This document shows, one piece after another, positions 1 through 64,000 of a stretch of DNA of 64,000 nucleotides. The translations under genes were made by a program, and so were the position numbers. The notes beneath the pieces were generated by a model. It was not told the origin of the DNA. It worked only from the letters and a program-made list of their open reading frames with translations, and searched no databases. The stretch is from an uncultured Poribacteria bacterium. Its GTDB lineage: Bacteria > Poribacteria > WGA-4E > WGA-3G. Numbering within the stretch: position 1 is the first letter of the stretch; each line of letters opens with the position of its first letter. The stretch lies in contig OX639973.1 of assembly GCA_951828385.1 (NCBI GenBank), forward strand, positions 5,323,200 through 5,387,199. Reading direction: 5' to 3'.

Positions 1-2
1 CT

Positions 3-908
3 AATTTATCCTTCTCGGACATCAACGTGACCAATGCTGAGGCGAAAGAGCATATTCAGCGCATTGAGGAGATGGCACAGGGCAGGATCACCGCTTACAC
101 AGACGAGAAAGAGCAGGCACTCCAGCAATTGGAAATGGGCGATGAACTCAAGCCTGGTGTTATCAAGCGTGTTAAAGTCTATGTTGCCAGCAAGCGTCCT
201 ATTTCTATCGGTGATAAGATGGCGGGACGCTACGGGAACAAAGGTGTTGTTGCCAAAATTTTGCCAGCTGAGGATATGCCCTATCTGCCAGATGGTACAC
301 CGGTCGAGTTAGTCTTGAATCCTCTGGGGGTGCCTTCTCGAATGAACGTTGGGCAAATTTTGGAAATTCACCTCGGATGGGCGTGCCATGAACTCGGGAT
401 CCGCGCGGAATCTCCGGTATTTGATGGCGCCACCGAGAAAGAAGTTTTTGAAGAACTCGGCAAAACCAATCTCCCGGAGCGCAGTAAACGCACCGGTAAG
501 AGCATCCTTTTTGACGGTAGGACAGGTGAACCCTTTGCACAAGAAGTAACCGTAGGATACGTCTATTTTCTCAAATTGAACCACCTCGTCGCTGATAAGA
601 TGCATGCGCGTTCCACGGGGCCTTACTCTCTCGTTACACAACAACCCCTCGGCGGTAAGGCACAACACGGTGGGCAACGGCTCGGTGAAATGGAAGTTTG
701 GGCATTGGAAGCTTACGGCGCTGCGCATACACTTCAAGAAATGCTCACCCTCAAATCGGATGACGTTCTTGGCAGAAGAGAGATTTATGAATCGGTTGTG
801 AAAGGGCTAAACCCTGATCCACCTGGAACCCCCGAATCATTCAAGGTATTAGTCCGTGAACTCCAAACCCTCGGACTTCATGTATCCCTTGACCAAGATG
901 ATGATTAG
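3..908 (+). CDS. rpoB: RNA polymerase beta subunit, C-terminal part (partial)
   Basis: About 301 C-terminal residues of the beta subunit of DNA-dependent RNA polymerase. The frame is open through the left edge of the window, so the gene starts outside and the GTG at 27 is an internal codon. Diagnostic blocks are [14 protein letters not shown], the [18 protein letters not shown] block, a [20 protein letters not shown] block and [14 protein letters not shown] near the end, all part of the active-site and beta-prime-contacting C-terminal region. The protein ends in an acidic tail (DQDDD). rpoC follows after 105 bp on the same strand, the usual rpoBC order and almost certainly one transcript. No oddity is visible in this part. 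Confidence 0.98.
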
Positions 909-1013
909 TTGCTAGTTGCCAGTTACCAGTTACAAGAAGGGCTCATTAAACGAAAACCTCTTTAACTGGTTACTGGCAACTGGTTACTGGTAACTCTAAT
1001 AAAAGGAGAACTG
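909..1013. repeat. Inverted repeat in the rpoB-rpoC gap (CAGTTACCAGTT family)
   Basis: The spacer is filled by a degenerate CAGTTACCAGTT/AACTGGTTACTGG repeat. Bases 915-931 pair with 964-980 (15 of 17 positions by eye), and another copy of the motif follows at 981-994. The rpoC ribosome binding site (AAAAGGAG) sits just after it. The same motif family recurs near 10200, 10740, 15910 and 34815. It could fold as an RNA hairpin between the two cistrons. Confidence 0.7.
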
Positions 1014-4000
1014 ATGAACACGGCATTTGACAGCATCTCCATAAAGATCGCCTCGCCTGATCAGATAAAGGACTCGGCGAAACAAACCAGTTGCAGACGC
1101 CGAAACGCTTCTGAACCGACAGAGGGGGCCTTTATCTGCCCCGAAAAAGGCACATGTAGCTGCGGCGAAGTCAAGAAAGCGGAGACTATTAACTACCGTT
1201 CCTTCCGTCCAGAACCTGAAGGACTTTTCTGTGAGGCTATCTTCGGGCCACAAAAGGATTGGGAGTGTAACTGCGGTAAGTATAAACGTATTAAGCACAA
1301 AGGGATGATATGTGATCGCTGTGGCGTTGAGATTACACAACAGCGCGTCCGCAGAGACCGGCTCGGATATATCCAACTCGCTGCACCCGTATCCCATATA
1401 TGGTATTTCAAGGGGCTCCCCTCACGCATCGGCGTTTTCTGTGGGCTCTCTTCACGCGATGTTGAACGTGTACTCTATTTTGAGGGATTTATCGTCGTTG
1501 AGGTAACTGACCCAGAGTGCACCCTTGAAGTTGGGCAAGTGCTAACTGAAGTTGAATATGTAGAGCATAGTAATAAGCATTGGGGCGGCTTTCGTGCTGG
1601 CACCGGTGCAGAAGTTATCCGCGAAATTCTTAGCAACATTGATCTTGAAGAGAAGGTAAAAGAGTTAACCGAAGAGTTGGCAGAAACAACGAGCCATCAG
1701 AAAAAACTTAAGGTCGCCAAGCAGCTGAAGCAGATGGCAGATTTTGCGGAAGCCGAACAGCGACCCGAATGGATGATTCTCGATGTCATTCCAGTGATTC
1801 CACCCGATTTACGACCCCTTGTGCCACTTGAAGGCGGACGCTTCGCTACCAGCGATCTCAACGACCTCTACCGCCGTGTTATCAATCGGAACAACCGACT
1901 CCGTAAACTCATACAACTCCGTTCCCCAGAGGTGATCCTTCGAAACGAAAAACGGATGTTACAAGAGGCTGTTGATGCCTTCTTTGACAACGGACGCCAC
2001 GGCAGGCGCGTCACCGGGCCCGGGAACCGACCCCTCAAATCCCTTGCTGAGGTACTCAAAGGCAAAATTGGACGGTTTCGTCAGAACCTCCTCGGTAAAC
2101 GCGTTGACTACTCCGGACGGAGTGTTATCGTCGTCGGACCCGAATTGGGGCTACACCAGTGTGGGATACCCAAACGCATGGCAGTCGAATTGTTCAAACC
2201 CTTTATCATTGAGCGACTGCAAGCCTACGGCTATACACAGACGATTAAGCGGGCGAAGCATATCGCTGAACACGTTGACTCCGATTCGCCTGTCTGGGAA
2301 GTTGTAGAAGAAGTTATTGCCGATCATCCCGTCCTGCTCAATCGACCACCGACATTGCACCGACTCGGTATTCAAGCGTTTTTGCCTGTCTTGGTCGAAG
2401 GCAAATCCATCAGAATTCCGCCCCTCGTTTGTAAGGCGTTCAACGCCGATTTTGATGGCGACCAGATGGCGGTTCACGTACCGCTGACGGTCGAGGCACA
2501 GGCTGAAGCAAAACTGCTTATGCTCAGCAGCCACAACATTTTGAAGCCTTCACACGGGAGTCCGATCGCCGTTCCTGAACTCGACATGGTCCTTGGCCCC
2601 AGCTTCCTTACCAAAACGTTACCAGGACACCCTGAGGATGCTACGCTTTTGCACGCGGCGTACACGGCAGCGGACGCTTCTGCTTTTGAGGCATTCCGTG
2701 ACAAACCCTGGTATCACCGACGCTTCGCGCATCCGGAAGAGGTTATCTCCGCCCATGCTGCGGGTCAACTTAAACTGCACGACAGTGTTCAACTTTTTTG
2801 TGAAGCGTCGGAAGCACACCAGCACGATGATCGGGAGCGCGCGACTTCCGAGGATGAAGGTGTGAAAACTACGGAACCTATTCTCACAACGGTCGGGAGG
2901 GTTATTTTTAACGAAGTTCTCCCTTCTGAATTAGTATGGGAAGACGAACACTCGCAGCAGCATATTCATTTTTTCAATGCCGAGGCAGGAGGTCGGGAAT
3001 TGTCTGCACTCATCCATCGGTGCTTTAACGAATTAGGCACACGCGCCACAACCGAAGTACTTGAAAATGTCCAAAAACTCGCTTTTGAGTACGCAACGCT
3101 CAGCGGCATTTCGCCCGGTATCACGGATTATATTACACCTAACAACCGGAACGAGTTAGTGAACACGGCAAAGGCAGAAATTGAAAAACTCCTTGAAGGT
3201 GCCCCCGCAACCGAGAGCGAGGAATCCGAAAACGAGCAGATTCGCATCTGGCTGAACGCAAAGGACAAGATAGAAGATGAGATGTTTGAAACCTTACCCC
3301 AGATAGAGACCGCCCTCGTTGAGCGTGGAGACCCCCGTAAGGTTCACCCGAAAGTCGATCACAACGGATTAGAGGTAGACGGCAAAATGGTGGAGGGTTT
3401 CAGCCCAGTGCATATTATGGCAGATAGTGGGGCGCGTGCCCGAAAAGATCCATTTATGCAAATCAGTGCTTTTGTTGGACTCAAGGCAAAGCAGGATGGT
3501 GATATCCTTATTCCACCGATAGGGACTGCTACTTCGCGTGAAGGCGACTCAGATCTACCCAACTATTTTTGTTCGTATCGCGAAGGGTTGGATGTACTCG
3601 ACTATTTCAACTCTACCTACGGGTCGCGTAAAGGTCTCGTGGATACAGCACTGAAAACCGCGCATTCGGGATACCTCACCCGCAGACTGGTAGATGTTGC
3701 CCAGGATGTCCGCGTAACCTCTGAAGATTGCCATACGCTGAATAGCATCCAGAAATTTGCAACAGAAGGCGGCGACCTTGCCTTTAAAATCAGTGGGCGC
3801 ACCGCTGCCGAGGATATCGTCCATCCAGAGAGCGGTGATGTGCTTGTTCCCGCCAACACTGTCATCTCTATACAGAGCGCAGACCAGATTGACACGCTCG
3901 GTGTAAAAATTGTGAATGTCCGTTCCGTACTCACCTGCCAGAATAGCGAAGGCGTTTGTGCCAAATGCTACGGGAACGATCTGACAACGAATAACCTCGT

Positions 4001-6989
4001 CAATGTTGGCGAAGCTGTCGGAATTATCGCCGCGCAATCCATCGGTGAACCCGGAACGCAGCTGACGATGCGTACGTTCCACACAGGTGGTGCTGTTGAG
4101 GATGTCTCGGAAGCCCGTCAGCACAAGATTCCATCCAAAGTCAGTGGCACCGTACGTTTCCGAGACTTCCAACCCGGACGAACCGTCAAACAGGAACGAG
4201 ACCTCTGGATCGCTACTGAAAACCGAGCAAACCTTGATGGACCCGCTTACAAAGTCCAACAAGTTAATCACCCCGGTTGCCAACTGCGTGAAGGCGAATT
4301 ACTTAGCGAGAAACAGTATACCGAAAACACAGAGCGGTATAAGGGCTTTGATACCAAGACGTGGCTCTACGAAGTCACTGCTGTTTTGGATAGCAACTGC
4401 CCTTTGAAGATCGGTCAGCAGTTGTCACAGGCAGAGTACATCAAAGCACGTGGACAATACGGTTTCCAACGGTTTGTAACGCCTCACTACCGCGTGATAC
4501 AAGTGCAACACCCCGATACCTCGGTATCTACTGGCGACCTACTCACTGAAGAAGCGGAAAAGCAGCTAAAGGATGAGATTCAACAGGGATTTCAGGGCGA
4601 GTGGTATTACTTAGACCCAGAAACAGATGAACTTGTTAAGGAAGAAGACCTGAAGGTAACGAGTAACGCGCCTCTTGAACAGACGAATGTATCCGCAGAT
4701 AGTGAAGAAGACGATACAGGGTTCAAGCGTGTTTATCGTGTAACCGATATAGATGAAAATGTCCAAAAGAACTTCCCATTTAAAGTGGGACAAGAAGTGC
4801 CGACACAAGAAATTACGCCGTGGTTGACCCCCTTTGAGATAGATTCAAAGCCAATTTACGTTGTGAATGAAGATATCCCAAAGGGCTCTTCCCTGATTGA
4901 ACAAACCTTCTTGCCAAGTGATAGCGCGAGTGCGGATGCCTCACCTCTTAAGGCTGGTGACGAGCTGAGCCCAACGGATTATGAGCGCGCCTGTACTGCG
5001 TATCGAGAGAATGAATGGGCATTTAAGGTTGAAAAACAGGAGATGGAACGCCATCGCGTAACGAAGGTGTATCACCCCGAATGTCCGCTTAAACCTGACG
5101 AAGAACTAACAGCGGAGGCATTAAGGCGTGCACATAGACGGTTTACCGGTTTCGACGTACAGAAACTGCGACACCGTGTAACACAGGTACATCATCCGGA
5201 GGGTCTACTTAAACCCGGAGATTTGCTCGGTGAGAGTGAAGCAAAGCAGCAACATGAGAAGTATCCCGGTTTCACCACTTCTACAACTGAGACGACAATC
5301 GGCGGCTTTGAGGCTGAACGCGTATATCGGATAACGGCTGTCAATCACCCTGATTGCGAATTAAAAGAGGGCGACCTTTTAACGCAACAGGAGTCAACCG
5401 CAAAACGCCGACAATACAAGGGACTCGAAGTCATTCGTCATTATGAAGTGACAAATGTTGAAGATGGAACCACAGCTGTGAAGGTCGGCGACCGGCTCAC
5501 CGAAATCGAGTATAAGGCACTCCGTAAGGCTGATCCTGAACTCGCAGGAAAAGTCACGAGTCTCTACGAGGTCGTTAGTGTACATCACCCTGAACTCGAC
5601 GTGGAGGCAGGCGCTGAACTGACTGAAGCGGAGTACCGAACTTACAATCGAAAGTTCAAAGGGTTTGACACTGAACTCATCTACAAAATCGTTGCCGACA
5701 AACGGGACACGGAGACACCGCTTGAGCCGGGCACGGAACTTCTGGCGAAGGAATACCGGGCATTGGAAAAAGCGAATAAGAAGATTACCCATACGGTAAC
5801 TGCCGTCTATCATCCGCATTGTCCCTATGCTGTTGGCGATGAATTGCCAGCAGAGTTGTACGCGGAAGCGAAGGTGAAGTACCGTGGATTTGAAATAGAT
5901 GAGTTATCCCTTCAGATGCGAATTGAAGTCGAAACAACTGATGGCACTCGAGTACCGCATGTTATCCCCGCAGATTACTCGTTCTCTCTATCAGAAGGTG
6001 ATAGCATCCGTAAAGGCGAAACGCTCGCCGAACTCCATGAGAGAACAGCGAACCTTGACATCGTTGCCGGTATCCCGCGTGTTACAGACCTATTTGAGGC
6101 ACGCCGCCTAAAACGCGGTGATGCCGCACAAATCGCCGAAATTGAGGGATATGTCCGATCCGCGGGCACAAAGGCAGGGGTACCGACATATCGCATTGAA
6201 CATGAAGACTATAAGAGTGCCCTCTACCAAATCCCTGACGAGAAACGACTTGTCACTGTCGCTGAAGGCGATTGGGTGGACGCAGGGGAACCGCTCACCA
6301 GTGGGTTCCTCAATCCGCACGATATTTTGAGTATCGGACGCACCACTATTGAAGGCGTACCGGTTGAAGGCGAAGAAGCAGTTTGGGCATATCTCGTTGA
6401 TGAAGTGCAGAAAGTCTACGGCAAAGGCACTATCAAAGATAAACACGTTGAGGTCATCGTACGGCAGATGCTAACCAAGATTCGCATCACCGAACCCGGT
6501 GATACCGACTTCTATCTCAATGAAGAGGTCCAGCGCAAACGCTTTGAGCGGATCAATAGCGAAGTTGTCGAGAAAGGCGAAATACCTGCTACGGGGGAAC
6601 CGATTCTCCAGAGCATTAGTAAAGCCTCTTTGAGCACGGATAGCTTCATTTCTGCCGCCTCCTTCCAACAGACCACGAAGGTGCTAACGGATGCCGCTGT
6701 TAGTGGACAAACCGATCAACTCTTCGGTCTGAAGGAGAATGTCATCCTCGGTCGCCTGATCCCCGCAGGCAGTGGGTTCTCCAGTTTCCAAAACTTAGAG
6801 ATATCCGCCGTTGAGCCGGAAGAGGTATCCGAGGATGAGGAACAAGTTAAATCTAAGAAGAGTTCTCGGAAAGGCAAGGCAAAAACCTCTGAATCAACTG
6901 AGAAGCAGGGTGTTTATCTTGCGGATGGATCTTCCACAATCTCTCCCACAGATGTGGGAGATACTGTTGTCGTCTTGGATGAAGAATAA
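1014..6989 (+). CDS. rpoC: RNA polymerase beta-prime subunit with giant trigger-loop insertion
   Basis: Catalytic largest subunit of RNA polymerase, 1991 aa against about 1200-1500 in most bacteria. The N-terminal zinc site is Cys85, 87, 100 and 103. The catalytic Mg-binding NADFDGD is at residues 477-483. The second zinc site is Cys906, 975, 982 and 985. The trigger loop begins at TFHTGG (1022-1026) and resumes at [17 protein letters not shown] (from 1682), so about 655 residues are inserted at the position of the SI3 insertion. Residues 1079-1631 of it are about a dozen copies of a 40-residue repeat. A smaller extra segment at about residues 23-50 adds Cys27, 42, 48 and 50 just before [12 protein letters not shown]. 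The C-terminal block [19 protein letters not shown] is normal, followed by a charged tail. The ATG follows AAAAGGAGAACTG. The reading frame is uninterrupted. Confidence 0.98.
4248..5906 (+). repeat. Protein-repeat array in RpoC trigger-loop insertion
   Basis: In-frame tandem repeats, residues about 1079-1631 of RpoC. The consensus is roughly Y-x-V-T-x-V-x-H-P-x-C-x-L-K-x-G-D-x-L-T-E-x-E-Y, then about 8 variable residues, then Y-K-G-F-D. Repeat starts fall near residues 1079, 1119, 1159, 1241, 1347, 1387, 1437, 1476, 1517, 1556 and 1592, giving a period of about 40 with some longer gaps. One further degenerate copy lies at about 1280-1340. Seven of these carry a clear HP dipeptide. The nucleotide copies are well diverged, so the array is old. 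Confidence 0.85.
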
Positions 6990-7000
6990 TACGCTCTATC

Positions 7001-7030
7001 ATAGGGGTGGGTTCGACTACCTACCCCTAT
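7001..7030 (+). terminator. Hairpin terminator after rpoC
   Basis: Bases 7001-7012 pair with 7019-7030 (12 bp, one G-T pair) around the 6-base loop TCGACT, 11 bases after the rpoC stop. The run after the hairpin is only moderately T-rich. The position and strength of the stem make it the likely end of the rpoBC transcript. Confidence 0.7.
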
Positions 7031-7082
7031 TTAGAAACTCATTTTCAATACCAATTGCTGCTACCGATACGCAGGTACCCCT

Positions 7083-7106
7083 TGTAGCATAGGCTGTTAG
7101 CCTGTG
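7083..7106. repeat. Single TGTAGCATAGG hairpin repeat
   Basis: One copy of the family whose stem reads CATAGGCT-GTT-AGCCTGTG. Other copies lie at about 8748, 9968-10130 and 57072-57289. Confidence 0.65.
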
Positions 7107-7184
7107 CGTGTATGAGGCGCAACCTAATAGGATACGCTACAAAAGAGAAAACTAAATGTTCCTGATGATAGGGAGGTATAACAA

Positions 7185-7511
7185 ATGGCTCCTGTAAAAG
7201 ACAGTAATATCCCCTTGCCTCGCAGCTACGTGGAACAATACTGGCAACTGGTCCGCAAAGCAGTAGAGTTTCGGTTGCCCACTGCCAAAAGCACAGAAAA
7301 CATTAAGTCAAATTCGGTCGCGTCATATCCCCCGGTACCACCAGTTCATCAAAAGCCTCCCCTGTTAAAACCTCCATCGCAACGGCAGCCTCGCGAAGCG
7401 TACACCCGTGTTCATGCGCGTATTGTGCCACCTTCGCCGCCTTATCGTAACCGATGTGGGGTGTCAACGCTGTCACCAGCATTAACGATTCCGACAGGTG
7501 TCGCCCGATAG
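7185..7511 (+). pseudogene. Possible truncated small gene with good ribosome site
   Basis: An ATG at 7185 follows GGGAGG with ideal spacing, and the first 39 codons (MAPVKDSNIPLPRSYVEQYW and on) have a plausible protein-like composition. From 7303 the frame runs antisense into the 3' end of fumC and becomes proline- and arginine-rich, as expected of a shadow frame. The most likely reading is the 5' end of a gene whose remainder was lost. I recognise no family. It may be nothing. Confidence 0.25.
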
Positions 7512-8691
7512 TCTCACGGTTCGGCACGATACCTTCTACGCAATTCACGCGGAAAGATTCGCACGCATCCCCAAGAAGTTGTATAGACTGTAACGCATTG
7601 TACGCAATCACAGGCATAAATACGTTCAGTTGCAAGGCACCATTCGCACCAGCAAACGCCAACGTCGTATCGTTTCCCATCACTTGCGCACACACCATCG
7701 TGACGGCTTCACATTGTGTCGGATTCACCTTCCCCGGCATAATAGAACTACCGGGCTCCATTTCAGGGAGCTGCAGTTCACCGAGGCCGCACCGCGGTCC
7801 CGACGCGAGCCATCGGATGTCGTTCGCGATCTTAAACAGAGCAACCGCCAAAGTTTTCAAGGCACCGCTTGCGCTAACAACCGCATCCCGGCAGGCGAGT
7901 GCCTCAAACGCATTCGGTGCGCGTTGGAATTCATAACCCGTTGTTTCCGAAAGCCGTGCGACGACCCGTGCAGTGTAATCAGGGTGTGTATTCAACCCAG
8001 TACCAACGGCTGTACCACCGATCGGGAGTTCACAGAGGTGCGGTAGCGAAGCCGTAATGCGTTGTTCGGCGGCGGTAAGTTGTTGCGTGTACGCGCTAAA
8101 TTCCTGCCCAACTGTCAGTGGAGTCGCATCCATCAAATGGGTTCTTCCAATCTTGACAATCTCTGCAAACTCGGATACCTTTTCAGCAAAGGCTTCCTGC
8201 AGCGCGCCCAAGCGCGGCAACAGGTGTCCCCGAATCTGCCGGACCATCGCTAAGTGGATAGATGTCGGAAACACATCGTTTGTCGATTGCGATTTGTTAA
8301 CATGGTCATTCGGATGAATCGGGTCTTTACTTCCCATTTCACCGCCGAGCATCTCAATCGCGCGATTCGCGATGACTTCATTAACATTCATATTTGTCTG
8401 CGTTCCGCTCCCTGTTTGCCAGATACGGAGTGGAAAATGATCATCCAACGCACCGTCAATAACTTCTTGTGCTGCGGTGCCGATCGCTTCTGCAAGTTCG
8501 GTGTCAAGCAGACCGAGGTCAGCATTGACCTGTGCGACTACCTGTTTGATAGTTCCGAGTGCCCATATAGCAGCGCGTGGGAGGCGTTCGTCCCCAATCT
8601 TAAAATTCTGGAGTGCCCGTTGTGTCTGCGCGCCCCAGTATCTGTCAGCTGGAACGTGAAGCGTCCCCATACTGTCTGTTTCAGTTCTCAT
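7303..8691 (-). CDS. fumC: Class II fumarate hydratase
   Basis: Interconverts fumarate and L-malate in the TCA cycle; a cytoplasmic homotetramer in the family. The 462 aa match the usual class II length. Visible blocks: [19 protein letters not shown] near the N-terminus, [19 protein letters not shown] and [17 protein letters not shown] in the middle, [17 protein letters not shown], and the fumarase/aspartase signature [15 protein letters not shown] that carries the mobile catalytic-serine loop. Aspartases share the fold, but the overall length and blocks favour fumarase. It stands alone, convergent with the rpoBC transcript. Confidence 0.95.
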
Positions 8692-8742
8692 AGTGTGTTA
8701 GAATTTCCTTTTATTATAGTGAATCCTAAAAATAAGTAGACC

Positions 8743-8843
8743 TCTTTGTAGCATAAACTGTCAGTTTGTGCCAGTCTGAATGCCCATTAGAGGCATTCAG
8801 ACTGTTTGAGAGTGCCCAATTAATTATAGGTTTTACTATAACT
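8743..8843. repeat. Hairpin element, copy 1 of a pair
   Basis: A TGTAGCATA-type repeat is followed by a perfect 13-bp stem (8772-8784 with 8792-8804, loop CATTAGA), then GTTTGAGAGTGCCCAATTAA and TAGGTTTTACTATAAC. The same composite recurs at 10105-10199. Confidence 0.8.
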
Positions 8844-9039
8844 TGTCAAATCTCTATTCAACGTTTTAGATGAAAAAACATCTTATTATTTCAAAAAAGA
8901 ATACGGATATTGCTTCGCCAGAGCAGTAGTTGGCTCTTAAGATGTCTTAAAAATTTAGCACACTTCCGCCTCCGAATTCAATTAAATTCGGGGCTTCCGC
9001 AATCTACTATAAATGACCCTGACTGACCCACAAAAAAAC

Positions 9040-9068
9040 TTGACATCCGCACCAAAAAATAGTATAAT
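9040..9068 (+). promoter_or_regulatory. Consensus sigma-70 promoter for the Uma2 gene
   Basis: TTGACA at 9040-9045 and TATAAT at 9063-9068 are separated by exactly 17 bp. Both hexamers are perfect. The downstream gene starts at 9241, leaving a leader of about 165 bases. Confidence 0.8.
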
Positions 9069-9074
9069 TATACT
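9061..9074. promoter_or_regulatory. Palindromic operator overlapping the -10 box
   Basis: AGTATAATTATACT is a perfect 14-bp palindrome covering the TATAAT box. A dimeric repressor bound here would block RNA polymerase. A half-site-like ATACTA follows directly. Confidence 0.5.
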
Positions 9075-9240
9075 ATACTAAAAATAAGTTGTAAAATATC
9101 TTGCACAAAATCCACAGCAACCCAAAATTACATTGCCTTGGTATCTTTTGGCACAAATTGGTATCTTTTTGGCACCAAAAAATCTGTTCTTGGTATCTTT
9201 CAAGACAATGCAAATTATCAGTCCATTACCGGAGGAAATC

Positions 9241-9858
9241 ATGGCAGCTTCCGCAGCACAAACATGCCTGACACCCGAAGAATACATCGCTTTTGAACGC
9301 AAAGCACTGCCAGACGCGGAAATAATCAGACACGAGTACATAAACGGCGAGTTAATAGCGATATCTGGCGCGAGCCGCGCCCATAATCTCATTACTATTA
9401 ACATATCTACTGCACTCCATTCACGTCTAAGAGGCAGCGAGTGTGAAACCTACGCGAACCAAATGCGCGTGAGCACACCTACTACAACCTCCTACTTCTA
9501 CCCAGATGTCGTTGTCGTTTGTGAAGAACCCCGTTTTGAAGATGATGTCTTTGACACACTCCTCAACCCTATTATCTTGGTAGAAGTGCTTTCACCTTCA
9601 ACGCAAGTTTACGATCGACGCGAAAAATTCGCGCACTACCGACAACTCACATCGTTACAAGAATACGTCCTCGTCTCCCAAGACAAGGTGCTTGTTGAAC
9701 ACTACCGCCGCTAAGAAAAACAGGACACCGCATCCGTTACGAGGAAGGACTGGATTTTCACCGATTTCCAAGAACTTGAAGAAATTTTGCCACTCACCTC
9801 CATCCAATGCCAACTACCTTTGCAGGAAATCTACGAACGCATCACATTTCCCGATTAG
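9241..9858 (+). pseudogene. Uma2-family (DUF820) gene with an in-frame stop
   Basis: Uma2 proteins are PD-(D/E)XK nuclease-like and usually about 190 aa. I place the start at 9241, after CCGGAGGAAATC, because upstream codons do not look like the family. The N-terminal LTPEEYIAFERKA, the HEYINGELIAISGAS motif, YPDVVVVC and ILVEVLSPST are typical. TAA at 9712-9714 follows EHYRR, but the same frame then encodes the expected C-terminal end (W-I-F-T-D-F near 9752, then LPLQEIYERITFPD) up to TAG at 9856-9858. One C-to-T change (CAA to TAA) would explain the stop. The product is therefore 157 aa instead of about 205, unless the stop is read through. Confidence 0.85.
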
Positions 9859-9964
9859 AATTTTGGAGAACCTTTCAATGCTAAACAGTGTGATCGGATG
9901 CAAGCAAAGTCAGATTCTATAGAGGTCTTGTAAAGTTTTTGACGCGCGATTATTACAACGGAGG

Positions 9965-10130
9965 CCCTGTAGCATAGGAGACCGTTGGTTTCCTGTGGCA
10001 CTCTTTTTGTAGCATAGGAGACCGTTAGTTTCCTGTGCATGTAGCATAGGAGACCGTTATTTCCAGTGTTTCTTTGTAGCATAGGCTGTTAGCCTGTGGT
10101 CCTGTAGCATAGGCTGTTGGTCTCCTGTGC
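9965..10130. repeat. Array of five TGTAGCATAGG hairpin repeats
   Basis: Five units begin with TGTAGCATAGG at about 9968, 10007, 10039, 10074 and 10103. Three have the stem form AGGAGACC/GGTTTCCT and two have AGGCTGTTAGCCT or a hybrid. Each unit folds as a short hairpin, although the stem sequences differ. Confidence 0.75.
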
Positions 10131-10199
10131 CAGTCTGAATGCCTGTTTAGGTATTCAGACTGTTTGAGAGTGCCCAATTAATTGTAGGTTTTACTATAA
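10105..10199. repeat. Hairpin element, copy 2 of a pair
   Basis: Second copy of the 8743-8843 composite. The stem is 10131-10143 with 10150-10162. The loop differs from copy 1 (TGTTTA), and one C in the right arm is T, which still pairs as G-T. The shared tail is GTTTGAGAGTGCCCAATTAA followed by a stretch ending TTTTACTATAAC. Confidence 0.8.
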
Positions 10200-10463
10200 C
10201 TGACAACTGAAAGGCGAGGAGTCTCCGTCCTGAAAACTGACAACTGAAAAAAAATGCACAAAATTTCAAATCGCAATAAATAAGCAATACTTTTAGACCT
10301 TTTCTTTGGGATTCCCCACAAAATGCGTCGTATAATTAACACGTGATTTAGAGTGCAACACCCAAAATACGGCGCAGCACGCCATAAACCGGAACATCGG
10401 AGAAAGCCCAAAGCGATAAAAATTTCCGAAATTACGTCACATTCCCGCTTCACACGTGGGTTC

Positions 10464-10485
10464 TGCACGTCACATGTGACGTGCA
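10464..10485. promoter_or_regulatory. Perfect 22-bp palindrome
   Basis: TGCACGTCACATGTGACGTG plus CA reads the same on both strands. Related CGTCAC words flank it near 10435 (ACGTCACATT), 10488 (ACGTCACAGTG) and 10499 (ACGTCACACTGCA). It looks like a multi-site operator or another protein-binding site. Confidence 0.55.
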
Positions 10486-10536
10486 AACGTCACAGTGTAC
10501 GTCACACTGCACAGACACAAAACAACCGCAACAAAA

Positions 10537-10569
10537 TTTCATAGCAAATTTCATAGCAGCTTTCATAGC
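10537..10569. repeat. Three 12-bp tandem TTTCATAGC units
   Basis: TTTCATAGC occurs at 10537, 10549 and 10561 with an exact 12-bp period. A related ATTTCATAG lies near 10629 and an inverted GCTATGAAA near 10649. Spacing close to one helical turn suggests binding sites on one face of the DNA. Confidence 0.55.
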
Positions 10570-10832
10570 ACACTTCACTAAAACCGTCAAAAACACAGTT
10601 GTAGTTTAGGTTTATGGCACTTCATAAATTTCATAGTTTTTTCGATTTGCTATGAAAACTCTGAAATTCTGCTTCTGTATTCTTTGCAGCTAACAACACT
10701 ACACGAAACATAAATTTGATTCATCAAAGCATCTCTTAACTGAAAACTGAGTACTGACAACTGATAACCATCTCCCTGACAACCGAAAGGTTTTCGCAGA
10801 AAACCGTACTGACAACTGATAACCATTAAAAT

Positions 10833-10861
10833 TTGCTATTTTTTCTCAGACATGGTATAGT
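10833..10861 (+). promoter_or_regulatory. Sigma-70 promoter for the aldolase-like gene
   Basis: TTGCTA (10833-10838) and TATAGT (10856-10861) are separated by 17 bp, 65 bases before the start codon of the downstream gene. Confidence 0.6.
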
Positions 10862-10925
10862 TAAATAGGTGAGAAGTTTGCACGAAAAACTGAGCTGTAA
10901 TCCTAATTGAGGAGTAGAATCGCGA

Positions 10926-11978
10926 GTGGATTCAACACTAACAAATCCGTATCTCATAAACGCCTTAACAGCACCACCCCCGCAGACGTATCGTTACGAA
11001 CGCTGGCGAGAACGCGGATACCATCCCGACTTACGTCCCATTTCCCCAGACAGTGAATGTGGGACGCTAATAGGACAAATGGGATGGGTGGGGGCACATG
11101 CGCATGCACACGACTATTTATGGGCGACTGCTGGTAATATGGGGGCTGTTTTAACCGAACCCGTTGAGGATACCTGTCTCATCTCTTACGATGCATCACC
11201 GCGTTACCAATTACCCCCACAGATTGTTGTGAAAGGGTTAGCCGGTAGACACGTGTTACTCACAAAATCAGGTTCACGGTTGGACATGGTCGGTATTGAG
11301 CATCCAGCACTCAATTTAACGCTTGTAGAGGTCGAAGCAGATGGCACGCATTATCGGATGCGGTTCGGCACGCCAGATCAAACGACCTTAGATCGCGGTG
11401 GAAATACCATCGCACCGCCAGCACCGACGAGTGAGATGTTCCATTATCTCCTCATTTTTGAGCAATTAGCGGAACACGGATTTAATGCGCTTGTTCACTT
11501 ACAACCGAAGTTTTTGAACTTAATTTCTCGCACAGAACACGGCGCACCCGATAAGTTTTACGATTTTCTCAGAGGGTACGAGCCGGAAACACCTATTATA
11601 TATGACCCCTCTGGCGGAATCGGGTTCGTTGAGGAACGCGCACCAGGAATCCCAGAACTCTCTTATGAGAGTTTAAGACTTTTTCAGAACGGCGGCAATC
11701 CGGCGCGGCATATTCTCTATTGGGTCGGACACGGCACCTTTTCACGAGGTACGGATATCCTTGATGCCTACAAACACGCAGAATACTTTGAAGCCGCGGC
11801 ACGGATGGCATGGGAGGCAAATCAGCAACGCGTTGACGCTCAGGCGTATACAGAAGAAATCGTCAGTTGTATCTTGCGCGAATTCAACGCCAACCGCGAG
11901 GCATCTGCTAAATCGGATGATAGCTTTCAGGATTCCGATGCCTCGGTGCAGCCTGATAATGTCTACAATTATCCTTAA
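10926..11978 (+). CDS. Class II aldolase/adducin-like protein
   Basis: 350 aa, GTG start after TTGAGGAGTAGAATCGC. The fold family cleaves sugar-phosphate aldols (for example fuculose- or rhamnulose-phosphate) with a zinc held by histidines. The core is visible in order: LLTKSGSRLDMVG, PTSEMFHYLLIF, ALVHLQP and, near the C-terminus, YWVGHGTFSRGTDILDAY with a helix like that following the last zinc histidine. In the usual H-x-H motif the second histidine is Gln193 (His191 is kept), so zinc binding and aldolase activity are uncertain. The last 25 residues are low complexity. It heads a plus-strand run, with the coiled-coil gene 43 bp downstream. Confidence 0.6.
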   Translation: MDSTLTNPYLINALTAPPPQTYRYERWRERGYHPDLRPISPDSECGTLIGQMGWVGAHAHAHDYLWATAGNMGAVLTEPVEDTCLISYDASPRYQLPPQIVVKGLAGRHVLLTKSGSRLDMVGIEHPALNLTLVEVEADGTHYRMRFGTPDQTTLDRGGNTIAPPAPTSEMFHYLLIFEQLAEHGFNALVHLQPKFLNLISRTEHGAPDKFYDFLRGYEPETPIIYDPSGGIGFVEERAPGIPELSYESLRLFQNGGNPARHILYWVGHGTFSRGTDILDAYKHAEYFEAAARMAWEANQQRVDAQAYTEEIVSCILREFNANREASAKSDDSFQDSDASVQPDNVYNYP

Positions 11979-12021
11979 ACTGCTAAAATATGCCTAAGCA
12001 GCTAAAAACGAGGAAAAAAAT

Positions 12022-12693
12022 ATGGAAGCACCTATAGAAGATATTCATGAACCCGAAATTGACGATAACGAAACTGAGATGGATGCCCAGAAAGCACAGC
12101 AGCTTGAAGAGTATCTCCGAGACAGTATCGTTGGAAGATATATCAGGAACTACAACAAACGGTTGCGGACCCTCAGCCAAGACTTAGAAAAAGCGCGCCA
12201 GCAAGTTGATGATAAACTTGCAGCTATGGAGCAACGCTTCATAGGCGAAATCGCAGGCGTTAAAGCCGATATTCGTAAACTTTCCGACCTGCTGGAAAGC
12301 GACAATGTGTTACTAACGGCAGATAAAGTGGAGGCACTCGTTGATACGCAGATTGATGCGAAACTTGATGGAATTACCAGCCGTGGCGAGGCGGACCTCC
12401 AGAAGTTATCAGCACTCGTAGACGAGTTCGCCCGTGAATTTCAAGCACAAATTGACCGGGTCAGTGATGAAACGAAACTGCTGCGCGAACAGACCCGTCG
12501 AAACCAAGAAGCACTGCGAGCAGATTTAACCTCTGAAACCGAAACACTTGAAGCAACAAAAATTGATCGGTTAACCTTATCTGAGACCCTCATTACACTC
12601 GGAATGAAATTGAAAGAGGACAACCTGTTTGATGAATTCGGCGTGGACCTTGATCTCGATGAAGGCTTAGATACGGACGTAGAAGAATCATGA
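12022..12693 (+). CDS. Coiled-coil protein of unknown function
   Basis: 223 aa, acidic at both ends. The middle (about residues 45-180) is heptad-like, rich in K, E, Q, L and A, and probably a long coiled coil; no signal peptide or membrane segment is seen. It starts 43 bp after the aldolase-like gene (AACGAGGAAAAAAAT before the ATG). Its stop overlaps the start of the CapA-like gene by ATGA, so the two are probably translated together. I recognise no family. Confidence 0.75.
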   Translation: MEAPIEDIHEPEIDDNETEMDAQKAQQLEEYLRDSIVGRYIRNYNKRLRTLSQDLEKARQQVDDKLAAMEQRFIGEIAGVKADIRKLSDLLESDNVLLTADKVEALVDTQIDAKLDGITSRGEADLQKLSALVDEFAREFQAQIDRVSDETKLLREQTRRNQEALRADLTSETETLEATKIDRLTLSETLITLGMKLKEDNLFDEFGVDLDLDEGLDTDVEES

Positions 12694-13886
12694 TACTTAA
12701 ACGCACTGAAAATTCTTTTTGGCGCAGCTTGCAAGCCAAAACTTGCTATACAAAAGATAATCTGCGATGCCAGAAGTTTCAACTATGCCTCCTGAGCATG
12801 GGGCTGTTGTGCATGATACACGCCAACGGAGTGTTGATAGACACCTTCGCAAGTGAAACAGTTTCTGATGATGAGATTTCTGTGCTCGCTGTCGGTGATA
12901 TTACGATAAGTAGCCGGATGACACCGTTGATTGAAAGGAATGGTGCCGGTGCATTTTTTCAGGGAACCGCCGCCTTGATTCAGTCCGCCGATATTGCGAC
13001 TGCCTCGTTAAACGCAAGCATTTCGGAGCGCGGAGAACCGCGATATGGTATTGAACATCCTTTTCGGTCGGCACCGGGACTCGGAAGAGCCCTCGCGAAT
13101 GCCGGATTTGACGCCGTCTCCTTAGCCACGCCACATATAATGGATTTCGGCTTTGAAGCTTTAGAAGATACGATCACTGAACTCGAGTGGTATAATGTCA
13201 AACCGATCGGTGCCGGAACAGACGCTAAGACTGCGAAACTTCCAGCATGGGTACCAATCGGTGTAGGGGAGACTGAACCTGGACAGGTCGCTTTGCTGGC
13301 GTATTATCGAGGGAATGCGTTTGCCCGATACACCGAGGACCCACTCGCTTACGCCGTTTATAGTGAGATGACCGGAGCCGTCAAGCAAGCGCAAACAGAA
13401 GCTGCACTCGTAATTGTTTGGCTGCATTGGGGAAGCCAAACGGGTTCAGTAGACGAAGCAATCGGGAGGCAACGCATTTTCGCACACGCACTCATTGACG
13501 CAGGCGCGGACATAGTATTATGCCAACAGTTACATACCTTTGGCGGTATTGAGCTGTATCAGGCGAAACCGATTGTTTACAGCCTTTCAGATTTTATCTA
13601 TGATACTTATGATAAACAGCACTCACACATAGTGATTCCGAAGGCAACGTTTAAAGCTGGGGTGCTGAAGTCTATTGAGTTAATTCCAATTTTAACGGAT
13701 CCGCCTAAGACACCCGTACGTCCCGGAAAACCTGCGGATCCAGCAGTAAAACCCGAAATTAAGAATCAGTTTCCGAGCATCCTTACAGGAGCGGCAGCGA
13801 TAAAAACTTTGCAGGACTACCAGCAGCGCTGCGCAGAACTGAAAACGGAGGTGTTCATAGAGAACGAACGTGGATGGATTCGATAG
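12690..13886 (+). CDS. CapA-like (PGA_cap) protein with altered metal-site motifs
   Basis: 398 aa. A hydrophobic stretch at residues 31-51 probably exports it. The region from about 65 to 330 follows the CapA/PgsA metallophosphatase-like fold: LAVGDITISS, GFDAVSLATPHIMDFG, KPIGAGTDA, VWLHWGSQ and KPIVYSLSDFIYD. Family members usually have NLE, ANNH-x-x-D and GHHPH at matching places. Here these read LNA, ATPH-x-x-D and CQQLH, so several metal ligands are missing and the protein may be catalytically inactive. The start overlaps the coiled-coil gene by 4 bp; the next gene starts 23 bp after its stop. Confidence 0.75.
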   Translation: MILKRTENSFWRSLQAKTCYTKDNLRCQKFQLCLLSMGLLCMIHANGVLIDTFASETVSDDEISVLAVGDITISSRMTPLIERNGAGAFFQGTAALIQSADIATASLNASISERGEPRYGIEHPFRSAPGLGRALANAGFDAVSLATPHIMDFGFEALEDTITELEWYNVKPIGAGTDAKTAKLPAWVPIGVGETEPGQVALLAYYRGNAFARYTEDPLAYAVYSEMTGAVKQAQTEAALVIVWLHWGSQTGSVDEAIGRQRIFAHALIDAGADIVLCQQLHTFGGIELYQAKPIVYSLSDFIYDTYDKQHSHIVIPKATFKAGVLKSIELIPILTDPPKTPVRPGKPADPAVKPEIKNQFPSILTGAAAIKTLQDYQQRCAELKTEVFIENERGWIR

Positions 13887-13909
13887 ATAGCATACATTAG
13901 AGGCAAAAT

Positions 13910-15901
13910 ATGACAGGCAATGAGGGGGTTATGGCACCGAGCTTGCAAACCCATAGCGCGGAGAATTCGTCTCCGGTATTCAGAGGTGAACGTGGTTTAA
14001 CGCCTAAGGCATTTGTTATAGCAATGCTTCTAATCCCTCTAAACGTTTTCTGGATCATTCAATTAGAGGTCGTCCGCTATACACATCCGACACTCATTCA
14101 TCCGCTGTCTAACGTCATTTTCATCATTTTTTGGCTGATGGTACTCAGTGCGGTGTTGGGAAAATTATCACCGACACTGCGACTGACACCGCCGGAGTTG
14201 CTGACAATCTACGTCATGTTGTGTATTGTTTCTTCTCTCTGTTCGCACGATATGATGGAGATTTTGGTCACTATACTTGGACATCCCTTTCGGTTTGCTA
14301 CATCCGAGAATGAGTGGCAACAACTCTTTTGGAAAGAACTTCCGACATGGCTAACCGTTCAGGACACTGCGGTCTTGTCGGGATATTATGAGGGGCAATC
14401 AAGCCTGTACCGTAAGGCACATCTTACCACGTGGGCGGTACCGGTCGCATGGTGGACTGTTTTTATTTTTGTGTTGATGTTTGTTATGCTATGTATCAAC
14501 ACACTCCTCCGGCTCCAGTGGACAGAGCGGGAACGGTTAACCTACCCGATTATCCAATTGCCCCTGGCGATGACAGAGACGCATACGAGCTTTTTCAAAA
14601 ATAAACTGATGTGGGCCGGTTTCGGGATTGCCGCAGCCATTAGTATTCTGAATTTACTCAACTCGATTTATCCGGCGGTCCCGTATCTGCCTGTTAAACG
14701 GCAAAACATCCATCAATATTTTACCGGGCGTCCTTGGAACGCGATGGGTGGTGTCCGTCTCTCATTTTACCCGTTTGCGATTGGGATAAGTTTCCTGATT
14801 CCACTGGATCTGCTTTTTTCGTGTTGGGTGTTCTATTGGATCTACAAATTTGAGTTAATGGCAGGCAGCGTTCTTGGCGTGCGAAATTTGCCGGGGTATC
14901 CATACGCCGATGCCCAAAGTTTCGGCGCATATATGGTGCTACTCGGCACCGCTGCATGGGTCGGTAGAACACATGTCAAACGGATTTTTACGGGGGTCGT
15001 AGATGGACTCCGAGGTGCTTCGCGGATAGATATGCAGCGCGAGCCGATGCCTTATCACATCGCTTGCCTCGGCATTGTGGGCGGAATGCTGTTTTTGACG
15101 ATGTTTTCCTATAAGGCGGGAATGTCGCTTTGGGTGATACCCATCTTTTTCGGGCTTTACTTTCTACTCGCAACAATGATTGCCCGGCTTCGTGCAGAAT
15201 TGGGGTTCTTAGTCCACGACTTACACAGAGTGGACCCACACGGATTAATCGTGACTGCCTTCGGGTCGCAACGGTTGACAACCCGTACAAAAGCGGTTTT
15301 TTCGTTGTACATGTTCTTTAACCGAGCGTATCGAGCACACCCGATGCCGCAGGAACTCGAGGCATTAAAAATCTCAGAACGGCGACAGATACATCCGCGA
15401 CACACCGCCGCCGCAATTCTTATAGCGACCTTCGTCGGTGCTATCGTCGTATTCTGGCTGCTCTTGGATAGCTACTACAGGCACGGGGCTGAGACCGGCT
15501 ATTATGGACCTTGGGCATTAGGGTTCGGTAGAGGTGTTTATAGACAACTTGAAAACTGGCTGAATTATCCACAAGGCACCGATATACCCGCCCTCATCTT
15601 TATGGGGGGCGGTGTCGGCGTCTCACTCGGCTTAATACTCTTGAGAACCCGATTTCTGTGGTGGCCCCTGCATCCGCTCGGCTATGCCATGGCAAACAGT
15701 TGGGGCATGTCCAATCTCTGGAGTTGTATCTTTGTTGCCTATGTCATCAAGGCACTCGTCCTGCATCACGGGGGACTCAAAGCTTATAGACGCGCGGTAC
15801 CGTTCTTCCTCGGCCTTGCGCTCGGCGACTATATATGCGGGAGTTTGTGGAGTATTAGCAGCATTCTCGCGAATACAACACTGTACCAATTCTGGCCTTG
15901 A
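13910..15901 (+). CDS. Large polytopic membrane protein (DUF6785/6784-like)
   Basis: 663 aa with about 12-14 hydrophobic segments, for example at residues 37-57, 66-88, 175-200 and 625-660. The opening LTPKAFVIAMLLIPLNVFWI, the TPPELLTIYVML segment, FATSENEWQQLFWKELPTWL and the RERLTYPIIQLPLAMTET loop resemble the DUF6785/DUF6784 membrane proteins of Planctomycetes and Poribacteria. I base this on remembered sequence style and cannot test it. Transport is the likeliest role, but no substrate is suggested. It sits 23 bp after the CapA-like gene. Confidence 0.75.
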   Translation: MTGNEGVMAPSLQTHSAENSSPVFRGERGLTPKAFVIAMLLIPLNVFWIIQLEVVRYTHPTLIHPLSNVIFIIFWLMVLSAVLGKLSPTLRLTPPELLTIYVMLCIVSSLCSHDMMEILVTILGHPFRFATSENEWQQLFWKELPTWLTVQDTAVLSGYYEGQSSLYRKAHLTTWAVPVAWWTVFIFVLMFVMLCINTLLRLQWTERERLTYPIIQLPLAMTETHTSFFKNKLMWAGFGIAAAISILNLLNSIYPAVPYLPVKRQNIHQYFTGRPWNAMGGVRLSFYPFAIGISFLIPLDLLFSCWVFYWIYKFELMAGSVLGVRNLPGYPYADAQSFGAYMVLLGTAAWVGRTHVKRIFTGVVDGLRGASRIDMQREPMPYHIACLGIVGGMLFLTMFSYKAGMSLWVIPIFFGLYFLLATMIARLRAELGFLVHDLHRVDPHGLIVTAFGSQRLTTRTKAVFSLYMFFNRAYRAHPMPQELEALKISERRQIHPRHTAAAILIATFVGAIVVFWLLLDSYYRHGAETGYYGPWALGFGRGVYRQLENWLNYPQGTDIPALIFMGGGVGVSLGLILLRTRFLWWPLHPLGYAMANSWGMSNLWSCIFVAYVIKALVLHHGGLKAYRRAVPFFLGLALGDYICGSLWSISSILANTTLYQFWP

Positions 15902-16062
15902 TTGTAAGAATGGCTATCAGCCATCGGCTATCGGTTAAGAGAGGTCTTGGGACCCTCACTTGGACAGGTGAAGTCATAATAACCCTCTTTAACCGACAAC
16001 TGACGACTGAAAGATTTTTTGAAAAAAAATCGAACCGATAACCATTCCCAAGGAGAAAAAAC
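15902..16062. repeat. Inverted GGCTATCGGTTAAGAG repeat before lon
   Basis: GGCTATCGGTTAAGAGAGG (about 15924-15942) is partly complementary to CCTCTTTAACCGACAACTG (about 15984-16002), and an ACCGATAACC copy lies at 16033-16042. It belongs to the same dispersed ACTGACAACTG/GGTTATCGG family as the rpoB-rpoC spacer. The lon ribosome site AAGGAG follows at about 16050. Confidence 0.6.
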
Positions 16063-18495
16063 ATGAAAACCGAAGAAAAAGAAAAAGAAAACGAGTCTGA
16101 AAATACTACTGATCAAGAAGAAGAAGAACTTACACAAGAACTTCCGATTCTGCCACTTGACGATCTGGTCGTCTTCCCATACATGCCGCCAGTACCGCCG
16201 TTTCCGCCGCACCACGTCGCACTCTCTGGAAAAATGGCGACCACGGCTATTGAACATGCTATGGAGGCGGATAGGGTGCTTTGCGTCTTTCGGCCAAAAA
16301 AGGAACTTTCCAAAGAAGATATCAAGGACATTAAAACAGACGATCTCAGTCCTGTCGGAAGTCTCATCCATATTCTGCGCTACAAGACTGATGATGAGGA
16401 TGTGTTGTTCCTCGCGCATGGGCGAGAGCGCGTACAAATTGACGAAATCTTACACACAGAGCCTTTTGTCAAGGCGCGCGTCAACGTCATCGGCAGCGAT
16501 GGAACAGACTCGGTGGTTCCCGCTGACTCAGAGACCGACTTGGAAGTTGAGGCACTTGTCCGCAGCAACGATGAAATGTTTCAGCGCATCGTTCAGATGT
16601 CATCACGCTACCAAGAGGAATACGGCAGTATAACCAAAACGATGATTGATGAGCCAGGCCGCCTTGCCGATTACATCGCTGCTGTATTGGATCTAAAGGC
16701 ACACGATAAGCAGCGCATTTTGGAGGCGGTCTCTATTCAGGAACGCTTAAATACGCTCGCAGTTATTCTCGCAAAAGAACTTGACTTGCACGAATTAGAA
16801 AGCAAAATCCAAAATAATGCACAAGCCGTTATTAACAAAGGACAACGCGAATACTACCTCCGAGAACAACTTAAGGCAATTCAGACTGAACTTGGCGAAG
16901 CCGACGACTTAGGACTCGAAATTGATGAAATGCGAGAGCAGCTACGCGAAACTGAGATGCCCGACAAAGCTAAGCAGGCAGCCGAAAAAGAATTCAAACG
17001 GCTTTCTAAAATGCAGTCTTTCTCGCCGGAATCCACGGTGTCTCGGAATTATTTAGATTGGTTGCTAAACCTACCCTGGTCTGTCAGTACCGAGGATTCA
17101 TTAGACCTCCCTGCAGCACGAGAGATACTTGATGCAGATCACTACAATCTGGAAAAAATCAAAGAACGGATTTTAGAGCATCTCGCTGTACGCATGCTCA
17201 AATCCGATATGAAGGGGCCCATCTTCTGTTTCGTCGGACCGCCGGGTGTCGGAAAAACATCACTCGGCAAATCCATCGCACGCGCGATGAACAGAAAATT
17301 TGTACGTATCTCGTTGGGCGGCATGCACGATGAAGCCGAGATCCGTGGACACCGACGCACCTACATCGGCTCTATGCCAGGACGAATTGTCAAAGGCATC
17401 CGTCAAGCCGAATCGAATAATCCCGTCTTTATGCTTGATGAAATTGATAAACTCGGTTCTGATTTTCGCGGCGACCCGGCTTCCGCACTCTTGGAAGTCC
17501 TTGATCCGGAGCAGAATCACGCGTTTACCGACAATTACCTCGATGTCCCATTTGATCTCTCGAAAGTGATGTTCGTCACAACAGCGAATCAACTCCACAC
17601 GATTCCGCCCCCCTTGCGCGACCGGATGGAAACCATAGAACTTCTCGGGTACACCGCCAACGAGAAACAGATTATTGCCAAGCAGTACTTAATTCCGCGC
17701 CAGTTGACCGCAAATGGGCTCAAAGACGATTTGATCCATATTCGGGATACAGCTATTGATAAAGTGATTAGTGCCTATACCCGCGAAGCAGGCGTGCGAA
17801 ATTTAGAGCGCGAACTCGGCACCCTTTGTCGTAAAGTGGCACGCCGAGTCGCTGAAGGAAAAACCGATCGGACAATTATCGCAACAAGGGATATTCAACG
17901 CTATTTGGGACCCGCGAAGTTTGATTCTGAGATTGCCGGACGTAAAGCCGACATCGGGGTTGCAACAGGGCTATCTGTCACACCCGCTGGCGGTGAAATC
18001 CTTTTCATTGAGGCAGCCACCACCAAAAAGACAAACGCCCATATCCAATTGCACATCACTGGACAGATCGGCGAGGTCATGCAAGAATCTGTACAAGCCG
18101 CACTGAGTTATGTTAAATCTCAATCCGACGCCCTCGAATTTAACCCGGGTGTATTAGAAGAAGATATTCATGTACATGTACCCGCAGGGGCAATTCCGAA
18201 GGATGGGCCCTCGGCTGGTATTACAATTGCGACTGCCCTCGCCTCTATCGCCACTCAGCAACGGATTAGTCCTGAGATCGCTATGACTGGTGAACTCACG
18301 CTCAGAGGCAGAGTTTTACCTATCGGCGGCGTGAAGGAAAAAATACTCGCGGCGAAGCAGGCAGGGATTAAAAAAGTCATTATGCCACAAGGCAACAAGA
18401 AAGATTTCATTGAAGTTCCGAAAGATATTCAAAAAGGTGTTGAGTTTCTGTTTGTAGAACATGTAACCGAAGTTTTCACGGAGGTATTCGCATGA
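16063..18495 (+). CDS. lon: ATP-dependent protease Lon
   Basis: 810 aa, normal LonA length. It degrades misfolded and regulatory proteins in the cytoplasm as a hexamer. Residues about 25-220 are the substrate-binding LON domain (LPILPLDDLVVFPYMPP), followed by a helical region. The AAA+ part has Walker A GPPGVGKTS from 392, then GGMHDEAEIRGHRRTYIG and the Walker B region MLDEIDKLGSDFRGDP. The protease domain has the catalytic Ser717 in PKDGPSAGI and Lys760 in GGVKEK. The acidic, lysine-rich first 25 residues are a slightly unusual extension. Its stop overlaps the next ATG by 4 bp, coupling it to a DUF1549/1553 gene, an odd partner. Confidence 0.97.
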   Translation: MKTEEKEKENESENTTDQEEEELTQELPILPLDDLVVFPYMPPVPPFPPHHVALSGKMATTAIEHAMEADRVLCVFRPKKELSKEDIKDIKTDDLSPVGSLIHILRYKTDDEDVLFLAHGRERVQIDEILHTEPFVKARVNVIGSDGTDSVVPADSETDLEVEALVRSNDEMFQRIVQMSSRYQEEYGSITKTMIDEPGRLADYIAAVLDLKAHDKQRILEAVSIQERLNTLAVILAKELDLHELESKIQNNAQAVINKGQREYYLREQLKAIQTELGEADDLGLEIDEMREQLRETEMPDKAKQAAEKEFKRLSKMQSFSPESTVSRNYLDWLLNLPWSVSTEDSLDLPAAREILDADHYNLEKIKERILEHLAVRMLKSDMKGPIFCFVGPPGVGKTSLGKSIARAMNRKFVRISLGGMHDEAEIRGHRRTYIGSMPGRIVKGIRQAESNNPVFMLDEIDKLGSDFRGDPASALLEVLDPEQNHAFTDNYLDVPFDLSKVMFVTTANQLHTIPPPLRDRMETIELLGYTANEKQIIAKQYLIPRQLTANGLKDDLIHIRDTAIDKVISAYTREAGVRNLERELGTLCRKVARRVAEGKTDRTIIATRDIQRYLGPAKFDSEIAGRKADIGVATGLSVTPAGGEILFIEAATTKKTNAHIQLHITGQIGEVMQESVQAALSYVKSQSDALEFNPGVLEEDIHVHVPAGAIPKDGPSAGITIATALASIATQQRISPEIAMTGELTLRGRVLPIGGVKEKILAAKQAGIKKVIMPQGNKKDFIEVPKDIQKGVEFLFVEHVTEVFTEVFA

Positions 18496-20807
18496 GACAC
18501 TTATTGAGAATCAACGTGCAAGAGCCACGTGCCTTGCACATAATTCCTCGGTTTGCTACACTGACTATCGCGTTTCTCGTAGTAATGTCATTCGCTGCGC
18601 AAGCAGATACGATTGACAGTGCAAACCCTGTATCCGCAGCTACATTGCCTGAGACTGTTAAAAACGCTGACGTTAATGTGCCAGAACCGTCTGTTAAATT
18701 TCTGAAAGACATCGCGCCCATCCTTGACAAACAAGGGTGTTCAGCGGGCATGTGCCACGGGAAATTTGGCGGACAAGGCGGGTTAAATCTCTCGCTGTTG
18801 ACGCTTAACCCGGAATCAGATCACGAACCGATTGTTCACCACAATCGCGGAAGACGCATCAACTTGCTTGAACCAGATCGGAGTCTCTTTTATCTTAAAC
18901 CTACTGGACAAATACCGCATGAAGGCGGATTGCGCTTTGATCCGAACTCAGATGAAGGGTTAACTATTTTACGTTGGATCGAAGCAGGCGCGCCTTTTGA
19001 CGAGGACGAACCACGCTTGAGAAAGCTTGAAATTGAGCCGAGTACTTTTGTGCTATCTGATGTCGGACAAACTTCACAACTGAAGGTACTCGCCTACTTT
19101 TCTGACGGAGCCGTTGAAGATGTGACCCAAAAAGCCGTCTATGAATCTAAAGACGCACCCGTTGCCGAGGTATCATCGACCGGTGAGGTAACAAGTGTCC
19201 GATGGGGAGGAACTGCAATTATCGCACGCTTCTTAGGTGTCGTCGATGCAGCGTTTGTAACGATTCCGAGAGCTTCCGACACAAATCTTGCTTCATTAGA
19301 CCCGGCATTTACGCCCAATAATTTCATTGACGAATTTGTACTTGCTAAACTCAAAAAGTTGAATATCCGTCCCTCTACGTTGACAACTGATGACGCATTT
19401 CTGCGTAGAATCTATTTGGATACTATCGGGCGGCTTCCAACACCAGACGAGGTGAAAGCGTTCTTGGCAGATGCCAGTCCTAATAAACGCTCGACCCTCA
19501 TTGATGCACTTCTTGACGCGCCGGAATGGGCTAATCTGCGCACGCTGAAATTAGCGGATATGCTGCGCATCCATCCGCGGAGTTTAGGAAATGGCGCATT
19601 CGGAGAACGCGGTGCAACACTTTTCCACGAGTGGGTGCATGATGCAGTGGCGGAAAACAGACCTTACGACACGTTCGTCCGAGAACTCATCACGGCGCGC
19701 GGCAGCACTTATCAACACGGGCCTACAAACTACTACCGTATTGAACGCCAACCCGCAGGCAGAGCAGAAACAACCGCACAAGTATTCCTGGGGATCCGTC
19801 TGAGTTGTGCAAGATGCCATAAGCACCCGTTTGACCAATGGACAACCGATGACTATTGGAATTTCGCTGCCTTCACCGGAAAGGTCAGAATCCAGGGGGG
19901 TGAACTCTACAACGAACAGGTCATCTCCTATAACCCAAGGGGACGTGTTATTAACCAATCTGTACAAGGCAATCGCGGCGAAGTGGCTCTCCCGACTTTC
20001 CTCGGCGGTGAATCGCTGGCTCCGAATTATCAGGGCGATGTCCTGCAAGTACTTGCTGATTGGATGACATCCTCGACGAACCCATACTTCGCGAAAGCAA
20101 CTGTGAATCGCATCTGGAGCCACTACTTCGGTAAAGGGATCGTCAATCCTGTTGACGATATGCGTGCCACAACGCCACCCAGCGTTGAAGGGCTTCTCGA
20201 AGCATTGGCTGACGATTTTGTACAAAGCGGATTTGATACGAAACACGTCATTAAACGGATACTCAATTCGCGGACATACCAACTTTCTGCAGAACCGAAT
20301 GAGACAAACCAGTTGGATGACCGCTTTTTCTCTCGCTTCTATCCGCGTCCAATGATGGCACAAGTCTTACTCGATGTCTTAAACGACGTTACAGAAACCG
20401 GAGAAAAATATGGACGTTATCCGATGGGTACGCGTTCTGTGGAACTGCCGCTACCGGTGAGCTCGCGCTTCTTATCGCTCTATGGACGGTCTGGTAGAGA
20501 GTTCCTCGGTGATTTGGACCCGAAACTCGAACCGACGCTAACACAAGCACTCCACATGATCAATTCCAGTTATATCCATAAAAAGTTGAGGAGTTCCGGC
20601 GGCGTACTCACCCGTTTGATAAAGGGGAAATCTGACAATCGCGAGCTCATTGCTGAGTTATATCTCAGCACGTTAAGTCGGTTTCCCACGGATGAGGAGC
20701 TTGATACCGCTGAAGCCTATATTGTTGAGAGCCCTAAACGCCGAGCAGGTAGTGAGGATCTCTTGTGGGCACTCATCTCCTCACGCTCATTTATTTTTGT
20801 CCAATAG
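18492..20807 (+). CDS. Secreted DUF1549/DUF1553 protein with cytochrome-type N-domain
   Basis: 771 aa with a signal peptide (hydrophobic stretch at about residues 22-36). Order of parts: a planctomycete-cytochrome-like domain (KQGCSAGMCHGKFGGQGGLN, then HEGGLRFDPNS), an Ig-like Big_2 segment at about residues 175-260, DUF1549 from about 275 (FIDEFVLAKLKKLNIRPS, CARCHKHPFDQWT), and DUF1553 to the end. CARCH is a normal CxxCH heme-type motif, while the N-terminal CSAGMCH is spaced C-x4-CH. These proteins are abundant in planctomycetes and are often linked to polymer breakdown, but the reaction is unknown. It overlaps the lon stop by ATGA. Confidence 0.88.
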   Translation: MRHLLRINVQEPRALHIIPRFATLTIAFLVVMSFAAQADTIDSANPVSAATLPETVKNADVNVPEPSVKFLKDIAPILDKQGCSAGMCHGKFGGQGGLNLSLLTLNPESDHEPIVHHNRGRRINLLEPDRSLFYLKPTGQIPHEGGLRFDPNSDEGLTILRWIEAGAPFDEDEPRLRKLEIEPSTFVLSDVGQTSQLKVLAYFSDGAVEDVTQKAVYESKDAPVAEVSSTGEVTSVRWGGTAIIARFLGVVDAAFVTIPRASDTNLASLDPAFTPNNFIDEFVLAKLKKLNIRPSTLTTDDAFLRRIYLDTIGRLPTPDEVKAFLADASPNKRSTLIDALLDAPEWANLRTLKLADMLRIHPRSLGNGAFGERGATLFHEWVHDAVAENRPYDTFVRELITARGSTYQHGPTNYYRIERQPAGRAETTAQVFLGIRLSCARCHKHPFDQWTTDDYWNFAAFTGKVRIQGGELYNEQVISYNPRGRVINQSVQGNRGEVALPTFLGGESLAPNYQGDVLQVLADWMTSSTNPYFAKATVNRIWSHYFGKGIVNPVDDMRATTPPSVEGLLEALADDFVQSGFDTKHVIKRILNSRTYQLSAEPNETNQLDDRFFSRFYPRPMMAQVLLDVLNDVTETGEKYGRYPMGTRSVELPLPVSSRFLSLYGRSGREFLGDLDPKLEPTLTQALHMINSSYIHKKLRSSGGVLTRLIKGKSDNRELIAELYLSTLSRFPTDEELDTAEAYIVESPKRRAGSEDLLWALISSRSFIFVQ

Positions 20808-20956
20808 ACGAATCCTGAACAAACTTACGGCGAGGTCCACGCACCTCGCCTCACCTATTTCATAGATTGTAACCCTTCGCTATCGGGTTGCAACCCCGCG
20901 AACCGTTGAAACCCCTAAAAAACCACAAATTGACTTCAACAGTCGAGGACACAACG

Positions 20957-21745
20957 ATGAAACTTTTGAAACGCTATTTCATTTTCAGTCTCTCTATGTC
21001 GCTGGTGTTGGGTTTCGTGATGCCAGCATTGGCGCAAGGCGAAAAGAAAGAGGATTTAATTGGACACTGGACCTTTGAGAATGGTGTTGAATTGGAAGAC
21101 TTAACAGGGCATTTTAGTGAGATTGATCTCTTGGATGCCGAGGTTAAGGACGGAAAATTGCACATCGGCAATAATGAATGGGCAATGACGACGGGGTATA
21201 AAGGACCTGACATCGGTCCTGAAAAAACCTTAGTGACGTGGCTCTATTTAGACGACCTAAACGTCACGAGGGGTGCTACGCTGGCGGTCAATAAAAGTAG
21301 TGCAGATACCTTTGACGCAATAGTCTATGCCGAACGTCAACCAAAACGTTGGATGGCTGGCAGCAGCTTCTTTAGACGCACACAGGATGCAAACCCCGGA
21401 TTCGAGGAAAAAGAGACCGGCAAACTCATTCAGTTGGCGATCTCCTACGAAGATGATGGCGGAAACGCAAAAATCGTGATATATCGCAACGGCAAGGTCA
21501 TCGGCGATTATACGCAGGGACCCATCGTATTTTGGAAAGCCGGTGATGTAGAAGCACTTTTCGGTCCACGGGCCCTCATCGCTGGTACCGCTCATGGCTG
21601 GGTCGTTGCACGTGTAGAAGATGCAAGAATCTACAACACCGTTCTCAACGAGAAAGAGATTAACAACTTAGCAGTGAACACGTTAGATGTCAAAGCGCAT
21701 GGTAAACTCACGACCACGTGGGGTTCCCTAAAGTTTTCCAAATAG
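20957..21745 (+). CDS. Secreted LamG-like protein
   Basis: 262 aa. I choose ATG 20957 because it gives a clean signal peptide (KRYFIFSLSMSLVLGFVMPALA) and follows GAGGAC; the frame is open further upstream. The mature part is one concanavalin A/LamG-type beta sandwich (GHWTFENG near the start, ARIYNTVLNEKEINNLA near the end), a fold that usually binds glycans or other proteins. The last residues GKLTTTWGSLK match the ends of the two LamG proteins at 31345 and 32237. No catalytic motif. Confidence 0.8.
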   Translation: MKLLKRYFIFSLSMSLVLGFVMPALAQGEKKEDLIGHWTFENGVELEDLTGHFSEIDLLDAEVKDGKLHIGNNEWAMTTGYKGPDIGPEKTLVTWLYLDDLNVTRGATLAVNKSSADTFDAIVYAERQPKRWMAGSSFFRRTQDANPGFEEKETGKLIQLAISYEDDGGNAKIVIYRNGKVIGDYTQGPIVFWKAGDVEALFGPRALIAGTAHGWVVARVEDARIYNTVLNEKEINNLAVNTLDVKAHGKLTTTWGSLKFSK

Positions 21746-21769
21746 CAGCTTGGCGGGTGGTTAGCACAG

Positions 21770-22249
21770 ATGGTTATCCGTTTCAAAAAAGGCAAAAATC
21801 AGTGGAAACACAAACCCGATACGCTCACCTGTGTTCGGGAGGATGGAAGCATCACTTGGACACATCTCCATCGTGGGTTTGTGCATCATGACTTCGCACA
21901 CTATGTTATTGAAACAACGCTCGGCTTTGAGAATGCCTTCTTCGGACTTGTCGCGAAAGGATACGATATCCGAGATTTTAGTGAATCCGAAGCGCAACGT
22001 CCTTTTGAAATTCCGAGAGAAGCGATGGATACCGAACCGATTGTGGCACTACTACAGGCAGATTTGCCTAACACGCCGAATGCCCAATATGCTAATTCCA
22101 ACGAGTTATTTCGAGAACACAGCGCAACGCTTCCCGTAAGCATCACAGATGAACAACTTGAGGTGATGCGCCAGAAACTGCAAGCCTTGTTACAGAAGTG
22201 GCACGATTTACAACCCGGCGAGTCAATGGTATTACAATTTCACATATAA
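21770..22249 (+). CDS. Hypothetical protein
   Basis: 159 aa, soluble, no signal peptide. The centre has a histidine-rich piece (HLHRGFVHHDFAHYVIE), followed by FENAFFGLVAKGYDIRDF and a C-terminal helix (LEVMRQKLQALLQKWHDL). It starts 24 bp after the LamG gene and ends 13 bp before the lectin gene, so it is probably in the same transcript. The His cluster could bind metal, but I recognise no family. Confidence 0.65.
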   Translation: MVIRFKKGKNQWKHKPDTLTCVREDGSITWTHLHRGFVHHDFAHYVIETTLGFENAFFGLVAKGYDIRDFSESEAQRPFEIPREAMDTEPIVALLQADLPNTPNAQYANSNELFREHSATLPVSITDEQLEVMRQKLQALLQKWHDLQPGESMVLQFHI

Positions 22250-22262
22250 AAGGAAATTTACC

Positions 22263-23642
22263 ATGAATTCTCAAGGCTCCAGACAAAAATTTAAATGTAT
22301 CATTGGGGTTGCAGTGCTTTCCCTCTTCACGTCGTTCTCCACCCTTTCGCAGGAAAATATCCCGAATCCGCAGAAACCGATTCGCGCGCGCGTTGTTTCA
22401 ATCAACGGAACACCGCTCACCAATGCTCACATTCGCGTTCAGCTGATACACAAGGATCTGGATGGTAGTGGTTGGGGGAATTCACCATACACAAAGCAGA
22501 CCGATGCGGAAGGATTTTTTGTAGAAGACTTTGGAGAAGACGATGAACCTCACATCTATATTCTCGGTGTCGAATACCGTGGATATCTTGCAAAAACGGA
22601 CCCATTTATTATTCATGAAGAACAACCGCAAGTTCCGTTCCTTTTGACACTCAACGGCGATCCAACGCAAGAGACTGGACAAGCACCAGATCAAGCTTAC
22701 GTCGCGTTAGAAAGACTTCTTGGGACACCAGCAGTGTGGGTAGTGAATCCAGCAAATGGACACGCTTACAAAAGAATCTACTGTGAAGATATCGTCGATG
22801 CGATTGCTCAGGCCGCAGTAGAAAATGCCTACGTTGTTTCACTTAACGACAACGCAGAAGAAAAATGGATAAAAGACGCGTTTTTGCAGCGCGATCTCTT
22901 TTGGATCGGCCTCAGCGATGTGGCCGAGGAAGGAAAGTGGTCCTGGCACAGCGGTGAACCTGTTGAATACACCAACTGGGAAGAAAAGTATCATGCAGCG
23001 GAGGGGGACAACACTGAGATGAATGATTACGTCATCGTTGGATTCACTGGCCGATGGGAATCCGTTGCGGTTGATAGTGATGGAGGAACCTATACGGCAT
23101 TCCTCGAAAAAGGAGATTTGCCTGTTAAAACACCCTCTTCTACTGAGAGAGATATGAATGTTCAGGCAATGCACCCTTGGCAGATTCTATATGCTGATGA
23201 GGGACATCCATGGTCTGTGGTTTTAGTGAACCCGGAGAATGGGCACGCTTACAAACAGATTAGAGCCAAAAGTCTTGCCGATGCACGCGCCAAAGCCGAT
23301 GCTGATGACGCATACCTTGTTACTATTAACAACGAAGCAGAACAGAAGTGGTTGTCAGGAGTCTTTGGCAACGGACTCCATTGGATTGGACTCAGCGACG
23401 GTGAAAAAGAGGGGCAATGGCAGTGGGATAACGGAGAGCCACTCACTTACACAAATTGGGGCCCCGAAGATAGGTTTCCCCGCAGCGCACTCTCAGCAGA
23501 AGAGAAAGATGGGGTTGTTATGACTTTTGGGGATGGAACATGGTACGCTGTTGGGCCCGGTGGTCTTTTCTGGAACGCAACCGGACAGGCAATCCTTGAA
23601 ATCGATAATTTCCCTATTAAGATGGCAGCAAAAGATAAGTAA
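22263..23642 (+). CDS. Secreted protein with two C-type-lectin-like domains
   Basis: 459 aa with a signal peptide (residues 12-29), then a small beta domain of the carboxypeptidase-regulatory type (about 35-125, RARVVSINGTPLTNAHIRV). Two C-type-lectin-like domains follow at about 150-290 and 315-455. Both open with V-x-V-N-P-x-N-G-H-A-Y-K, have a WIGLSD strand and a YTNW motif, and end in an F-x-x-x-W-x-x-V-like strand. They clearly arose by internal duplication. The fold commonly binds carbohydrate or protein ligands at the cell surface. Ribosome site AAGGAAATTTACC. Confidence 0.85.
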   Translation: MNSQGSRQKFKCIIGVAVLSLFTSFSTLSQENIPNPQKPIRARVVSINGTPLTNAHIRVQLIHKDLDGSGWGNSPYTKQTDAEGFFVEDFGEDDEPHIYILGVEYRGYLAKTDPFIIHEEQPQVPFLLTLNGDPTQETGQAPDQAYVALERLLGTPAVWVVNPANGHAYKRIYCEDIVDAIAQAAVENAYVVSLNDNAEEKWIKDAFLQRDLFWIGLSDVAEEGKWSWHSGEPVEYTNWEEKYHAAEGDNTEMNDYVIVGFTGRWESVAVDSDGGTYTAFLEKGDLPVKTPSSTERDMNVQAMHPWQILYADEGHPWSVVLVNPENGHAYKQIRAKSLADARAKADADDAYLVTINNEAEQKWLSGVFGNGLHWIGLSDGEKEGQWQWDNGEPLTYTNWGPEDRFPRSALSAEEKDGVVMTFGDGTWYAVGPGGLFWNATGQAILEIDNFPIKMAAKDK

Positions 23643-24581
23643 ACGCATTTCTTCACGGTTTACGCAATAAGGACTCCACACGATGGGCTTGTAGAAAAAA
23701 CCGTATCGTCCCGTAGGTGTTTTTGCTTGGGTGTTTCCTATAGGTTGAACGGATACCCCCAAATCCTGAAAAGTAACACAAGACTCAACCCGCACCATAG
23801 GTGGCACGCCAAGCGGAAAACCAAGAGAAACCCAACGTCTTTGCGGTTTGCGGGCACCTGAGGGGCTCAAGTTGGGTTTCTTTCGCCCCCGGTAGGTGCG
23901 GTTTTGCGGCGTACCCATAGGTGTCAATTTAGGGATCCTCCAGGTCCGGTAGGTTCGGTTTCCTAACCGAACCGGGCTTATCCCAACCGGATCCTTGGTT
24001 TCTTGTTTAGCGGAAACCGTGTTTAGCAAACGCTGCCTCTGAAGGGTTTCACGGAGTATCCGGTGCGGTTCATGAAGATTAATTTATTAATTCGGTAATA
24101 TCAGAACGTGCGATGAATCGCACTACTACGAGCCCGTCTGTTTGTAGTAGGGCAATTTTTGCAGCGTACTTGAAGAAATCCGCAGAAATACCCAAGCAAT
24201 ACGCAGAAATACGCAGAAATACCCAAGCAAAAACACCCCAAGCAAAAACACCCCAAGCAAAAACCCCAGATGCGACGTGCATCGCGGTGCACTCACCCAA
24301 ATGCGAAGTGCATTATTGCCCGTTTATTACCGAAATATTTTCTTAAACTTCATCAAACCGCACCTACCGGTCTGGGGATCGCGGCGGTTATTGTTTCTAA
24401 AATTGACACCTATGGTGCGGTTCCATAAAGATTAAAAAATTAATTCGGTAATTTGTTAGAAGTCCGGGGCGGTTAGGAGGGAAACACCCCAGCAAAAACA
24501 CCGCACCTACCGGGCCTGGGGGCAAAATTGGACAAAAAAATCGAGAACTAAATAAATCTGACCAGATCGGTGTGTAAGAGG
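23643..24581. repeat. Repeat-rich intergenic stretch
   Basis: No believable gene. It holds many short GGTAGGTGCGGTTT/CCGCACCTACCGG words, the inverted repeat CGGTTTCCTAACCGAACCGG near 23957, two copies of a GGTGCGGTT-x-AT-AAGATTAA-AATTAATTCGGTAAT element (24061-24099 and 24414-24450), and a 15-bp tandem repeat. Frames that remain open here translate repeat DNA, for example N-R-T-Y-R from GGTAGGTGCGGTT. Confidence 0.65.
24223..24267. repeat. 15-bp tandem repeat, three copies
   Basis: CCAAGCAAAAACACC occurs at 24223 and 24238, with CCAAGCAAAAACCCC at 24253. Just before are degenerate ACGCAGAAATACCCAAGCAA units (24180-24222). A related stretch lies at about 63760-63825. Confidence 0.8.
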
Positions 24582-24845
24582 TTAGGTGCCGATGTCTAAC
24601 GCTTCATCAATACGCTCACGAATCCATTCCTCAATAAGTTCGCCGGCTGGGATGCCGCGTTCCTCAGCAAGTCTTATTACGACCTCGACATCTTCGGATG
24701 TTAGCCAGACAGAGGCTTTGAATTCATCGCCCTGTTTCAAGAGCGCGCCTTCTTGTTGCTGCATCTCTTGGGCTGCGAAGTATTCATGGTCATCGTAAAC
24801 ATCTTCATATTCTTCAACTTCGGGATCTATGATGTGTTTAAGCAT
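24582..24845 (-). CDS. Small ribbon-helix-helix-like protein in the clpB operon
   Basis: 87 aa. The first half is very acidic with many Tyr, Glu and Gln. The second half (KASVWLTSEDVEVVIRLAEE, then IPAGELIEEWIRERIDEAL) looks like a beta strand followed by two helices, as in CopG/ribbon-helix-helix antitoxins. It starts 2 bp after the clpB stop, with its ribosome site AGGAGGAA inside the clpB end, so it is surely co-transcribed. No toxin gene is next to it. It could be a regulator or a ClpB-linked factor. Confidence 0.75.
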   Translation of the reverse strand: MLKHIIDPEVEEYEDVYDDHEYFAAQEMQQQEGALLKQGDEFKASVWLTSEDVEVVIRLAEERGIPAGELIEEWIRERIDEALDIGT

Positions 24846-24847
24846 TA

Positions 24848-27430
24848 TCAGTTCCTCCTAAAAACAAATTCCTCATTCTCAAAATCGACAGCGATTACGT
24901 CGCCGTCGTGGAAGGTGCCTTCCAGAATCTGGATTGCCAAGGGATTGAGGATATCCCGCTGGATTGTCCGGTGAAGCGGTCGCGCACCGTAGACTGCATC
25001 GAATCCACGTTTTACAAGTGCGTCGTTTGCAGATTCAGAAAGCACTAACGTCATCTCCTTCTCGGCGAAACGTTGACTCAGCTGCCTCAGTTCCAGTGTG
25101 ACAATCCGTTTCAACGCCTCAATATCGAGCCGATCAAAGATAATCAGATCGTCGATACGGTTCAGGAATTCAGGCGGGAAATGTGCCTGTACGGCTTCCA
25201 TTACCTTCCGACGAATTTCTTTTCCGTCCAAAAGCGCATCGCTAATCCACTGGCTACCAATATTGGAGGTCATGATGACGACAGCGTTCTTGAAATCAAC
25301 AGTGCGTCCTTGTCCATCCGTCATTCTACCATCATCAAGCATTTGGAGCAAGACGTTGAAGACTTCCGGATGCGCCTTCTCTACCTCATCAAGCAGGATG
25401 ACGCAATACGGGTGTCGTCGGACAGCTTCGGTTAACTGTCCGCCCTCATCGTAGCCGACGTACCCAGGGGGTGCGCCGATTAATCGGGAGACGGTGTGTT
25501 TCTCCATGTACTCGCTCATATCAATGCGCGTCATGGCATTCGCGTCGTCGAACAAGAATTCGGCGAGTGATTTGGCGAGATGCGTTTTACCTACACCCGT
25601 GGGCCCCATAAAGAGGAAAGAACCGAGTGGTCGATCGGGGTCGCCGAGACCAACACGGGCGCGTCGGATCGCATTAGAAACGGCACTCACCGCCTCATTT
25701 TGTCCGATCACCTGTTCCTGCAAACGTTCTTCCATGTGGATTAACTTCTGTGTTTCGCCCTCCATGAGTCGGTAAACAGGGATACCGGTCCATTTCGCCA
25801 CAATTTCAGCAATGTCTTCTGCGCCGACCTGTTCCTTGAGCATCTGTGTACCTTGCACATTCGCTTCCATAGTTTCTCGGACACTATTGAGTTGCGATTC
25901 TAATTCCGGTATTTTGCCGTATTCCAGTTCTGAGGCTCCGGCGAGATTTCCAGAGCGTTTGGCTTGCTCGGATGCAATGCGGAGTGCTTCAATTTGTTCC
26001 ATCAGCTCGCCAATCTGGGTCAAACTCGCTTTTTCGTTCTGCCATGCGGCTTTGAGTGCGTCCGCTTGTTCTTTGAGCTCGGCGAGTTCAGCAATCAGTT
26101 TTTCAAGCCGTTGCTGTGATGCGGTGTCCTCCTCTTTCTCCAGTGCTTGCTGCTCTATCTGGAGTTGGATGATGCGGCGTTCTACCTCGTCGATTTCCTC
26201 TGGGACGCTATCAATCTCAATCCGTAGGCGCGATGCGGCTTCGTCTACCAAATCCACGGCTTTATCTGGAAGGAACCGTTCAGAGATATAACGTTTTGAG
26301 AGTGTAGCAGCAGCGACAATAGCGTTGTCCTGAATTTGTACGCCGTGATGCGTTTCATAACGCTCCTTCAAGCCACGCAGAATCGCGATCGTGTCTTCAA
26401 CCGAGGGCTCCTCAACTTGGACAGGCTGGAACCGGCGTTCCAAGGCAGCGTCCTTTTCAATGTGTTTGCGATACTCGTCAAGCGTTGTAGCCCCAATACA
26501 CCTTAATTCGCCGCGTGCCAATGCGGGTTTGAGCATGTTAGACGCATCAACAGCACCTTCTGCGGCACCCGCGCCGACGATGGTATGGAGTTCGTCAATA
26601 AAGAGAACAACTTGCCCTTCCGCCTGTTCTACATCCGCAAGGACAGCTTTTAATCGATCTTCAAATTCACCGCGATACTTACTCCCTGCGATGAGCGCGC
26701 CCAAATCAAGCGCGATGAGCCGTTTCTCACGGAGACTCTCTGGCACATCACCGTCAGCGATACGTTGTGCTAATCCCTCCACAATCGCCGTTTTCCCCAC
26801 ACCGGGTTCACCGATCAGCACCGGATTGTTTTTGCGTCTTCGGGAGAGGACCTGCATCACACGTCGGATTTCATCATCACGCCCGATAACTGGGTCAAGT
26901 TTACCTGAAATCGCTTCCTGCGTGAGTTCCCTGCCGAATCGGGTGAGTGCTTGGTATTTGTCCTCTGGATTCTGATCGGTTATGCGTTGGTTCCCGCGGA
27001 TATCAACGAGTGCCTTGAGGATCTTGTCCTTCGTTACACCGGCTTCCCGAAGGATTTTACCGACTTCGGTCTGTTTTGCTTCGGCACATGCTATCAGGAG
27101 ATGCTCCGTGCTGACGTACGCGTCTTTGAGTGCTGTCGCCTCTTTAAATCCGGTATCTAAAACGGATTGTAGGGCGTGAGCCATGCGCATTTCGGAGGCG
27201 GTACCTTGGACCTGGGGCATCTTTTGAACGGCAGCCTCAATCGTTGATGTAATTCCTGCAAGATCAACACCTAATTTCTGAAAAATCGGCGCGACAATCC
27301 CGTCAGTTTGTTTGATGAGTGCCAACATCAGGTGTTCAACGCTAAGTTCGGGGTTCTGCGCATCCGTTGCTAAATTTTGTGCTGTTTCGAGTGCTTCTTG
27401 TGCTTTTATTGTAAGTCTATCAAATCTCAT
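24848..27430 (-). CDS. clpB: ATP-dependent disaggregase ClpB
   Basis: 860 aa. It works with DnaK to pull proteins out of aggregates in the cytoplasm as a hexamer. I start at ATG 27430 ([14 protein letters not shown]), after GAGGAGGTTCATC; an upstream ATG in the same frame adds 20 unlikely residues. Order: N-domain (residues 1-145), first AAA+ with GEPGVGKTA, a coiled-coil middle domain (about 405-530, [20 protein letters not shown]), second AAA+ with [14 protein letters not shown] and [10 protein letters not shown], and a C-terminal D2 small domain. The middle domain distinguishes it from ClpA and ClpC. The small RHH-like gene follows in the operon. Confidence 0.97.
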
Positions 27431-27614
27431 GATGAACCTCCTCGTCGTTCGTATTTCATATAAATTGCAACGATATTTATATTGGAGCAAGATTCATGCC
27501 ATTTTCTTTTTCGCTTGGATAGTCGAAAACGGGTTATTGCACACCAAAGTCCGTGCCACTTTGGCATCCAACTCGCAAATCTGGCAGGAAAAACGGATCC
27601 ATTAGGACAATTTA
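27431..27614. other. Spacer between the HTH gene and clpB
   Basis: No gene is supported. It must contain the clpB promoter on the minus strand, but I see no strong -35/-10 pair and no CIRCE-type repeat. Confidence 0.4.
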
Positions 27615-27779
27615 TCAATTCGCGTTAACTCTTTTCAATACCTTAAGCGACAGATTCACACGATCTAATTCCATATCCGAAATATAAGGGACACTCAAAT
27701 CCGCCACTTTGCCCAACTCTTTCTGTTTCCAGCCCTTTTCTTTTCGCAATGTGCAGATACATTCACCTAACGTCATCAT
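27615..27779 (-). CDS. Small XRE-type helix-turn-helix protein
   Basis: A 54-aa protein, MMTLGECICTLRKEKGWKQK followed by ELGKVADLSVPYISDMELDR and a short tail. This is one complete Cro/C1-type helix-turn-helix: the R-K-E-K-G-W-K-Q-K-E-L turn, A-D-L-S-V-P-Y-I-S recognition helix, then E-x-x-R. Most XRE proteins are longer, so it may be a minimal regulator or a truncated one. Its ATG overlaps the stop of the HExxH lipoprotein gene by ATGA, so the two are translationally coupled. Confidence 0.8.
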   Translation of the reverse strand: MMTLGECICTLRKEKGWKQKELGKVADLSVPYISDMELDRVNLSLKVLKRVNAN

Positions 27780-28702
27780 GACTTCTCCAAAAACGGGAGA
27801 TTCGTTAGAAACGAATCTTTATTGAAAAATGCTGCTATGAGTTCATATAATAATGGATCATAAGCCTCGAAATCATAATACGTCGGAAAACGTGAATTTT
27901 CAGCAACCTCGTAATACCAGATCCGTACACCTTCCGCCCAGTATTCTCTATAATTCGTGGATGCATAATGCCCTTGCCATCTGCCTGTGTTAATGGCTTC
28001 CGCATAAGCGACTTTCAGCCGACTCTCAAATGTTTCGTCTAATGGAACATTCTGCCCCTTAATACGTCTACCATTGATAGCACGACTATGGATCGCATGT
28101 GCAAACTCATGCACAAAAACAGACATATACTCAAACCGCTCTTTTGAAACTTTGCTATAACACAACAGACCCCCACATTCACCCGGAAAATCAGGGAAAT
28201 TCTCTCTGAAAGCGTTTTCTGGTAACTCACTTGTAGAACTGTCTATATTCAGGAGCACAATATAAAAGCCGTGCTCCGCACTCAACTGTTCCCGTATATC
28301 AGGACGTTTGAAGGTCATCCGCAAAACAACCTCGCGGGCATCAATGAAATAGTGATCCTCAACAACTGAATTCCCGATAATAGCGATCCCACCAGCATCT
28401 ACATATCGGTTATAGTAAGTACGTTTGAGATCTATTTCATCAATCGCACGTGTATAGAAATCGACAAGTGATTCGTAGTCCGGATGATCTCCGTCAAATA
28501 AGAGAAACCGATTAACGAGTTCTTCACGGGTGCCGAGCCTACTAAACAATAAAGTCTGTATTGATTCGGGGACATCCGTAACTTCGATACTTTCTATCTC
28601 ATCAAAAAATACTTGCGTGAGTTCTACTTGCCCACAGCCATATAAAAACACAAAGATAAGCAGTAAAACAGACACATAAGCAGTAAAAAATCGTTTCAAC
28701 AT
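27776..28702 (-). CDS. Lipoprotein with HExxH metallopeptidase motif
   Basis: 308 aa. The N-terminus is a lipoprotein signal: hydrophobic residues 8-20 then a lipobox-like L-Y-G-C, so the mature protein is probably membrane anchored outside the cytoplasm. A zinc-protease motif VHEFAHAIH lies at about residues 194-202, with a likely third ligand in EYWAEGVRIWY about 55 residues later, the gluzincin pattern. Family assignment is unclear. Gene order is unusual, since a helix-turn-helix gene overlaps its 3' end. Confidence 0.75.
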   Translation of the reverse strand: MLKRFFTAYVSVLLLIFVFLYGCGQVELTQVFFDEIESIEVTDVPESIQTLLFSRLGTREELVNRFLLFDGDHPDYESLVDFYTRAIDEIDLKRTYYNRYVDAGGIAIIGNSVVEDHYFIDAREVVLRMTFKRPDIREQLSAEHGFYIVLLNIDSSTSELPENAFRENFPDFPGECGGLLCYSKVSKERFEYMSVFVHEFAHAIHSRAINGRRIKGQNVPLDETFESRLKVAYAEAINTGRWQGHYASTNYREYWAEGVRIWYYEVAENSRFPTYYDFEAYDPLLYELIAAFFNKDSFLTNLPFLEKS

Positions 28703-28719
28703 TTCATTGTCCTTTCATT

Positions 28720-30450
28720 CTATTTGTCTGAATGAGGTTCGGTTACAACGAGTTCTTGATTCACGGCGAGGTTCTCCAATGTCTGCACAACACCACTTTG
28801 CCAGCGAATTTCAAGTTTATCAACGACACCGTGCACCCCAACCCCGAAGCGTACTCTTGGATCGTTGCTACTAAGATAGCTGGAACCCATACGTACTTCG
28901 CACGTCTGGACTTCAGAGCCGATGGTCAATGTTATACGTGTTCCAATGCCGTCGCGATTGCTGCGGGTGCCGATGAGTTTGAGTCGGAGCCAATTGTTGA
29001 ATGCCTTGTTCTCATTTCGGAGGAGTGTTACTGTGCCGTTCAATTGTGTGACGAGTAGGTCTGTGTCACCATCGTTATCGTAATCTCCGAAGAGAGTGCC
29101 GCGACTGACAGCAGGACGGTCATCAAATCGTACCTCAGCAAAAGTAGCATCGCCTTGATTCCAAAAGAGTTGATTCGGTTGCTTATATGAAAGCACATCT
29201 GTAGTCCGCTCAACCGTCGGAAAGATATGTCCGTTCGCGATGAAAATATCGAGATGCCCATCGTTATCGGCATCGAAAAACCCAGTGCCGAACCCTAAAG
29301 AGAGATAACTCTCTTCGCCGAGTTGTGCTTTATAACTCACATCTGTGAACGTGCCGTCCCCGTTATTTCGATAGAGGGTATTCGTTTCATAAGAGAAATT
29401 GGTAACGAAAAGATCGAGAAAACCGTCGCCGTTGTAATCACCAGCATCAACACCCATACCCGCTTGAGCGATGCCATCTGCACTGTAGGCGCAACCAGTG
29501 AGGATGGCAATTTCGGCAAAAGTGCCATCACCTTTGTTATAGAAGAGATAGTTTGGTGTGTCATCGTTGGCAACGTAGAGATCGGGGTTACCATCAGCAT
29601 CAAAATCTGCGGCAACAACGCCTAACCCTTTGCCGAGGAACATGCCGCCCGGATCCCGAATATTGGCAGCCTCAGTGACATCAGTAAAAGTGCCGTCACC
29701 GTTGTTATGGTAGAGTCTGTCAGGCGCGCCTTCAAAGTGTTTCGGATGGCAGTAACCGCGGACCTTTTCGGTTGCGCCGAACGCGGGATTCTCAAAACAC
29801 GGAGGGTAGGAAGCATCTAATTGATAGTCAAGGTAGTTAACAACATAGAGATCAAGGTAACCATCCAAGTTGGAATCAAAAAAGGTCGCGCTACTACTCC
29901 AACGCGCATCTCCTGTGCCTGATTTAGGTGTGACATCGGTGAACGTACCGTCGCCGTTGTTATGATAGAGCCGATTCGCCCCGAAATTAGTCACATAAAT
30001 GTCTGCGTAACCGTCATTGTCGTAATCTCCACAGGCGACCCCGTGTCCATAACTCCCTTGATTACTGACACCAGCAGTTGCAGTGACATCTGTGAAAGTA
30101 CCATTGCCATTATTGCGGTAGAGCATACTTGGCGCAGCACTATTGACGAGGTAGAGATCAAGATCGCCATCGTTGTCATAATCAAGGAATGCTCCGCCTG
30201 CGCCGAGTGTCTCAGGAAGATGAAATTCGCCAGCTGCGCCATCTGTGTGTTTAAAGTGAATACCGGCACTATCGGTAACATCTGTGAAATGGATAGGAGA
30301 TTCTATTGACAAAGCGGGAAGTGGTATCAGGGTATGGAGTAGGGCAGAAATTGTGGTAATTAAAACCAGCCAACCAGATTTGAAAGCAGCGTAACAATAA
30401 CAGTAAAAAGAATCTCGCTCTGAAGAGGTGTTAGACGCGAGTACATCCAT
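28720..30450 (-). CDS. CRTAC1-like FG-GAP/VCBS repeat protein with ASPIC/UnbV end
   Basis: 576 aa, probably secreted (hydrophobic residues 27-45; the first 25 residues make this start uncertain). Repeats with the calcium-binding pattern D-Y-D-N-D-G-D-L-D occur from about residue 88 to 460, each linked to an N-G-D-G-T-F-T-D-V strand, as in beta-propeller FG-GAP proteins. The end (about 485-570, NNWLRLKLIGTRSNRDGIG, then VRMGSSYLSSNDPRVRFG) is the ASPIC/UnbV domain. CRTAC1-like proteins are extracellular and probably bind ligands; no enzyme activity is indicated. It lies 17 bp upstream of the lipoprotein gene on the same strand. Confidence 0.88.
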   Translation of the reverse strand: MDVLASNTSSERDSFYCYCYAAFKSGWLVLITTISALLHTLIPLPALSIESPIHFTDVTDSAGIHFKHTDGAAGEFHLPETLGAGGAFLDYDNDGDLDLYLVNSAAPSMLYRNNGNGTFTDVTATAGVSNQGSYGHGVACGDYDNDGYADIYVTNFGANRLYHNNGDGTFTDVTPKSGTGDARWSSSATFFDSNLDGYLDLYVVNYLDYQLDASYPPCFENPAFGATEKVRGYCHPKHFEGAPDRLYHNNGDGTFTDVTEAANIRDPGGMFLGKGLGVVAADFDADGNPDLYVANDDTPNYLFYNKGDGTFAEIAILTGCAYSADGIAQAGMGVDAGDYNGDGFLDLFVTNFSYETNTLYRNNGDGTFTDVSYKAQLGEESYLSLGFGTGFFDADNDGHLDIFIANGHIFPTVERTTDVLSYKQPNQLFWNQGDATFAEVRFDDRPAVSRGTLFGDYDNDGDTDLLVTQLNGTVTLLRNENKAFNNWLRLKLIGTRSNRDGIGTRITLTIGSEVQTCEVRMGSSYLSSNDPRVRFGVGVHGVVDKLEIRWQSGVVQTLENLAVNQELVVTEPHSDK

Positions 30451-30465
30451 AATGTGTGCGTCTCA

Positions 30466-31263
30466 TCAAATTTGAGTGCCGACTGTGTGATACATCCTCG
30501 TAATCATTTCAAGGATGTCAGGGGCTTTAGCAAGGTAAGGGGCTTTTGCCTGTTCTTTAATATCTGCGGGGATTCCGTGTAGTGCTTCAGCGATTGCACC
30601 GGCGATTGCACCGAGGGTGTCAGAATCACCGCCGAGAGAGATCGCATTACGCACAGCGTCTTCATAATTTTCGGATTCCAAAGCACACGTGATTGCCTGT
30701 GGTACTGCCCCTTGACACGTCATATCAAAAGCATAGTCAGGACGGATGTTGTCCACCGTCTGCGTCAAGTCATAATCGTATTGGGTAGCGATAACTTCGC
30801 GGATAGCAGGGGCGTTTTCGCCTTGGTAAGCGAGCCAGATGGCATGTGTTGTTGCGCGCGCACCTTTTATCCCTTCTGGGTGATCATGACTGATAACGGT
30901 CACTTTATCGGCTGCGAGAAGTGCTGCGTCAAGATTATCACGATTCAGAAACGCTGCTGGGGAGACCCGCATTGCTGCGCCGTTGCGGAAAGTACAGTTC
31001 GGTGCGTCCGCCTCAGATTCGGCATAAATCCATGTTTTGAATATCTGGCTGAAACCGCAATTTGGGTACCGCTTTCCCCATTTACGCATTGTCTCCGCTG
31101 GTGCGAGGTTATGCAGAAGGGCATCAGCGACAGCAGTTGTGCAGACTGAATCATCCGTGAAACGGCAATCTTGAGAAAAAAAAGGAAAATGTTTGGTTTT
31201 GATGCGGCGATCTTTGGGTTCATAGATCGAACCGACAATATCACCGACAATTGCCCCCAGCAT
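30466..31263 (-). CDS. ADP-ribosylglycohydrolase family protein
   Basis: 265 aa, cytoplasmic. The DraG/ARH fold uses two Mg or Mn ions to remove ADP-ribose. Metal ligands are visible in MLGAIVGDIVGSIYE, FTDDSVCTTAVADALL (about residue 36) and the GGDSDTLGAIAGAIAEA signature (about 208-224). Specificity (arginine, DNA or other ADP-ribose adducts) cannot be read from sequence. It is 15 bp from the CRTAC1-like gene on the same strand. Confidence 0.9.
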   Translation of the reverse strand: MLGAIVGDIVGSIYEPKDRRIKTKHFPFFSQDCRFTDDSVCTTAVADALLHNLAPAETMRKWGKRYPNCGFSQIFKTWIYAESEADAPNCTFRNGAAMRVSPAAFLNRDNLDAALLAADKVTVISHDHPEGIKGARATTHAIWLAYQGENAPAIREVIATQYDYDLTQTVDNIRPDYAFDMTCQGAVPQAITCALESENYEDAVRNAISLGGDSDTLGAIAGAIAEALHGIPADIKEQAKAPYLAKAPDILEMITRMYHTVGTQI

Positions 31264-31344
31264 ATTTTTGTCCTTTAAAACAGTGTAGGGCTGAGGTACG
31301 GCAACCTCGCCCTACAACAGAAACATAAATAGAAATAAGTTCTA

Positions 31345-32178
31345 TTAACGTGTGCGTTGTGCTTTGATGCTTGCCCATGTGGTGGTAAATTTGTCTTGCG
31401 GTTCAACGCTTACGACTGATGCTGCATAAGCGGCAAAATCAGATGCGTCAAAAGCGGAGTTGTAAACGACGACTTCGTCGATGATACCACCGAAGTAGTG
31501 AATATTGGTGCCTGCGCCATCTTCATCGTGGAAAACTGCATTAGCGTTGACGTGTCCAATACCGATGTCATCGCCGTGACCATAGAGCGCGCCGCCATCT
31601 TCACTGGCAATCAGTTCGCCATTAAGCCACATCTCGAATTTACCGGGTTCAACCGCGGCATCCGCATCTCGGATAACCAGACCGACGTGATACCATTTCC
31701 CAGATTCTACTGGAGCAGAGGGAAAGGCACCAGGCCACTGGTATTCGGCACGGTTCCATCCAGCGACATAGACCTGTCCATCAAAGACATTAATGACCAG
31801 ACCGCGTGTCCGTCCGCCTTCTTCAAAAATTGTCTGCTTTTGTTCGGTGATATCAACATCTGTGCAGTTAAAATAAGCAGCGATCGTCCGATCTGTATAG
31901 AAATCGGGTTGTGCGAGCGTATTGATACCGACGGAATCCGGGAGTTTAACGCCATCATCCACACCGTCAAAAAGCAGTGCTGTGCCTTCGATACCATCAA
32001 CAACTTCTGGATCGCCGACGATGTTGCCATCCAAGCCTTTTCCGGAGGTGTCAGCAGCATCGCCATTGTCAAAGTTCCAAACGCCTTCAACAGTTGCTTC
32101 GTCTTTCGCTGCGTAAGTCGTTAAGGCTACCAACATGAGTAAAACGCTGAAAAAAGAAATAAAACGATATTTTTCCAT
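31345..32178 (-). CDS. Secreted LamG-like protein, copy A of a tandem pair
   Basis: 277 aa with signal peptide (residues 6-23, ISFFSVLLMLVALTTYAA). One LamG/concanavalin-type domain: VEGVWNFDNGDAADTSGKG, FDGVDDGVKLPDS, WYHVGLVIRDADAAVEPGKFEMWLNGE cut into strands, IDEVVVYNSAFDASDFA. It ends DKFTTTWASIKAQRTR. About two thirds identical by eye to the neighbour at 32237, from which it is separated by 58 bp, so the pair is a tandem duplication. Likely a ligand-binding surface protein. Confidence 0.85.
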   Translation of the reverse strand: MEKYRFISFFSVLLMLVALTTYAAKDEATVEGVWNFDNGDAADTSGKGLDGNIVGDPEVVDGIEGTALLFDGVDDGVKLPDSVGINTLAQPDFYTDRTIAAYFNCTDVDITEQKQTIFEEGGRTRGLVINVFDGQVYVAGWNRAEYQWPGAFPSAPVESGKWYHVGLVIRDADAAVEPGKFEMWLNGELIASEDGGALYGHGDDIGIGHVNANAVFHDEDGAGTNIHYFGGIIDEVVVYNSAFDASDFAAYAASVVSVEPQDKFTTTWASIKAQRTR

Positions 32179-32236
32179 TTTGGCATATCTCCTTTATAGT
32201 TTGTCATTGTTACAAAACGCAATTTTGATGTTGAGG

Positions 32237-33070
32237 TTACTTTTGCGTTCGTTGGGCTTTCAGACTTGCCCAAGTTGTTGTGAATTTGCCTTGCGGCTCA
32301 ACGCTTAGCCCTTGTGCAAGTTTTGCGAAATCACCCTCGTCAAAAGCGGAACCGTAGACGACGACTTCGTCGATCAAACCAGCGAACCAATCAATGTTGG
32401 TTCCAGAACCGCCTTCATCATGATAGACAGCATTCTGGTTGGTAAATCCGATGCCGATGTCGTCCCCGTGTGCATGGAGTTGACCGCCTTTTTCTTGGGC
32501 GATACGTTTACCATCAAGCCACATCTCAAACTTGTCTTTTTCAACCTTACCGGAGGCGTTTCGAATAACTAAGCCGACATGATACCAACGCTTGGACTTA
32601 ACCTCGGCAGAGGGCCATTCGCCGTTCCAGTTATATTCTGCGCGATTCCAACCGCCGACGTAGACCTCACCATCGTATACATAGATGACTAAACCGCGTG
32701 TGCGTCCACCTTCTTCAAAAATCACCTGTTTCCGACTATCAATTCCGACATCATCGCAGTTAAAGAGCGCAGCAATTGTCCGGTCAGTATAGGGTCCAGC
32801 GGAATTTATGTCCGCGGAATCCGGGATTTTTATACCATCATCCTCACCGTCGAACTGCAACGCTTTTCCAGCAATACCGTCAACGGCTTTCGGATCCCCA
32901 ACAATATTGCCGTTGAGTCCTTTTTTAGAACTATCTTTAGCACTCCCATCGTTAAACGTCCAATTTCCAGCGACTGTTGCTTCATCGCGTTGCGCGTCTG
33001 CTGATATGATTGGCAACACCGCGGATAGTAGTAGGACAATACTCCATTTGCAAATCGTTCGTTGAATCAC
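32237..33070 (-). CDS. Secreted LamG-like protein, copy B of a tandem pair
   Basis: 277 aa with signal peptide (about residues 10-26). Same layout as copy A: VAGNWTFNDGSAKDSSKKG, FDGEDDGIKIPDS, RTRGLVIYVYDGEVYVGGW, IDEVVVYGSAFDEGDFA, and the end GKFTTTWASLKAQRTQK. Copies A and B share length to the residue, which suggests recent duplication or concerted change. The conserved C-terminal TTTW motif is also found in the LamG protein at 20957. Confidence 0.85.
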   Translation of the reverse strand: MIQRTICKWSIVLLLSAVLPIISADAQRDEATVAGNWTFNDGSAKDSSKKGLNGNIVGDPKAVDGIAGKALQFDGEDDGIKIPDSADINSAGPYTDRTIAALFNCDDVGIDSRKQVIFEEGGRTRGLVIYVYDGEVYVGGWNRAEYNWNGEWPSAEVKSKRWYHVGLVIRNASGKVEKDKFEMWLDGKRIAQEKGGQLHAHGDDIGIGFTNQNAVYHDEGGSGTNIDWFAGLIDEVVVYGSAFDEGDFAKLAQGLSVEPQGKFTTTWASLKAQRTQK

Positions 33071-33531
33071 TTCTACGTATACCTCCTTATGAATTTTCTT
33101 AGTTATAGATGCCGAAGTTCAAAATTTTGAATACGTAATCTGACTTTATTATTGAAAATTGTCAAAATTTTGTCAAGTCAAAATACATAAAAGCATTTAG
33201 AGGCACCCGAAACGACATATCAATGCTACGATGCTAAAATAACGTGAGTCTGATAAAAGCATATTGTAGCGCAAACTTTCCAGTTTGCGCCCATAGCACA
33301 CAAACTGGGAAGTTTGTGCTACAGGGTCGCCAGTTTGCGCCCATAGCACACAAACTGGGAAGTTTGTGCTACAGGGTCGCAAGGTGGACTTTCGGAGAAA
33401 GGACCTATTATTGAACGTATGTCATTTATTATCAAACTGGCGTTAAAATAATATCGCGAGCAAAACTCGCGCCTACAATAAAAGACGAAATGCGGACATC
33501 ACCAACTGCATCGCTACAACAATGCCAAATT
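33071..33531. other. Spacer with a tandem hairpin repeat
   Basis: No gene is supported. Bases 33281-33330 and 33331-33380 are two identical 50-bp units. Each holds ACACAAACTGGGAAGTTTGT, which folds as a hairpin, preceded by CAGTTTGCGCC. A related GCGCAAACTTTCCAGTTTGC hairpin lies at 33270-33289. Confidence 0.7.
33281..33380. repeat. Two identical 50-bp direct repeats
   Basis: Each unit runs from CAGTTTGCGCCCATAGCACA to GTGCTACAGGGTCGC and includes a hairpin with 8-bp arms. The TAGC-x-CA core and hairpin form link it to the TGTAGCATAGG family. Confidence 0.85.
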
Positions 33532-33897
33532 CTATCGGGCACTATAGTAACCGAGAAAAGCGATGTCTCGTAAACCACGGAACAACTTTCGTCTGACGCG
33601 AAGACGACTTTTCGCCCAAGTGTCTATATATCTCACTGCATCACGCGGGGCAAGTTGTGTAAAACGACACAGTTTACCAATAAAGAGAGGTGGTCCCCAC
33701 TGGAATAGGAGGAGCGCGAAACGGAGTTGTGTTCGTAACGTCTTGGGTAATTGCTTAACGAAGGTGTCAATAGTAATGACGGGTGTATCCAGTGCTGTAT
33801 CGCATGGAACACCGACCATAGACGCACACACGGACTTGAGGATTTCGTGTTCAACTTGCGTAAAAAAATAGGTGGCACTTGCGGCTGTTTTAGGCAT
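33532..33897 (-). CDS. Small protein like the subunit attached to GMC oxidoreductases
   Basis: 121 aa from ATG 33897, which overlaps the upstream stop by 8 bp (ATGCCTAA); a longer start is possible but lacks a ribosome site. The end (FTQLAPRDAVRYIDTWAKSR, then RRKLFRGLRDIAFLGYYS) resembles the gluconate 2-dehydrogenase subunit 3-like domain that precedes or partners membrane FAD oxidoreductases. No oxidoreductase gene is adjacent in this window. It may be an orphan partner protein. Confidence 0.5.
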   Translation of the reverse strand: MPKTAASATYFFTQVEHEILKSVCASMVGVPCDTALDTPVITIDTFVKQLPKTLRTQLRFALLLFQWGPPLFIGKLCRFTQLAPRDAVRYIDTWAKSRLRVRRKLFRGLRDIAFLGYYSAR

Positions 33898-34813
33898 CAG
33901 ATTGTTCACGTGATTGTGATAAGGACTCACACAATTCTCGTGCCTCTATAACAGGCTCTGTTTCGCAAGGACGAATCTCCAACACTTTTAAGACCTCTGA
34001 AGGCAGCTGTTCAAAGATTTCGTTCCATTCAAGGTCTCCGGTACCCGGTGGATGATAGGCCTTAAGGTCTTGGAGATCGTGTAGGTTTACACCAATGAGA
34101 TGTTCCTTATAATGCGCAAGCCATTCATCTGCCCAACATATACCGAGTTTTTCCTGTAGTGCTGCATGTCCGACATCGTGCCAATACCGCATCGGACTCC
34201 CGTAGAATTTCTCAAAGAACAATCCGACCTCATCAAAATTCGGGATTTGATAATAGTATGGACGATTTTCAATAGCGATACAGAGTTCCATGCGTAACGC
34301 GCTTTCGTTTAGTTCATCAAGACTCCGTAAGACGGCATCGCGGTGTTTTGCCTCCTTGCGTTTCCGCCATTCAGTGGCTTCCGTTACCTTTTGACTGAAG
34401 GCTTCAAACTCGCGCTCGCCGTAAGTGTAAAGATCCCGCATCAGGTATGATCGGTCATAGGTATCAACTTCACCGAGATGGAGGACAACCGTTGGTACTT
34501 CCAATTCAAGGGCGAGTTCCATCGTTTGGAGGGTCCGCCGGACAGCCTCTTTTCGCTCGTCTGGATTGAGGCTGGAAAGTAAAATTCTGTCCGTTTCTGC
34601 GTCCGCTTGGGCGGTTCCGGGCAGGATAGGGCAAAAATTGTGGATGGAGCAGGGCGGATTTTGGCGGAGGGACGGCTTGAGCTGCTCGACCTGATCCGGT
34701 GTCAGATGCCTGCTGAGTTCAATTGCCTCAAAGCCGAGACTCTTGAGTTCATCGAACAGAGCGGCACCATCTTGCTGCTTCAAGGCATTCCACATTGTTG
34801 AAATTGCTAACAT
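33890..34813 (-). CDS. Sugar phosphate isomerase/epimerase-like TIM barrel protein
   Basis: 307 aa, xylose-isomerase-like AP endonuclease 2 fold. Typical strands: MLAISTMWNA, GFEAIELSRHL, VPTVVLHLGEVD, LCIAIENRPYYYQIP, YWHDVGHAAL, IGVNLHDLQDLKAYHPPGTG. His, Glu, Asp and His at these places are the expected metal ligands. Substrate unknown; family members act on keto sugars or inositols. It overlaps the small GMC-associated-like gene downstream. Confidence 0.85.
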   Translation of the reverse strand: MLAISTMWNALKQQDGAALFDELKSLGFEAIELSRHLTPDQVEQLKPSLRQNPPCSIHNFCPILPGTAQADAETDRILLSSLNPDERKEAVRRTLQTMELALELEVPTVVLHLGEVDTYDRSYLMRDLYTYGEREFEAFSQKVTEATEWRKRKEAKHRDAVLRSLDELNESALRMELCIAIENRPYYYQIPNFDEVGLFFEKFYGSPMRYWHDVGHAALQEKLGICWADEWLAHYKEHLIGVNLHDLQDLKAYHPPGTGDLEWNEIFEQLPSEVLKVLEIRPCETEPVIEARELCESLSQSREQSDA

Positions 34814-34814
34814 T

Positions 34815-34850
34815 GTATTGGTTATCAGTTATCGGTTGTCAGTTAAGAGT
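34815..34850. repeat. GGTTATCAGTTATCGGTTGTCAGTT repeat
   Basis: One copy of the dispersed ACTGACAACCGATAACTG family, in the orientation GTTATCAGTTATCGGTTGTC, directly upstream of the epimerase start. Confidence 0.6.
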
Positions 34851-34909
34851 GCTTTGTAACAGTTATCCAAAAGGGCAGGTCCAGCAGCCACATAATCGAA
34901 GACTTACAA

Positions 34910-35512
34910 CTATTGCACAATCACTTTGCGTCCTTCAACCTTCAGTCTCCCCTGTGCATACCACTTAATCACCTCAGGGTAGAGTTTGTGTTCCTCTACC
35001 TGAATCCGGTTGTGTAAGCTCTCCTCGTCATCCGTATCCAAAACGCGGACGGCTGCCTGAGCGATGATGGGACCGGTATCAACACCTTTGTCAACGAAGT
35101 GAACGGTGACACCGGCGATTTTCACGCCATAGGCTAATGTATCAGCAACAGGGTGCGCCCCGGGGAATGCGGGTAAAAGTGCGGGATGGACATTAATAAT
35201 ACGATTCTCATATCGTTGGACGAAGGGGGGTTGGAATAATTTCATAAATCCTGCGAGGACAACGAGTTCCGCGGCATAATGTTCAATGAGGTTTGAAATT
35301 TCTGCATCAAAGTCGACACGATTCTTAAAATCTTGGACTTTAACAACGTGTGTCGGTATACTTGCGCGTTTCGCGCGTGTGAGTGCATAAGCCTTCCGGC
35401 GGTCACTGATCACAACTGCGATTTCAATACTACTTGCTTTGTCTTGATGTAGCTGCTCAATCAGGGTTTGAAGATTCGTTCCACTCCCAGAGACAAGTAC
35501 TGCGATTTTCAT
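34910..35512 (-). CDS. purN: Phosphoribosylglycinamide formyltransferase
   Basis: 200 aa. It transfers a formyl group from 10-formyltetrahydrofolate to GAR in purine synthesis (cytoplasmic). I start at MKIAVLVSGSGTNLQTLIEQ (ATG 35512); the longer frame adds 28 residues with no family match. The substrate loop is at the start, and the catalytic NVHPALLPAFPG (Asn, His) and HFVDKGVDTGPIIAQ (Asp) are intact. Length and motifs are normal. Neighbours are a vWA protein upstream and the epimerase downstream, neither a purine gene. Confidence 0.95.
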   Translation of the reverse strand: MKIAVLVSGSGTNLQTLIEQLHQDKASSIEIAVVISDRRKAYALTRAKRASIPTHVVKVQDFKNRVDFDAEISNLIEHYAAELVVLAGFMKLFQPPFVQRYENRIINVHPALLPAFPGAHPVADTLAYGVKIAGVTVHFVDKGVDTGPIIAQAAVRVLDTDDEESLHNRIQVEEHKLYPEVIKWYAQGRLKVEGRKVIVQ

Positions 35513-35547
35513 ATTTTTAATGATTGGGTTTCGGCTTCGATTTTTCC

Positions 35548-37353
35548 TTACCAATATGAATTGTTTTTCCTCTGTCCGTCTGGGATCGGCACCCAAACGC
35601 CATGGGTTTTGGTCGCCACCGCTTGTTGAAAATCGTCATAGGTGCCGACAACGCTGACGAGGATCTGTTTTTGCTCTAACATTTGGATAATTGCGAGCGG
35701 TGAGTATTCACCTTTCGCTGGTTCATCCGTAACGAGAATGAAATAGGGTTTTGCATTCGGGCGGAGCTTTAGCCGTCGGAGTCCCTCCGCTACAGCGTCC
35801 AATAACATTTCATCGTCTTGGCACCGTAATTCAACGATTTTTCGGACCTGTTCAAGCGTTTGCGGTGGATTGTAGACGTTAATCATGTCCACAGATGCCC
35901 GTGACCGGAAACGGACAACGCCTATCTGATAATCTATTAAAGCGTTATCCCAATCCCGAACGAGTATATCAAGTTGCTGTAAAAAATTTGGGAGTTTATC
36001 GTTCATACTCTCACTACTATCAACGAATAGGATAATATCGACGGGTGCGTAACTGCCATGTTTGAGCACATCGCTACCGATTTTTTTAGAAACATTCGCC
36101 CATTGTGCGTTGCGTAGCGACACGGCTTTACTTCTCGGAGTCATCGCTCTATTGATCCGTTGCGCCACTTGCGGTCTTGGTTTCTCAGGAATGAGATGCC
36201 ATTTCCCGCCGGTTTCAGCGGCGAGTAACTGATGTTCATCAAGCGGAAGACCGAGGACATTGACATAGATACCGAATTCTCGGCAGTAAGCAATAGCATC
36301 CTTCACCTTCAATCCTTCTCGACTCGTTAAAGGTTCGTCAGTAACAAGAATAAAATGCTTTTTAGATGTAGGGCGGAACCGGAGTTCCTTGACAGTTTGA
36401 ACGACAGCATCCAAGGCATTTTCATCCTGATGGATGCTGATGGCTTGGAGCGTGCGTTTGTATTCAGTATAACTTTTCGTTAACTGGACGACTTTGATGA
36501 CGTTGTGTTCTTTATATGCCCAGAATTCTGTGACACCGAGTGCGTAATCGATTTTAGAGGCTTTGTAGATGTCTACCATCTCTTTGAGATGTTCAGTGAC
36601 AGCTTCGATATTATCGCCCATGCTACCGCTGGCATCAATGACGAAAACCACATCAATTGGGCCGCCTTCACTTGTTTCAACAATCTCCTGTGCAAGTTTT
36701 TTCATAACCTGTGGAAATGAAACCTTGGGCAACACTGTCCGTTTCGCCCGAATTTCTTCCGCCAGTGCGGTGGGTATTTCCTCTTCCTCTTCCACTATTT
36801 TGAGGGTCGAAACTTTGGGGGCGCGCTGAATTCTCGGTGGTCCTGGGCGTTTCGCGCCAAAGGTGGTATCGCCTGCGGGACTTGCGGCTTCTGTCTTTGA
36901 TAAATTCCCTTCAATGTCGCGAAGTGTGCGGGCAGCGGTGCTGACCTCGTTCCAGTTCTTTTTCGATAGGTCAAGCGCTGCCGAAGGTTTCTCTGTTTCA
37001 GTATCCGGTTGCAAGCTGCGTCCTAAGGCAGGGCGCGGATTTTCAGTCGGCACGGCGACAGGAGATACCAGAGTTGGCGCGGATTCCGCAGTCGTAACAT
37101 CGGCGAGGGCCCGTGAAGGTGTGTGCAGACGCGGCATGTGCTTTTTCAGCAGCGGTTTCGGTCGGGCAGTATTTTCGACTGAGATAAGTTCCGCTGCGAG
37201 ATTTGCCTTCTCTGATACTATCGGTTGATTCTGTACCACGACGTAAAAGGTTGTAATGAGAAAAAACAGATGGAATACCAGAGAAACGGATAACGCTTTA
37301 CGCGTTGCTGATTTCGTTTTCCAAGTCCTATATAAACGCGTTTGTGATTTCAT
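35548..37353 (-). CDS. Membrane-anchored protein with two von Willebrand A domains
   Basis: 601 aa. A TM segment at residues 23-42 (SVSLVFHLFFLITTFYVVV) resembles the N-terminal anchor of TonB-type proteins. Residues about 45-215 are proline- and charge-rich and probably extended. Two vWA domains follow at about 230-395 and 435-590. Both have MIDAS metal motifs, DASGSMGD in the first and DSSESMND in the second, and matching VTDEP strands. The duplication is internal. Such proteins mediate protein contacts outside the cytoplasm. It is 35 bp upstream of purN. Confidence 0.85.
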   Translation of the reverse strand: MKSQTRLYRTWKTKSATRKALSVSLVFHLFFLITTFYVVVQNQPIVSEKANLAAELISVENTARPKPLLKKHMPRLHTPSRALADVTTAESAPTLVSPVAVPTENPRPALGRSLQPDTETEKPSAALDLSKKNWNEVSTAARTLRDIEGNLSKTEAASPAGDTTFGAKRPGPPRIQRAPKVSTLKIVEEEEEIPTALAEEIRAKRTVLPKVSFPQVMKKLAQEIVETSEGGPIDVVFVIDASGSMGDNIEAVTEHLKEMVDIYKASKIDYALGVTEFWAYKEHNVIKVVQLTKSYTEYKRTLQAISIHQDENALDAVVQTVKELRFRPTSKKHFILVTDEPLTSREGLKVKDAIAYCREFGIYVNVLGLPLDEHQLLAAETGGKWHLIPEKPRPQVAQRINRAMTPRSKAVSLRNAQWANVSKKIGSDVLKHGSYAPVDIILFVDSSESMNDKLPNFLQQLDILVRDWDNALIDYQIGVVRFRSRASVDMINVYNPPQTLEQVRKIVELRCQDDEMLLDAVAEGLRRLKLRPNAKPYFILVTDEPAKGEYSPLAIIQMLEQKQILVSVVGTYDDFQQAVATKTHGVWVPIPDGQRKNNSYW

Positions 37354-37428
37354 TTTTCAAATCCTAATATAAGGTTTTACGGAAGAACTTCATCAAGCAG
37401 ATAGGAACACATACCTTGAAGGGACGGC

Positions 37429-38025
37429 TTATTTTCCATGAAGGTAGGTTGTAAGTAAACGCTTAGGTGGTTCCGGCTGAATAACCTCAAAAGAAATTAA
37501 TTTCTCGGCATTCAGTTCAAGTTCATGCGATTTCTGCGCCAACTTATCACCAGAAGGTGGGTAAAGCGTTACGCCTACCATCGTAAAGACAGCGAAGGTC
37601 AATATGAAGATGTAAACAGGACTCCGCGTACGAATATTGTAGCGAAGACTACCGATCAATGTAGAGAGGGGCTGCGTCCATCCAAAAGAGGTTTCAATAA
37701 ACCGTGCAATGCGGGATTGCAGCGAGTCGTTTTGTCTTTGGTGCTGTGCGACTTCAGATACGTGCGCCATCACACCCCTTAAGAAGTCACCAGAAACTTC
37801 CACCGCGCCAGCGTGGCGGAGAAATCCGTCGGTCTGTTGTAACCGTTGTACACGCTCAGCACAAATTTTGCACTTCTTGAGGTGCCATCCGATGAGATGG
37901 CGTTTCCATGCGGGTAACTCTTTGTCAATGTAAGCGGAGAGTTCGTCTGGACTCGCAAGTAGTACTTCACATTCCGAACTATAGATGTCTGGCGAATCGG
38001 TCTGTCTATATTTTCTCATTGCCAC
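37429..38025 (-). CDS. Anti-sigma factor with zinc-finger domain
   Basis: 198 aa. The N-terminal half has a zf-HC2 pattern: H-x3-C-x2-C in HLKKCKIC (about residues 48-55), preceded by LSAYIDKELP, which holds ECF sigma factors. One TM segment (about 133-153, SPVYIFILTFAVFTMVGVTL) puts the C-terminal part outside the cytoplasm. It overlaps the sigma gene by 20 bp, the classic coupled pair, and is expected to release that sigma upon an envelope signal. Confidence 0.85.
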   Translation of the reverse strand: MAMRKYRQTDSPDIYSSECEVLLASPDELSAYIDKELPAWKRHLIGWHLKKCKICAERVQRLQQTDGFLRHAGAVEVSGDFLRGVMAHVSEVAQHQRQNDSLQSRIARFIETSFGWTQPLSTLIGSLRYNIRTRSPVYIFILTFAVFTMVGVTLYPPSGDKLAQKSHELELNAEKLISFEVIQPEPPKRLLTTYLHGK

Positions 38026-38608
38026 TCTCCTCCGCTATGCCAGCTTTGATAAGCAGTTTTTTCATTTTTTGGCGCGCGCGATGAATCAACGCTTTAACAG
38101 CCCCTACCGAGCATCCGAGAATCCCTGCGACCTCTTCATATCGCAAATCCTGATATGTAACGAGCGTCAATGCGACGCGTTGATTTTCTGGTAGCTGCGC
38201 GAGTGCTTTGCGGATCATTTGCCTTTGTTCCTTTTTTTCGAGCAGTACATCCGGCAGATAACGCGTATCCCGCATGATTTCGGTATGATACACATCTTCG
38301 CCTTCCTCGACCAGATCTTCAAAGAAGTAGGTATTCCGACGTGAACGGTTCCGAATCTCGTTCCGACACAAATTCGTAGCAATTGTATAGAGCCAACTTC
38401 TGAAGGATGCGGTCGGTTCATAACGGCTTGCACTCTTGAAGACGCGAAGGAAGGTTTCTTGGGAGAGGTCTTCGGCGCGGTGATAGTCGTCGATAGAGCG
38501 GTGGATATAGTTAATCAGCGGGTTTTGATACCGACGCACGAGTAACTCAAACGCGCCTATATCGCCTTTACGACATCTCATCATCAAATCTTCATCGGAA
38601 ACAAACAT
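38006..38608 (-). CDS. ECF sigma factor (RpoE-like)
   Basis: 200 aa. Region 2 at about residues 10-80 (GDIGAFELLVRRYQNPLINY, DYHRAEDLSQETFLRVF) and region 4 at about 130-185 (LAQLPENQRVALTLVTYQDL, YEEVAGILGCSVGAVKALIH). No region 3, as expected for ECF sigma. It directs RNA polymerase to its own promoters and is controlled by the membrane anti-sigma encoded next. No target promoter is identified here. Confidence 0.93.
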   Translation of the reverse strand: MFVSDEDLMMRCRKGDIGAFELLVRRYQNPLINYIHRSIDDYHRAEDLSQETFLRVFKSASRYEPTASFRSWLYTIATNLCRNEIRNRSRRNTYFFEDLVEEGEDVYHTEIMRDTRYLPDVLLEKKEQRQMIRKALAQLPENQRVALTLVTYQDLRYEEVAGILGCSVGAVKALIHRARQKMKKLLIKAGIAEESGNEKI

Positions 38609-38656
38609 AGTGTTCTCCCTGATGGAATTCCGTAGGCTTTCTGCCTTGTGTTGATC

Positions 38657-39205
38657 TTATGAAGCATCTCGAACAAGTGTCAATTTGATTCGCATTGCTG
38701 CTTTGTATGCGTTGACTGCTTCACGCCGTTTTCCCTGAAATGTATAGACTGCCCCAAGTTCAGAATGCAACTCTGGGTGATTGGGAATAAAACGGATGGC
38801 GCGCGTGTAAACGTCAATTGCCTCATCGTAGCGTTTCAGCAAGCGATAAGTTGCGGCGAGGTTGAGATGCGCTGTCGCTTCGCTGGGTTCACATGCTACC
38901 GCCATTTTGTAGGCATCTATCGCCTTTTCGTATTCACCGAGCATAAAATGCGCCAAGCCGAGATGGAAATGCGCCTCCGCCGACTCTCGGTTGTGTTGAA
39001 TCACCTGTTGAAATTCTTCAATTGCCTTAGGATAGTTCCGAGCGTTTAAAGCATCCGCCCCGTTTTTTAAGTGTTTCGCGGCGGTCTGATGCGTATGAAT
39101 ATCGACCTGTCCACGTTGGATGAGTTCCTTTTGTGCGCGGTTTGAGGACACTGCGGAATCATCGGGGACTAAGGCATTTTCTGCATCGGTTTTGTTATCT
39201 TTCAT
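38657..39205 (-). CDS. Tetratricopeptide repeat protein
   Basis: 182 aa, soluble. About three TPR units at residues 45-160: LNARNYPKAIEEFQQVIQHN, GEYEKAIDAYKMAVACEP and KRYDEAIDVYTRAIRFIPNH with the typical W/L-G-Y-A-F-A-P pattern. A charged N-terminal 40 residues precede it. Such repeats form protein-binding surfaces. It lies 48 bp upstream of the sigma gene on the same strand and may share its transcript. Confidence 0.85.
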   Translation of the reverse strand: MKDNKTDAENALVPDDSAVSSNRAQKELIQRGQVDIHTHQTAAKHLKNGADALNARNYPKAIEEFQQVIQHNRESAEAHFHLGLAHFMLGEYEKAIDAYKMAVACEPSEATAHLNLAATYRLLKRYDEAIDVYTRAIRFIPNHPELHSELGAVYTFQGKRREAVNAYKAAMRIKLTLVRDAS

Positions 39206-39296
39206 CTGTTTTTTCCCGATATAGTGGATTTTACAATCAACGCTACGCCATCAATCGGCACGCTTACAAAGCGCGCCTACCCGCAACGGTGTGAGA

Positions 39297-40199
39297 TTAA
39301 CGTGCAATGCGGAACCCAATTACAAACTCGGCGTATCCGTTGCTAAAGAAATCGTAACTCGTGCAGGTGCTATAGTCATGGTTGTAGTACCATGCGCCGC
39401 CACATGCGACACGGAAATTTCCTGCATCGTCATAAGTTGTGTCCGTCCATTCCCAAACATTGCCGACCATGTCGTAGCAACCGAAAGGACTGATGCCGTC
39501 CCTGAAACTAACGACTGGGGTCGTTGTGCCTGCGCCGAGTTCTGCGGTGTTGCATCGCGGTTTGTCGATTTCATGTCCCCACGGAAAAAGTCTGTCATCG
39601 GCACCCCCGCGTGCAGCGTATTGCCACTCAGAAAACGTCGGTAGTCTGCCTCCGATATAACGAGCATACGCCTCAGCATCTTCACATGTTACCCAGACGA
39701 CAGGGTGATCCCCTCTGTTTGCTGGATAGATGCCGTCTGTCCAATCCTGGGGTGGCGTGTGTCCAGTATCCTGAACAAATCGTTGGTATTGTGCGTTGGT
39801 TACAGGGTAGACCCCAATCTCAAAACCATCCATCTCAAGTGGGGCATTCTCTTCGCCGATATAGGCTATCCCTGCAGGGATGTCAACGGTTACATCTAAT
39901 ACTTGTAGTGCGGCATTACGGACTTCTTTATCTTCGTGTGCGAGCGCGTAACCGAGCGGTGAGATGACTTCACCCACCGGTGGCGTTGTGAGCTGCGGTA
40001 TTGCTTCCCAACCGAGTTCTGTGCTTAGCAGCCGTCGGACTGCTTCAGATAACGACGCGTCGAAATGCCAAGTCCAATAGCCTCTGCAGAGTTTTTGGAG
40101 TGCCTCTGGTGTATTGCTCTTTACGAGTGCGAGTCGAGACGCGCTTGACTTTGTTATATTTAGGGTGTTTTTTGTTGTAACGCTGTTTGTGCGTTCCAT
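39297..40199 (-). CDS. Formylglycine-generating-enzyme-like protein lacking the cysteines
   Basis: 300 aa. Residues about 120-300 have the FGE-sulfatase/SUMF1 fold: IPAGIAYIGEENAPLEMDGF, PVTNAQYQRFV, HPVVWVTCEDAEAYARYIGG, RLPTFSEWQYAARGG, GNVWEWTDTTYD, CGGAWYY. True sulfatase-modifying enzymes need two cysteines after GGS(F/Y)-x-C. Here the first position is Tyr (GGAWYYN) and the second Ser, so the copper-site cysteines are missing. The first 115 residues look like an adaptor with a HEAT-like stretch (HEDKEVRNAALQVLDV). Probably a binding protein rather than an enzyme. Confidence 0.8.
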   Translation of the reverse strand: MERTNSVTTKNTLNITKSSASRLALVKSNTPEALQKLCRGYWTWHFDASLSEAVRRLLSTELGWEAIPQLTTPPVGEVISPLGYALAHEDKEVRNAALQVLDVTVDIPAGIAYIGEENAPLEMDGFEIGVYPVTNAQYQRFVQDTGHTPPQDWTDGIYPANRGDHPVVWVTCEDAEAYARYIGGRLPTFSEWQYAARGGADDRLFPWGHEIDKPRCNTAELGAGTTTPVVSFRDGISPFGCYDMVGNVWEWTDTTYDDAGNFRVACGGAWYYNHDYSTCTSYDFFSNGYAEFVIGFRIAR

Positions 40200-40245
40200 G
40201 TTTACTATGATAACATAAAGAAAGCACTTTTTGCAAGGTGTTTTT

Positions 40246-40274
40246 TTGAAAAAAATAGGATAATGCGGTATAAT
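40246..40274 (+). promoter_or_regulatory. Plus-strand sigma-70 promoter
   Basis: TTGAAA (40246-40251), 17-bp spacer, TATAAT (40269-40274). It drives transcription into the short frame at 40309 and then antisense to mazF. Confidence 0.55.
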
Positions 40275-40308
40275 AACGTCAGTTCAATATCATAAGGAGT
40301 ATCCATCA

Positions 40309-40443
40309 ATGACTGAGATAGATGTTCATGTTTGGAAAAGACAACAGAAAAAAATAAATCTCAGGCATCAACCCTCTTTAGGAATTTCTAACAGGAGTTC
40401 AATTTTTTGCCAAACCTCTTCTAAGGTCGCGACAGGTATCTGA
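40309..40443 (+). pseudogene. 5' end of a lost gene, or small ORF opposite mazF
   Basis: ATG 40309 follows AAGGAGTATCCATCA and a good promoter. The 44 codons begin MTEIDVHVWKRQQKK, which reads like a natural N-terminus, but from about 40368 the frame is antisense to mazF and ends at 40443. The likely explanation is a gene whose body was replaced when the mazF side was inserted. A real 44-aa peptide cannot be excluded. Confidence 0.35.
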
Positions 40444-40727
40444 CAAATAAACGTTGCGTTTCGCTCTCTCCAAGCGACACAACGGATTTGATCTGCCAAG
40501 ATAACTCCGGTCACTGCTAAGTCTGCCGGGATGGAAACCTCAAAAGGATACCCTTTCCCTTTAGTTGTAATCGGACAGATGACCGCCAAACGGGTTTTCT
40601 TATTATAATCGCTTCTTGATAGGACTACAGCGGGACGATGTCCACGCTGTTCTGGCCCCTTTTGTGGGTCTAAGTTAATCCATACAACATCGCCACGCCG
40701 GGGGATATATGCTGTTGATCCTATCAT
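40368..40727 (-). CDS. mazF: MazF/PemK-type mRNA endoribonuclease toxin
   Basis: 119 aa. MazF toxins cut single-stranded RNA in the cytoplasm at short sequence motifs. The N-terminal YIPRRGDVVWINLDPQKGPE contains the usual G-D-V/I-W motif, then QRGHRPAVVLS (catalytic Arg region), CPITTKGKGYPFEV (catalytic Thr region) and VILADQIRCVAWRER. Length is typical. Its ATG overlaps the stop of the antitoxin gene by 4 bp. It is the last gene of an overlapping operon. Confidence 0.93.
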   Translation of the reverse strand: MIGSTAYIPRRGDVVWINLDPQKGPEQRGHRPAVVLSRSDYNKKTRLAVICPITTKGKGYPFEVSIPADLAVTGVILADQIRCVAWRERNATFICQIPVATLEEVWQKIELLLEIPKEG

Positions 40728-41146
40728 ACCTCATTTCCTACTGCAGGTCCGGTGTCAACCTCATCATGCAAATTATCTTCCGTGATCTGGGCGAGCAGGT
40801 CTGCCAGTGTATAAGTCGGTTTACTCACGTTCGCGGGTGAATACGCCTCCTCCGGAATACTACGATTCGGAACCGCAGTTTCAATATCTTCGTCCTGTGA
40901 GGTATCATCTGTGATTTGGGCGAGCAGTTCTTCCAGCGTATAAGTCGGTTTACTCACGTTTGCTGGTGAATACGCCTCCTCCGGAATACTACGATTCGGA
41001 ACCGCAGTTTTAACGCCTGCCTTCAAACCACCTACGTTAATGCCTACGTCTGATTTCAACATCAAAAGGATTTGGTAATGGATCGCAAACACCCAAAACA
41101 TATCCGCAACTGGATCTTTTTCTTGCGAAATTATTTTTCCTGACAT
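40724..41146 (-). CDS. MazE-like antitoxin with duplicated tail and no visible DNA-binding domain
   Basis: 140 aa. The end (TLADLLAQITEDNLHDEV, then DTGPAVGNEV) is the MazE C-terminal tail that wraps MazF. The part TAVPNRSIPEEAYSPANVSK plus PTYTL and LLAQIT is present twice, with a 43-residue (129-bp) period; the DNA copies at about 40788-40885 and 40917-41014 are nearly identical, so the duplication is recent. The first 45 residues do not look like the expected AbrB/SpoVT swapped-hairpin domain. The start overlaps the HAD gene end by 16 bp, so the frame could have been built from other DNA. Confidence 0.75.
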   Translation of the reverse strand: MSGKIISQEKDPVADMFWVFAIHYQILLMLKSDVGINVGGLKAGVKTAVPNRSIPEEAYSPANVSKPTYTLEELLAQITDDTSQDEDIETAVPNRSIPEEAYSPANVSKPTYTLADLLAQITEDNLHDEVDTGPAVGNEV

Positions 41147-41886
41147 GTTTTATTTTTCCTCCTAATCCCAATGATTTCAGGGATTTCAGTTAATGATGCT
41201 ATTTCATAGTCGGGTTGGATATTTGTATCGTTTGGGAGACCATCGCGATTGAGCCAGACGGAAGGTGCACCGACGTTTTTTGCACCCGCAACATCGTTTT
41301 TAAGGGAGTCGCCTACATGTAGCATTTGACTCAGTTCGCACCCTGCTCTCTCGGCTGTTATTTGAAAGATTTTTGGATCCGGTTTCTCAACTTGTACATC
41401 TTGGGAGAAAACAACAAAGGCGAAACGTCCTTCGAGTCCACACCGTTCGGGATAGGTGTTTCCGTTTGAAAGCAATCCTAACTTGAAATGTGGTGCTAAA
41501 GCATCAAAGGTCGGGATGACATCTGGATATAGTTCTATATCCTCAAAACGATGTTTACGGTATATCGCGTCCAGATGCGCAGCGAGGTCTTTATCAGGGT
41601 GTCCGACGTGTTCAAGCGTTCTTTCAAACGCACGCCGTCTGATTTCCAAGAGACTCCAGATTTCGCCCTTCACCTCTTCAGCTAATTGGTCGCGAATTTC
41701 AATCATTTCGTCAACAGTCAGCTTCAAAACGCGTGGCGTTGGAATCCGTTTTTGCATCTCCGTCAATGTGTGCTTGAGTGAATCCCGCATCACCTTCCGA
41801 AAATCCCATAAGGTCATGTCGCCATCAAAAGAGATCGTTAAAATTTGCAAGGGTTTCTCCATGTCACCGCGTTGAACTCCCATCAT
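41131..41886 (-). CDS. HAD-superfamily hydrolase
   Basis: 251 aa from ATG 41886, which overlaps the upstream stop by ATGA; ATG 41862 is an alternative. The first catalytic motif is SFDGDMTLWDF (D-x-D-x-T), the second is LLSNGNTYPE (S/T), then a Lys-containing VEKPDPKIFQ and HVGDSLKNDVAGAKNVG with the metal-binding Asp. This is a C1-type HAD phosphatase layout with a helical cap (about residues 20-110). Substrate unknown. It is in the middle of the overlapping operon. Confidence 0.88.
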   Translation of the reverse strand: MMGVQRGDMEKPLQILTISFDGDMTLWDFRKVMRDSLKHTLTEMQKRIPTPRVLKLTVDEMIEIRDQLAEEVKGEIWSLLEIRRRAFERTLEHVGHPDKDLAAHLDAIYRKHRFEDIELYPDVIPTFDALAPHFKLGLLSNGNTYPERCGLEGRFAFVVFSQDVQVEKPDPKIFQITAERAGCELSQMLHVGDSLKNDVAGAKNVGAPSVWLNRDGLPNDTNIQPDYEIASLTEIPEIIGIRRKNKTCQEK

Positions 41887-42278
41887 CCCTCCGTTATAGA
41901 TACGCCGATGGAGGCGTGGATCTGTGCGAACTTCCACGAGTCATCTATTTTTTCCAAGACTCCCGTCATCCGCATCACGAATTCCTCTGGTGTGCCTTGC
42001 CATTTGAGCTTCCAGATTTGTTGTGTGTAGAACCACGCGACATCATCCCGCTCTTGGACATCAAGCTTAATAAACTTGATGCTGAAATCCTCAGTGCTTG
42101 CGACGTGGTTTCGATAATACTTCGCAATTCTCGCGCTGTCCTCAACAACTTCGTCTGCATCGGTGCCGATTTTGACGTAGTGTGTGGCAGGGAGCATCAT
42201 TTCAATGAGGGTTTCAGCATCTTTGGCAACAAGTGCGTTAAAATATGATGTCACTGTATCATGCGCATTCGGCATCAT
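41883..42278 (-). CDS. SnoaL-like/NTF2-fold protein
   Basis: 131 aa from ATG 42278 (after GGGAATTC). It has the NTF2-like cone fold seen in DUF4440/SnoaL proteins: VTSYFNALVAKDAETLIEMM, WFYTQQIWKLKWQG, FVMRMTGVLEKIDDSWKFAQ, IHASIG. No catalytic residues are identified. The start overlaps the CADD-like gene by 20 bp and the stop overlaps the HAD gene by 4 bp, so all three are probably made together. Confidence 0.75.
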   Translation of the reverse strand: MMPNAHDTVTSYFNALVAKDAETLIEMMLPATHYVKIGTDADEVVEDSARIAKYYRNHVASTEDFSIKFIKLDVQERDDVAWFYTQQIWKLKWQGTPEEFVMRMTGVLEKIDDSWKFAQIHASIGVSITEG

Positions 42279-42849
42279 GAATTCCCGTGAGTGCATTCCA
42301 CAAGGCGGCACTCATCTGCTCACACGCCTGCACGACAGTGGTGTGAGATTCCGATGGTAACGCGCCGATGTATTCAAGCAGCTTCTCCGCTTCATGCTCA
42401 TTGTGCGAATGCGTTTCAAAATACGGCTCAACCGTTTCAGGGAGGTGATAGAATTCCTTCAAACCAGTGAGTTTTGATTGTGCAGTTGCGGGTTGCTGTA
42501 CCTCAAAAGCATAGAGCGCACCGAGTGCGGTTGCGGGTTCGGAGAAAAGTTCATCTGCTGTTTCAAGCAATACCTTCACCTGTGGTATCTGTGCTTCAGA
42601 GACTGCTGTGTCGAGTCCATCGGCAAAATCAGCCCACATATCGATGTGTTCCGTCTCTTCCTCTGCAGTTTCAGTTTCGTTGAGTGTCTTCCACCCCTTT
42701 GGTATAGTAGAGATAAAGGCACCGTATTCACGGGCATAGGAACGTAGTACATCGACTGGCAATTCGCCAGCACTCCACGCTTGGTAAAATGGATGGTTGA
42801 GTAAGTTGTAATCTCCGATTTTGTTGTCTAACGCTTGTTTAAAATCCAT
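42259..42849 (-). CDS. CADD-like / TenA-PqqC-type diiron protein
   Basis: 196 aa, all-helical heme-oxygenase-like fold. The start (NHPFYQAWSAGELPVDVLRS), EHIDMWADFADGL, LGALYAFEVQQPA and HSHNEHEAEKLL follow the chlamydial CADD protein closely. In CADD a tyrosine in the FY motif and a lysine are consumed to make p-aminobenzoate; the equivalents here are Tyr22 and Lys126. This suggests a self-sacrificing pABA synthase for folate, but the alignment is by eye from memory. Alternative: a general iron-containing redox enzyme. First gene of the overlapping operon. Confidence 0.7.
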   Translation of the reverse strand: MDFKQALDNKIGDYNLLNHPFYQAWSAGELPVDVLRSYAREYGAFISTIPKGWKTLNETETAEEETEHIDMWADFADGLDTAVSEAQIPQVKVLLETADELFSEPATALGALYAFEVQQPATAQSKLTGLKEFYHLPETVEPYFETHSHNEHEAEKLLEYIGALPSESHTTVVQACEQMSAALWNALTGIHDAECA

Positions 42850-43062
42850 TAAATGGTTACTCCATTTCTTTTCTCTAAAATTTCTTTTTTCTAAATAAAA
42901 TTCAACTGCACGGCGTTGCTTTAACTGAAAAACGCCATTTGTGCCATATCTTTAATATAGCATATCGTATGCATTGGTGTCAAGAAAAGGTTATTAATCT
43001 GTGGCTTGCGCCTAATTTTGTGTTTGACAAAAAGTATGTTTGTGATATACTATTCAGTGCAT
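42850..43062. other. Spacer with divergent control region
   Basis: No gene seen. It holds the CADD-operon upstream region on the minus strand and the TTGACA/TATACT promoter for the IS605 remnant. Confidence 0.45.
43024..43051 (+). promoter_or_regulatory. Sigma-70 promoter before the tnpB remnant
   Basis: TTGACA (43024-43029), 16-bp spacer, TATACT (43046-43051). Confidence 0.6.
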
Positions 43063-43427
43063 GGCTGGTAGAGATCATCATCTGCCCTGCATCAGGGCAG
43101 CCTCTACTCCAGCCGAGTGATGACGGAAGCCATGCGAAAGGATGAAGCCATGCGTACACGTAAATTAAAAATACCATATACTGTGCAACTTGATGTTTTG
43201 AATGCCGCTACAGCGTCTGTATGGGTTGAGTGTTTGTGTTTGAAGGATATGTGGGACTATGCACATGGCTATAGGACAGGCGGCAGGCTTGACAAGGTAT
43301 GCGAGTTGTGGATGGACAAGCAGTTGTCAAAGTCGCAACCTCTGCATTCACAAAGTATTCAAGAGGTACGTTCACGCTATTTCAAAAATCGTAAAGGGTA
43401 AGGAATCTCCAGTCTTTAGACTGGAGA
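43063..43427 (+). mobile_element. Internally deleted IS200/IS605-type element
   Basis: Left: GGCTGGTAGAG (43063-43073) pairs with CTCTA-CT-CCAGCC (43102-43114) around an inner perfect hairpin CTGCCCTG-CAT-CAGGGCAG (43082-43100). Middle: a TnpB N-terminal fragment. Right: directly after its stop, TCTCCAGTC-TTTA-GACTGGAGA (43406-43427), then GGGTCAAAA. That right hairpin, with a TTTAG loop and GTCAA after it, is the pattern of IS605 right ends and the TnpB guide-RNA scaffold. The TnpB catalytic part is missing. Confidence 0.55.
43117..43401 (+). pseudogene. TnpB (IS605 OrfB) N-terminal fragment
   Basis: 94 aa. MRTRKLKIPYTVQLDVLNAA, then a W-V-E-C helix and LSKSQPLHSQSIQEVRSRYF look like the first about 90 residues of TnpB/OrfB, including the S-Q-x-x-Q-x-V helix. 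Full TnpB is about 350-400 aa with three RuvC motifs; none is present. The frame stops at 43401 just before the right-end hairpin, as if the whole catalytic region had been deleted. ATG at 43132 is a possible alternative start. Confidence 0.5.
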
Positions 43428-43480
43428 GGGTCAAAATAGTGTAAGATGATTGGGAGTATTGTTTGTTAAAGAGGTGTGTT

Positions 43481-44224
43481 ATGACTGAAGAACAGAAATT
43501 TATCTTCGACCTCAAGGGTTACCTGTTAATCCCTGAAGTTTTGACGGCTTCGGAGATTACAGCACTGAAAGCACAAGTTGAGACGATCCGCACTGACCCT
43601 GAATCCTTGCCGCCACACGAACGGCGGTTTCCGGGTGGGACTGCTTCATTTTTAATTGATCACCCTGTTGTAATTGATATTCTCCGTGAGATTCTCGGGG
43701 AAATTCGGATGGAGTCGAGTTGGTTCACGTATCGTGAGGTAGGCAATGGGGGGCCTCCGCCACACGGCGGTGTACGGAATGTAAATCCGAACTTCAACTA
43801 CCAATGCCACGATGGAAAGATATACTCTGCCCTCACGCGAGTTGTTTTTGAACTGAACGAAGTCAAAGCGGGTGAAGGTGGCACGCTATTCTTGCCGGGG
43901 AGCCATAAAGCGAACTTCCGAATTCCTGAAGCGCACCGGCAGACAGATTCACCGCTCTTTGAGACCTACAGTTGTCCACCGGGTTCTGTAATCATTTTCA
44001 CAGAAAATCTTTGTCATTCGGGAGTGGCGTGGCAAAATCCGGATCGCCCGCGGATAGCTATCTTCAATTGCTACAATTTCGTTGGGTGTCAATTTCACAA
44101 ACCATCAGTGCCGAAGCACATCATTGAAGGGTTGCCGCCTGAAAAACAGGCATACTTCCGTAATGTCTGGGTTTGGGGGCAAGGCGGTCCTGATAACGGC
44201 AAGAATCTACGGTACGAGGGGTGA
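43481..44224 (+). CDS. Phytanoyl-CoA dioxygenase family protein
   Basis: 247 aa from ATG 43481 (AAAGAGGTGTGTT before it). Fe(II)/2-oxoglutarate oxygenase fold: FDLKGYLLIPEVLTASEITA at the start, VVFELNEVKAGEGGTLFLPG in the centre, then SHKANFRIP, PPGSVIIFTENLCHSGVAW with the distal His, and RPRIAIFNCYN with the 2-oxoglutarate Arg region. The first-ligand motif is less canonical than H-x-D (PPPHGGVRN and QCHDGK are the candidates). Substrate unknown; these genes are strongly expanded in poribacteria. Confidence 0.85.
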   Translation: MTEEQKFIFDLKGYLLIPEVLTASEITALKAQVETIRTDPESLPPHERRFPGGTASFLIDHPVVIDILREILGEIRMESSWFTYREVGNGGPPPHGGVRNVNPNFNYQCHDGKIYSALTRVVFELNEVKAGEGGTLFLPGSHKANFRIPEAHRQTDSPLFETYSCPPGSVIIFTENLCHSGVAWQNPDRPRIAIFNCYNFVGCQFHKPSVPKHIIEGLPPEKQAYFRNVWVWGQGGPDNGKNLRYEG

Positions 44225-44288
44225 TGCGTGTTAGCGTCAGAATGCGTTTTAGGGTAAGGGCGGCTCGGCGACAACAGGGACATCACGC

Positions 44289-44618
44289 ATGACTTTTAGA
44301 ACGCAAACGCCTTCTGCATCACTGATTCATGCGGCAAGATTAGACGCATCGCGAAACGTCGCAAAGTGGCGATGGACACTATTCGGAATAATTCTCAGTA
44401 TTGTGCCTATCATCAACATTGTCCTGATCGGCATAAGTACTATTGTCCTGAATGTCTTAACACCGACAATTGATTTGTCCGCGCCTCAGTGCCAAGCCCT
44501 TTATTTTCAAAATCCTGCGCGTTATACGGTGGAATATCGGCGCACAGCAAAGCGGTTACGGTGTATGCGAACTTTTTATGGTTGGCTTGCCGGGGTCATC
44601 ATTTTAAATCTTTTTTGA
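44289..44618 (+). CDS. Small membrane protein, unknown
   Basis: 109 aa with two hydrophobic segments at about residues 29-58 (TLFGIILSIVPIINIVLIGI) and 96-109 (YGWLAGVIILNLF). Between them a polar loop (CQALYFQNPARYTVEYRRTA). It lies 20 bp before a DUF202 membrane gene and is probably co-transcribed with it. No family recognised. Confidence 0.65.
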   Translation: MTFRTQTPSASLIHAARLDASRNVAKWRWTLFGIILSIVPIINIVLIGISTIVLNVLTPTIDLSAPQCQALYFQNPARYTVEYRRTAKRLRCMRTFYGWLAGVIILNLF

Positions 44619-44637
44619 AGGGAAGGCTAAGGAACGA

Positions 44638-44988
44638 ATGTCAGATAAACCGACACCGTACAGAGGTATGGAAGACCAACTTATTTTGCGCGATCACCTC
44701 GCGGCAGACCGGACTATTCTTGCGAATGAGCGCACCTTCCTCGCCTATATTCGTACGGCGTTAACACTATTCGTTGCGGGTTTATCCTTCGTGCACTTCC
44801 AAGAAATCTTTAGCTCACATGTTGCTATCTTTAGCTCACACGTCGTTGAGGTCATCGGCATCATCTTTATTTTACTCGGTATCGCCACCTTTTTTGTTGG
44901 ACTCGTGAGGTACAAACGGATGCAAGCACTGATTCATAAGATTAAACAGGCAGAACGTAAAGAATTAGGAGAGGAAGCGTCGTTATGA
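44638..44988 (+). CDS. DUF202 (YidH-like) membrane protein
   Basis: 116 aa. The DUF202 motif DHLAADRTILANERTFLAYI is followed by membrane segments at about residues 38-56 and 71-92 (VVEVIGIIFILLGIATFFVG) and a basic C-terminus. Function unknown across the family. Its stop overlaps the next ATG by 4 bp (ATGA). Confidence 0.88.
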   Translation: MSDKPTPYRGMEDQLILRDHLAADRTILANERTFLAYIRTALTLFVAGLSFVHFQEIFSSHVAIFSSHVVEVIGIIFILLGIATFFVGLVRYKRMQALIHKIKQAERKELGEEASL

Positions 44989-46010
44989 GAATAAGAGAAG
45001 TCGTTGTAACCGGTCAAAACCAAGTGGAACTGCAGACTGCTGACACAGATGCACCGGTGCTCGCTGCCAACGAGTTGCTGATAGACACAGAATACACCTT
45101 TATCAGTAGCGGAACAGAACTCGCCAACTATACCGGTAGAGAGCCGAAAGTTTTTCAGAAGGGGGCATGGTGCGAATATCCGTGGCGTTCTGGTTATGCG
45201 AATGTCGGCATTGTCCGTGACGTAGGTGCCGGTGTTACCCGTGCAGCGCCGGGTGACCGAGTTTTTACTTATGGACGGCACGCCTCAGCGATTCGCTACT
45301 CACAAGATCGGTTAGTCGCACCTGTCAGAGAAGCAGTAGACCCGGCTGTAGTTGCGGCATCACGAATGGCAGGGGTTGCGATGACAGCGATTGTTGTGGG
45401 AGAAATCGGCACGAACCCATGGGTTGTTGTTTTTGGGTTAGGACTTGTTGGGAATCTGGCATCACAGATGCTTCAGATTCATGGATGCCGCGTTATCGGT
45501 GTAGATCCGGTAGCGGAGCGGCGGAAACTTGCACAGCGATGTGGGGTTGGACACACCGTTGGCGGGGATGCTGATGAGACGCAGGCAGAAATTCAGGAGA
45601 TTACTGGCGGCGAACTCGGCAACATCACGGTCGATGCGGTCGGGCATAGTGGTGTCGTTATGCAGGCACTCCGTGCGACCGCGAATCATGGGCAACTTAT
45701 CATTCTCGGTTCGCCGCGCGTCTCAGTACATGGCGATTTGACCGATCTACTTTCCGAGACGCACTTGCGCTGGATTACGATCCGTGGGGCATTGGAATGG
45801 TGCGTGCCGATGTATCCGGACATCGGCAACCGAACTTCGCAATTCAGTAAACAACAAACTATTTTTGACTGGATGGCGCGCGGTCAGTTACAGGTTGACC
45901 CCTTAATTTCTCATCGTCTCAAACCGGAGCAGATTAAGCAGGCTTATGATGGCCTCCTCAATGAACCGGATGTGTATACAGGGGTTGTTCTGGATTGGAC
46001 TGCTGCCTAA
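44985..46010 (+). CDS. Medium-chain dehydrogenase/reductase (zinc-type alcohol dehydrogenase family)
   Basis: 341 aa. The N-terminal GroES-like domain has FISSGTELANYTG and GYANVGIVRDVGAGVTRAAPG. The Rossmann domain has VVVFGLGLVGNLASQMLQIHG. The structural-zinc cysteines typical of alcohol dehydrogenases are absent, so this belongs to a zinc-poor branch acting on sugar-like or other alcohols (bacteriochlorophyllide/threonine dehydrogenase-like). It overlaps DUF202 by 4 bp, and a WD40 gene follows after 19 bp. Confidence 0.85.
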   Translation: MRIREVVVTGQNQVELQTADTDAPVLAANELLIDTEYTFISSGTELANYTGREPKVFQKGAWCEYPWRSGYANVGIVRDVGAGVTRAAPGDRVFTYGRHASAIRYSQDRLVAPVREAVDPAVVAASRMAGVAMTAIVVGEIGTNPWVVVFGLGLVGNLASQMLQIHGCRVIGVDPVAERRKLAQRCGVGHTVGGDADETQAEIQEITGGELGNITVDAVGHSGVVMQALRATANHGQLIILGSPRVSVHGDLTDLLSETHLRWITIRGALEWCVPMYPDIGNRTSQFSKQQTIFDWMARGQLQVDPLISHRLKPEQIKQAYDGLLNEPDVYTGVVLDWTAA

Positions 46011-46029
46011 TTTGATAAGAGAAAACATT

Positions 46030-46920
46030 ATGGAAAAAACAGACTTGTTCCAAAATTGCATCGAATCTGAATTGCCACGGGGACTCCAATTGAGGCTCGG
46101 TAAAGGTGAAGTAACGGACATCACATTCTCACCAGATGGCACACGGCTCGCTGCAGGCGGTGATGGACGTATCTGGATATATGATACTGTTAGTGGTGCG
46201 CAATTTGCGATGCTCTCCGGCTATACGGAACGGGTGCGCGCAGTGGCATTCGCGCCTGATAACTCGCTCCTCGCGAGTGGCAGTGAAGACAACACACTCC
46301 GCTTGTGGGATACCGCGACGGCCCGTGAAACCTTGACACTTGCAGGAGATTCTAATTTAGTTCAGGCGTTGGCATCCTCATCACCGGATGGCGTTCCACT
46401 TCCGGGGTGGGATCCGCGCACGGAACGGTTGCTTGCCAGTGCTACTGAAGCCCCTGGGCGCATTAGGAGTTTGGCATTCTCACCGGATGGCACAACGCTT
46501 GCAAGCGGCAGCGCGGATGGCAAGATTCGCTTGTGGGAAGTTGAGACAGGTAGGTCCCTATCATCCTTCTCAGCGCATGACGGACTTGTTTTGGCTTTAG
46601 CGTTTTCCCCACACGGTAAGGTGCTAGCAAGTGGAGGCTCGGACACACTCGTTCGATTGTGGGATGTCAGCAGCGAGCATCTGCTCTCTATCTTAAGGGG
46701 ACATACTGACTCGGTTGATACTGTAGCATTTTCTGGCGATGGCGAACTGCTTGTAAGTGGCGGCAGAGATCGGCATATTCAGTTGTGGGATGTAAGCACC
46801 GATGACCTCCTGTCAACGCTTTCGATACAAAGAGGGTCCATTTCGGAATTAGCGTTTTCCACGGATGAGCACAAGCTTATGTGTGCGAACAGCGATGGAA
46901 CACTTCATCTATGGAATTAA
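46030..46920 (+). CDS. WD40 repeat protein, cytoplasmic
   Basis: 296 aa from ATG 46030; an earlier frame start has no family match. About six WD40 blades with the S-P-D-G and L-W-D signatures: ITFSPDGTRLAAGG, ASGSEDNTLRLWDTA, LAFSPDGTTLASGSADGKIR, VAFSGDGELLVSGGRDRH, each about 40 residues. No signal peptide. Such propellers hold other proteins together. It is adjacent to the secreted WD40 gene and shares its first-blade motif (L-G-K-G-E-V-T-D-I-T-F). Confidence 0.85.
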   Translation: MEKTDLFQNCIESELPRGLQLRLGKGEVTDITFSPDGTRLAAGGDGRIWIYDTVSGAQFAMLSGYTERVRAVAFAPDNSLLASGSEDNTLRLWDTATARETLTLAGDSNLVQALASSSPDGVPLPGWDPRTERLLASATEAPGRIRSLAFSPDGTTLASGSADGKIRLWEVETGRSLSSFSAHDGLVLALAFSPHGKVLASGGSDTLVRLWDVSSEHLLSILRGHTDSVDTVAFSGDGELLVSGGRDRHIQLWDVSTDDLLSTLSIQRGSISELAFSTDEHKLMCANSDGTLHLWN

Positions 46921-46940
46921 AGATTGAGCTTCCGAACAAA

Positions 46941-48650
46941 ATGTTTTCAGCAATGCAGATGCCTCGCTTTTTCATTATTGTCCTCCTATTGACAGTCCTG
47001 CTGCCGCCACCAGCCCTTTTTGCCCAAGATGATCCGTCCTGGGTGTTTCCTGAAGGCACTATAGGACGCTTTGGAAAAGGCAAGATAGATGATTTCACGT
47101 TTTCGCCAGATGGTAGGTGGTTAGCTACCTGCACTACCAGCGAAATTAGCATCTACAATACCGATACCGGAGAGGAAAACACCTTTTTCAATACCGCAGT
47201 TAATGAATTGATATTCTCACTGGATGGGAGTCTCATTGTCGGTCAAGGCGCGAAGTATAATGAAGGTGTCGAAGTGTGGGATGTGACGACTGGTCGGCAC
47301 CTTTTCGCTGTTCAAGATGGCGTTATGGTTGGCTTCATACCGCATAGAGGCGCAGTTGCGATCGTGGATATACGAGACAGGTTGGGATTCTGGGATGTCA
47401 GAACCGGGGACAAGTTAATGACTTTAGCAGGGACGAAATGGAAAATGCCGGTCTTTTCACCTGATAAGTCCCTCCTTGCCAATGTGATAAACGGGAAGAT
47501 TGAGGTGCGGGACGCAAGTACAGGTCAGCTTATCTCGAGCACGAGAGAGGATACAGCCGCCGTTAAAGTCTTGCTATTTTCTCAAGATGGTAAAACCTTT
47601 ATGAGTGGGCATTCCGACGGTATGGTTTATCAGTGGGCTACTACCAGCGGCGATTGGTTAGCAACTTTCACGGTGGATGCTACAGATAGGAAACGCCCGC
47701 CCGGTCTGTTAAATGCGGCTAAGAGAGAACTCCGGGGTTTCAGACCGGGTGCGGAGTATATTGACACCATAGCGCTATCGTCAAGTGGTGAAACCCTGGC
47801 AAGCGCAAGTCACATAGATCATCGTAGAATCATTCGGTTGTGGCATTTGGAAACAGGACGCGTCCTGCTAACCCTCAGCAATCTTACTACGTCAGTGTTC
47901 TCCGCGGACGGTTCTATGCTCGCTAGCGCAAACGATAACGAGACAATTCAGTTATGGGATATGAACACCGGGACATCTCTGTCAACTTTCAGTGTGAAAG
48001 TCGGTATCTCCCGACTCGTTTTCTCACCAGACAGAAAAACGCTTGCCGTTGAAGGGCAGGACGCTAACCTTCGACTATGGGATATACCGACCAGGGATCT
48101 GTGCACTACGATTACCGGATACATGGACAGTGTTGGGGCTTTGGCATATTCTCCGGATAATACCACGCTTGCAAGTGGACATTGGGGAGGCGAGATTCGG
48201 GTGTGGAATACCACTACTGGTACCTATTTGTCTATACTTACAGAAAATAAAAATGACGCGCTTAAGGCGTTGGCATTCTCGCCAAATGGGAAAATTCTGG
48301 CAAGCAGCGGATGGCCGGACATCGTTCAACTCTGGGATGTCAACACAGGCAGGCAGTTGTCCGCTACAGAGGCACACTTATCTACTTTCAAGAAACTCTT
48401 TCCATCACAGGATTTTATTGAAGCACTTTCCGAGGATGGCAGCACACTGGCAAGGATTTGGGGAGACATGGGAACCCGAATCGTTCTCACAGATGTTGCT
48501 ACTGGACGCGAATTTCTTCTGACAGATCAAGCAGAGAGCGTTACTGCTTTGGCGTTTTCGCCAGATGGCAGAACATTGGCAAGTGGAAGTGCCTTTGGCA
48601 CGATACTCTTCTGGGATCTGACTGCTGAACGAGCTGCTGCCTGTGAGTAA
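46941..48650 (+). CDS. Secreted WD40 repeat protein
   Basis: 569 aa from ATG 46941; ATG 46911 (overlapping the previous stop) is an alternative. A signal peptide (MPRFFIIVLLLTVLLPPPAL, then FAQ) is clear. The rest is WD40: FTFSPDGRWLATC, LAYSPDNTTLASGHWGGEIR, LAFSPNGKILASSGW, LAFSPDGRTLASGSAFGTIL, with some degenerate blades, enough for one or two propellers. It is the extracytoplasmic counterpart of the neighbour at 46030. Confidence 0.85.
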   Translation: MFSAMQMPRFFIIVLLLTVLLPPPALFAQDDPSWVFPEGTIGRFGKGKIDDFTFSPDGRWLATCTTSEISIYNTDTGEENTFFNTAVNELIFSLDGSLIVGQGAKYNEGVEVWDVTTGRHLFAVQDGVMVGFIPHRGAVAIVDIRDRLGFWDVRTGDKLMTLAGTKWKMPVFSPDKSLLANVINGKIEVRDASTGQLISSTREDTAAVKVLLFSQDGKTFMSGHSDGMVYQWATTSGDWLATFTVDATDRKRPPGLLNAAKRELRGFRPGAEYIDTIALSSSGETLASASHIDHRRIIRLWHLETGRVLLTLSNLTTSVFSADGSMLASANDNETIQLWDMNTGTSLSTFSVKVGISRLVFSPDRKTLAVEGQDANLRLWDIPTRDLCTTITGYMDSVGALAYSPDNTTLASGHWGGEIRVWNTTTGTYLSILTENKNDALKALAFSPNGKILASSGWPDIVQLWDVNTGRQLSATEAHLSTFKKLFPSQDFIEALSEDGSTLARIWGDMGTRIVLTDVATGREFLLTDQAESVTALAFSPDGRTLASGSAFGTILFWDLTAERAAACE

Positions 48651-48806
48651 ACTATCTCGTGATAACCGCAAGCCTAAAGACTTCAGAAACCTCCGCAATA
48701 CTTGACGGAAGCAACAGTAGTGGCACTGTACACCTATTGGACATAACTGGGAGAACAAAAAGGTAAAATCAGCAATTCAAAAAGAAGGATAGAAGGAGCG
48801 CAAACA

Positions 48807-49628
48807 GTGATTGGTATCTCTTATCATGCGGGTGGGATGAAGGACATTCCGCTAAACGAAGTTATCACGATTCTCGCCGATGCAGGCTACGATGCAATTG
48901 AGATGATGTGTGGACCCGAAGCACATATTCCTTCTGGCGAGGTTACTGACAGTTTGCTCGGAGAGGTTAAAACGATGGTAACCGACAGTGGATTAAAGGT
49001 CTCTGTTATTAATCCGTTTACTGGAGGCGGTCTATACCAGCTGGCGATGGAGGACCCACAAGGAGCCGTTGACCACTACGCCCTTCTTCAAGATGTGGCA
49101 GTCGCGCTCGACGCAGGTGGTGTTAACTTCCTTACGGGGTATGGCGGCGATAAAGGCGATGCCTTCGCCTGGCGACTTCTTGTTGATGTGCTGAAGCCAA
49201 TTTGCCGCCGTGCGGAAGAACTTGGCATTACAATGAACATCCACAATCACGAAGCGACAACAATCGACGCGTCTTCAAAAGTCACGCTCCTGATTGAACA
49301 CGTGGGATCCGACGCGCTGAAGTCGCTCAACGACATCACCAATTTCTATCATCTCGGCGAGGACATCGCTGAGGTTACGGAAAAATTGGGACCCTTGACT
49401 GCACATTGCCATGTGAAAGGCGTAACAGGTATGTACCCGTACAGTACTTTTCTGATTCCGGGTGAGGTAGGAGATGAGTTAGATTTTCGGACCTTTGCGG
49501 CGAGTTTAGGGAAAGTCGGGTATAATAAGTATATCTCGGTGGAGACGTTTCCGCACATGCGGATGGAAAAGGCACAGATTGCTCACGATATGATGGCGGA
49601 AACATTGAAGGAATTGGGTTTGAGATAG
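48807..49628 (+). CDS. Sugar phosphate isomerase/epimerase-like TIM barrel protein
   Basis: 273 aa from GTG 48807 (GAAGGAGCGCAAACA before it). Xylose-isomerase-like barrel: MIGISYHAGG, AGYDAIEMMCGPEAH, VNFLTGYGGDKG, ITMNIHNHEATTID, NDITNFYHLG, LTAHCHVKGVTG, YISVETFPHMRM. Metal ligands are the Glu, Asp/Asn and His residues on those strands. Substrate unknown. It follows the WD40 gene by 156 bp and is only about 17% like the epimerase at 33890 by eye. Confidence 0.85.
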   Translation: MIGISYHAGGMKDIPLNEVITILADAGYDAIEMMCGPEAHIPSGEVTDSLLGEVKTMVTDSGLKVSVINPFTGGGLYQLAMEDPQGAVDHYALLQDVAVALDAGGVNFLTGYGGDKGDAFAWRLLVDVLKPICRRAEELGITMNIHNHEATTIDASSKVTLLIEHVGSDALKSLNDITNFYHLGEDIAEVTEKLGPLTAHCHVKGVTGMYPYSTFLIPGEVGDELDFRTFAASLGKVGYNKYISVETFPHMRMEKAQIAHDMMAETLKELGLR

Positions 49629-49637
49629 AATTAGAAT

Positions 49638-49855
49638 GCGGTAGGCGCGGTTTTTTGAAGATTAAAAATTAATTCGGTAGTTTATTGGCGAAGTCCGGTG
49701 CGGTTAGGAATGCAGATCGCAACCCCCCTTTATCCCCCCTTATCAGGGGGGTAGGTGAGTACACCGCAAAACCGCACCTACCGGGCCTGGGGGTGAATTA
49801 GAATTACCGATTTAAATAATTAAACTTCATTCAACCGCGCCTACGTGATGATAGC
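49638..49855. repeat. GGTGCGGTT repeat with CCCCCC-GGGGGG hairpin
   Basis: Third copy of the CGCGGTT-x-AAGATTAAAAATTAATTCGGTA element (49646-49683), then a CCCCCCTTATCAGGGGGG hairpin (49734-49751) and CCGCACCTACCGGGCCTGGG. The last word also occurs at 24512. Confidence 0.7.
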
Positions 49856-50647
49856 TTAATTCACCTCTAATGCTTTGATACCAGGCCAATCGCGCCACAT
49901 GTCCTCGTTAGGTGGTTCCTCTTGCGTACGTTCCAATTCTGTCTTTCGGAAGTCGTATAGAACCGCCTGCCGAATCTGCGGTGAATAGTTATGTCCAGCA
50001 GCATGCCCGATGCGATGGTGCCAAAAGACAATATCGCCTGCGTTTCCGCAGCATTCAATTCCTGGACCTCTGCTGATGCGTTCACGGTCAACATCATATT
50101 GCGGTGTTGGCTCGTTTTTGTACTGGGAAAGGTAATCGTAATAGAAGACTTGGTGACTCCCGGGCCAGACAGTAAACCCACCGCCCTCCGGTGGTACATC
50201 GTCAATATAGCCGACTGCTCCGAGATGGAACGGATGCGCGTCCACATGACACCCTATTGATTTCTTCGGGACCTCGCCGTAAGGCAGCGTGCAATAGATA
50301 CCGCGTACACGTTCAGGTCGTACCAGATTCCCTTGACCTAAAAGCTGCTCCGCCATCCCCCAGACGTTCGGATCGGTGGCGAGGAGTTGTACCATCCACT
50401 CTTCACCACCCGGCTCACGGAAGTTCCAGCGGAACCCTCGTCGATTATTGTTCTTGTCAACGTTTTCCTCTTCAGGGGTGAAGGGGCCTATCCAAGTTTC
50501 AGGATCATCACGTTTACGTCCTTCCGGCGCACCTTCCCAGAGTTTTGCGCGCGCCCGCTCCATTAATTCTGGATCAAGGACGTTCCGTTTGACCAAGTAT
50601 CCTTCAGTTTTGAAAAATTCGATGTCTTTCCGTGTAAGTTCAACCAT
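49856..50647 (-). CDS. Phytanoyl-CoA dioxygenase family protein
   Basis: 263 aa from ATG 50647 (GAAGGATACAAGACA before it); the longer frame adds 24 residues with no match. It is a complete Fe(II)/2-oxoglutarate oxygenase: CHVDAHPFHLG has the H-x-D iron motif, PPEGGGFTVWPGSHQVF the core strand, DIVFWHHRIGHAAG the distal His, and RQAVLYDF the Arg. Substrate unknown. Distantly related to the dioxygenase at 43481. Confidence 0.9.
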   Translation of the reverse strand: MVELTRKDIEFFKTEGYLVKRNVLDPELMERARAKLWEGAPEGRKRDDPETWIGPFTPEEENVDKNNNRRGFRWNFREPGGEEWMVQLLATDPNVWGMAEQLLGQGNLVRPERVRGIYCTLPYGEVPKKSIGCHVDAHPFHLGAVGYIDDVPPEGGGFTVWPGSHQVFYYDYLSQYKNEPTPQYDVDRERISRGPGIECCGNAGDIVFWHHRIGHAAGHNYSPQIRQAVLYDFRKTELERTQEEPPNEDMWRDWPGIKALEVN

Positions 50648-50949
50648 TGTCTTGTATCCTTCTTCGTTGAAGTCGCACCAAGTGTGCTGACGGAAATTAT
50701 TGGGATATATGAGATACACCAGATATATGCTTAAAAAGGGTTAAAAGCCAACTCTTTAACGAGCGTTAAAGAATTTTAAGAGAATTTAACGATTATTTCA
50801 AGGAAAAGTGACAAATTTTTGGCAAATAAGAATATCATAAGATTGAAAAGTTCGGAAATGATAGTAACAGTTAAAAAACTTGGGTAATCGTAGCTACCAC
50901 CGAGGTAGTAAAATTTGGGGTACGTTGTGTGTCCGTCCACCCTTTTCCT
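50648..50949. other. Spacer with an 18-20 bp palindrome
   Basis: No gene. The palindrome TCTTTAACG-AG-CGTTAAAGA lies at 50753-50772. It could be an operator or terminator; it is AT-rich afterwards (ATTTTAAGAGAATTTAACG). Confidence 0.5.
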
Positions 50950-52833
50950 TCAAAAATTATTTGCCACAATCACCAAATCTTGGATATTCACAACACCATC
51001 ACCATTGAGATCCGGCTCCGTTTCACCAAACGCATTTGCGACTATCACTAAGTCCTGAATATTTACGACACCATCTTCGTTGACATCACCGACGATATCC
51101 ATCCCAATATCTATGTTCCACGTCTGTTCCCAGCTCTGCCCCTTTCGGACACTTTTCAAGAAACCGTGTGTTCTAACCATATTTGGATCCCTCAATATCC
51201 AAGGTGCTCGGATGCGGATAGTGGGTAAAACACCCCATACCACGTAAGCCTCCCGAAATGGTCTATACAATTCAGGCTCTCCATCTGGATTTGGAACATG
51301 AAAACCGTAGAGGATTGTCCAAGTTGAAAAGAGAAAAGAACTGATGGGATGTGCCTGTTTGCTATTATAAATCCCCTGTTGTGCCAAATTCACATTTCGG
51401 AAGGTGACTTCATGCAACCCTTCTCCACCGAGCACAATACCCGGCATAGCTGCGGCTAACTCCTGATGTAGCAGGATGTTACCCTGAGCTGGGGTTAAAC
51501 CATCGAGCGGCGGATTGTTTACGACAGAGGTGTTGATGTCTAAATGCAATGCATCTATCGGGTAAGTTTCGTACAGCGTTTTCATTTGCGCAACGAGATA
51601 TTTTCTAAATTCTTCTGCCGCTGGATTAATATAAGCCGTTGGGTAATCGTATGTTGGGTCATCCAACCCATAACCGAGTTTATGTCCTCTGATTGGGTGT
51701 CGAAATTGGTATTTCTCAAATTCTGGATAGAGTGGACTATACGGCGAACACCCATGAAAAGTTATACGCGGCATAACTCGAAAGCCAAAGGCATGTGCCA
51801 CTTCAAGATAATCACCGAATTCGGGATCGGGAATATAATCAGGTTCCAGGCCCTTGGTAGGATCGGCCCACCCTATTATATATAATAGGGTCGTTGAAGG
51901 ATTTATATGTTCTGCAAGCCGTGGTAGAATAGACGGATCCAGGGGGTTATAAGGCGCGTAGATGACTAATTCAAGGTCTCTGACCCGTGCGGGGGGTTGC
52001 TTGGGTTGGAAAGTGTTTTCCATCCAGTTTCGGTAAATCTCCGCTGGGACTTGCCAGTCGCCTCGGTAGGCGTTCAATCGCCACTCAACAGATGTTATCT
52101 CCTTCTTTTCGCCGAAGGGTGCGGGATTGTCCGTCTGAAAACGCATGCCAAAATGTTCGGCAGTTGGCCTATAACCGACACTTTTAAACCGAAACGATGT
52201 ATCCGTGCTGCGCACAAAAAACCCGCCATCTCCACCCTGTAGGATGGCGAGTTGTGCTTGCCACTTCTCTGGATACTCAAAACCCCTATTGTTAAATTCA
52301 GTAGCGGCATCAATGATTTGTCCCCCATGGCCGGGAACTATGACATCAAGTTGCTGGCTATTGAGGTATCCACATCCCCACATAACACTTACAACACGCT
52401 CTGAAGTGCCGTGCTGTTGAATAACGAGGTCCCCTGTATCGGCATCTATACTAATGCGGATCCGAACCGTTTTATCGACTCTATAATCGGAATAATACGC
52501 AACTTCTACACTCAGTGGTGACAACCGTCTTTTGGATACTACTTTCCAATGATCATCTATGAGGATATACTTTCCATATTCTCCTTCGTTATATTGTATT
52601 GAGATACCACTTTGCTCATTTGAATCGTCTTGCGGTGGGAGTGTATACGTCTCGTTGGTGAGTTTGTTGTGGAAGTGTATCAGCACGCCATCTTTAAAGC
52701 GAACCTGATAACGATCCGTCTCCGCAAGCACTTCACCGTGTTCCCCAAGCGTCAAAGTGTTCGCTAACCCCGCGGCTACGAAAACAAACTGCAATATCAG
52801 GATATAAGCACATTTAGCACAGAATTTTCTCAT
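50950..52833 (-). CDS. Secreted DUF6259-like glycosidase-type protein with dockerin-like tail, copy A
   Basis: 627 aa with signal peptide (about residues 9-24). The middle has a beta domain then a TIM-barrel-like part (PYNPLDPSILPRLAEHI, ITFHGCSPYSPLYPEFE, EKYQFRHPIRGHKLGYG, IDALHLDINTS, GGEGLHEVTF), in the style of DUF6259/GH36-like glycosidases; no substrate is known. The last 50 residues are two Ca-binding dockerin-type repeats, DVNEDGVVNIQDLVIVANAF and DLNGDGVVNIQDLVIVANNF. Tandem paralogue of the gene at 52871. Confidence 0.75.
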   Translation of the reverse strand: MRKFCAKCAYILILQFVFVAAGLANTLTLGEHGEVLAETDRYQVRFKDGVLIHFHNKLTNETYTLPPQDDSNEQSGISIQYNEGEYGKYILIDDHWKVVSKRRLSPLSVEVAYYSDYRVDKTVRIRISIDADTGDLVIQQHGTSERVVSVMWGCGYLNSQQLDVIVPGHGGQIIDAATEFNNRGFEYPEKWQAQLAILQGGDGGFFVRSTDTSFRFKSVGYRPTAEHFGMRFQTDNPAPFGEKKEITSVEWRLNAYRGDWQVPAEIYRNWMENTFQPKQPPARVRDLELVIYAPYNPLDPSILPRLAEHINPSTTLLYIIGWADPTKGLEPDYIPDPEFGDYLEVAHAFGFRVMPRITFHGCSPYSPLYPEFEKYQFRHPIRGHKLGYGLDDPTYDYPTAYINPAAEEFRKYLVAQMKTLYETYPIDALHLDINTSVVNNPPLDGLTPAQGNILLHQELAAAMPGIVLGGEGLHEVTFRNVNLAQQGIYNSKQAHPISSFLFSTWTILYGFHVPNPDGEPELYRPFREAYVVWGVLPTIRIRAPWILRDPNMVRTHGFLKSVRKGQSWEQTWNIDIGMDIVGDVNEDGVVNIQDLVIVANAFGETEPDLNGDGVVNIQDLVIVANNF

Positions 52834-52870
52834 AACTTCATCTCCTTCTTGTGTTATTTCATGTTTTTAT

Positions 52871-54769
52871 TCAAAATGCATTTGCCACTATCACTAAATC
52901 TTGGATATTAACAACACCATCGCCATTGAGATCCGGCTTCGTTTCACCAAATGCATTAGCGACGACCACCAAATCCAGCACATTCACAACGCCATCGCCG
53001 TTGACATCGCCGACTACATCCATTGCTACATCTATGTTCCACGTCTGTTCCCAACTCTGTCCCATTCGGACACTCTTCAAGAATTCAAGTGTCCGAACCA
53101 TACGCGGATGTAAAATGGAAGTCCTCCAGACCTTGAGGGTTGGTAAAATATTCCATACTTGGTAAGTCTCTTGAAATGCTTGGTAGCGTTCAGGTGCTAA
53201 ATCTGGGTTTGGCGGATGAAAGCCGTAGAGTATTGTCGAAGATGAAAAGAGAAAAGAGCTGATGGGGTGTGGCTGTTCGTCGTGTGGAATATTCCGCCGT
53301 TGTGCGAAGTTCACATGCGGGAGGGTGACTTCATGAAGTTGTTCTCCACCGAAGACGACACCCGGCATCGCTTCCGCTAATTCCTGATGTAGCAACACGT
53401 TTCCCTCTGCAGCGGTTAACCCATCAATAAGCCCATTGGCATCGTTCTCGACGAGGTGATTGGTGTCCAGATGAAATGCCTCTATCGGGTAGGTTTCGTA
53501 CACGGTTTTCAGCTGCGCAATGAAATATTTTCTAAACGCGTTCGATGCTGGGTTAATATAGGCAAATTGGCGTCGCTCTGGATGTGTAGGATCATTCAAC
53601 TTCCATCCGAGTTTATGTCCTCGTATTGGGTGTCGAAATTGGTGTTTTTCAAATTCTGGGTAGCGTGGATGATACGTTGAACACCCGTGAAAACTCGTGT
53701 TGAGCATAACTGGAAATCCATAAGCATGTGCTGCTTTGAGCAAATCACCGAATTCAGGTCTGGGGGTATAATCAGGAAAATTCTCATCCCAACCACCAAT
53801 TCGCCAATTTGTTAGATATAACAGCGTCTTTGAAGGATTTACGTGTGATGCCAAAAGTGATAGAGTGTCCATGTTCATCACAGTGAAATACATAACTAAT
53901 TCGATGTCTTTGACCCATGCGGGGGGTTGCTTGGGTTGGAAAGCGGTTTCCATCCAGTTTCGGTAAATTTCCGCTGGGACTTGCCAGTCGCCTTGGTATG
54001 CGTTCAATCGCCATGTAATCCATGTAATCTCCTTCTTTTCGCGGAAGGGTGCGAGATTGTCCGTCCGAAAACTAATACTGAAATATTCGCCGCTCCGCTT
54101 ATAACGGATCTCTTTAAACCGATAGGTTGTATCGGTACTATGCACAAAAAACCCACCGTGCTGACTTTGCAGGATAGCGAGTTGTGCTTCCCACCATCTC
54201 CCTGGATACCTGAAACCCCTATTGCTAAATTCAGTGGTATTATTAATAATTTGACCGCCATCGGCAGGTAATATTAAGTTGACTTGCTGGCTATTGAGGT
54301 ATCCACATCCCCACATAACACCTGTGAGACCACCGAATGCCAAGGTGCCCGTCTGATGAATCACCAAATCTTGGGTCTGTGGATCTATGGCGATACGCAG
54401 CCGCACGGTCTTACCTATTCTATAATCACTGTGGTATGCAATTTCTACAGCCAAGGGGGATACCCTTTGGGTCTTTACGTCCCAACGCTCATTTATGAAT
54501 TCGTTCCTGCCATATTGTCCTTCATTATATTGTATTGAGATGCCACTTTGCTCATTTGAATCGCCTTGCGGTGGGAGTGTATACGTCTCGTTGGTGAGTT
54601 TGTTGTGAAAGTGTATCAGTACGCCATGTTCAAAGCGTACACGATAGCGATCTGTTTCAGCGAGGACATTCCCCGCTTCATCAACCGTCAAAGTGTTCGC
54701 CAACCCAGCGGCTATGAAAACAAACTGTAATATCACGATATAGGCACATTTCGTCCAGACTTTTCTCAT
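52871..54769 (-). CDS. Secreted DUF6259-like glycosidase-type protein with dockerin-like tail, copy B
   Basis: 632 aa, same architecture as the neighbour 37 bp away: signal peptide, beta region, barrel with FHGCSTYHPRYPEFEKHQFR and IEAFHLDTNHL, and two dockerin-type repeats at the end (DVNGDGVVNVLDLVVVANAF, DLNGDGVVNIQDLVIVANAF). The first 100 residues are almost the same in both. Probably an extracellular polysaccharide-active enzyme or binding protein. Confidence 0.75.
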   Translation of the reverse strand: MRKVWTKCAYIVILQFVFIAAGLANTLTVDEAGNVLAETDRYRVRFEHGVLIHFHNKLTNETYTLPPQGDSNEQSGISIQYNEGQYGRNEFINERWDVKTQRVSPLAVEIAYHSDYRIGKTVRLRIAIDPQTQDLVIHQTGTLAFGGLTGVMWGCGYLNSQQVNLILPADGGQIINNTTEFSNRGFRYPGRWWEAQLAILQSQHGGFFVHSTDTTYRFKEIRYKRSGEYFSISFRTDNLAPFREKKEITWITWRLNAYQGDWQVPAEIYRNWMETAFQPKQPPAWVKDIELVMYFTVMNMDTLSLLASHVNPSKTLLYLTNWRIGGWDENFPDYTPRPEFGDLLKAAHAYGFPVMLNTSFHGCSTYHPRYPEFEKHQFRHPIRGHKLGWKLNDPTHPERRQFAYINPASNAFRKYFIAQLKTVYETYPIEAFHLDTNHLVENDANGLIDGLTAAEGNVLLHQELAEAMPGVVFGGEQLHEVTLPHVNFAQRRNIPHDEQPHPISSFLFSSSTILYGFHPPNPDLAPERYQAFQETYQVWNILPTLKVWRTSILHPRMVRTLEFLKSVRMGQSWEQTWNIDVAMDVVGDVNGDGVVNVLDLVVVANAFGETKPDLNGDGVVNIQDLVIVANAF

Positions 54770-54801
54770 AAATTATCTCCTTCTTATGTTATTTCGTGTT
54801 T

Positions 54802-56850
54802 CTATTCAAAAGCATTTGCCACAATCACCAAGTCCTGGATATTGACAACGCCATCACCATTCAGATCAGGTTCTGCTTCGCCAAACGCATTCGCAACAGC
54901 AACTAAATCTAAGATGTTGACGATACCATCACCATTGACATCGGCTGTGGGAGGGGTTTCTAACGCCGATGCCGATTTCAGATAAATCTCACCATCTAAG
55001 TCAGGTAGCACGTGTGAGCGTTTCTCTTTTACACCACTGGCAACGCCTGACACTGCTTCCGAGAACTCGATCTGCTGTTCCGTACCACTACGATTATAGA
55101 CCGCCCAGCCGTTGGTATACTCTCGGATAAATACGCCTTCGATAGCAACGCCTTCTCTATTTTTGTAGTGTTGCCCTTTTTCACCAATTGGACGACCCAG
55201 AGGGGCATCATAGAATGGATGCCAGTAGACCTCAGGACCATACTTACCCGATAGCGTAAAATACTGCACGTATCCGTCAGAAAGCGTGAGACTCATCGTT
55301 GTGAAGGTCCGCATCCACTGCTTGTTGCGAGGCGAATCTGGAGGTTCGGTATCAATATTCTGTCCTTGTAAAACATTGATACGGGGTTCACGGAAATTAG
55401 ATTCCGACCACATCAAGGTATCTTCAATATCTAAAAGGTCTGCGCGCGTATAACCGAGATGCTGATATTTATCCTCCCCTTCAATCTTCACCGCAATAGG
55501 GTGTGTTTCCATGTAAGTGCCGTTGATATATTCTGCCCATCTCGGAATCTTGTTTTCACCGGTGTTCACCATTATCAACATATCGTCGCCTATAATATCA
55601 CGCACTCCGTGTATAATACGATCTCGTGCGATATGTTCCTCTGCTTGTGTGCGACCTCGGAGGCTTTCCCCACCGCCCCAATGGTCAAAAAAGATCCCAT
55701 CAAACAGACCACATGCTTTAATAGCTCGCACCTGATCGAAAACGAATTCTTGCGTCTCAGGAAGGGTGAAATCTAACGTTGCCTCCTCACCTCCTATAAG
55801 AATACGGTTGCCATTTTTGTCGCGAAGATAGAGGTCCCGGAGAACGCCATCTTCAGGATGCAACCAAGCAGCTCCTGCAGTGTAATACACAATCGCCACA
55901 AGGAATATTGCGTTTGGATTAAACGCCAAAATCGCGTCTCGTCGTCGCTTAGCTTCCTCAATACCATTGTCTATACTTACTGCTGGTATTAATCGGACTC
56001 GTTCGACGCTACCGGGTTCACCAAATGCCCATCCAAGTCTAACCATTTGAGGAGAAGCACCGACCCGGAGATCAAAATAAGCGTTAGGCTTAATCTCAGA
56101 GGTCTCTGGTGTTGGTATTACGAGCGGTTTATTAGGGACGTAAGACCACACCCCAGAGACAGACGGATATTCACGGTCTGCAATTCGGTCAGCAACAGGG
56201 ATACTCGGGACGTTACACGTTTCGTCGTATACGAAGTCTTTCAACTTTGCTGTTGGAATCGCAGAAATATCACTACTCCTGTTGCGCTGGATTTCGAGCC
56301 ATTCAAGGTTCACCAATTCCGCAAGCGGTGAAAAATCTTCTATCTGATTGTAGGCAAGCTTAAGCACCCTTAGATTTATCAAGTTCGCAAGCGACGAGAC
56401 ATCGACGATCTGGTTGCCCCATATAGTTAGCGTTTCAAGATTCACAAGACCCGCAAGCGGCGTTATATCTGAAATCGGACCCCTGTTGAAACCGAGGTAT
56501 CTGAGGTTCGTCAAATTCGCAATCGGACGCAGGTCACGCACACGATGATCCCAAAGAAGAAGCGTGTGAAGCCTTACAGCATACTCCAAACCGGTTAGAT
56601 CGCTGAGTTCTTCGGTTATGTCCACTCTATTTGATGCCAACACAAGCAATCGAGACATATCGGCTTTTGTCAAGGGGCTATTGGTATCTATTTCAAGTTC
56701 CTGACGAACTGCCATTCGGAGAATCGGATCCGGCATCCACTCCTCAGCGTCTTCTGCATAGATAAAAGCATTGTAGACAAACATACCCATAACAGATACG
56801 AGGGTTAACTGAAGCCATAACGATTTACACAATATTTCTTTTATTTTCAT
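54802..56850 (-). CDS. Secreted LRR plus TIM-barrel protein with dockerin-like tail
   Basis: 682 aa from ATG 56850 (AAAAAGGAGTTTATCTT before it). Signal peptide, then internalin-type leucine-rich repeats of 22 residues at about residues 80-190 (PLAGLVNLETLTIWGNQIVD and similar). A TIM-barrel-like region follows (NAIFLVAIVYYTAG, GLFDGIFFDHWGGGES, LIMVNTGENKIPRWAEYING), like putative glycoside hydrolases, with acid residues in FFDHWGG and TGEN. The end has two dockerin-type repeats (DVNGDGIVNILDLVAVANAF, DLNGDGVVNIQDLVIVANAF). Confidence 0.8.
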   Translation of the reverse strand: MKIKEILCKSLWLQLTLVSVMGMFVYNAFIYAEDAEEWMPDPILRMAVRQELEIDTNSPLTKADMSRLLVLASNRVDITEELSDLTGLEYAVRLHTLLLWDHRVRDLRPIANLTNLRYLGFNRGPISDITPLAGLVNLETLTIWGNQIVDVSSLANLINLRVLKLAYNQIEDFSPLAELVNLEWLEIQRNRSSDISAIPTAKLKDFVYDETCNVPSIPVADRIADREYPSVSGVWSYVPNKPLVIPTPETSEIKPNAYFDLRVGASPQMVRLGWAFGEPGSVERVRLIPAVSIDNGIEEAKRRRDAILAFNPNAIFLVAIVYYTAGAAWLHPEDGVLRDLYLRDKNGNRILIGGEEATLDFTLPETQEFVFDQVRAIKACGLFDGIFFDHWGGGESLRGRTQAEEHIARDRIIHGVRDIIGDDMLIMVNTGENKIPRWAEYINGTYMETHPIAVKIEGEDKYQHLGYTRADLLDIEDTLMWSESNFREPRINVLQGQNIDTEPPDSPRNKQWMRTFTTMSLTLSDGYVQYFTLSGKYGPEVYWHPFYDAPLGRPIGEKGQHYKNREGVAIEGVFIREYTNGWAVYNRSGTEQQIEFSEAVSGVASGVKEKRSHVLPDLDGEIYLKSASALETPPTADVNGDGIVNILDLVAVANAFGEAEPDLNGDGVVNIQDLVIVANAFE

Positions 56851-56866
56851 AAGATAAACTCCTTTT

Positions 56867-56947
56867 TCAAAACGCATTGGCAACAATCACCAAATCTAAG
56901 ATATTAACCGCACCATCGCCATTGACATCCACAGACGAACCTGTTTC
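56867..56947 (-). pseudogene. Dockerin-type repeat remnant, 3' end of a lost gene
   Basis: On the minus strand the frame encodes about 26 residues ending DVNGDGAVNILDLVIVANAF, the usual last dockerin repeat, then TGA at 56867-56869, 17 bp before the ATG of the LRR gene. The frame is closed upstream by TAG at 56948-56950, and beyond that the expected gene body is absent; a hairpin-repeat array and an IS element stand there instead. It is the tail of a fourth dockerin protein. Confidence 0.8.
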
Positions 56948-57071
56948 CTATTTCATACAGTAGTTTGGACATCATGTCGCATTTCAGTTGCGTTCTCAAG
57001 GGTTGAAAGGATTTTCTTTGGTGTTTCGTCTGCCACAGAACTCGCTGAAAAATAACGGTAACTGCGAATTT

Positions 57072-57289
57072 GCCACAGGAGATCAACGGTTTCCTACGCT
57101 ACAAAAGAGCCACAGGCTAACAGCCTATGGTACGAAAGAGCCACAGGCTAACAGCCTATGGTACAAAAGAGCCACAGGAGACCAACGGTTTCCTATGGCA
57201 CAAAAGAGCCACAGGCTAACAGCCTATGGTACGAAAGAGCCACAGGCTAACAGCCTATGGTACGAAAGAGCCACAGGAGACCAAACGGG
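57072..57289. repeat. Hairpin-repeat array with 99-bp higher-order unit
   Basis: Seven units start with GCCACAGG at 57072, 57109, 57140, 57171, 57208, 57239 and 57270. The spacing is 37, 31, 31, 37, 31, 31, so a 99-bp block (one long, two short units) is repeated. Short units hold CACAGGCTAACAGCCTATGG. Long units hold CACAGGAGACCAACGGTTTC. The IS982 element begins inside the seventh unit. Confidence 0.9.
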
Positions 57290-58409
57290 TTGTGCTAAAT
57301 AACTAATTGTAATATATTTTTTCACATAATTAAGGCGTTGTGCTCATTGTTTTTGTTCCATCCTTATGTTATCCTATAAGTCACTAAACAAAAGGAGACA
57401 TAAGGATGGACTTACAGTTTACTTTACAACGTTATGCTTTGCAACTGAAAAATCAACCGCGCACCCTCCGTCGGGTTGCGCGGGTCTTCCAGAAGATCAT
57501 GAAAACACTTTATGATACCCACTTCCCGAATGCCGAAGCACGCCGTCCGGGACGCAACCCCGACTCCCAAGATGCCGATATCCTCACAGTCGCATGGTTG
57601 CTTGAATACATCGGTGAAGACAGCGAGAACAAAGGGTATCAACGGATCAAGGCAGAACTGAAAACCGTCTTTCCGAACTTACCGGAGCGTTCGCGTTTCA
57701 ATCGCCGACGGAGAAATCTTTGTGCCGCGAGTGAAGTGATCCGTCGTGCTTTGACGACCTACTTACCGAAGACAGAAGTCTTTATCGTGGATTCTTTTCC
57801 AGTCCCTGTCTGCGATTTCAAGCGTGCGAATACTTCAAAGTCTGATTTCAAGTGGGCAGATGGCACCGGAACTTATGCGACTTATGGACACTGTGCAACG
57901 AAAGGTCTTGGAACGTTTTTCGGTTTTCGCTGCAGCCTGATAACGACAGGTATCGGTGTTCCTGTTGACTTCTGTATGACCGCTGCGAATACAGATGACC
58001 GAGAGGTTCTTCGGCATCTTGCGGAGCAGGGCGAGTATCCGATTCTTCTTGGCGATAAAGGTTATATCTCTGAAGACCTTCAGACAGAACTCATGGAGAC
58101 CGAAGGGAGCGTCTTATTACCGACGCTCAAACGCAATCAGAAGCGACAATATCCCGATGAGTTTCGTAAACTTCAAGTGCGGATACGTCGCCGCATTGAG
58201 ACGACCATCGGTCAGTTGACAGACCAGTTTCATGTGTCTCGTGTGCGTGCGTTGAAGCATTGGGGGTTGCTGACGCGTATGAGCAATAAGTTCGGCAGTT
58301 GTCTGCTAGGTGCTTTCGTGAATCAATGTCTCGGACGCCCCTTGATGAAACTCAAAGACCTCGTTCTCGCATAAGGATATATCTATGCTTACAACATTAA
58401 TTAGCACAA
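57290..58409 (+). mobile_element. IS982-family insertion sequence
   Basis: About 1120 bp. The left end TTGTGCTAAATAACTAATTG (57290) matches the inverted right end TTGTGCTAATTAATGTTGTA (58409 inward) with one small gap. It holds one transposase gene. I see no target-site duplication (CAAACGGG on the left, GTCGTAAG on the right), and the right flank does not continue the hairpin array, so one side was rearranged. Confidence 0.75.
57406..58374 (+). CDS. IS982-family transposase
   Basis: 322 aa, intact. DDE acids are visible: VDSFPVPVCDFKRANTSK (first Asp), ANTDDREVLRHLAE (auxiliary), LGDKGYISEDL (second Asp) and RRIETTIGQLTDQFHVSRVR (Glu). The V-D-S-F-P-V-P motif is typical of IS982. Basic N-terminus. 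Ribosome site AAAGGAGACATAAGG. With both ends present the element may still be active. Confidence 0.9.
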   Translation: MDLQFTLQRYALQLKNQPRTLRRVARVFQKIMKTLYDTHFPNAEARRPGRNPDSQDADILTVAWLLEYIGEDSENKGYQRIKAELKTVFPNLPERSRFNRRRRNLCAASEVIRRALTTYLPKTEVFIVDSFPVPVCDFKRANTSKSDFKWADGTGTYATYGHCATKGLGTFFGFRCSLITTGIGVPVDFCMTAANTDDREVLRHLAEQGEYPILLGDKGYISEDLQTELMETEGSVLLPTLKRNQKRQYPDEFRKLQVRIRRRIETTIGQLTDQFHVSRVRALKHWGLLTRMSNKFGSCLLGAFVNQCLGRPLMKLKDLVLA

Positions 58410-58544
58410 GTCGTAAGTATATTGTTTTGAAAAGACGATTGATTGGCTTTATACTTTGTTCTTGACTTGTCTGCCTGTAAATTGACAAGACATTAGTGAG
58501 GTATCGGCGGAGGTCGCAATATTTGTCTGTACTTCGGTATTGTT

Positions 58545-58940
58545 CTATCGCTTTTGATAGTTAGCACACACAACTGTTTTGATGCCGCCACGGATGTTAA
58601 AGTTACCAACCACTTCTGCCTTCCGCGGCTGGCACGCTTCCACAAAATCCTCCAGCACTTTATTGACGACGTGCTCATGAAAGATACCGACATCTCGGTA
58701 AAAAAGAAAGTATTCCTTCAACGACTTCAGTTCGACACAGTGCTGGTCTGGCACGTAGGTGATACAGAGTGTGGCGAAGTCCGGTAACCCAGTTTTAGGA
58801 CATACAGCCGTAAATTCAAGGTTGGTAATTTCAATTGTGTAATCTCGGTGGCTATATTGATTTTCCCATGTCTCAATTGCGGGTGTTTCTAATTCAGGGA
58901 TATGGGTTTGTAAATCGTCATAACCGGTGTGCTGGCTCAT
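58545..58940 (-). CDS. queF: NADPH-dependent 7-cyano-7-deazaguanine reductase (QueF)
   Basis: 131 aa. QueF reduces preQ0 to preQ1 in queuosine tRNA modification (cytoplasmic). The nucleophile Cys is in FTAVCPKTGLPDFATL with the catalytic Asp, and the substrate motif is ELKSLKEYFLFYRDVGIFHE. It is the short single-domain form, a little shorter than Bacillus QueF. No other queuosine gene lies in the window. Confidence 0.95.
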   Translation of the reverse strand: MSQHTGYDDLQTHIPELETPAIETWENQYSHRDYTIEITNLEFTAVCPKTGLPDFATLCITYVPDQHCVELKSLKEYFLFYRDVGIFHEHVVNKVLEDFVEACQPRKAEVVGNFNIRGGIKTVVCANYQKR

Positions 58941-59002
58941 TCAATATCTCCACTATAATGAAATATACGACTCGTGCTATTTGGCTCTTTTTATGTAAGA
59001 AA

Positions 59003-59070
59003 ATATAAGAATAGACTTACAGTATACTTTAGAAACAGATGGTGCGCAACTGAAAAATACGCTACGCGTG
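59003..59070 (+). pseudogene. Remnant of an IS982 transposase 5' end
   Basis: ATAGACTTACAGTATACTTT and GCGCAACTGAAAAATACGC align with ATGGACTTACAGTTTACTTT and TTGCAACTGAAAAATCAACC at the start of the transposase at 57406. The start codon has become ATA. Only about 65 bp remain. Confidence 0.65.
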
Positions 59071-59090
59071 TTTGAGACTGTCAAATCGAA

Positions 59091-60500
59091 TTACACCTCA
59101 ACACGCACAAACGCGAGATACGTTCCCGACAGCAACAGTACAACAAACATCGTTAACAACAATATCTCCATCGCCGAATCGTTAAAATCTTTGCTGAGAC
59201 GCAGTGTATCTTCAAATTTTGGGACTGCTGCTGGCAAGACCTTCCTCTCTGTCATACCTTCACGAACACCGATAATATGGAAGCTCTCCGAATCCGATCT
59301 ATCAATGTCAACGACAAATTCACGGTATTGCCGGGCGTAACGTTCCACATTCTCCACAAATTGCGAATGCCGCGTAAAACCCGTTCCGGCAAAAGATTCA
59401 AGGAGATGTTGAAGGAGAGTAGCGGGTGAAGCGCGAGTGATAGACCGCGCATGTTGAACCTGTGCCATTTGGCTGGTGAGATATTCTTGGTTTAGACGTT
59501 CTATCATTTCTGCTTTTTCAGTGAAGAACGCGCTCTTCGCTGTCAGTGTTTTTTTGTCTACTGCCTCTGACCAGGCCACATAATTGTATCTATCCCAGAT
59601 TTCTTGTTGCATTTGGCCATACTGTGTCCACTTTTCATCAGCGGACATTGATGGTGAGAGTTCACTTGCGATGGAAGCAAGCATACTCGGCATAAAAACG
59701 ACGAAAGTGACCCAAATCAATAGGAGTATCACAAGGCTCACTGCACTCCGTTGCACACGCGCAGATACTAACAGCCCGAAGGCAAGAAAGAAACACGCGT
59801 ATAAGAGTGCGATAAAGAAGATGATACCCAAACGTCCCCAGGCTTCTATATTGAGGTGAACACCGCTTGCGGTGGAAATCATCAAAAGGTTCACCAACGT
59901 CGCAAGCGTAAAAGGGATGCTGATGCTTATCAACGCGCCTAAAAACTTACCGATCAATATCGTGTGGCGTGGTACTGAATTCGCTAACATTAACCGAAGC
60001 GTGCCGTGTTCGCGTTCACCGGAGATGCTATCAAAAGTAAATAAGAGCGCAATCAAACTCAAGACATAAGCGATGATAAATGCCCAATCCACTTTGGTAA
60101 CATCTGGTCCAACGCGCTTCAGGTTTATGTTGGCATCCGGATAGCTCAGTTGCCAGACACCTATTATACCAGTGGAGTATACATAAGGCTTGCTGCCTTC
60201 AATGATGTTTGGCAGCAAGTGATCTCCGCCTTCTGCACAGAAATGCAAAGGTGACGGCTTTTTGTAAAGTTTTCCCGGTCCCTGTTGGGCGAGTTTATAC
60301 AAACTGTCGTCAGCGTGAGACGACAAGAGCTCCAGCGATTCGGCAACAGCAGCGTTATACGTCTGTATCCGCTTTGGATGCTCGCGGAGATGCCCGATGG
60401 CATTGGTTAACATCAATGCTAACAGCAAGAGGGTTGTCAGTGCGAATCGGAGGCTATTGAGGTTGTCGTAGAGTTCGCGTTTTGTGATATGTAATATCAT
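59091..60500 (-). CDS. ABC-2 type transporter permease
   Basis: 469 aa. One N-terminal TM segment (about residues 19-36), a large outside loop, then five or more TM segments at about 135-460. The FTFDSISGEREHGTLRLMLA motif and the following VPRHTILIGKFLGAL coupling helix are typical of ABC-2 (NosY/DUF3526-like) permeases. It starts 2 bp after the paralogous permease gene. No ATPase gene is in the window beside them. Confidence 0.88.
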   Translation of the reverse strand: MILHITKRELYDNLNSLRFALTTLLLLALMLTNAIGHLREHPKRIQTYNAAVAESLELLSSHADDSLYKLAQQGPGKLYKKPSPLHFCAEGGDHLLPNIIEGSKPYVYSTGIIGVWQLSYPDANINLKRVGPDVTKVDWAFIIAYVLSLIALLFTFDSISGEREHGTLRLMLANSVPRHTILIGKFLGALISISIPFTLATLVNLLMISTASGVHLNIEAWGRLGIIFFIALLYACFFLAFGLLVSARVQRSAVSLVILLLIWVTFVVFMPSMLASIASELSPSMSADEKWTQYGQMQQEIWDRYNYVAWSEAVDKKTLTAKSAFFTEKAEMIERLNQEYLTSQMAQVQHARSITRASPATLLQHLLESFAGTGFTRHSQFVENVERYARQYREFVVDIDRSDSESFHIIGVREGMTERKVLPAAVPKFEDTLRLSKDFNDSAMEILLLTMFVVLLLSGTYLAFVRVEV

Positions 60501-60502
60501 TC

Positions 60503-62008
60503 TTACACCTCACTCCGAACGAAAGTCAGGAATATAATTGCGAACAGGACCAAGTTAATCATCAACAGCAGGCATAAATCCGGTAATGCTCGTTTTGCAT
60601 TAATGCTAATATCACTTCTCTGAAAGGCAAATTGTGGCATCAGGTTCCAATCAATCTCACCCTCGGCACCGACGAACCATAGTCGAGACTCAAATATCTT
60701 TTTATCAAGATAATAGTCAATGACTGCCTGATGATACCGTTGAATCGCTATGAAAAAATCTTGTAGTCCATTTAAGTCGGTGCCTGCCCAGGCTTCGGTT
60801 GCCGCGTCATACAGACCGACGGGTGAAAACCTCAATAGCATCTGCTCCATTTTTGCGGGGTGTGTGTAAAGCGCATCCAGTGAGGGTTTTCGGACAAGCC
60901 ACATCCGTTCTGCGGTGTTGGTAACCTGTGGACCCAAAAAGCGATGATAATTCTGAACGTGCGGTACCAATGGTTCAGATTCGGCTTTAAGTGCTTTATA
61001 AGAGAATCCAGTAAGATCGTAGTATAGTAAACTTGATGGATGATGCCTGTACCCCCAAAAAGAGCCGCCGCCTTCACCGCTCAAACCAAAACTCCATTTT
61101 TCGCCTGGCACAGGGTCATTAGCAAGATACTGTAACCGATCTCTATCAAACTCCTCCCATATCTGTTTGATTTGGTTGTAAGCGGAGGTTTGCGTATCGG
61201 GGGGCGGCTCAGTTTTAACCGCGGTCAATATCATATTTGGATACACCAACACTAAAAAACCCCAGACGAACATCGCAAGCATGAGGGCAGTGCCTGTTCG
61301 GTGAGTCACGGCTGAAATCAGCATGCCGATCAGGTAGAACAGTGATAGATAAACAAACGACGTAAAAACGATACCACCGATGCGCAGAAAATCATCAGCA
61401 CTCAAAAAAACAGATGCGGATGTTGTCAGCATAATTAGCACGAGGAGAATACACATCAATAGAGGTATCAGCAGGCATATCATACCGCTAATGTATTTGG
61501 CGAATAGGACTTGACCGCGCCGAACAGGATGCGTCAGTACGAGTCGTAATGTACCACGTTCGCGTTCCCCCGCAAGCGTATCGTAAGCAAAGACGAGTGC
61601 TAACAGGCTCAGAATCCCCTGAAAAATAAAGACGAGATCTATTGAAGAGAAGAGATTGAGAAACGGGTTATCCGCCCCATGTTTTCGAGCATCCCACAGG
61701 GTTGGCACGAAAAAATGATTAACGCGGAGTGTGTTCCCTAATCGTTTGTCTAAACCGACACTAAAAATGCTCAAGGGGTTGGGCGGACGATCAATGGTTA
61801 ATCTGGCTCCTGAATAGGTTGTCGTTTCCAGCATTTCCTGCCGATGCTTTTTGACAGCGGTGTTGTAACTTGTCAACCGCCGCTCGTAATCTCTGATAAG
61901 CACAGTCGTCATAGCAACAACAAGGAGCAACATAATCAAGACGGCTGCTGCGAATCGGAACGTCATTAGGTTGTCAAGGATTTCTCGGCGGATGAGTGTT
62001 GTTAGCAT
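60503..62008 (-). CDS. ABC-2 type transporter permease
   Basis: 501 aa from ATG 62008 (MLTTLIRREILDNLMTFRFA); an upstream in-frame ATG adds 10 residues. Same layout as the next gene: N-terminal TM (about 21-38), a loop of about 100 residues, then TMs. The motif AYDTLAGERERGTLRLVLTH and PVRRGQVLFAKYISGM mark the family. The two permeases may form a heterodimer. They follow the sigma-clamp gene by 49 bp on the same strand, so that protein may control them. Confidence 0.88.
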   Translation of the reverse strand: MLTTLIRREILDNLMTFRFAAAVLIMLLLVVAMTTVLIRDYERRLTSYNTAVKKHRQEMLETTTYSGARLTIDRPPNPLSIFSVGLDKRLGNTLRVNHFFVPTLWDARKHGADNPFLNLFSSIDLVFIFQGILSLLALVFAYDTLAGERERGTLRLVLTHPVRRGQVLFAKYISGMICLLIPLLMCILLVLIMLTTSASVFLSADDFLRIGGIVFTSFVYLSLFYLIGMLISAVTHRTGTALMLAMFVWGFLVLVYPNMILTAVKTEPPPDTQTSAYNQIKQIWEEFDRDRLQYLANDPVPGEKWSFGLSGEGGGSFWGYRHHPSSLLYYDLTGFSYKALKAESEPLVPHVQNYHRFLGPQVTNTAERMWLVRKPSLDALYTHPAKMEQMLLRFSPVGLYDAATEAWAGTDLNGLQDFFIAIQRYHQAVIDYYLDKKIFESRLWFVGAEGEIDWNLMPQFAFQRSDISINAKRALPDLCLLLMINLVLFAIIFLTFVRSEV

Positions 62009-62057
62009 GCAATTTATCCGTGGGTTGTGGGCAGTCAAATGTCCGTCTATAAAAGCG

Positions 62058-63425
62058 TTAAGCGTTCACACCTGGTATTATCAGTGTCGCCTCTACAAAA
62101 TACTTACCTCCGACGCGAAATATCAAAGTAGCGTGTTCATCGGCAAAGAGCATCTGGTTCTCAACGCGTGAAATCCTTACCTCTGAGGAATTGGCAAAAG
62201 TTTGCTCAATTTCTTCGACAGTTTTGAGCGGTACCATGAATCCATCGCTATCCTCGGACAATTTAAGTGGGTCACAATGTGCGAGGGCAAGTTGTTTTCT
62301 AATGGTTGCAGCAGCTTTTGTGCTGTCCTCCAAATAGAGCCCATTTAGAAAGTAACGGGATCCATTCTTTAGGGCCGGCGCAAATTCAGTTTTATAGAGG
62401 ATTGACCGCAAGGTTTCCCCATCAATAGCAAATGTCTCCTTGCCAACAGACGGAAGTTGTGGAAATTCTGCCTCAGCAAGTTCAATGATCTTGCAGGTGC
62501 CATCTCCACAAGTGATTTCAACTCGGTTGTCCGCCGTCGTTGCCAAGTTTATCAGTTTTTCACTGGGTAACCCTTTAACGATATCTGCCAATTTTTGGGT
62601 AGAGACAACAATGGATCCTTCCGCCTCAATAGTTCCTTCAACCTTCATTCTAATACCGATTTCCGTGTCTGTCGCCATACACTCGATCGTGTTGCCTTTG
62701 GCGTGGATGCGGACATTTGATATAATAGGTGGGGTCCTCCGCCCATTTGTGACACCCTGCATCGCTTGTAAGGAGTCCAACAAGTCATCTCTTTTAAAAG
62801 TTAATTTCATTCCAAAACCTCCGTTCAAATGTTCTTGGGAGCGATGCCCTTCTTCAATTGTGGTGTCTTGAATCATGAATTCATACTTCTTTAGTTGTTG
62901 CCGCGCACGGCGAATGCGACTTTTAATCGTTCCTTCTGATACACCTAAAAAGTCGCCTATCTCTGCGTAGGTCATCCCTTTGAAGTAGTGAAGCGTGATG
63001 GCTGTCCGACTGTTCTCCTGCAGCTTGGCAAGCAAATTTTCGACCAAATCGCGTCGCGCTTCAGCAAAAGTGTGAGCGTTTTGCATAGCGACAAATTGGG
63101 AATACGCCTCTGTTTCTATGTCCGTGGTGTCAGGGCCTTCCAGCGGTTCGGTCTGTATCCGGTTTTTTCGGCACCACGCGATACAGAGGCGATCTACAAT
63201 CACATAAATCCACCTCGGAAACTTTGCCGGATCTTCCAAGGTCTCCAATTTCTGATAGACTTGCAGGAAGGCTTCCTGCATGATGTCTTCGGCGATATGG
63301 AAATCCCCAATTTTCCGCCAGGCAAGCGCATGAACCTGTTTCTGGTACTTTCTAACCAGACTCGCAAAGGCAGTCTCGTCACCTGAAAGGATACGTTGGA
63401 TCAATGTAACATCGTCGTTTCGCAT
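62058..63425 (-). CDS. ECF sigma factor fused to a two-domain DNA sliding-clamp (DnaN-like) protein
   Basis: 455 aa in one unbroken frame. Residues about 8-90 are sigma region 2 (GDETAFASLVRKYQKQVHAL, IAEDIMQEAFLQVYQKL) and about 137-187 region 4 (TAITLHYFKGMTYAEIGDFL, SEGTIKSRIRRARQQLKKY). A linker of about 18 residues follows. From Met206 it is like DnaN: FKRDDLLDSLQAMQGV, TPPIISNVRIHA, ATDTEIGI (251-258), FPQLP (321-325) are clamp domain 1; TEFAPALKNGSRYFLNGLYL, MVPLKTVEEIE and FRVGGKYFVEATLIIPG are domain 2. Domain 3 is absent (250 aa of clamp against about 370). GGAGG and a 7-base spacer precede Met206, so a clamp-only product could also be made. Confidence 0.85.
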   Translation of the reverse strand: MRNDDVTLIQRILSGDETAFASLVRKYQKQVHALAWRKIGDFHIAEDIMQEAFLQVYQKLETLEDPAKFPRWIYVIVDRLCIAWCRKNRIQTEPLEGPDTTDIETEAYSQFVAMQNAHTFAEARRDLVENLLAKLQENSRTAITLHYFKGMTYAEIGDFLGVSEGTIKSRIRRARQQLKKYEFMIQDTTIEEGHRSQEHLNGGFGMKLTFKRDDLLDSLQAMQGVTNGRRTPPIISNVRIHAKGNTIECMATDTEIGIRMKVEGTIEAEGSIVVSTQKLADIVKGLPSEKLINLATTADNRVEITCGDGTCKIIELAEAEFPQLPSVGKETFAIDGETLRSILYKTEFAPALKNGSRYFLNGLYLEDSTKAAATIRKQLALAHCDPLKLSEDSDGFMVPLKTVEEIEQTFANSSEVRISRVENQMLFADEHATLIFRVGGKYFVEATLIIPGVNA

Positions 63426-63877
63426 TAGACATCTCCAGAAAGGCTACTTTTATCAACGGAACTTATCAATTGCTATGTTTTATAGGTAGGTGTGCCTACA
63501 CATCGTGAAGAGGCACTCTATTAACTAACTCACGTCACTATATAATGACGCGAATTAGAAAAAAAAAGATGCATTATTTGGGAAAGAAAGAGGAAAAAAT
63601 CGCTGAAGGCAAAAAATTAATTGGTTAATTTCATAACGATGCCCGGCATCCGTTCCCAGTGACCGGTGGGAACCCTGGTTAGAATGCCGATTGCATGCAT
63701 CAACGCAGGGTGCGCGTGTTGCCTCGCAGCGAGAGTCGTCGGGGCGAGTACGCCGCAACACCGCGAAGCAATCCGCAGAAATACCATAGCAATACGCAAA
63801 AACACCGCAAGCAAAAACGCTACTGGGGTTCGGGATTGGCATCCGTAATCCATTCGCGTTAGTTTGCTAAAGCGGTG
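63426..63877. other. Spacer with low-copy repeat words
   Basis: No gene is supported. It contains AAAAAATTAATTGGTTAATTT (63611 on, related to the AATTAATTCGGTAATTT element) and CGCAGAAATACCATAGCAAT-type units (63773-63825) like those at 24180. The minus-strand promoter of the sigma-clamp gene must lie near 63430-63540; I could not pick one. Confidence 0.45.
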
Positions 63878-64000
63878 TTATTTCAAAATGACCATCCGGC
63901 GGGTGCTTTGAAAATCGCCAGCGGTAAATGTATAGAAATAGATACCACTTGCGACGCGCGTCCCGGATGCGTCTCTACCATCCCAATACGCAGCCTTATC
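63878..64000 (-). CDS. C-terminal end of a secreted protein (partial)
   Basis: The frame is open to the right edge of the window. The 40 residues visible read W-D-G-R-D-A-S-G-T-R-V-A-S-G-I-Y-F-Y, then T-F-T-A-G-D-F-Q-S and R-R-M-V-I-L-K. This is the FlgD-like Ig/T9SS-type C-terminal tail found on many secreted proteins. The rest of the gene is outside. Confidence 0.8.
   Translation of the reverse strand, partial: DKAAYWDGRDASGTRVASGIYFYTFTAGDFQSTRRMVILK

Follow-up and report, generated by a model that had tools for sequence, protein, structure and literature searches.

The means by which bacteria tie gene expression to replication and division of the chromosome remain an open question. Just one functional connection between sigma factors and sliding clamps has been studied well, namely phage T4 late transcription, in which the sigma factor gp55 acts with the coactivator gp33 and the sliding clamp gp45 (PMC2988020, PMC7892883). 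There, the partners are separate proteins. A gene from an uncultured Poribacteria bacterium (assembly GCA_951828385.1, contig OX639973.1) encodes an ECF sigma factor and a DnaN-like clamp in a single chain. What might a replication clamp do at the end of a sigma factor? The gene lies in a stretch of 64,000 nucleotides, here called the window.

The fusion gene

The gene is a single unbroken open reading frame (ORF) on the minus strand, with an ATG start and a 455-residue product. Its parts are as follows (window positions):

62058..63425, minus strand: sigma-clamp fusion gene, short type A, 455 aa (ORF and translation; Pfam/NCBIfam)
62856..63425, minus strand: ECF sigma part, aa 1-190 (Pfam; TIGR02937)
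62811..62855, minus strand: linker, aa 191-205, TM helix absent (sequence; hydropathy)
62818..62822, minus strand: in-frame Shine-Dalgarno (SD) sequence GGAGG, 7 nt 5' of the internal ATG
62808..62810, minus strand: internal ATG, aa 206, first codon of the captured dnaN
62451..62810, minus strand: clamp domain I, aa 206-325 (PF00712; DnaN fold)
62121..62426, minus strand: clamp domain II, aa 334-435, diverged (PF02767; aa 346-395 of low confidence in the model)
62061..62111, minus strand: C-terminal tail, aa 439-455, occupying the expected start of domain III (like the tails in L031 and L032)

The initial annotation had read sigma regions 2 and 4 and a DnaN-like part in one frame. The ORF and Pfam agree with it, and the motifs it named (TPPIISNV, ATDTEIGI, FPQLP, and RYFLNGLYLE) are found in the sequence. 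Four Pfam models match above gathering thresholds: Sigma70_r2 (PF04542; 1.1e-14, aa 23-89), Sigma70_r4_2 (PF08281; 3.8e-17, aa 126-178), DNA_pol3_beta (1.6e-22, aa 206-325), and DNA_pol3_beta_2 (1e-12, aa 334-435). TIGR02937 scores 106 bits (cut-off 42.9). Among solved structures, the N-terminal part is nearest to SigW (5wuq) and the C-terminal part to beta clamps. The HMM check that the initial annotation proposed thus bears out both sigma regions and the clamp's first two domains, but not a complete DnaN: the dnaN model TIGR00663 aligns over positions 1-229 of 367 only and scores 126 bits, below its cut-off of 137.65. DNA_pol3_beta_3 (PF02768) is not matched in the window protein by Pfam; domain III is missing. 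A clamp is attached, as had been claimed; the missing domain III and the minus strand had gone unmentioned.

Sigma2 and sigma4 without sigma1.1 or sigma3 make the N-terminal part an ECF sigma factor, and the further domain beyond sigma4 places the protein among ECFs with C-terminal extensions. Among ECFs, regulation through such extensions is an accepted mechanism, with WD40 in ECF57 as one case (PMC8999054). The arrangement is the same: sigma2 and sigma4, then a C-terminal domain, in one chain; as in ECF57, sister ECFs here bear WD40 or propeller extensions (PMC8999054). The partners differ, because here the extension is a replication clamp (FtsZ or FtsZ-DnaE in sister genes) that retains its own ribosome-binding site. 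Clamps are not mentioned in the review of ECF extensions (PMC8999054), nor are sigma factors in a Poribacteria genome paper. No description of sigma-DnaN, sigma-FtsZ, or sigma-DnaE fusions was found in the open-access literature, in keeping with the initial annotation, to whose knowledge the ECF-clamp fusion was undescribed.

Conservation

The source genome is a single 6.66-Mb contig. It encodes another fusion, L002, of 575 aa, in which no clamp domain is missing and which scores 230 bits against TIGR00663, over the cut-off of 137.65, and three free dnaN genes besides. A wider search, another of the checks proposed at the outset, found type A orthologues with open frames (E<1e-100), mostly of about 575 aa, in 27 of the 38 genomes of the genus, and a distinct fusion, type B, in seven. 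Type A or type B is present in 33 of the 38. At the thresholds used for the 85 genomes of the phylum, type A also occurs in a sister genus, and nowhere beyond these two genera. The short form is found in two Ca. Poribacteria MAGs as well, the only two close named relatives that a pattern-based scan of genome contigs returned. In the clamp tree, the short two-domain form is its own clade (the window copy, L031, L032, and L042; support 100/97).

Pairwise dN/dS is mostly 0.1-0.4 for the clamp part and 0.1-0.2 for sigma, which indicates that the clamp has been maintained with some relaxation; the clamp part is under purifying selection. It is true that most orthologues are longer than the window copy and that domain II has diverged in the latter, as might follow from an assembly or frame error or from a chance pseudogene. 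Against this stand the full-length paralogue on the same contig, the 27 genomes with orthologues, the independent MAGs, and dN/dS well below 1, so that such an origin has a negligible probability. The frame split by a sequencing error that the initial annotation had named as fatal to its reading is contradicted by the second copy, the open orthologues, and the two MAGs. With the contig complete, artefact is ruled out: the sigma-clamp fusion is real.

A phage origin was also considered and rejected. The fusion has no relative among viral contigs, no phage record reaches 80% coverage of the query, and the matches listed involve DnaN parts alone.

The junction

In all 33 type A fusions, the clamp starts at an in-frame ATG that follows a purine-rich SD sequence (GGAGG, GGAGA, GAGGG, or GGGGG), although the residues that this sequence encodes vary (NGG, NGD, NEG, or HEG). 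The internal leader resembles that of free dnaN: compare tacGGAGATTTTGGGATG (L005) with aatGGAGATTTTGGAATG (L002). With a canonical anti-SD sequence assumed, mean SD:anti-SD pairing over 568 codon columns is strongest at the junction (-8.8 kcal/mol), against -6.3 kcal/mol at the gene's own start and -7.2 at free dnaN starts. SD-ATG junctions also precede HTH, S9 peptidase, methyltransferase, and FtsZ partners.

The retained SD and ATG imply that dnaN was captured as a gene, ribosome-binding site included. Being in frame, they also suggest that a stand-alone clamp is probably made by internal initiation. Known systems of internal in-frame initiation likewise have a strong SD and an ATG inside an ORF at a domain boundary. 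Here, by contrast, the functions on either side of the boundary are unrelated, and the internal start was once that of an independent gene. This lineage assembles regulators by taking whole genes, ribosome-binding sites too, behind a sigma domain.

Is the clamp still a clamp?

Residues are numbered as in E. coli DnaN (reference sequence identical to PDB 1mmi), with roles in the peptide cleft, at the dimer interface, and at R24 that we take to be those of the E. coli protein. In single-copy free DnaN, the cleft and dimer sites are mostly intact. In full-length type A clamps, the cleft has R176 changed to Q in 29 of 30, and Tyr153 and M362 are often changed; the dimer interface carries L82W (27/30), Y106 to R or H (21/30), and G300D (30/30); and R24 is often lost. 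The window copy lacks most cleft residues altogether. It shows none of the marks of a functional DnaN: three domains, a TIGR00663 score over the cut-off, and an intact cleft and dimer interface. Its resemblance to bacterial DnaN, shared with the full-length paralogue, is one of sequence and fold.

Structure prediction, also suggested by the initial annotation, agrees on the fold. Both models resemble DnaN in their clamp part (L002, best match 6pth, E 1e-27; window copy, E 3e-13), and residues 346-395 of the window copy fall below pLDDT 50. The AlphaFold models are moderate (pLDDT 66 and 75, pTM 0.46 and 0.43), so the domain folds are usable and their arrangement is not.

Without domain III, the window clamp cannot form the canonical two-protomer, six-domain ring. 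Type A, the window copy above all, looks like a clamp turned to a new use rather than a working processivity ring.

Altered cleft residues are seen elsewhere too: tandem duplicate dnaN genes (L229, L004, and L007, the last at G000:C1:6354763-6357171) occur besides a single-copy dnaN at another locus, and in the tandem pair G174, R176, and M362 are altered.

A second capture, and fusions to FtsZ and DnaE

Type B joins a different ECF sigma factor, about 28% identical to that of type A, to a complete three-domain clamp. Its internal ATG is preceded by AAGGAGG. Type A is absent from six of the seven type B genomes (loci L165, L166, L167, L168, L169, L190, and L191). The clamp tree gathers type A into one clade (100/100) and type B into another (100/99), the latter nested within single-copy free DnaN (96/90). 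These branches force two origins, and a single origin of all clamp fusions is rejected: dnaN was captured twice, independently, each time with its own ribosome-binding site. Type B clamps keep the cleft (6/6) and most dimer residues.

Sigma factors of the type B clade occur joined to FtsZ as well, and 37 of the 38 genomes carry some sigma-FtsZ. A short form of about 405-430 aa, with the GTPase part only, is present in 36 of the 38. In one of 411 aa, the match stops at position 204 of 353 of the FtsZ profile. The short loci inspected (L254, at G000:C1:5517977-5519209, minus strand; L253; L175:465-1685; L180:10906-12129; and L183:558-1766) stop short of the T7 loop region; where the junction was checked, it has SD-ATG. 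G002, one of the two genomes without the short form, has a long frame.

The long form, as Pfam and NCBIfam confirm for L258 and L259, runs ECF sigma, a complete FtsZ, and Pol III alpha together in a single frame of about 1430 aa. The frames run at L258:1778-6079 (G000:C1:4711777-4716078) and L259:1648-5943. The polymerase part has PHP, a palm with PDIDID, fingers, and HHH, and the DnaE match ends at position 881 of about 1150. In G035 and G036, too, a PF07733 search locates the polymerase part within the one ORF, and many genomes of the genus have similarly long frames that match the same query. The genomes checked also contain intact free FtsZ and DnaE.

Promoter and neighbourhood

Upstream and downstream of the window gene lie:

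63547..63551, minus strand: -10-like GCGTC of an ECF-type promoter
63568..63573, minus strand: -35-like TGCATC of an ECF-type promoter
60503..62038, minus strand: ABC-2 permease gene directly downstream (PF12679, 2e-29; same order in relatives)
59091..60500, minus strand: second ABC-2 permease gene (PF12679, 6e-33)

Among the upstream regions listed, 30 of 35 have a TGCAYC-N17-CGTC-like motif about 45-125 bp upstream of the fusion; it also precedes the fusion in the distant sister genus, and a similar motif precedes many paralogous ECFs. A strict version has 14 matches in the genome, ten of them directly before ECF genes; the reversed control has none. A putative ECF-type promoter shared by the fusion gene and many paralogous sigmas fits autoregulation.

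The fusion gene and the downstream permease gene probably form an operon. Fourteen genomes have sigma-clamp followed on its own strand by sigma-FtsZ, at a distance of 0.75-9 kb (typically about 3.7 kb); where looked at, ABC-2 permease genes, mostly two, stand between them. The window copy retains the ABC-2 pair and has no adjoining sigma-FtsZ. After the permeases come a QueF-like gene (PF14489; 58545-58940) and beyond it an ORF judged by eye to be transposase-like (57406-58374). A repair or replication operon was sought and none seen; the neighbours are ABC-2/MacB permeases. The link to replication drawn by the initial annotation, or one to the cell cycle, is strengthened by the FtsZ and DnaE fusions and the conserved sigma-clamp/permease/sigma-FtsZ cluster. 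Neighbours that are permeases rather than repair or replication genes lend no support to loading or activation of this protein from a clamp around DNA.

Extensions of the sister ECFs

The source genome has about 75 further ECFs of the same clade. A TM-like segment follows sigma in 53 of the 73 sequences examined, and in most sister ECFs scanned WD40, kelch, LRR, or other repeats lie beyond it. A minority without the TM helix carry a clamp, HTH, S9 peptidase, redoxin, M61 peptidase, or methyltransferase. Where the clamp sits, most sister ECFs thus have a TM helix and an extracytoplasmic propeller or repeat domain.

Models for sigma-clamp function

Because the clamp occupies the place of these sensory extensions, it would most likely gate the sigma domain in response to a replication partner. 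The favoured reading, to which we give a probability of about 0.45, takes the protein for an autoregulated ECF sigma factor. The captured sliding-clamp paralogue would be its C-terminal regulatory extension and act as a cytosolic sensor or regulator, in place of the membrane-anchored extensions of sister ECFs. The clamp part would bind a partner of the replication clamp, or compete with free DnaN for one, and this would free or restrain the sigma domain. The ABC exporter operon (in full-length loci, sigma-FtsZ also) would then be switched by replication or division status, and clamp protein initiated internally could tune the response. Counting against this reading are the altered partner-binding cleft of type A and the low-confidence sigma/clamp orientation in the models (pTM 0.43-0.46); no clamp-binding peptide was identified in a candidate partner.

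A broader and more tentative proposal is that Poribacteria possess an ECF family whose sensory domains are cell-cycle machines (DnaN twice, FtsZ, and FtsZ-DnaE), with sigma-DnaN and sigma-FtsZ framing one ABC-transporter operon and transcription covalently wired to replication and division status. Gene expression in these sponge-associated bacteria may be wired directly to both. With sigma-clamp and its FtsZ and replicative-polymerase sisters in hand, the first two in a conserved cluster, direct coupling is testable with purified proteins.

The initial annotation had instead envisaged a holoenzyme loaded or activated from the DNA clamp, much as in T4, where gp45 encircles DNA and tethers gp55-RNAP (PMC7892883, PMC2988020). 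Here a clamp ring, alone or mixed with free DnaN, would be loaded at forks or nicks and scan sigma-RNAP to a promoter, coupling transcription to replication. Most type A and all type B clamps do have three domains, and internal initiation would provide free protomers. In T4, gp55 has only a region-2-like part and reaches a separate clamp through a short C-terminal peptide, not a fused clamp. The Poribacteria protein has regions 2 and 4, a covalent clamp that is itself the C-terminus, and no gp55-like peptide tail. Its promoter resembles an ordinary -35/-10 ECF promoter. The window clamp has two domains and is not ring-competent in the known way, and domain III is absent from its three relatives also; in full-length type A, the rewritten dimer interface and cleft and the frequent loss of R24 count against loading. 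With domain III missing and the cleft altered, the window copy is unlikely to act as a loaded ring in the manner of T4. Such a mode is possible for type B, whose intact peptide cleft and largely intact dimer residues would make those fusions the better candidates; as an account of the fusions in general, tethering is unlikely.

Less credence still is given to nested-gene capture, in which sigma genes would acquire downstream genes along with their ribosome-binding sites; the clamp translated on its own would then be the product of use, and in-frame fusion no more than tolerated read-through. It draws on the SD-ATG placed exactly at the junction with clamp, HTH, S9 peptidase, methyltransferase, and FtsZ partners, stronger there than at the gene's own start. 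Yet each of the 33 type A fusions, and each type B fusion, has an open linker that keeps the phase, when two of three phases would separate the proteins; sister ECFs are plainly fused to TM-propellers; and captured clamps differ from free DnaN at functional sites. Quite improbable is a brake, in which altered or truncated clamp, FtsZ, and Pol III alpha, made upon sigma induction, impede replication and division and slow growth. The missing domain III, the incomplete sigma-FtsZ and fused DnaE, and the existence of intact free copies would suit such decoys; full-length clamps in many fusions and an operon that codes for permeases would not, and the fused DnaE, which retains the PDIDID metal-site motif, may be active.

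Other ECF loci

About 14 long ECF genes with propeller-like tails lie within 50 kb at G000:C1 ~1521700-1573300, a cluster that probably arose by tandem duplication. At L006 (G000:C1:3856957-3859083), two adjoining ECF sigmas resemble each other in their C-terminal parts, one of which weakly matches HTH, and once more the junction has SD-ATG. Several relatives have a similar gene close to sigma-clamp.
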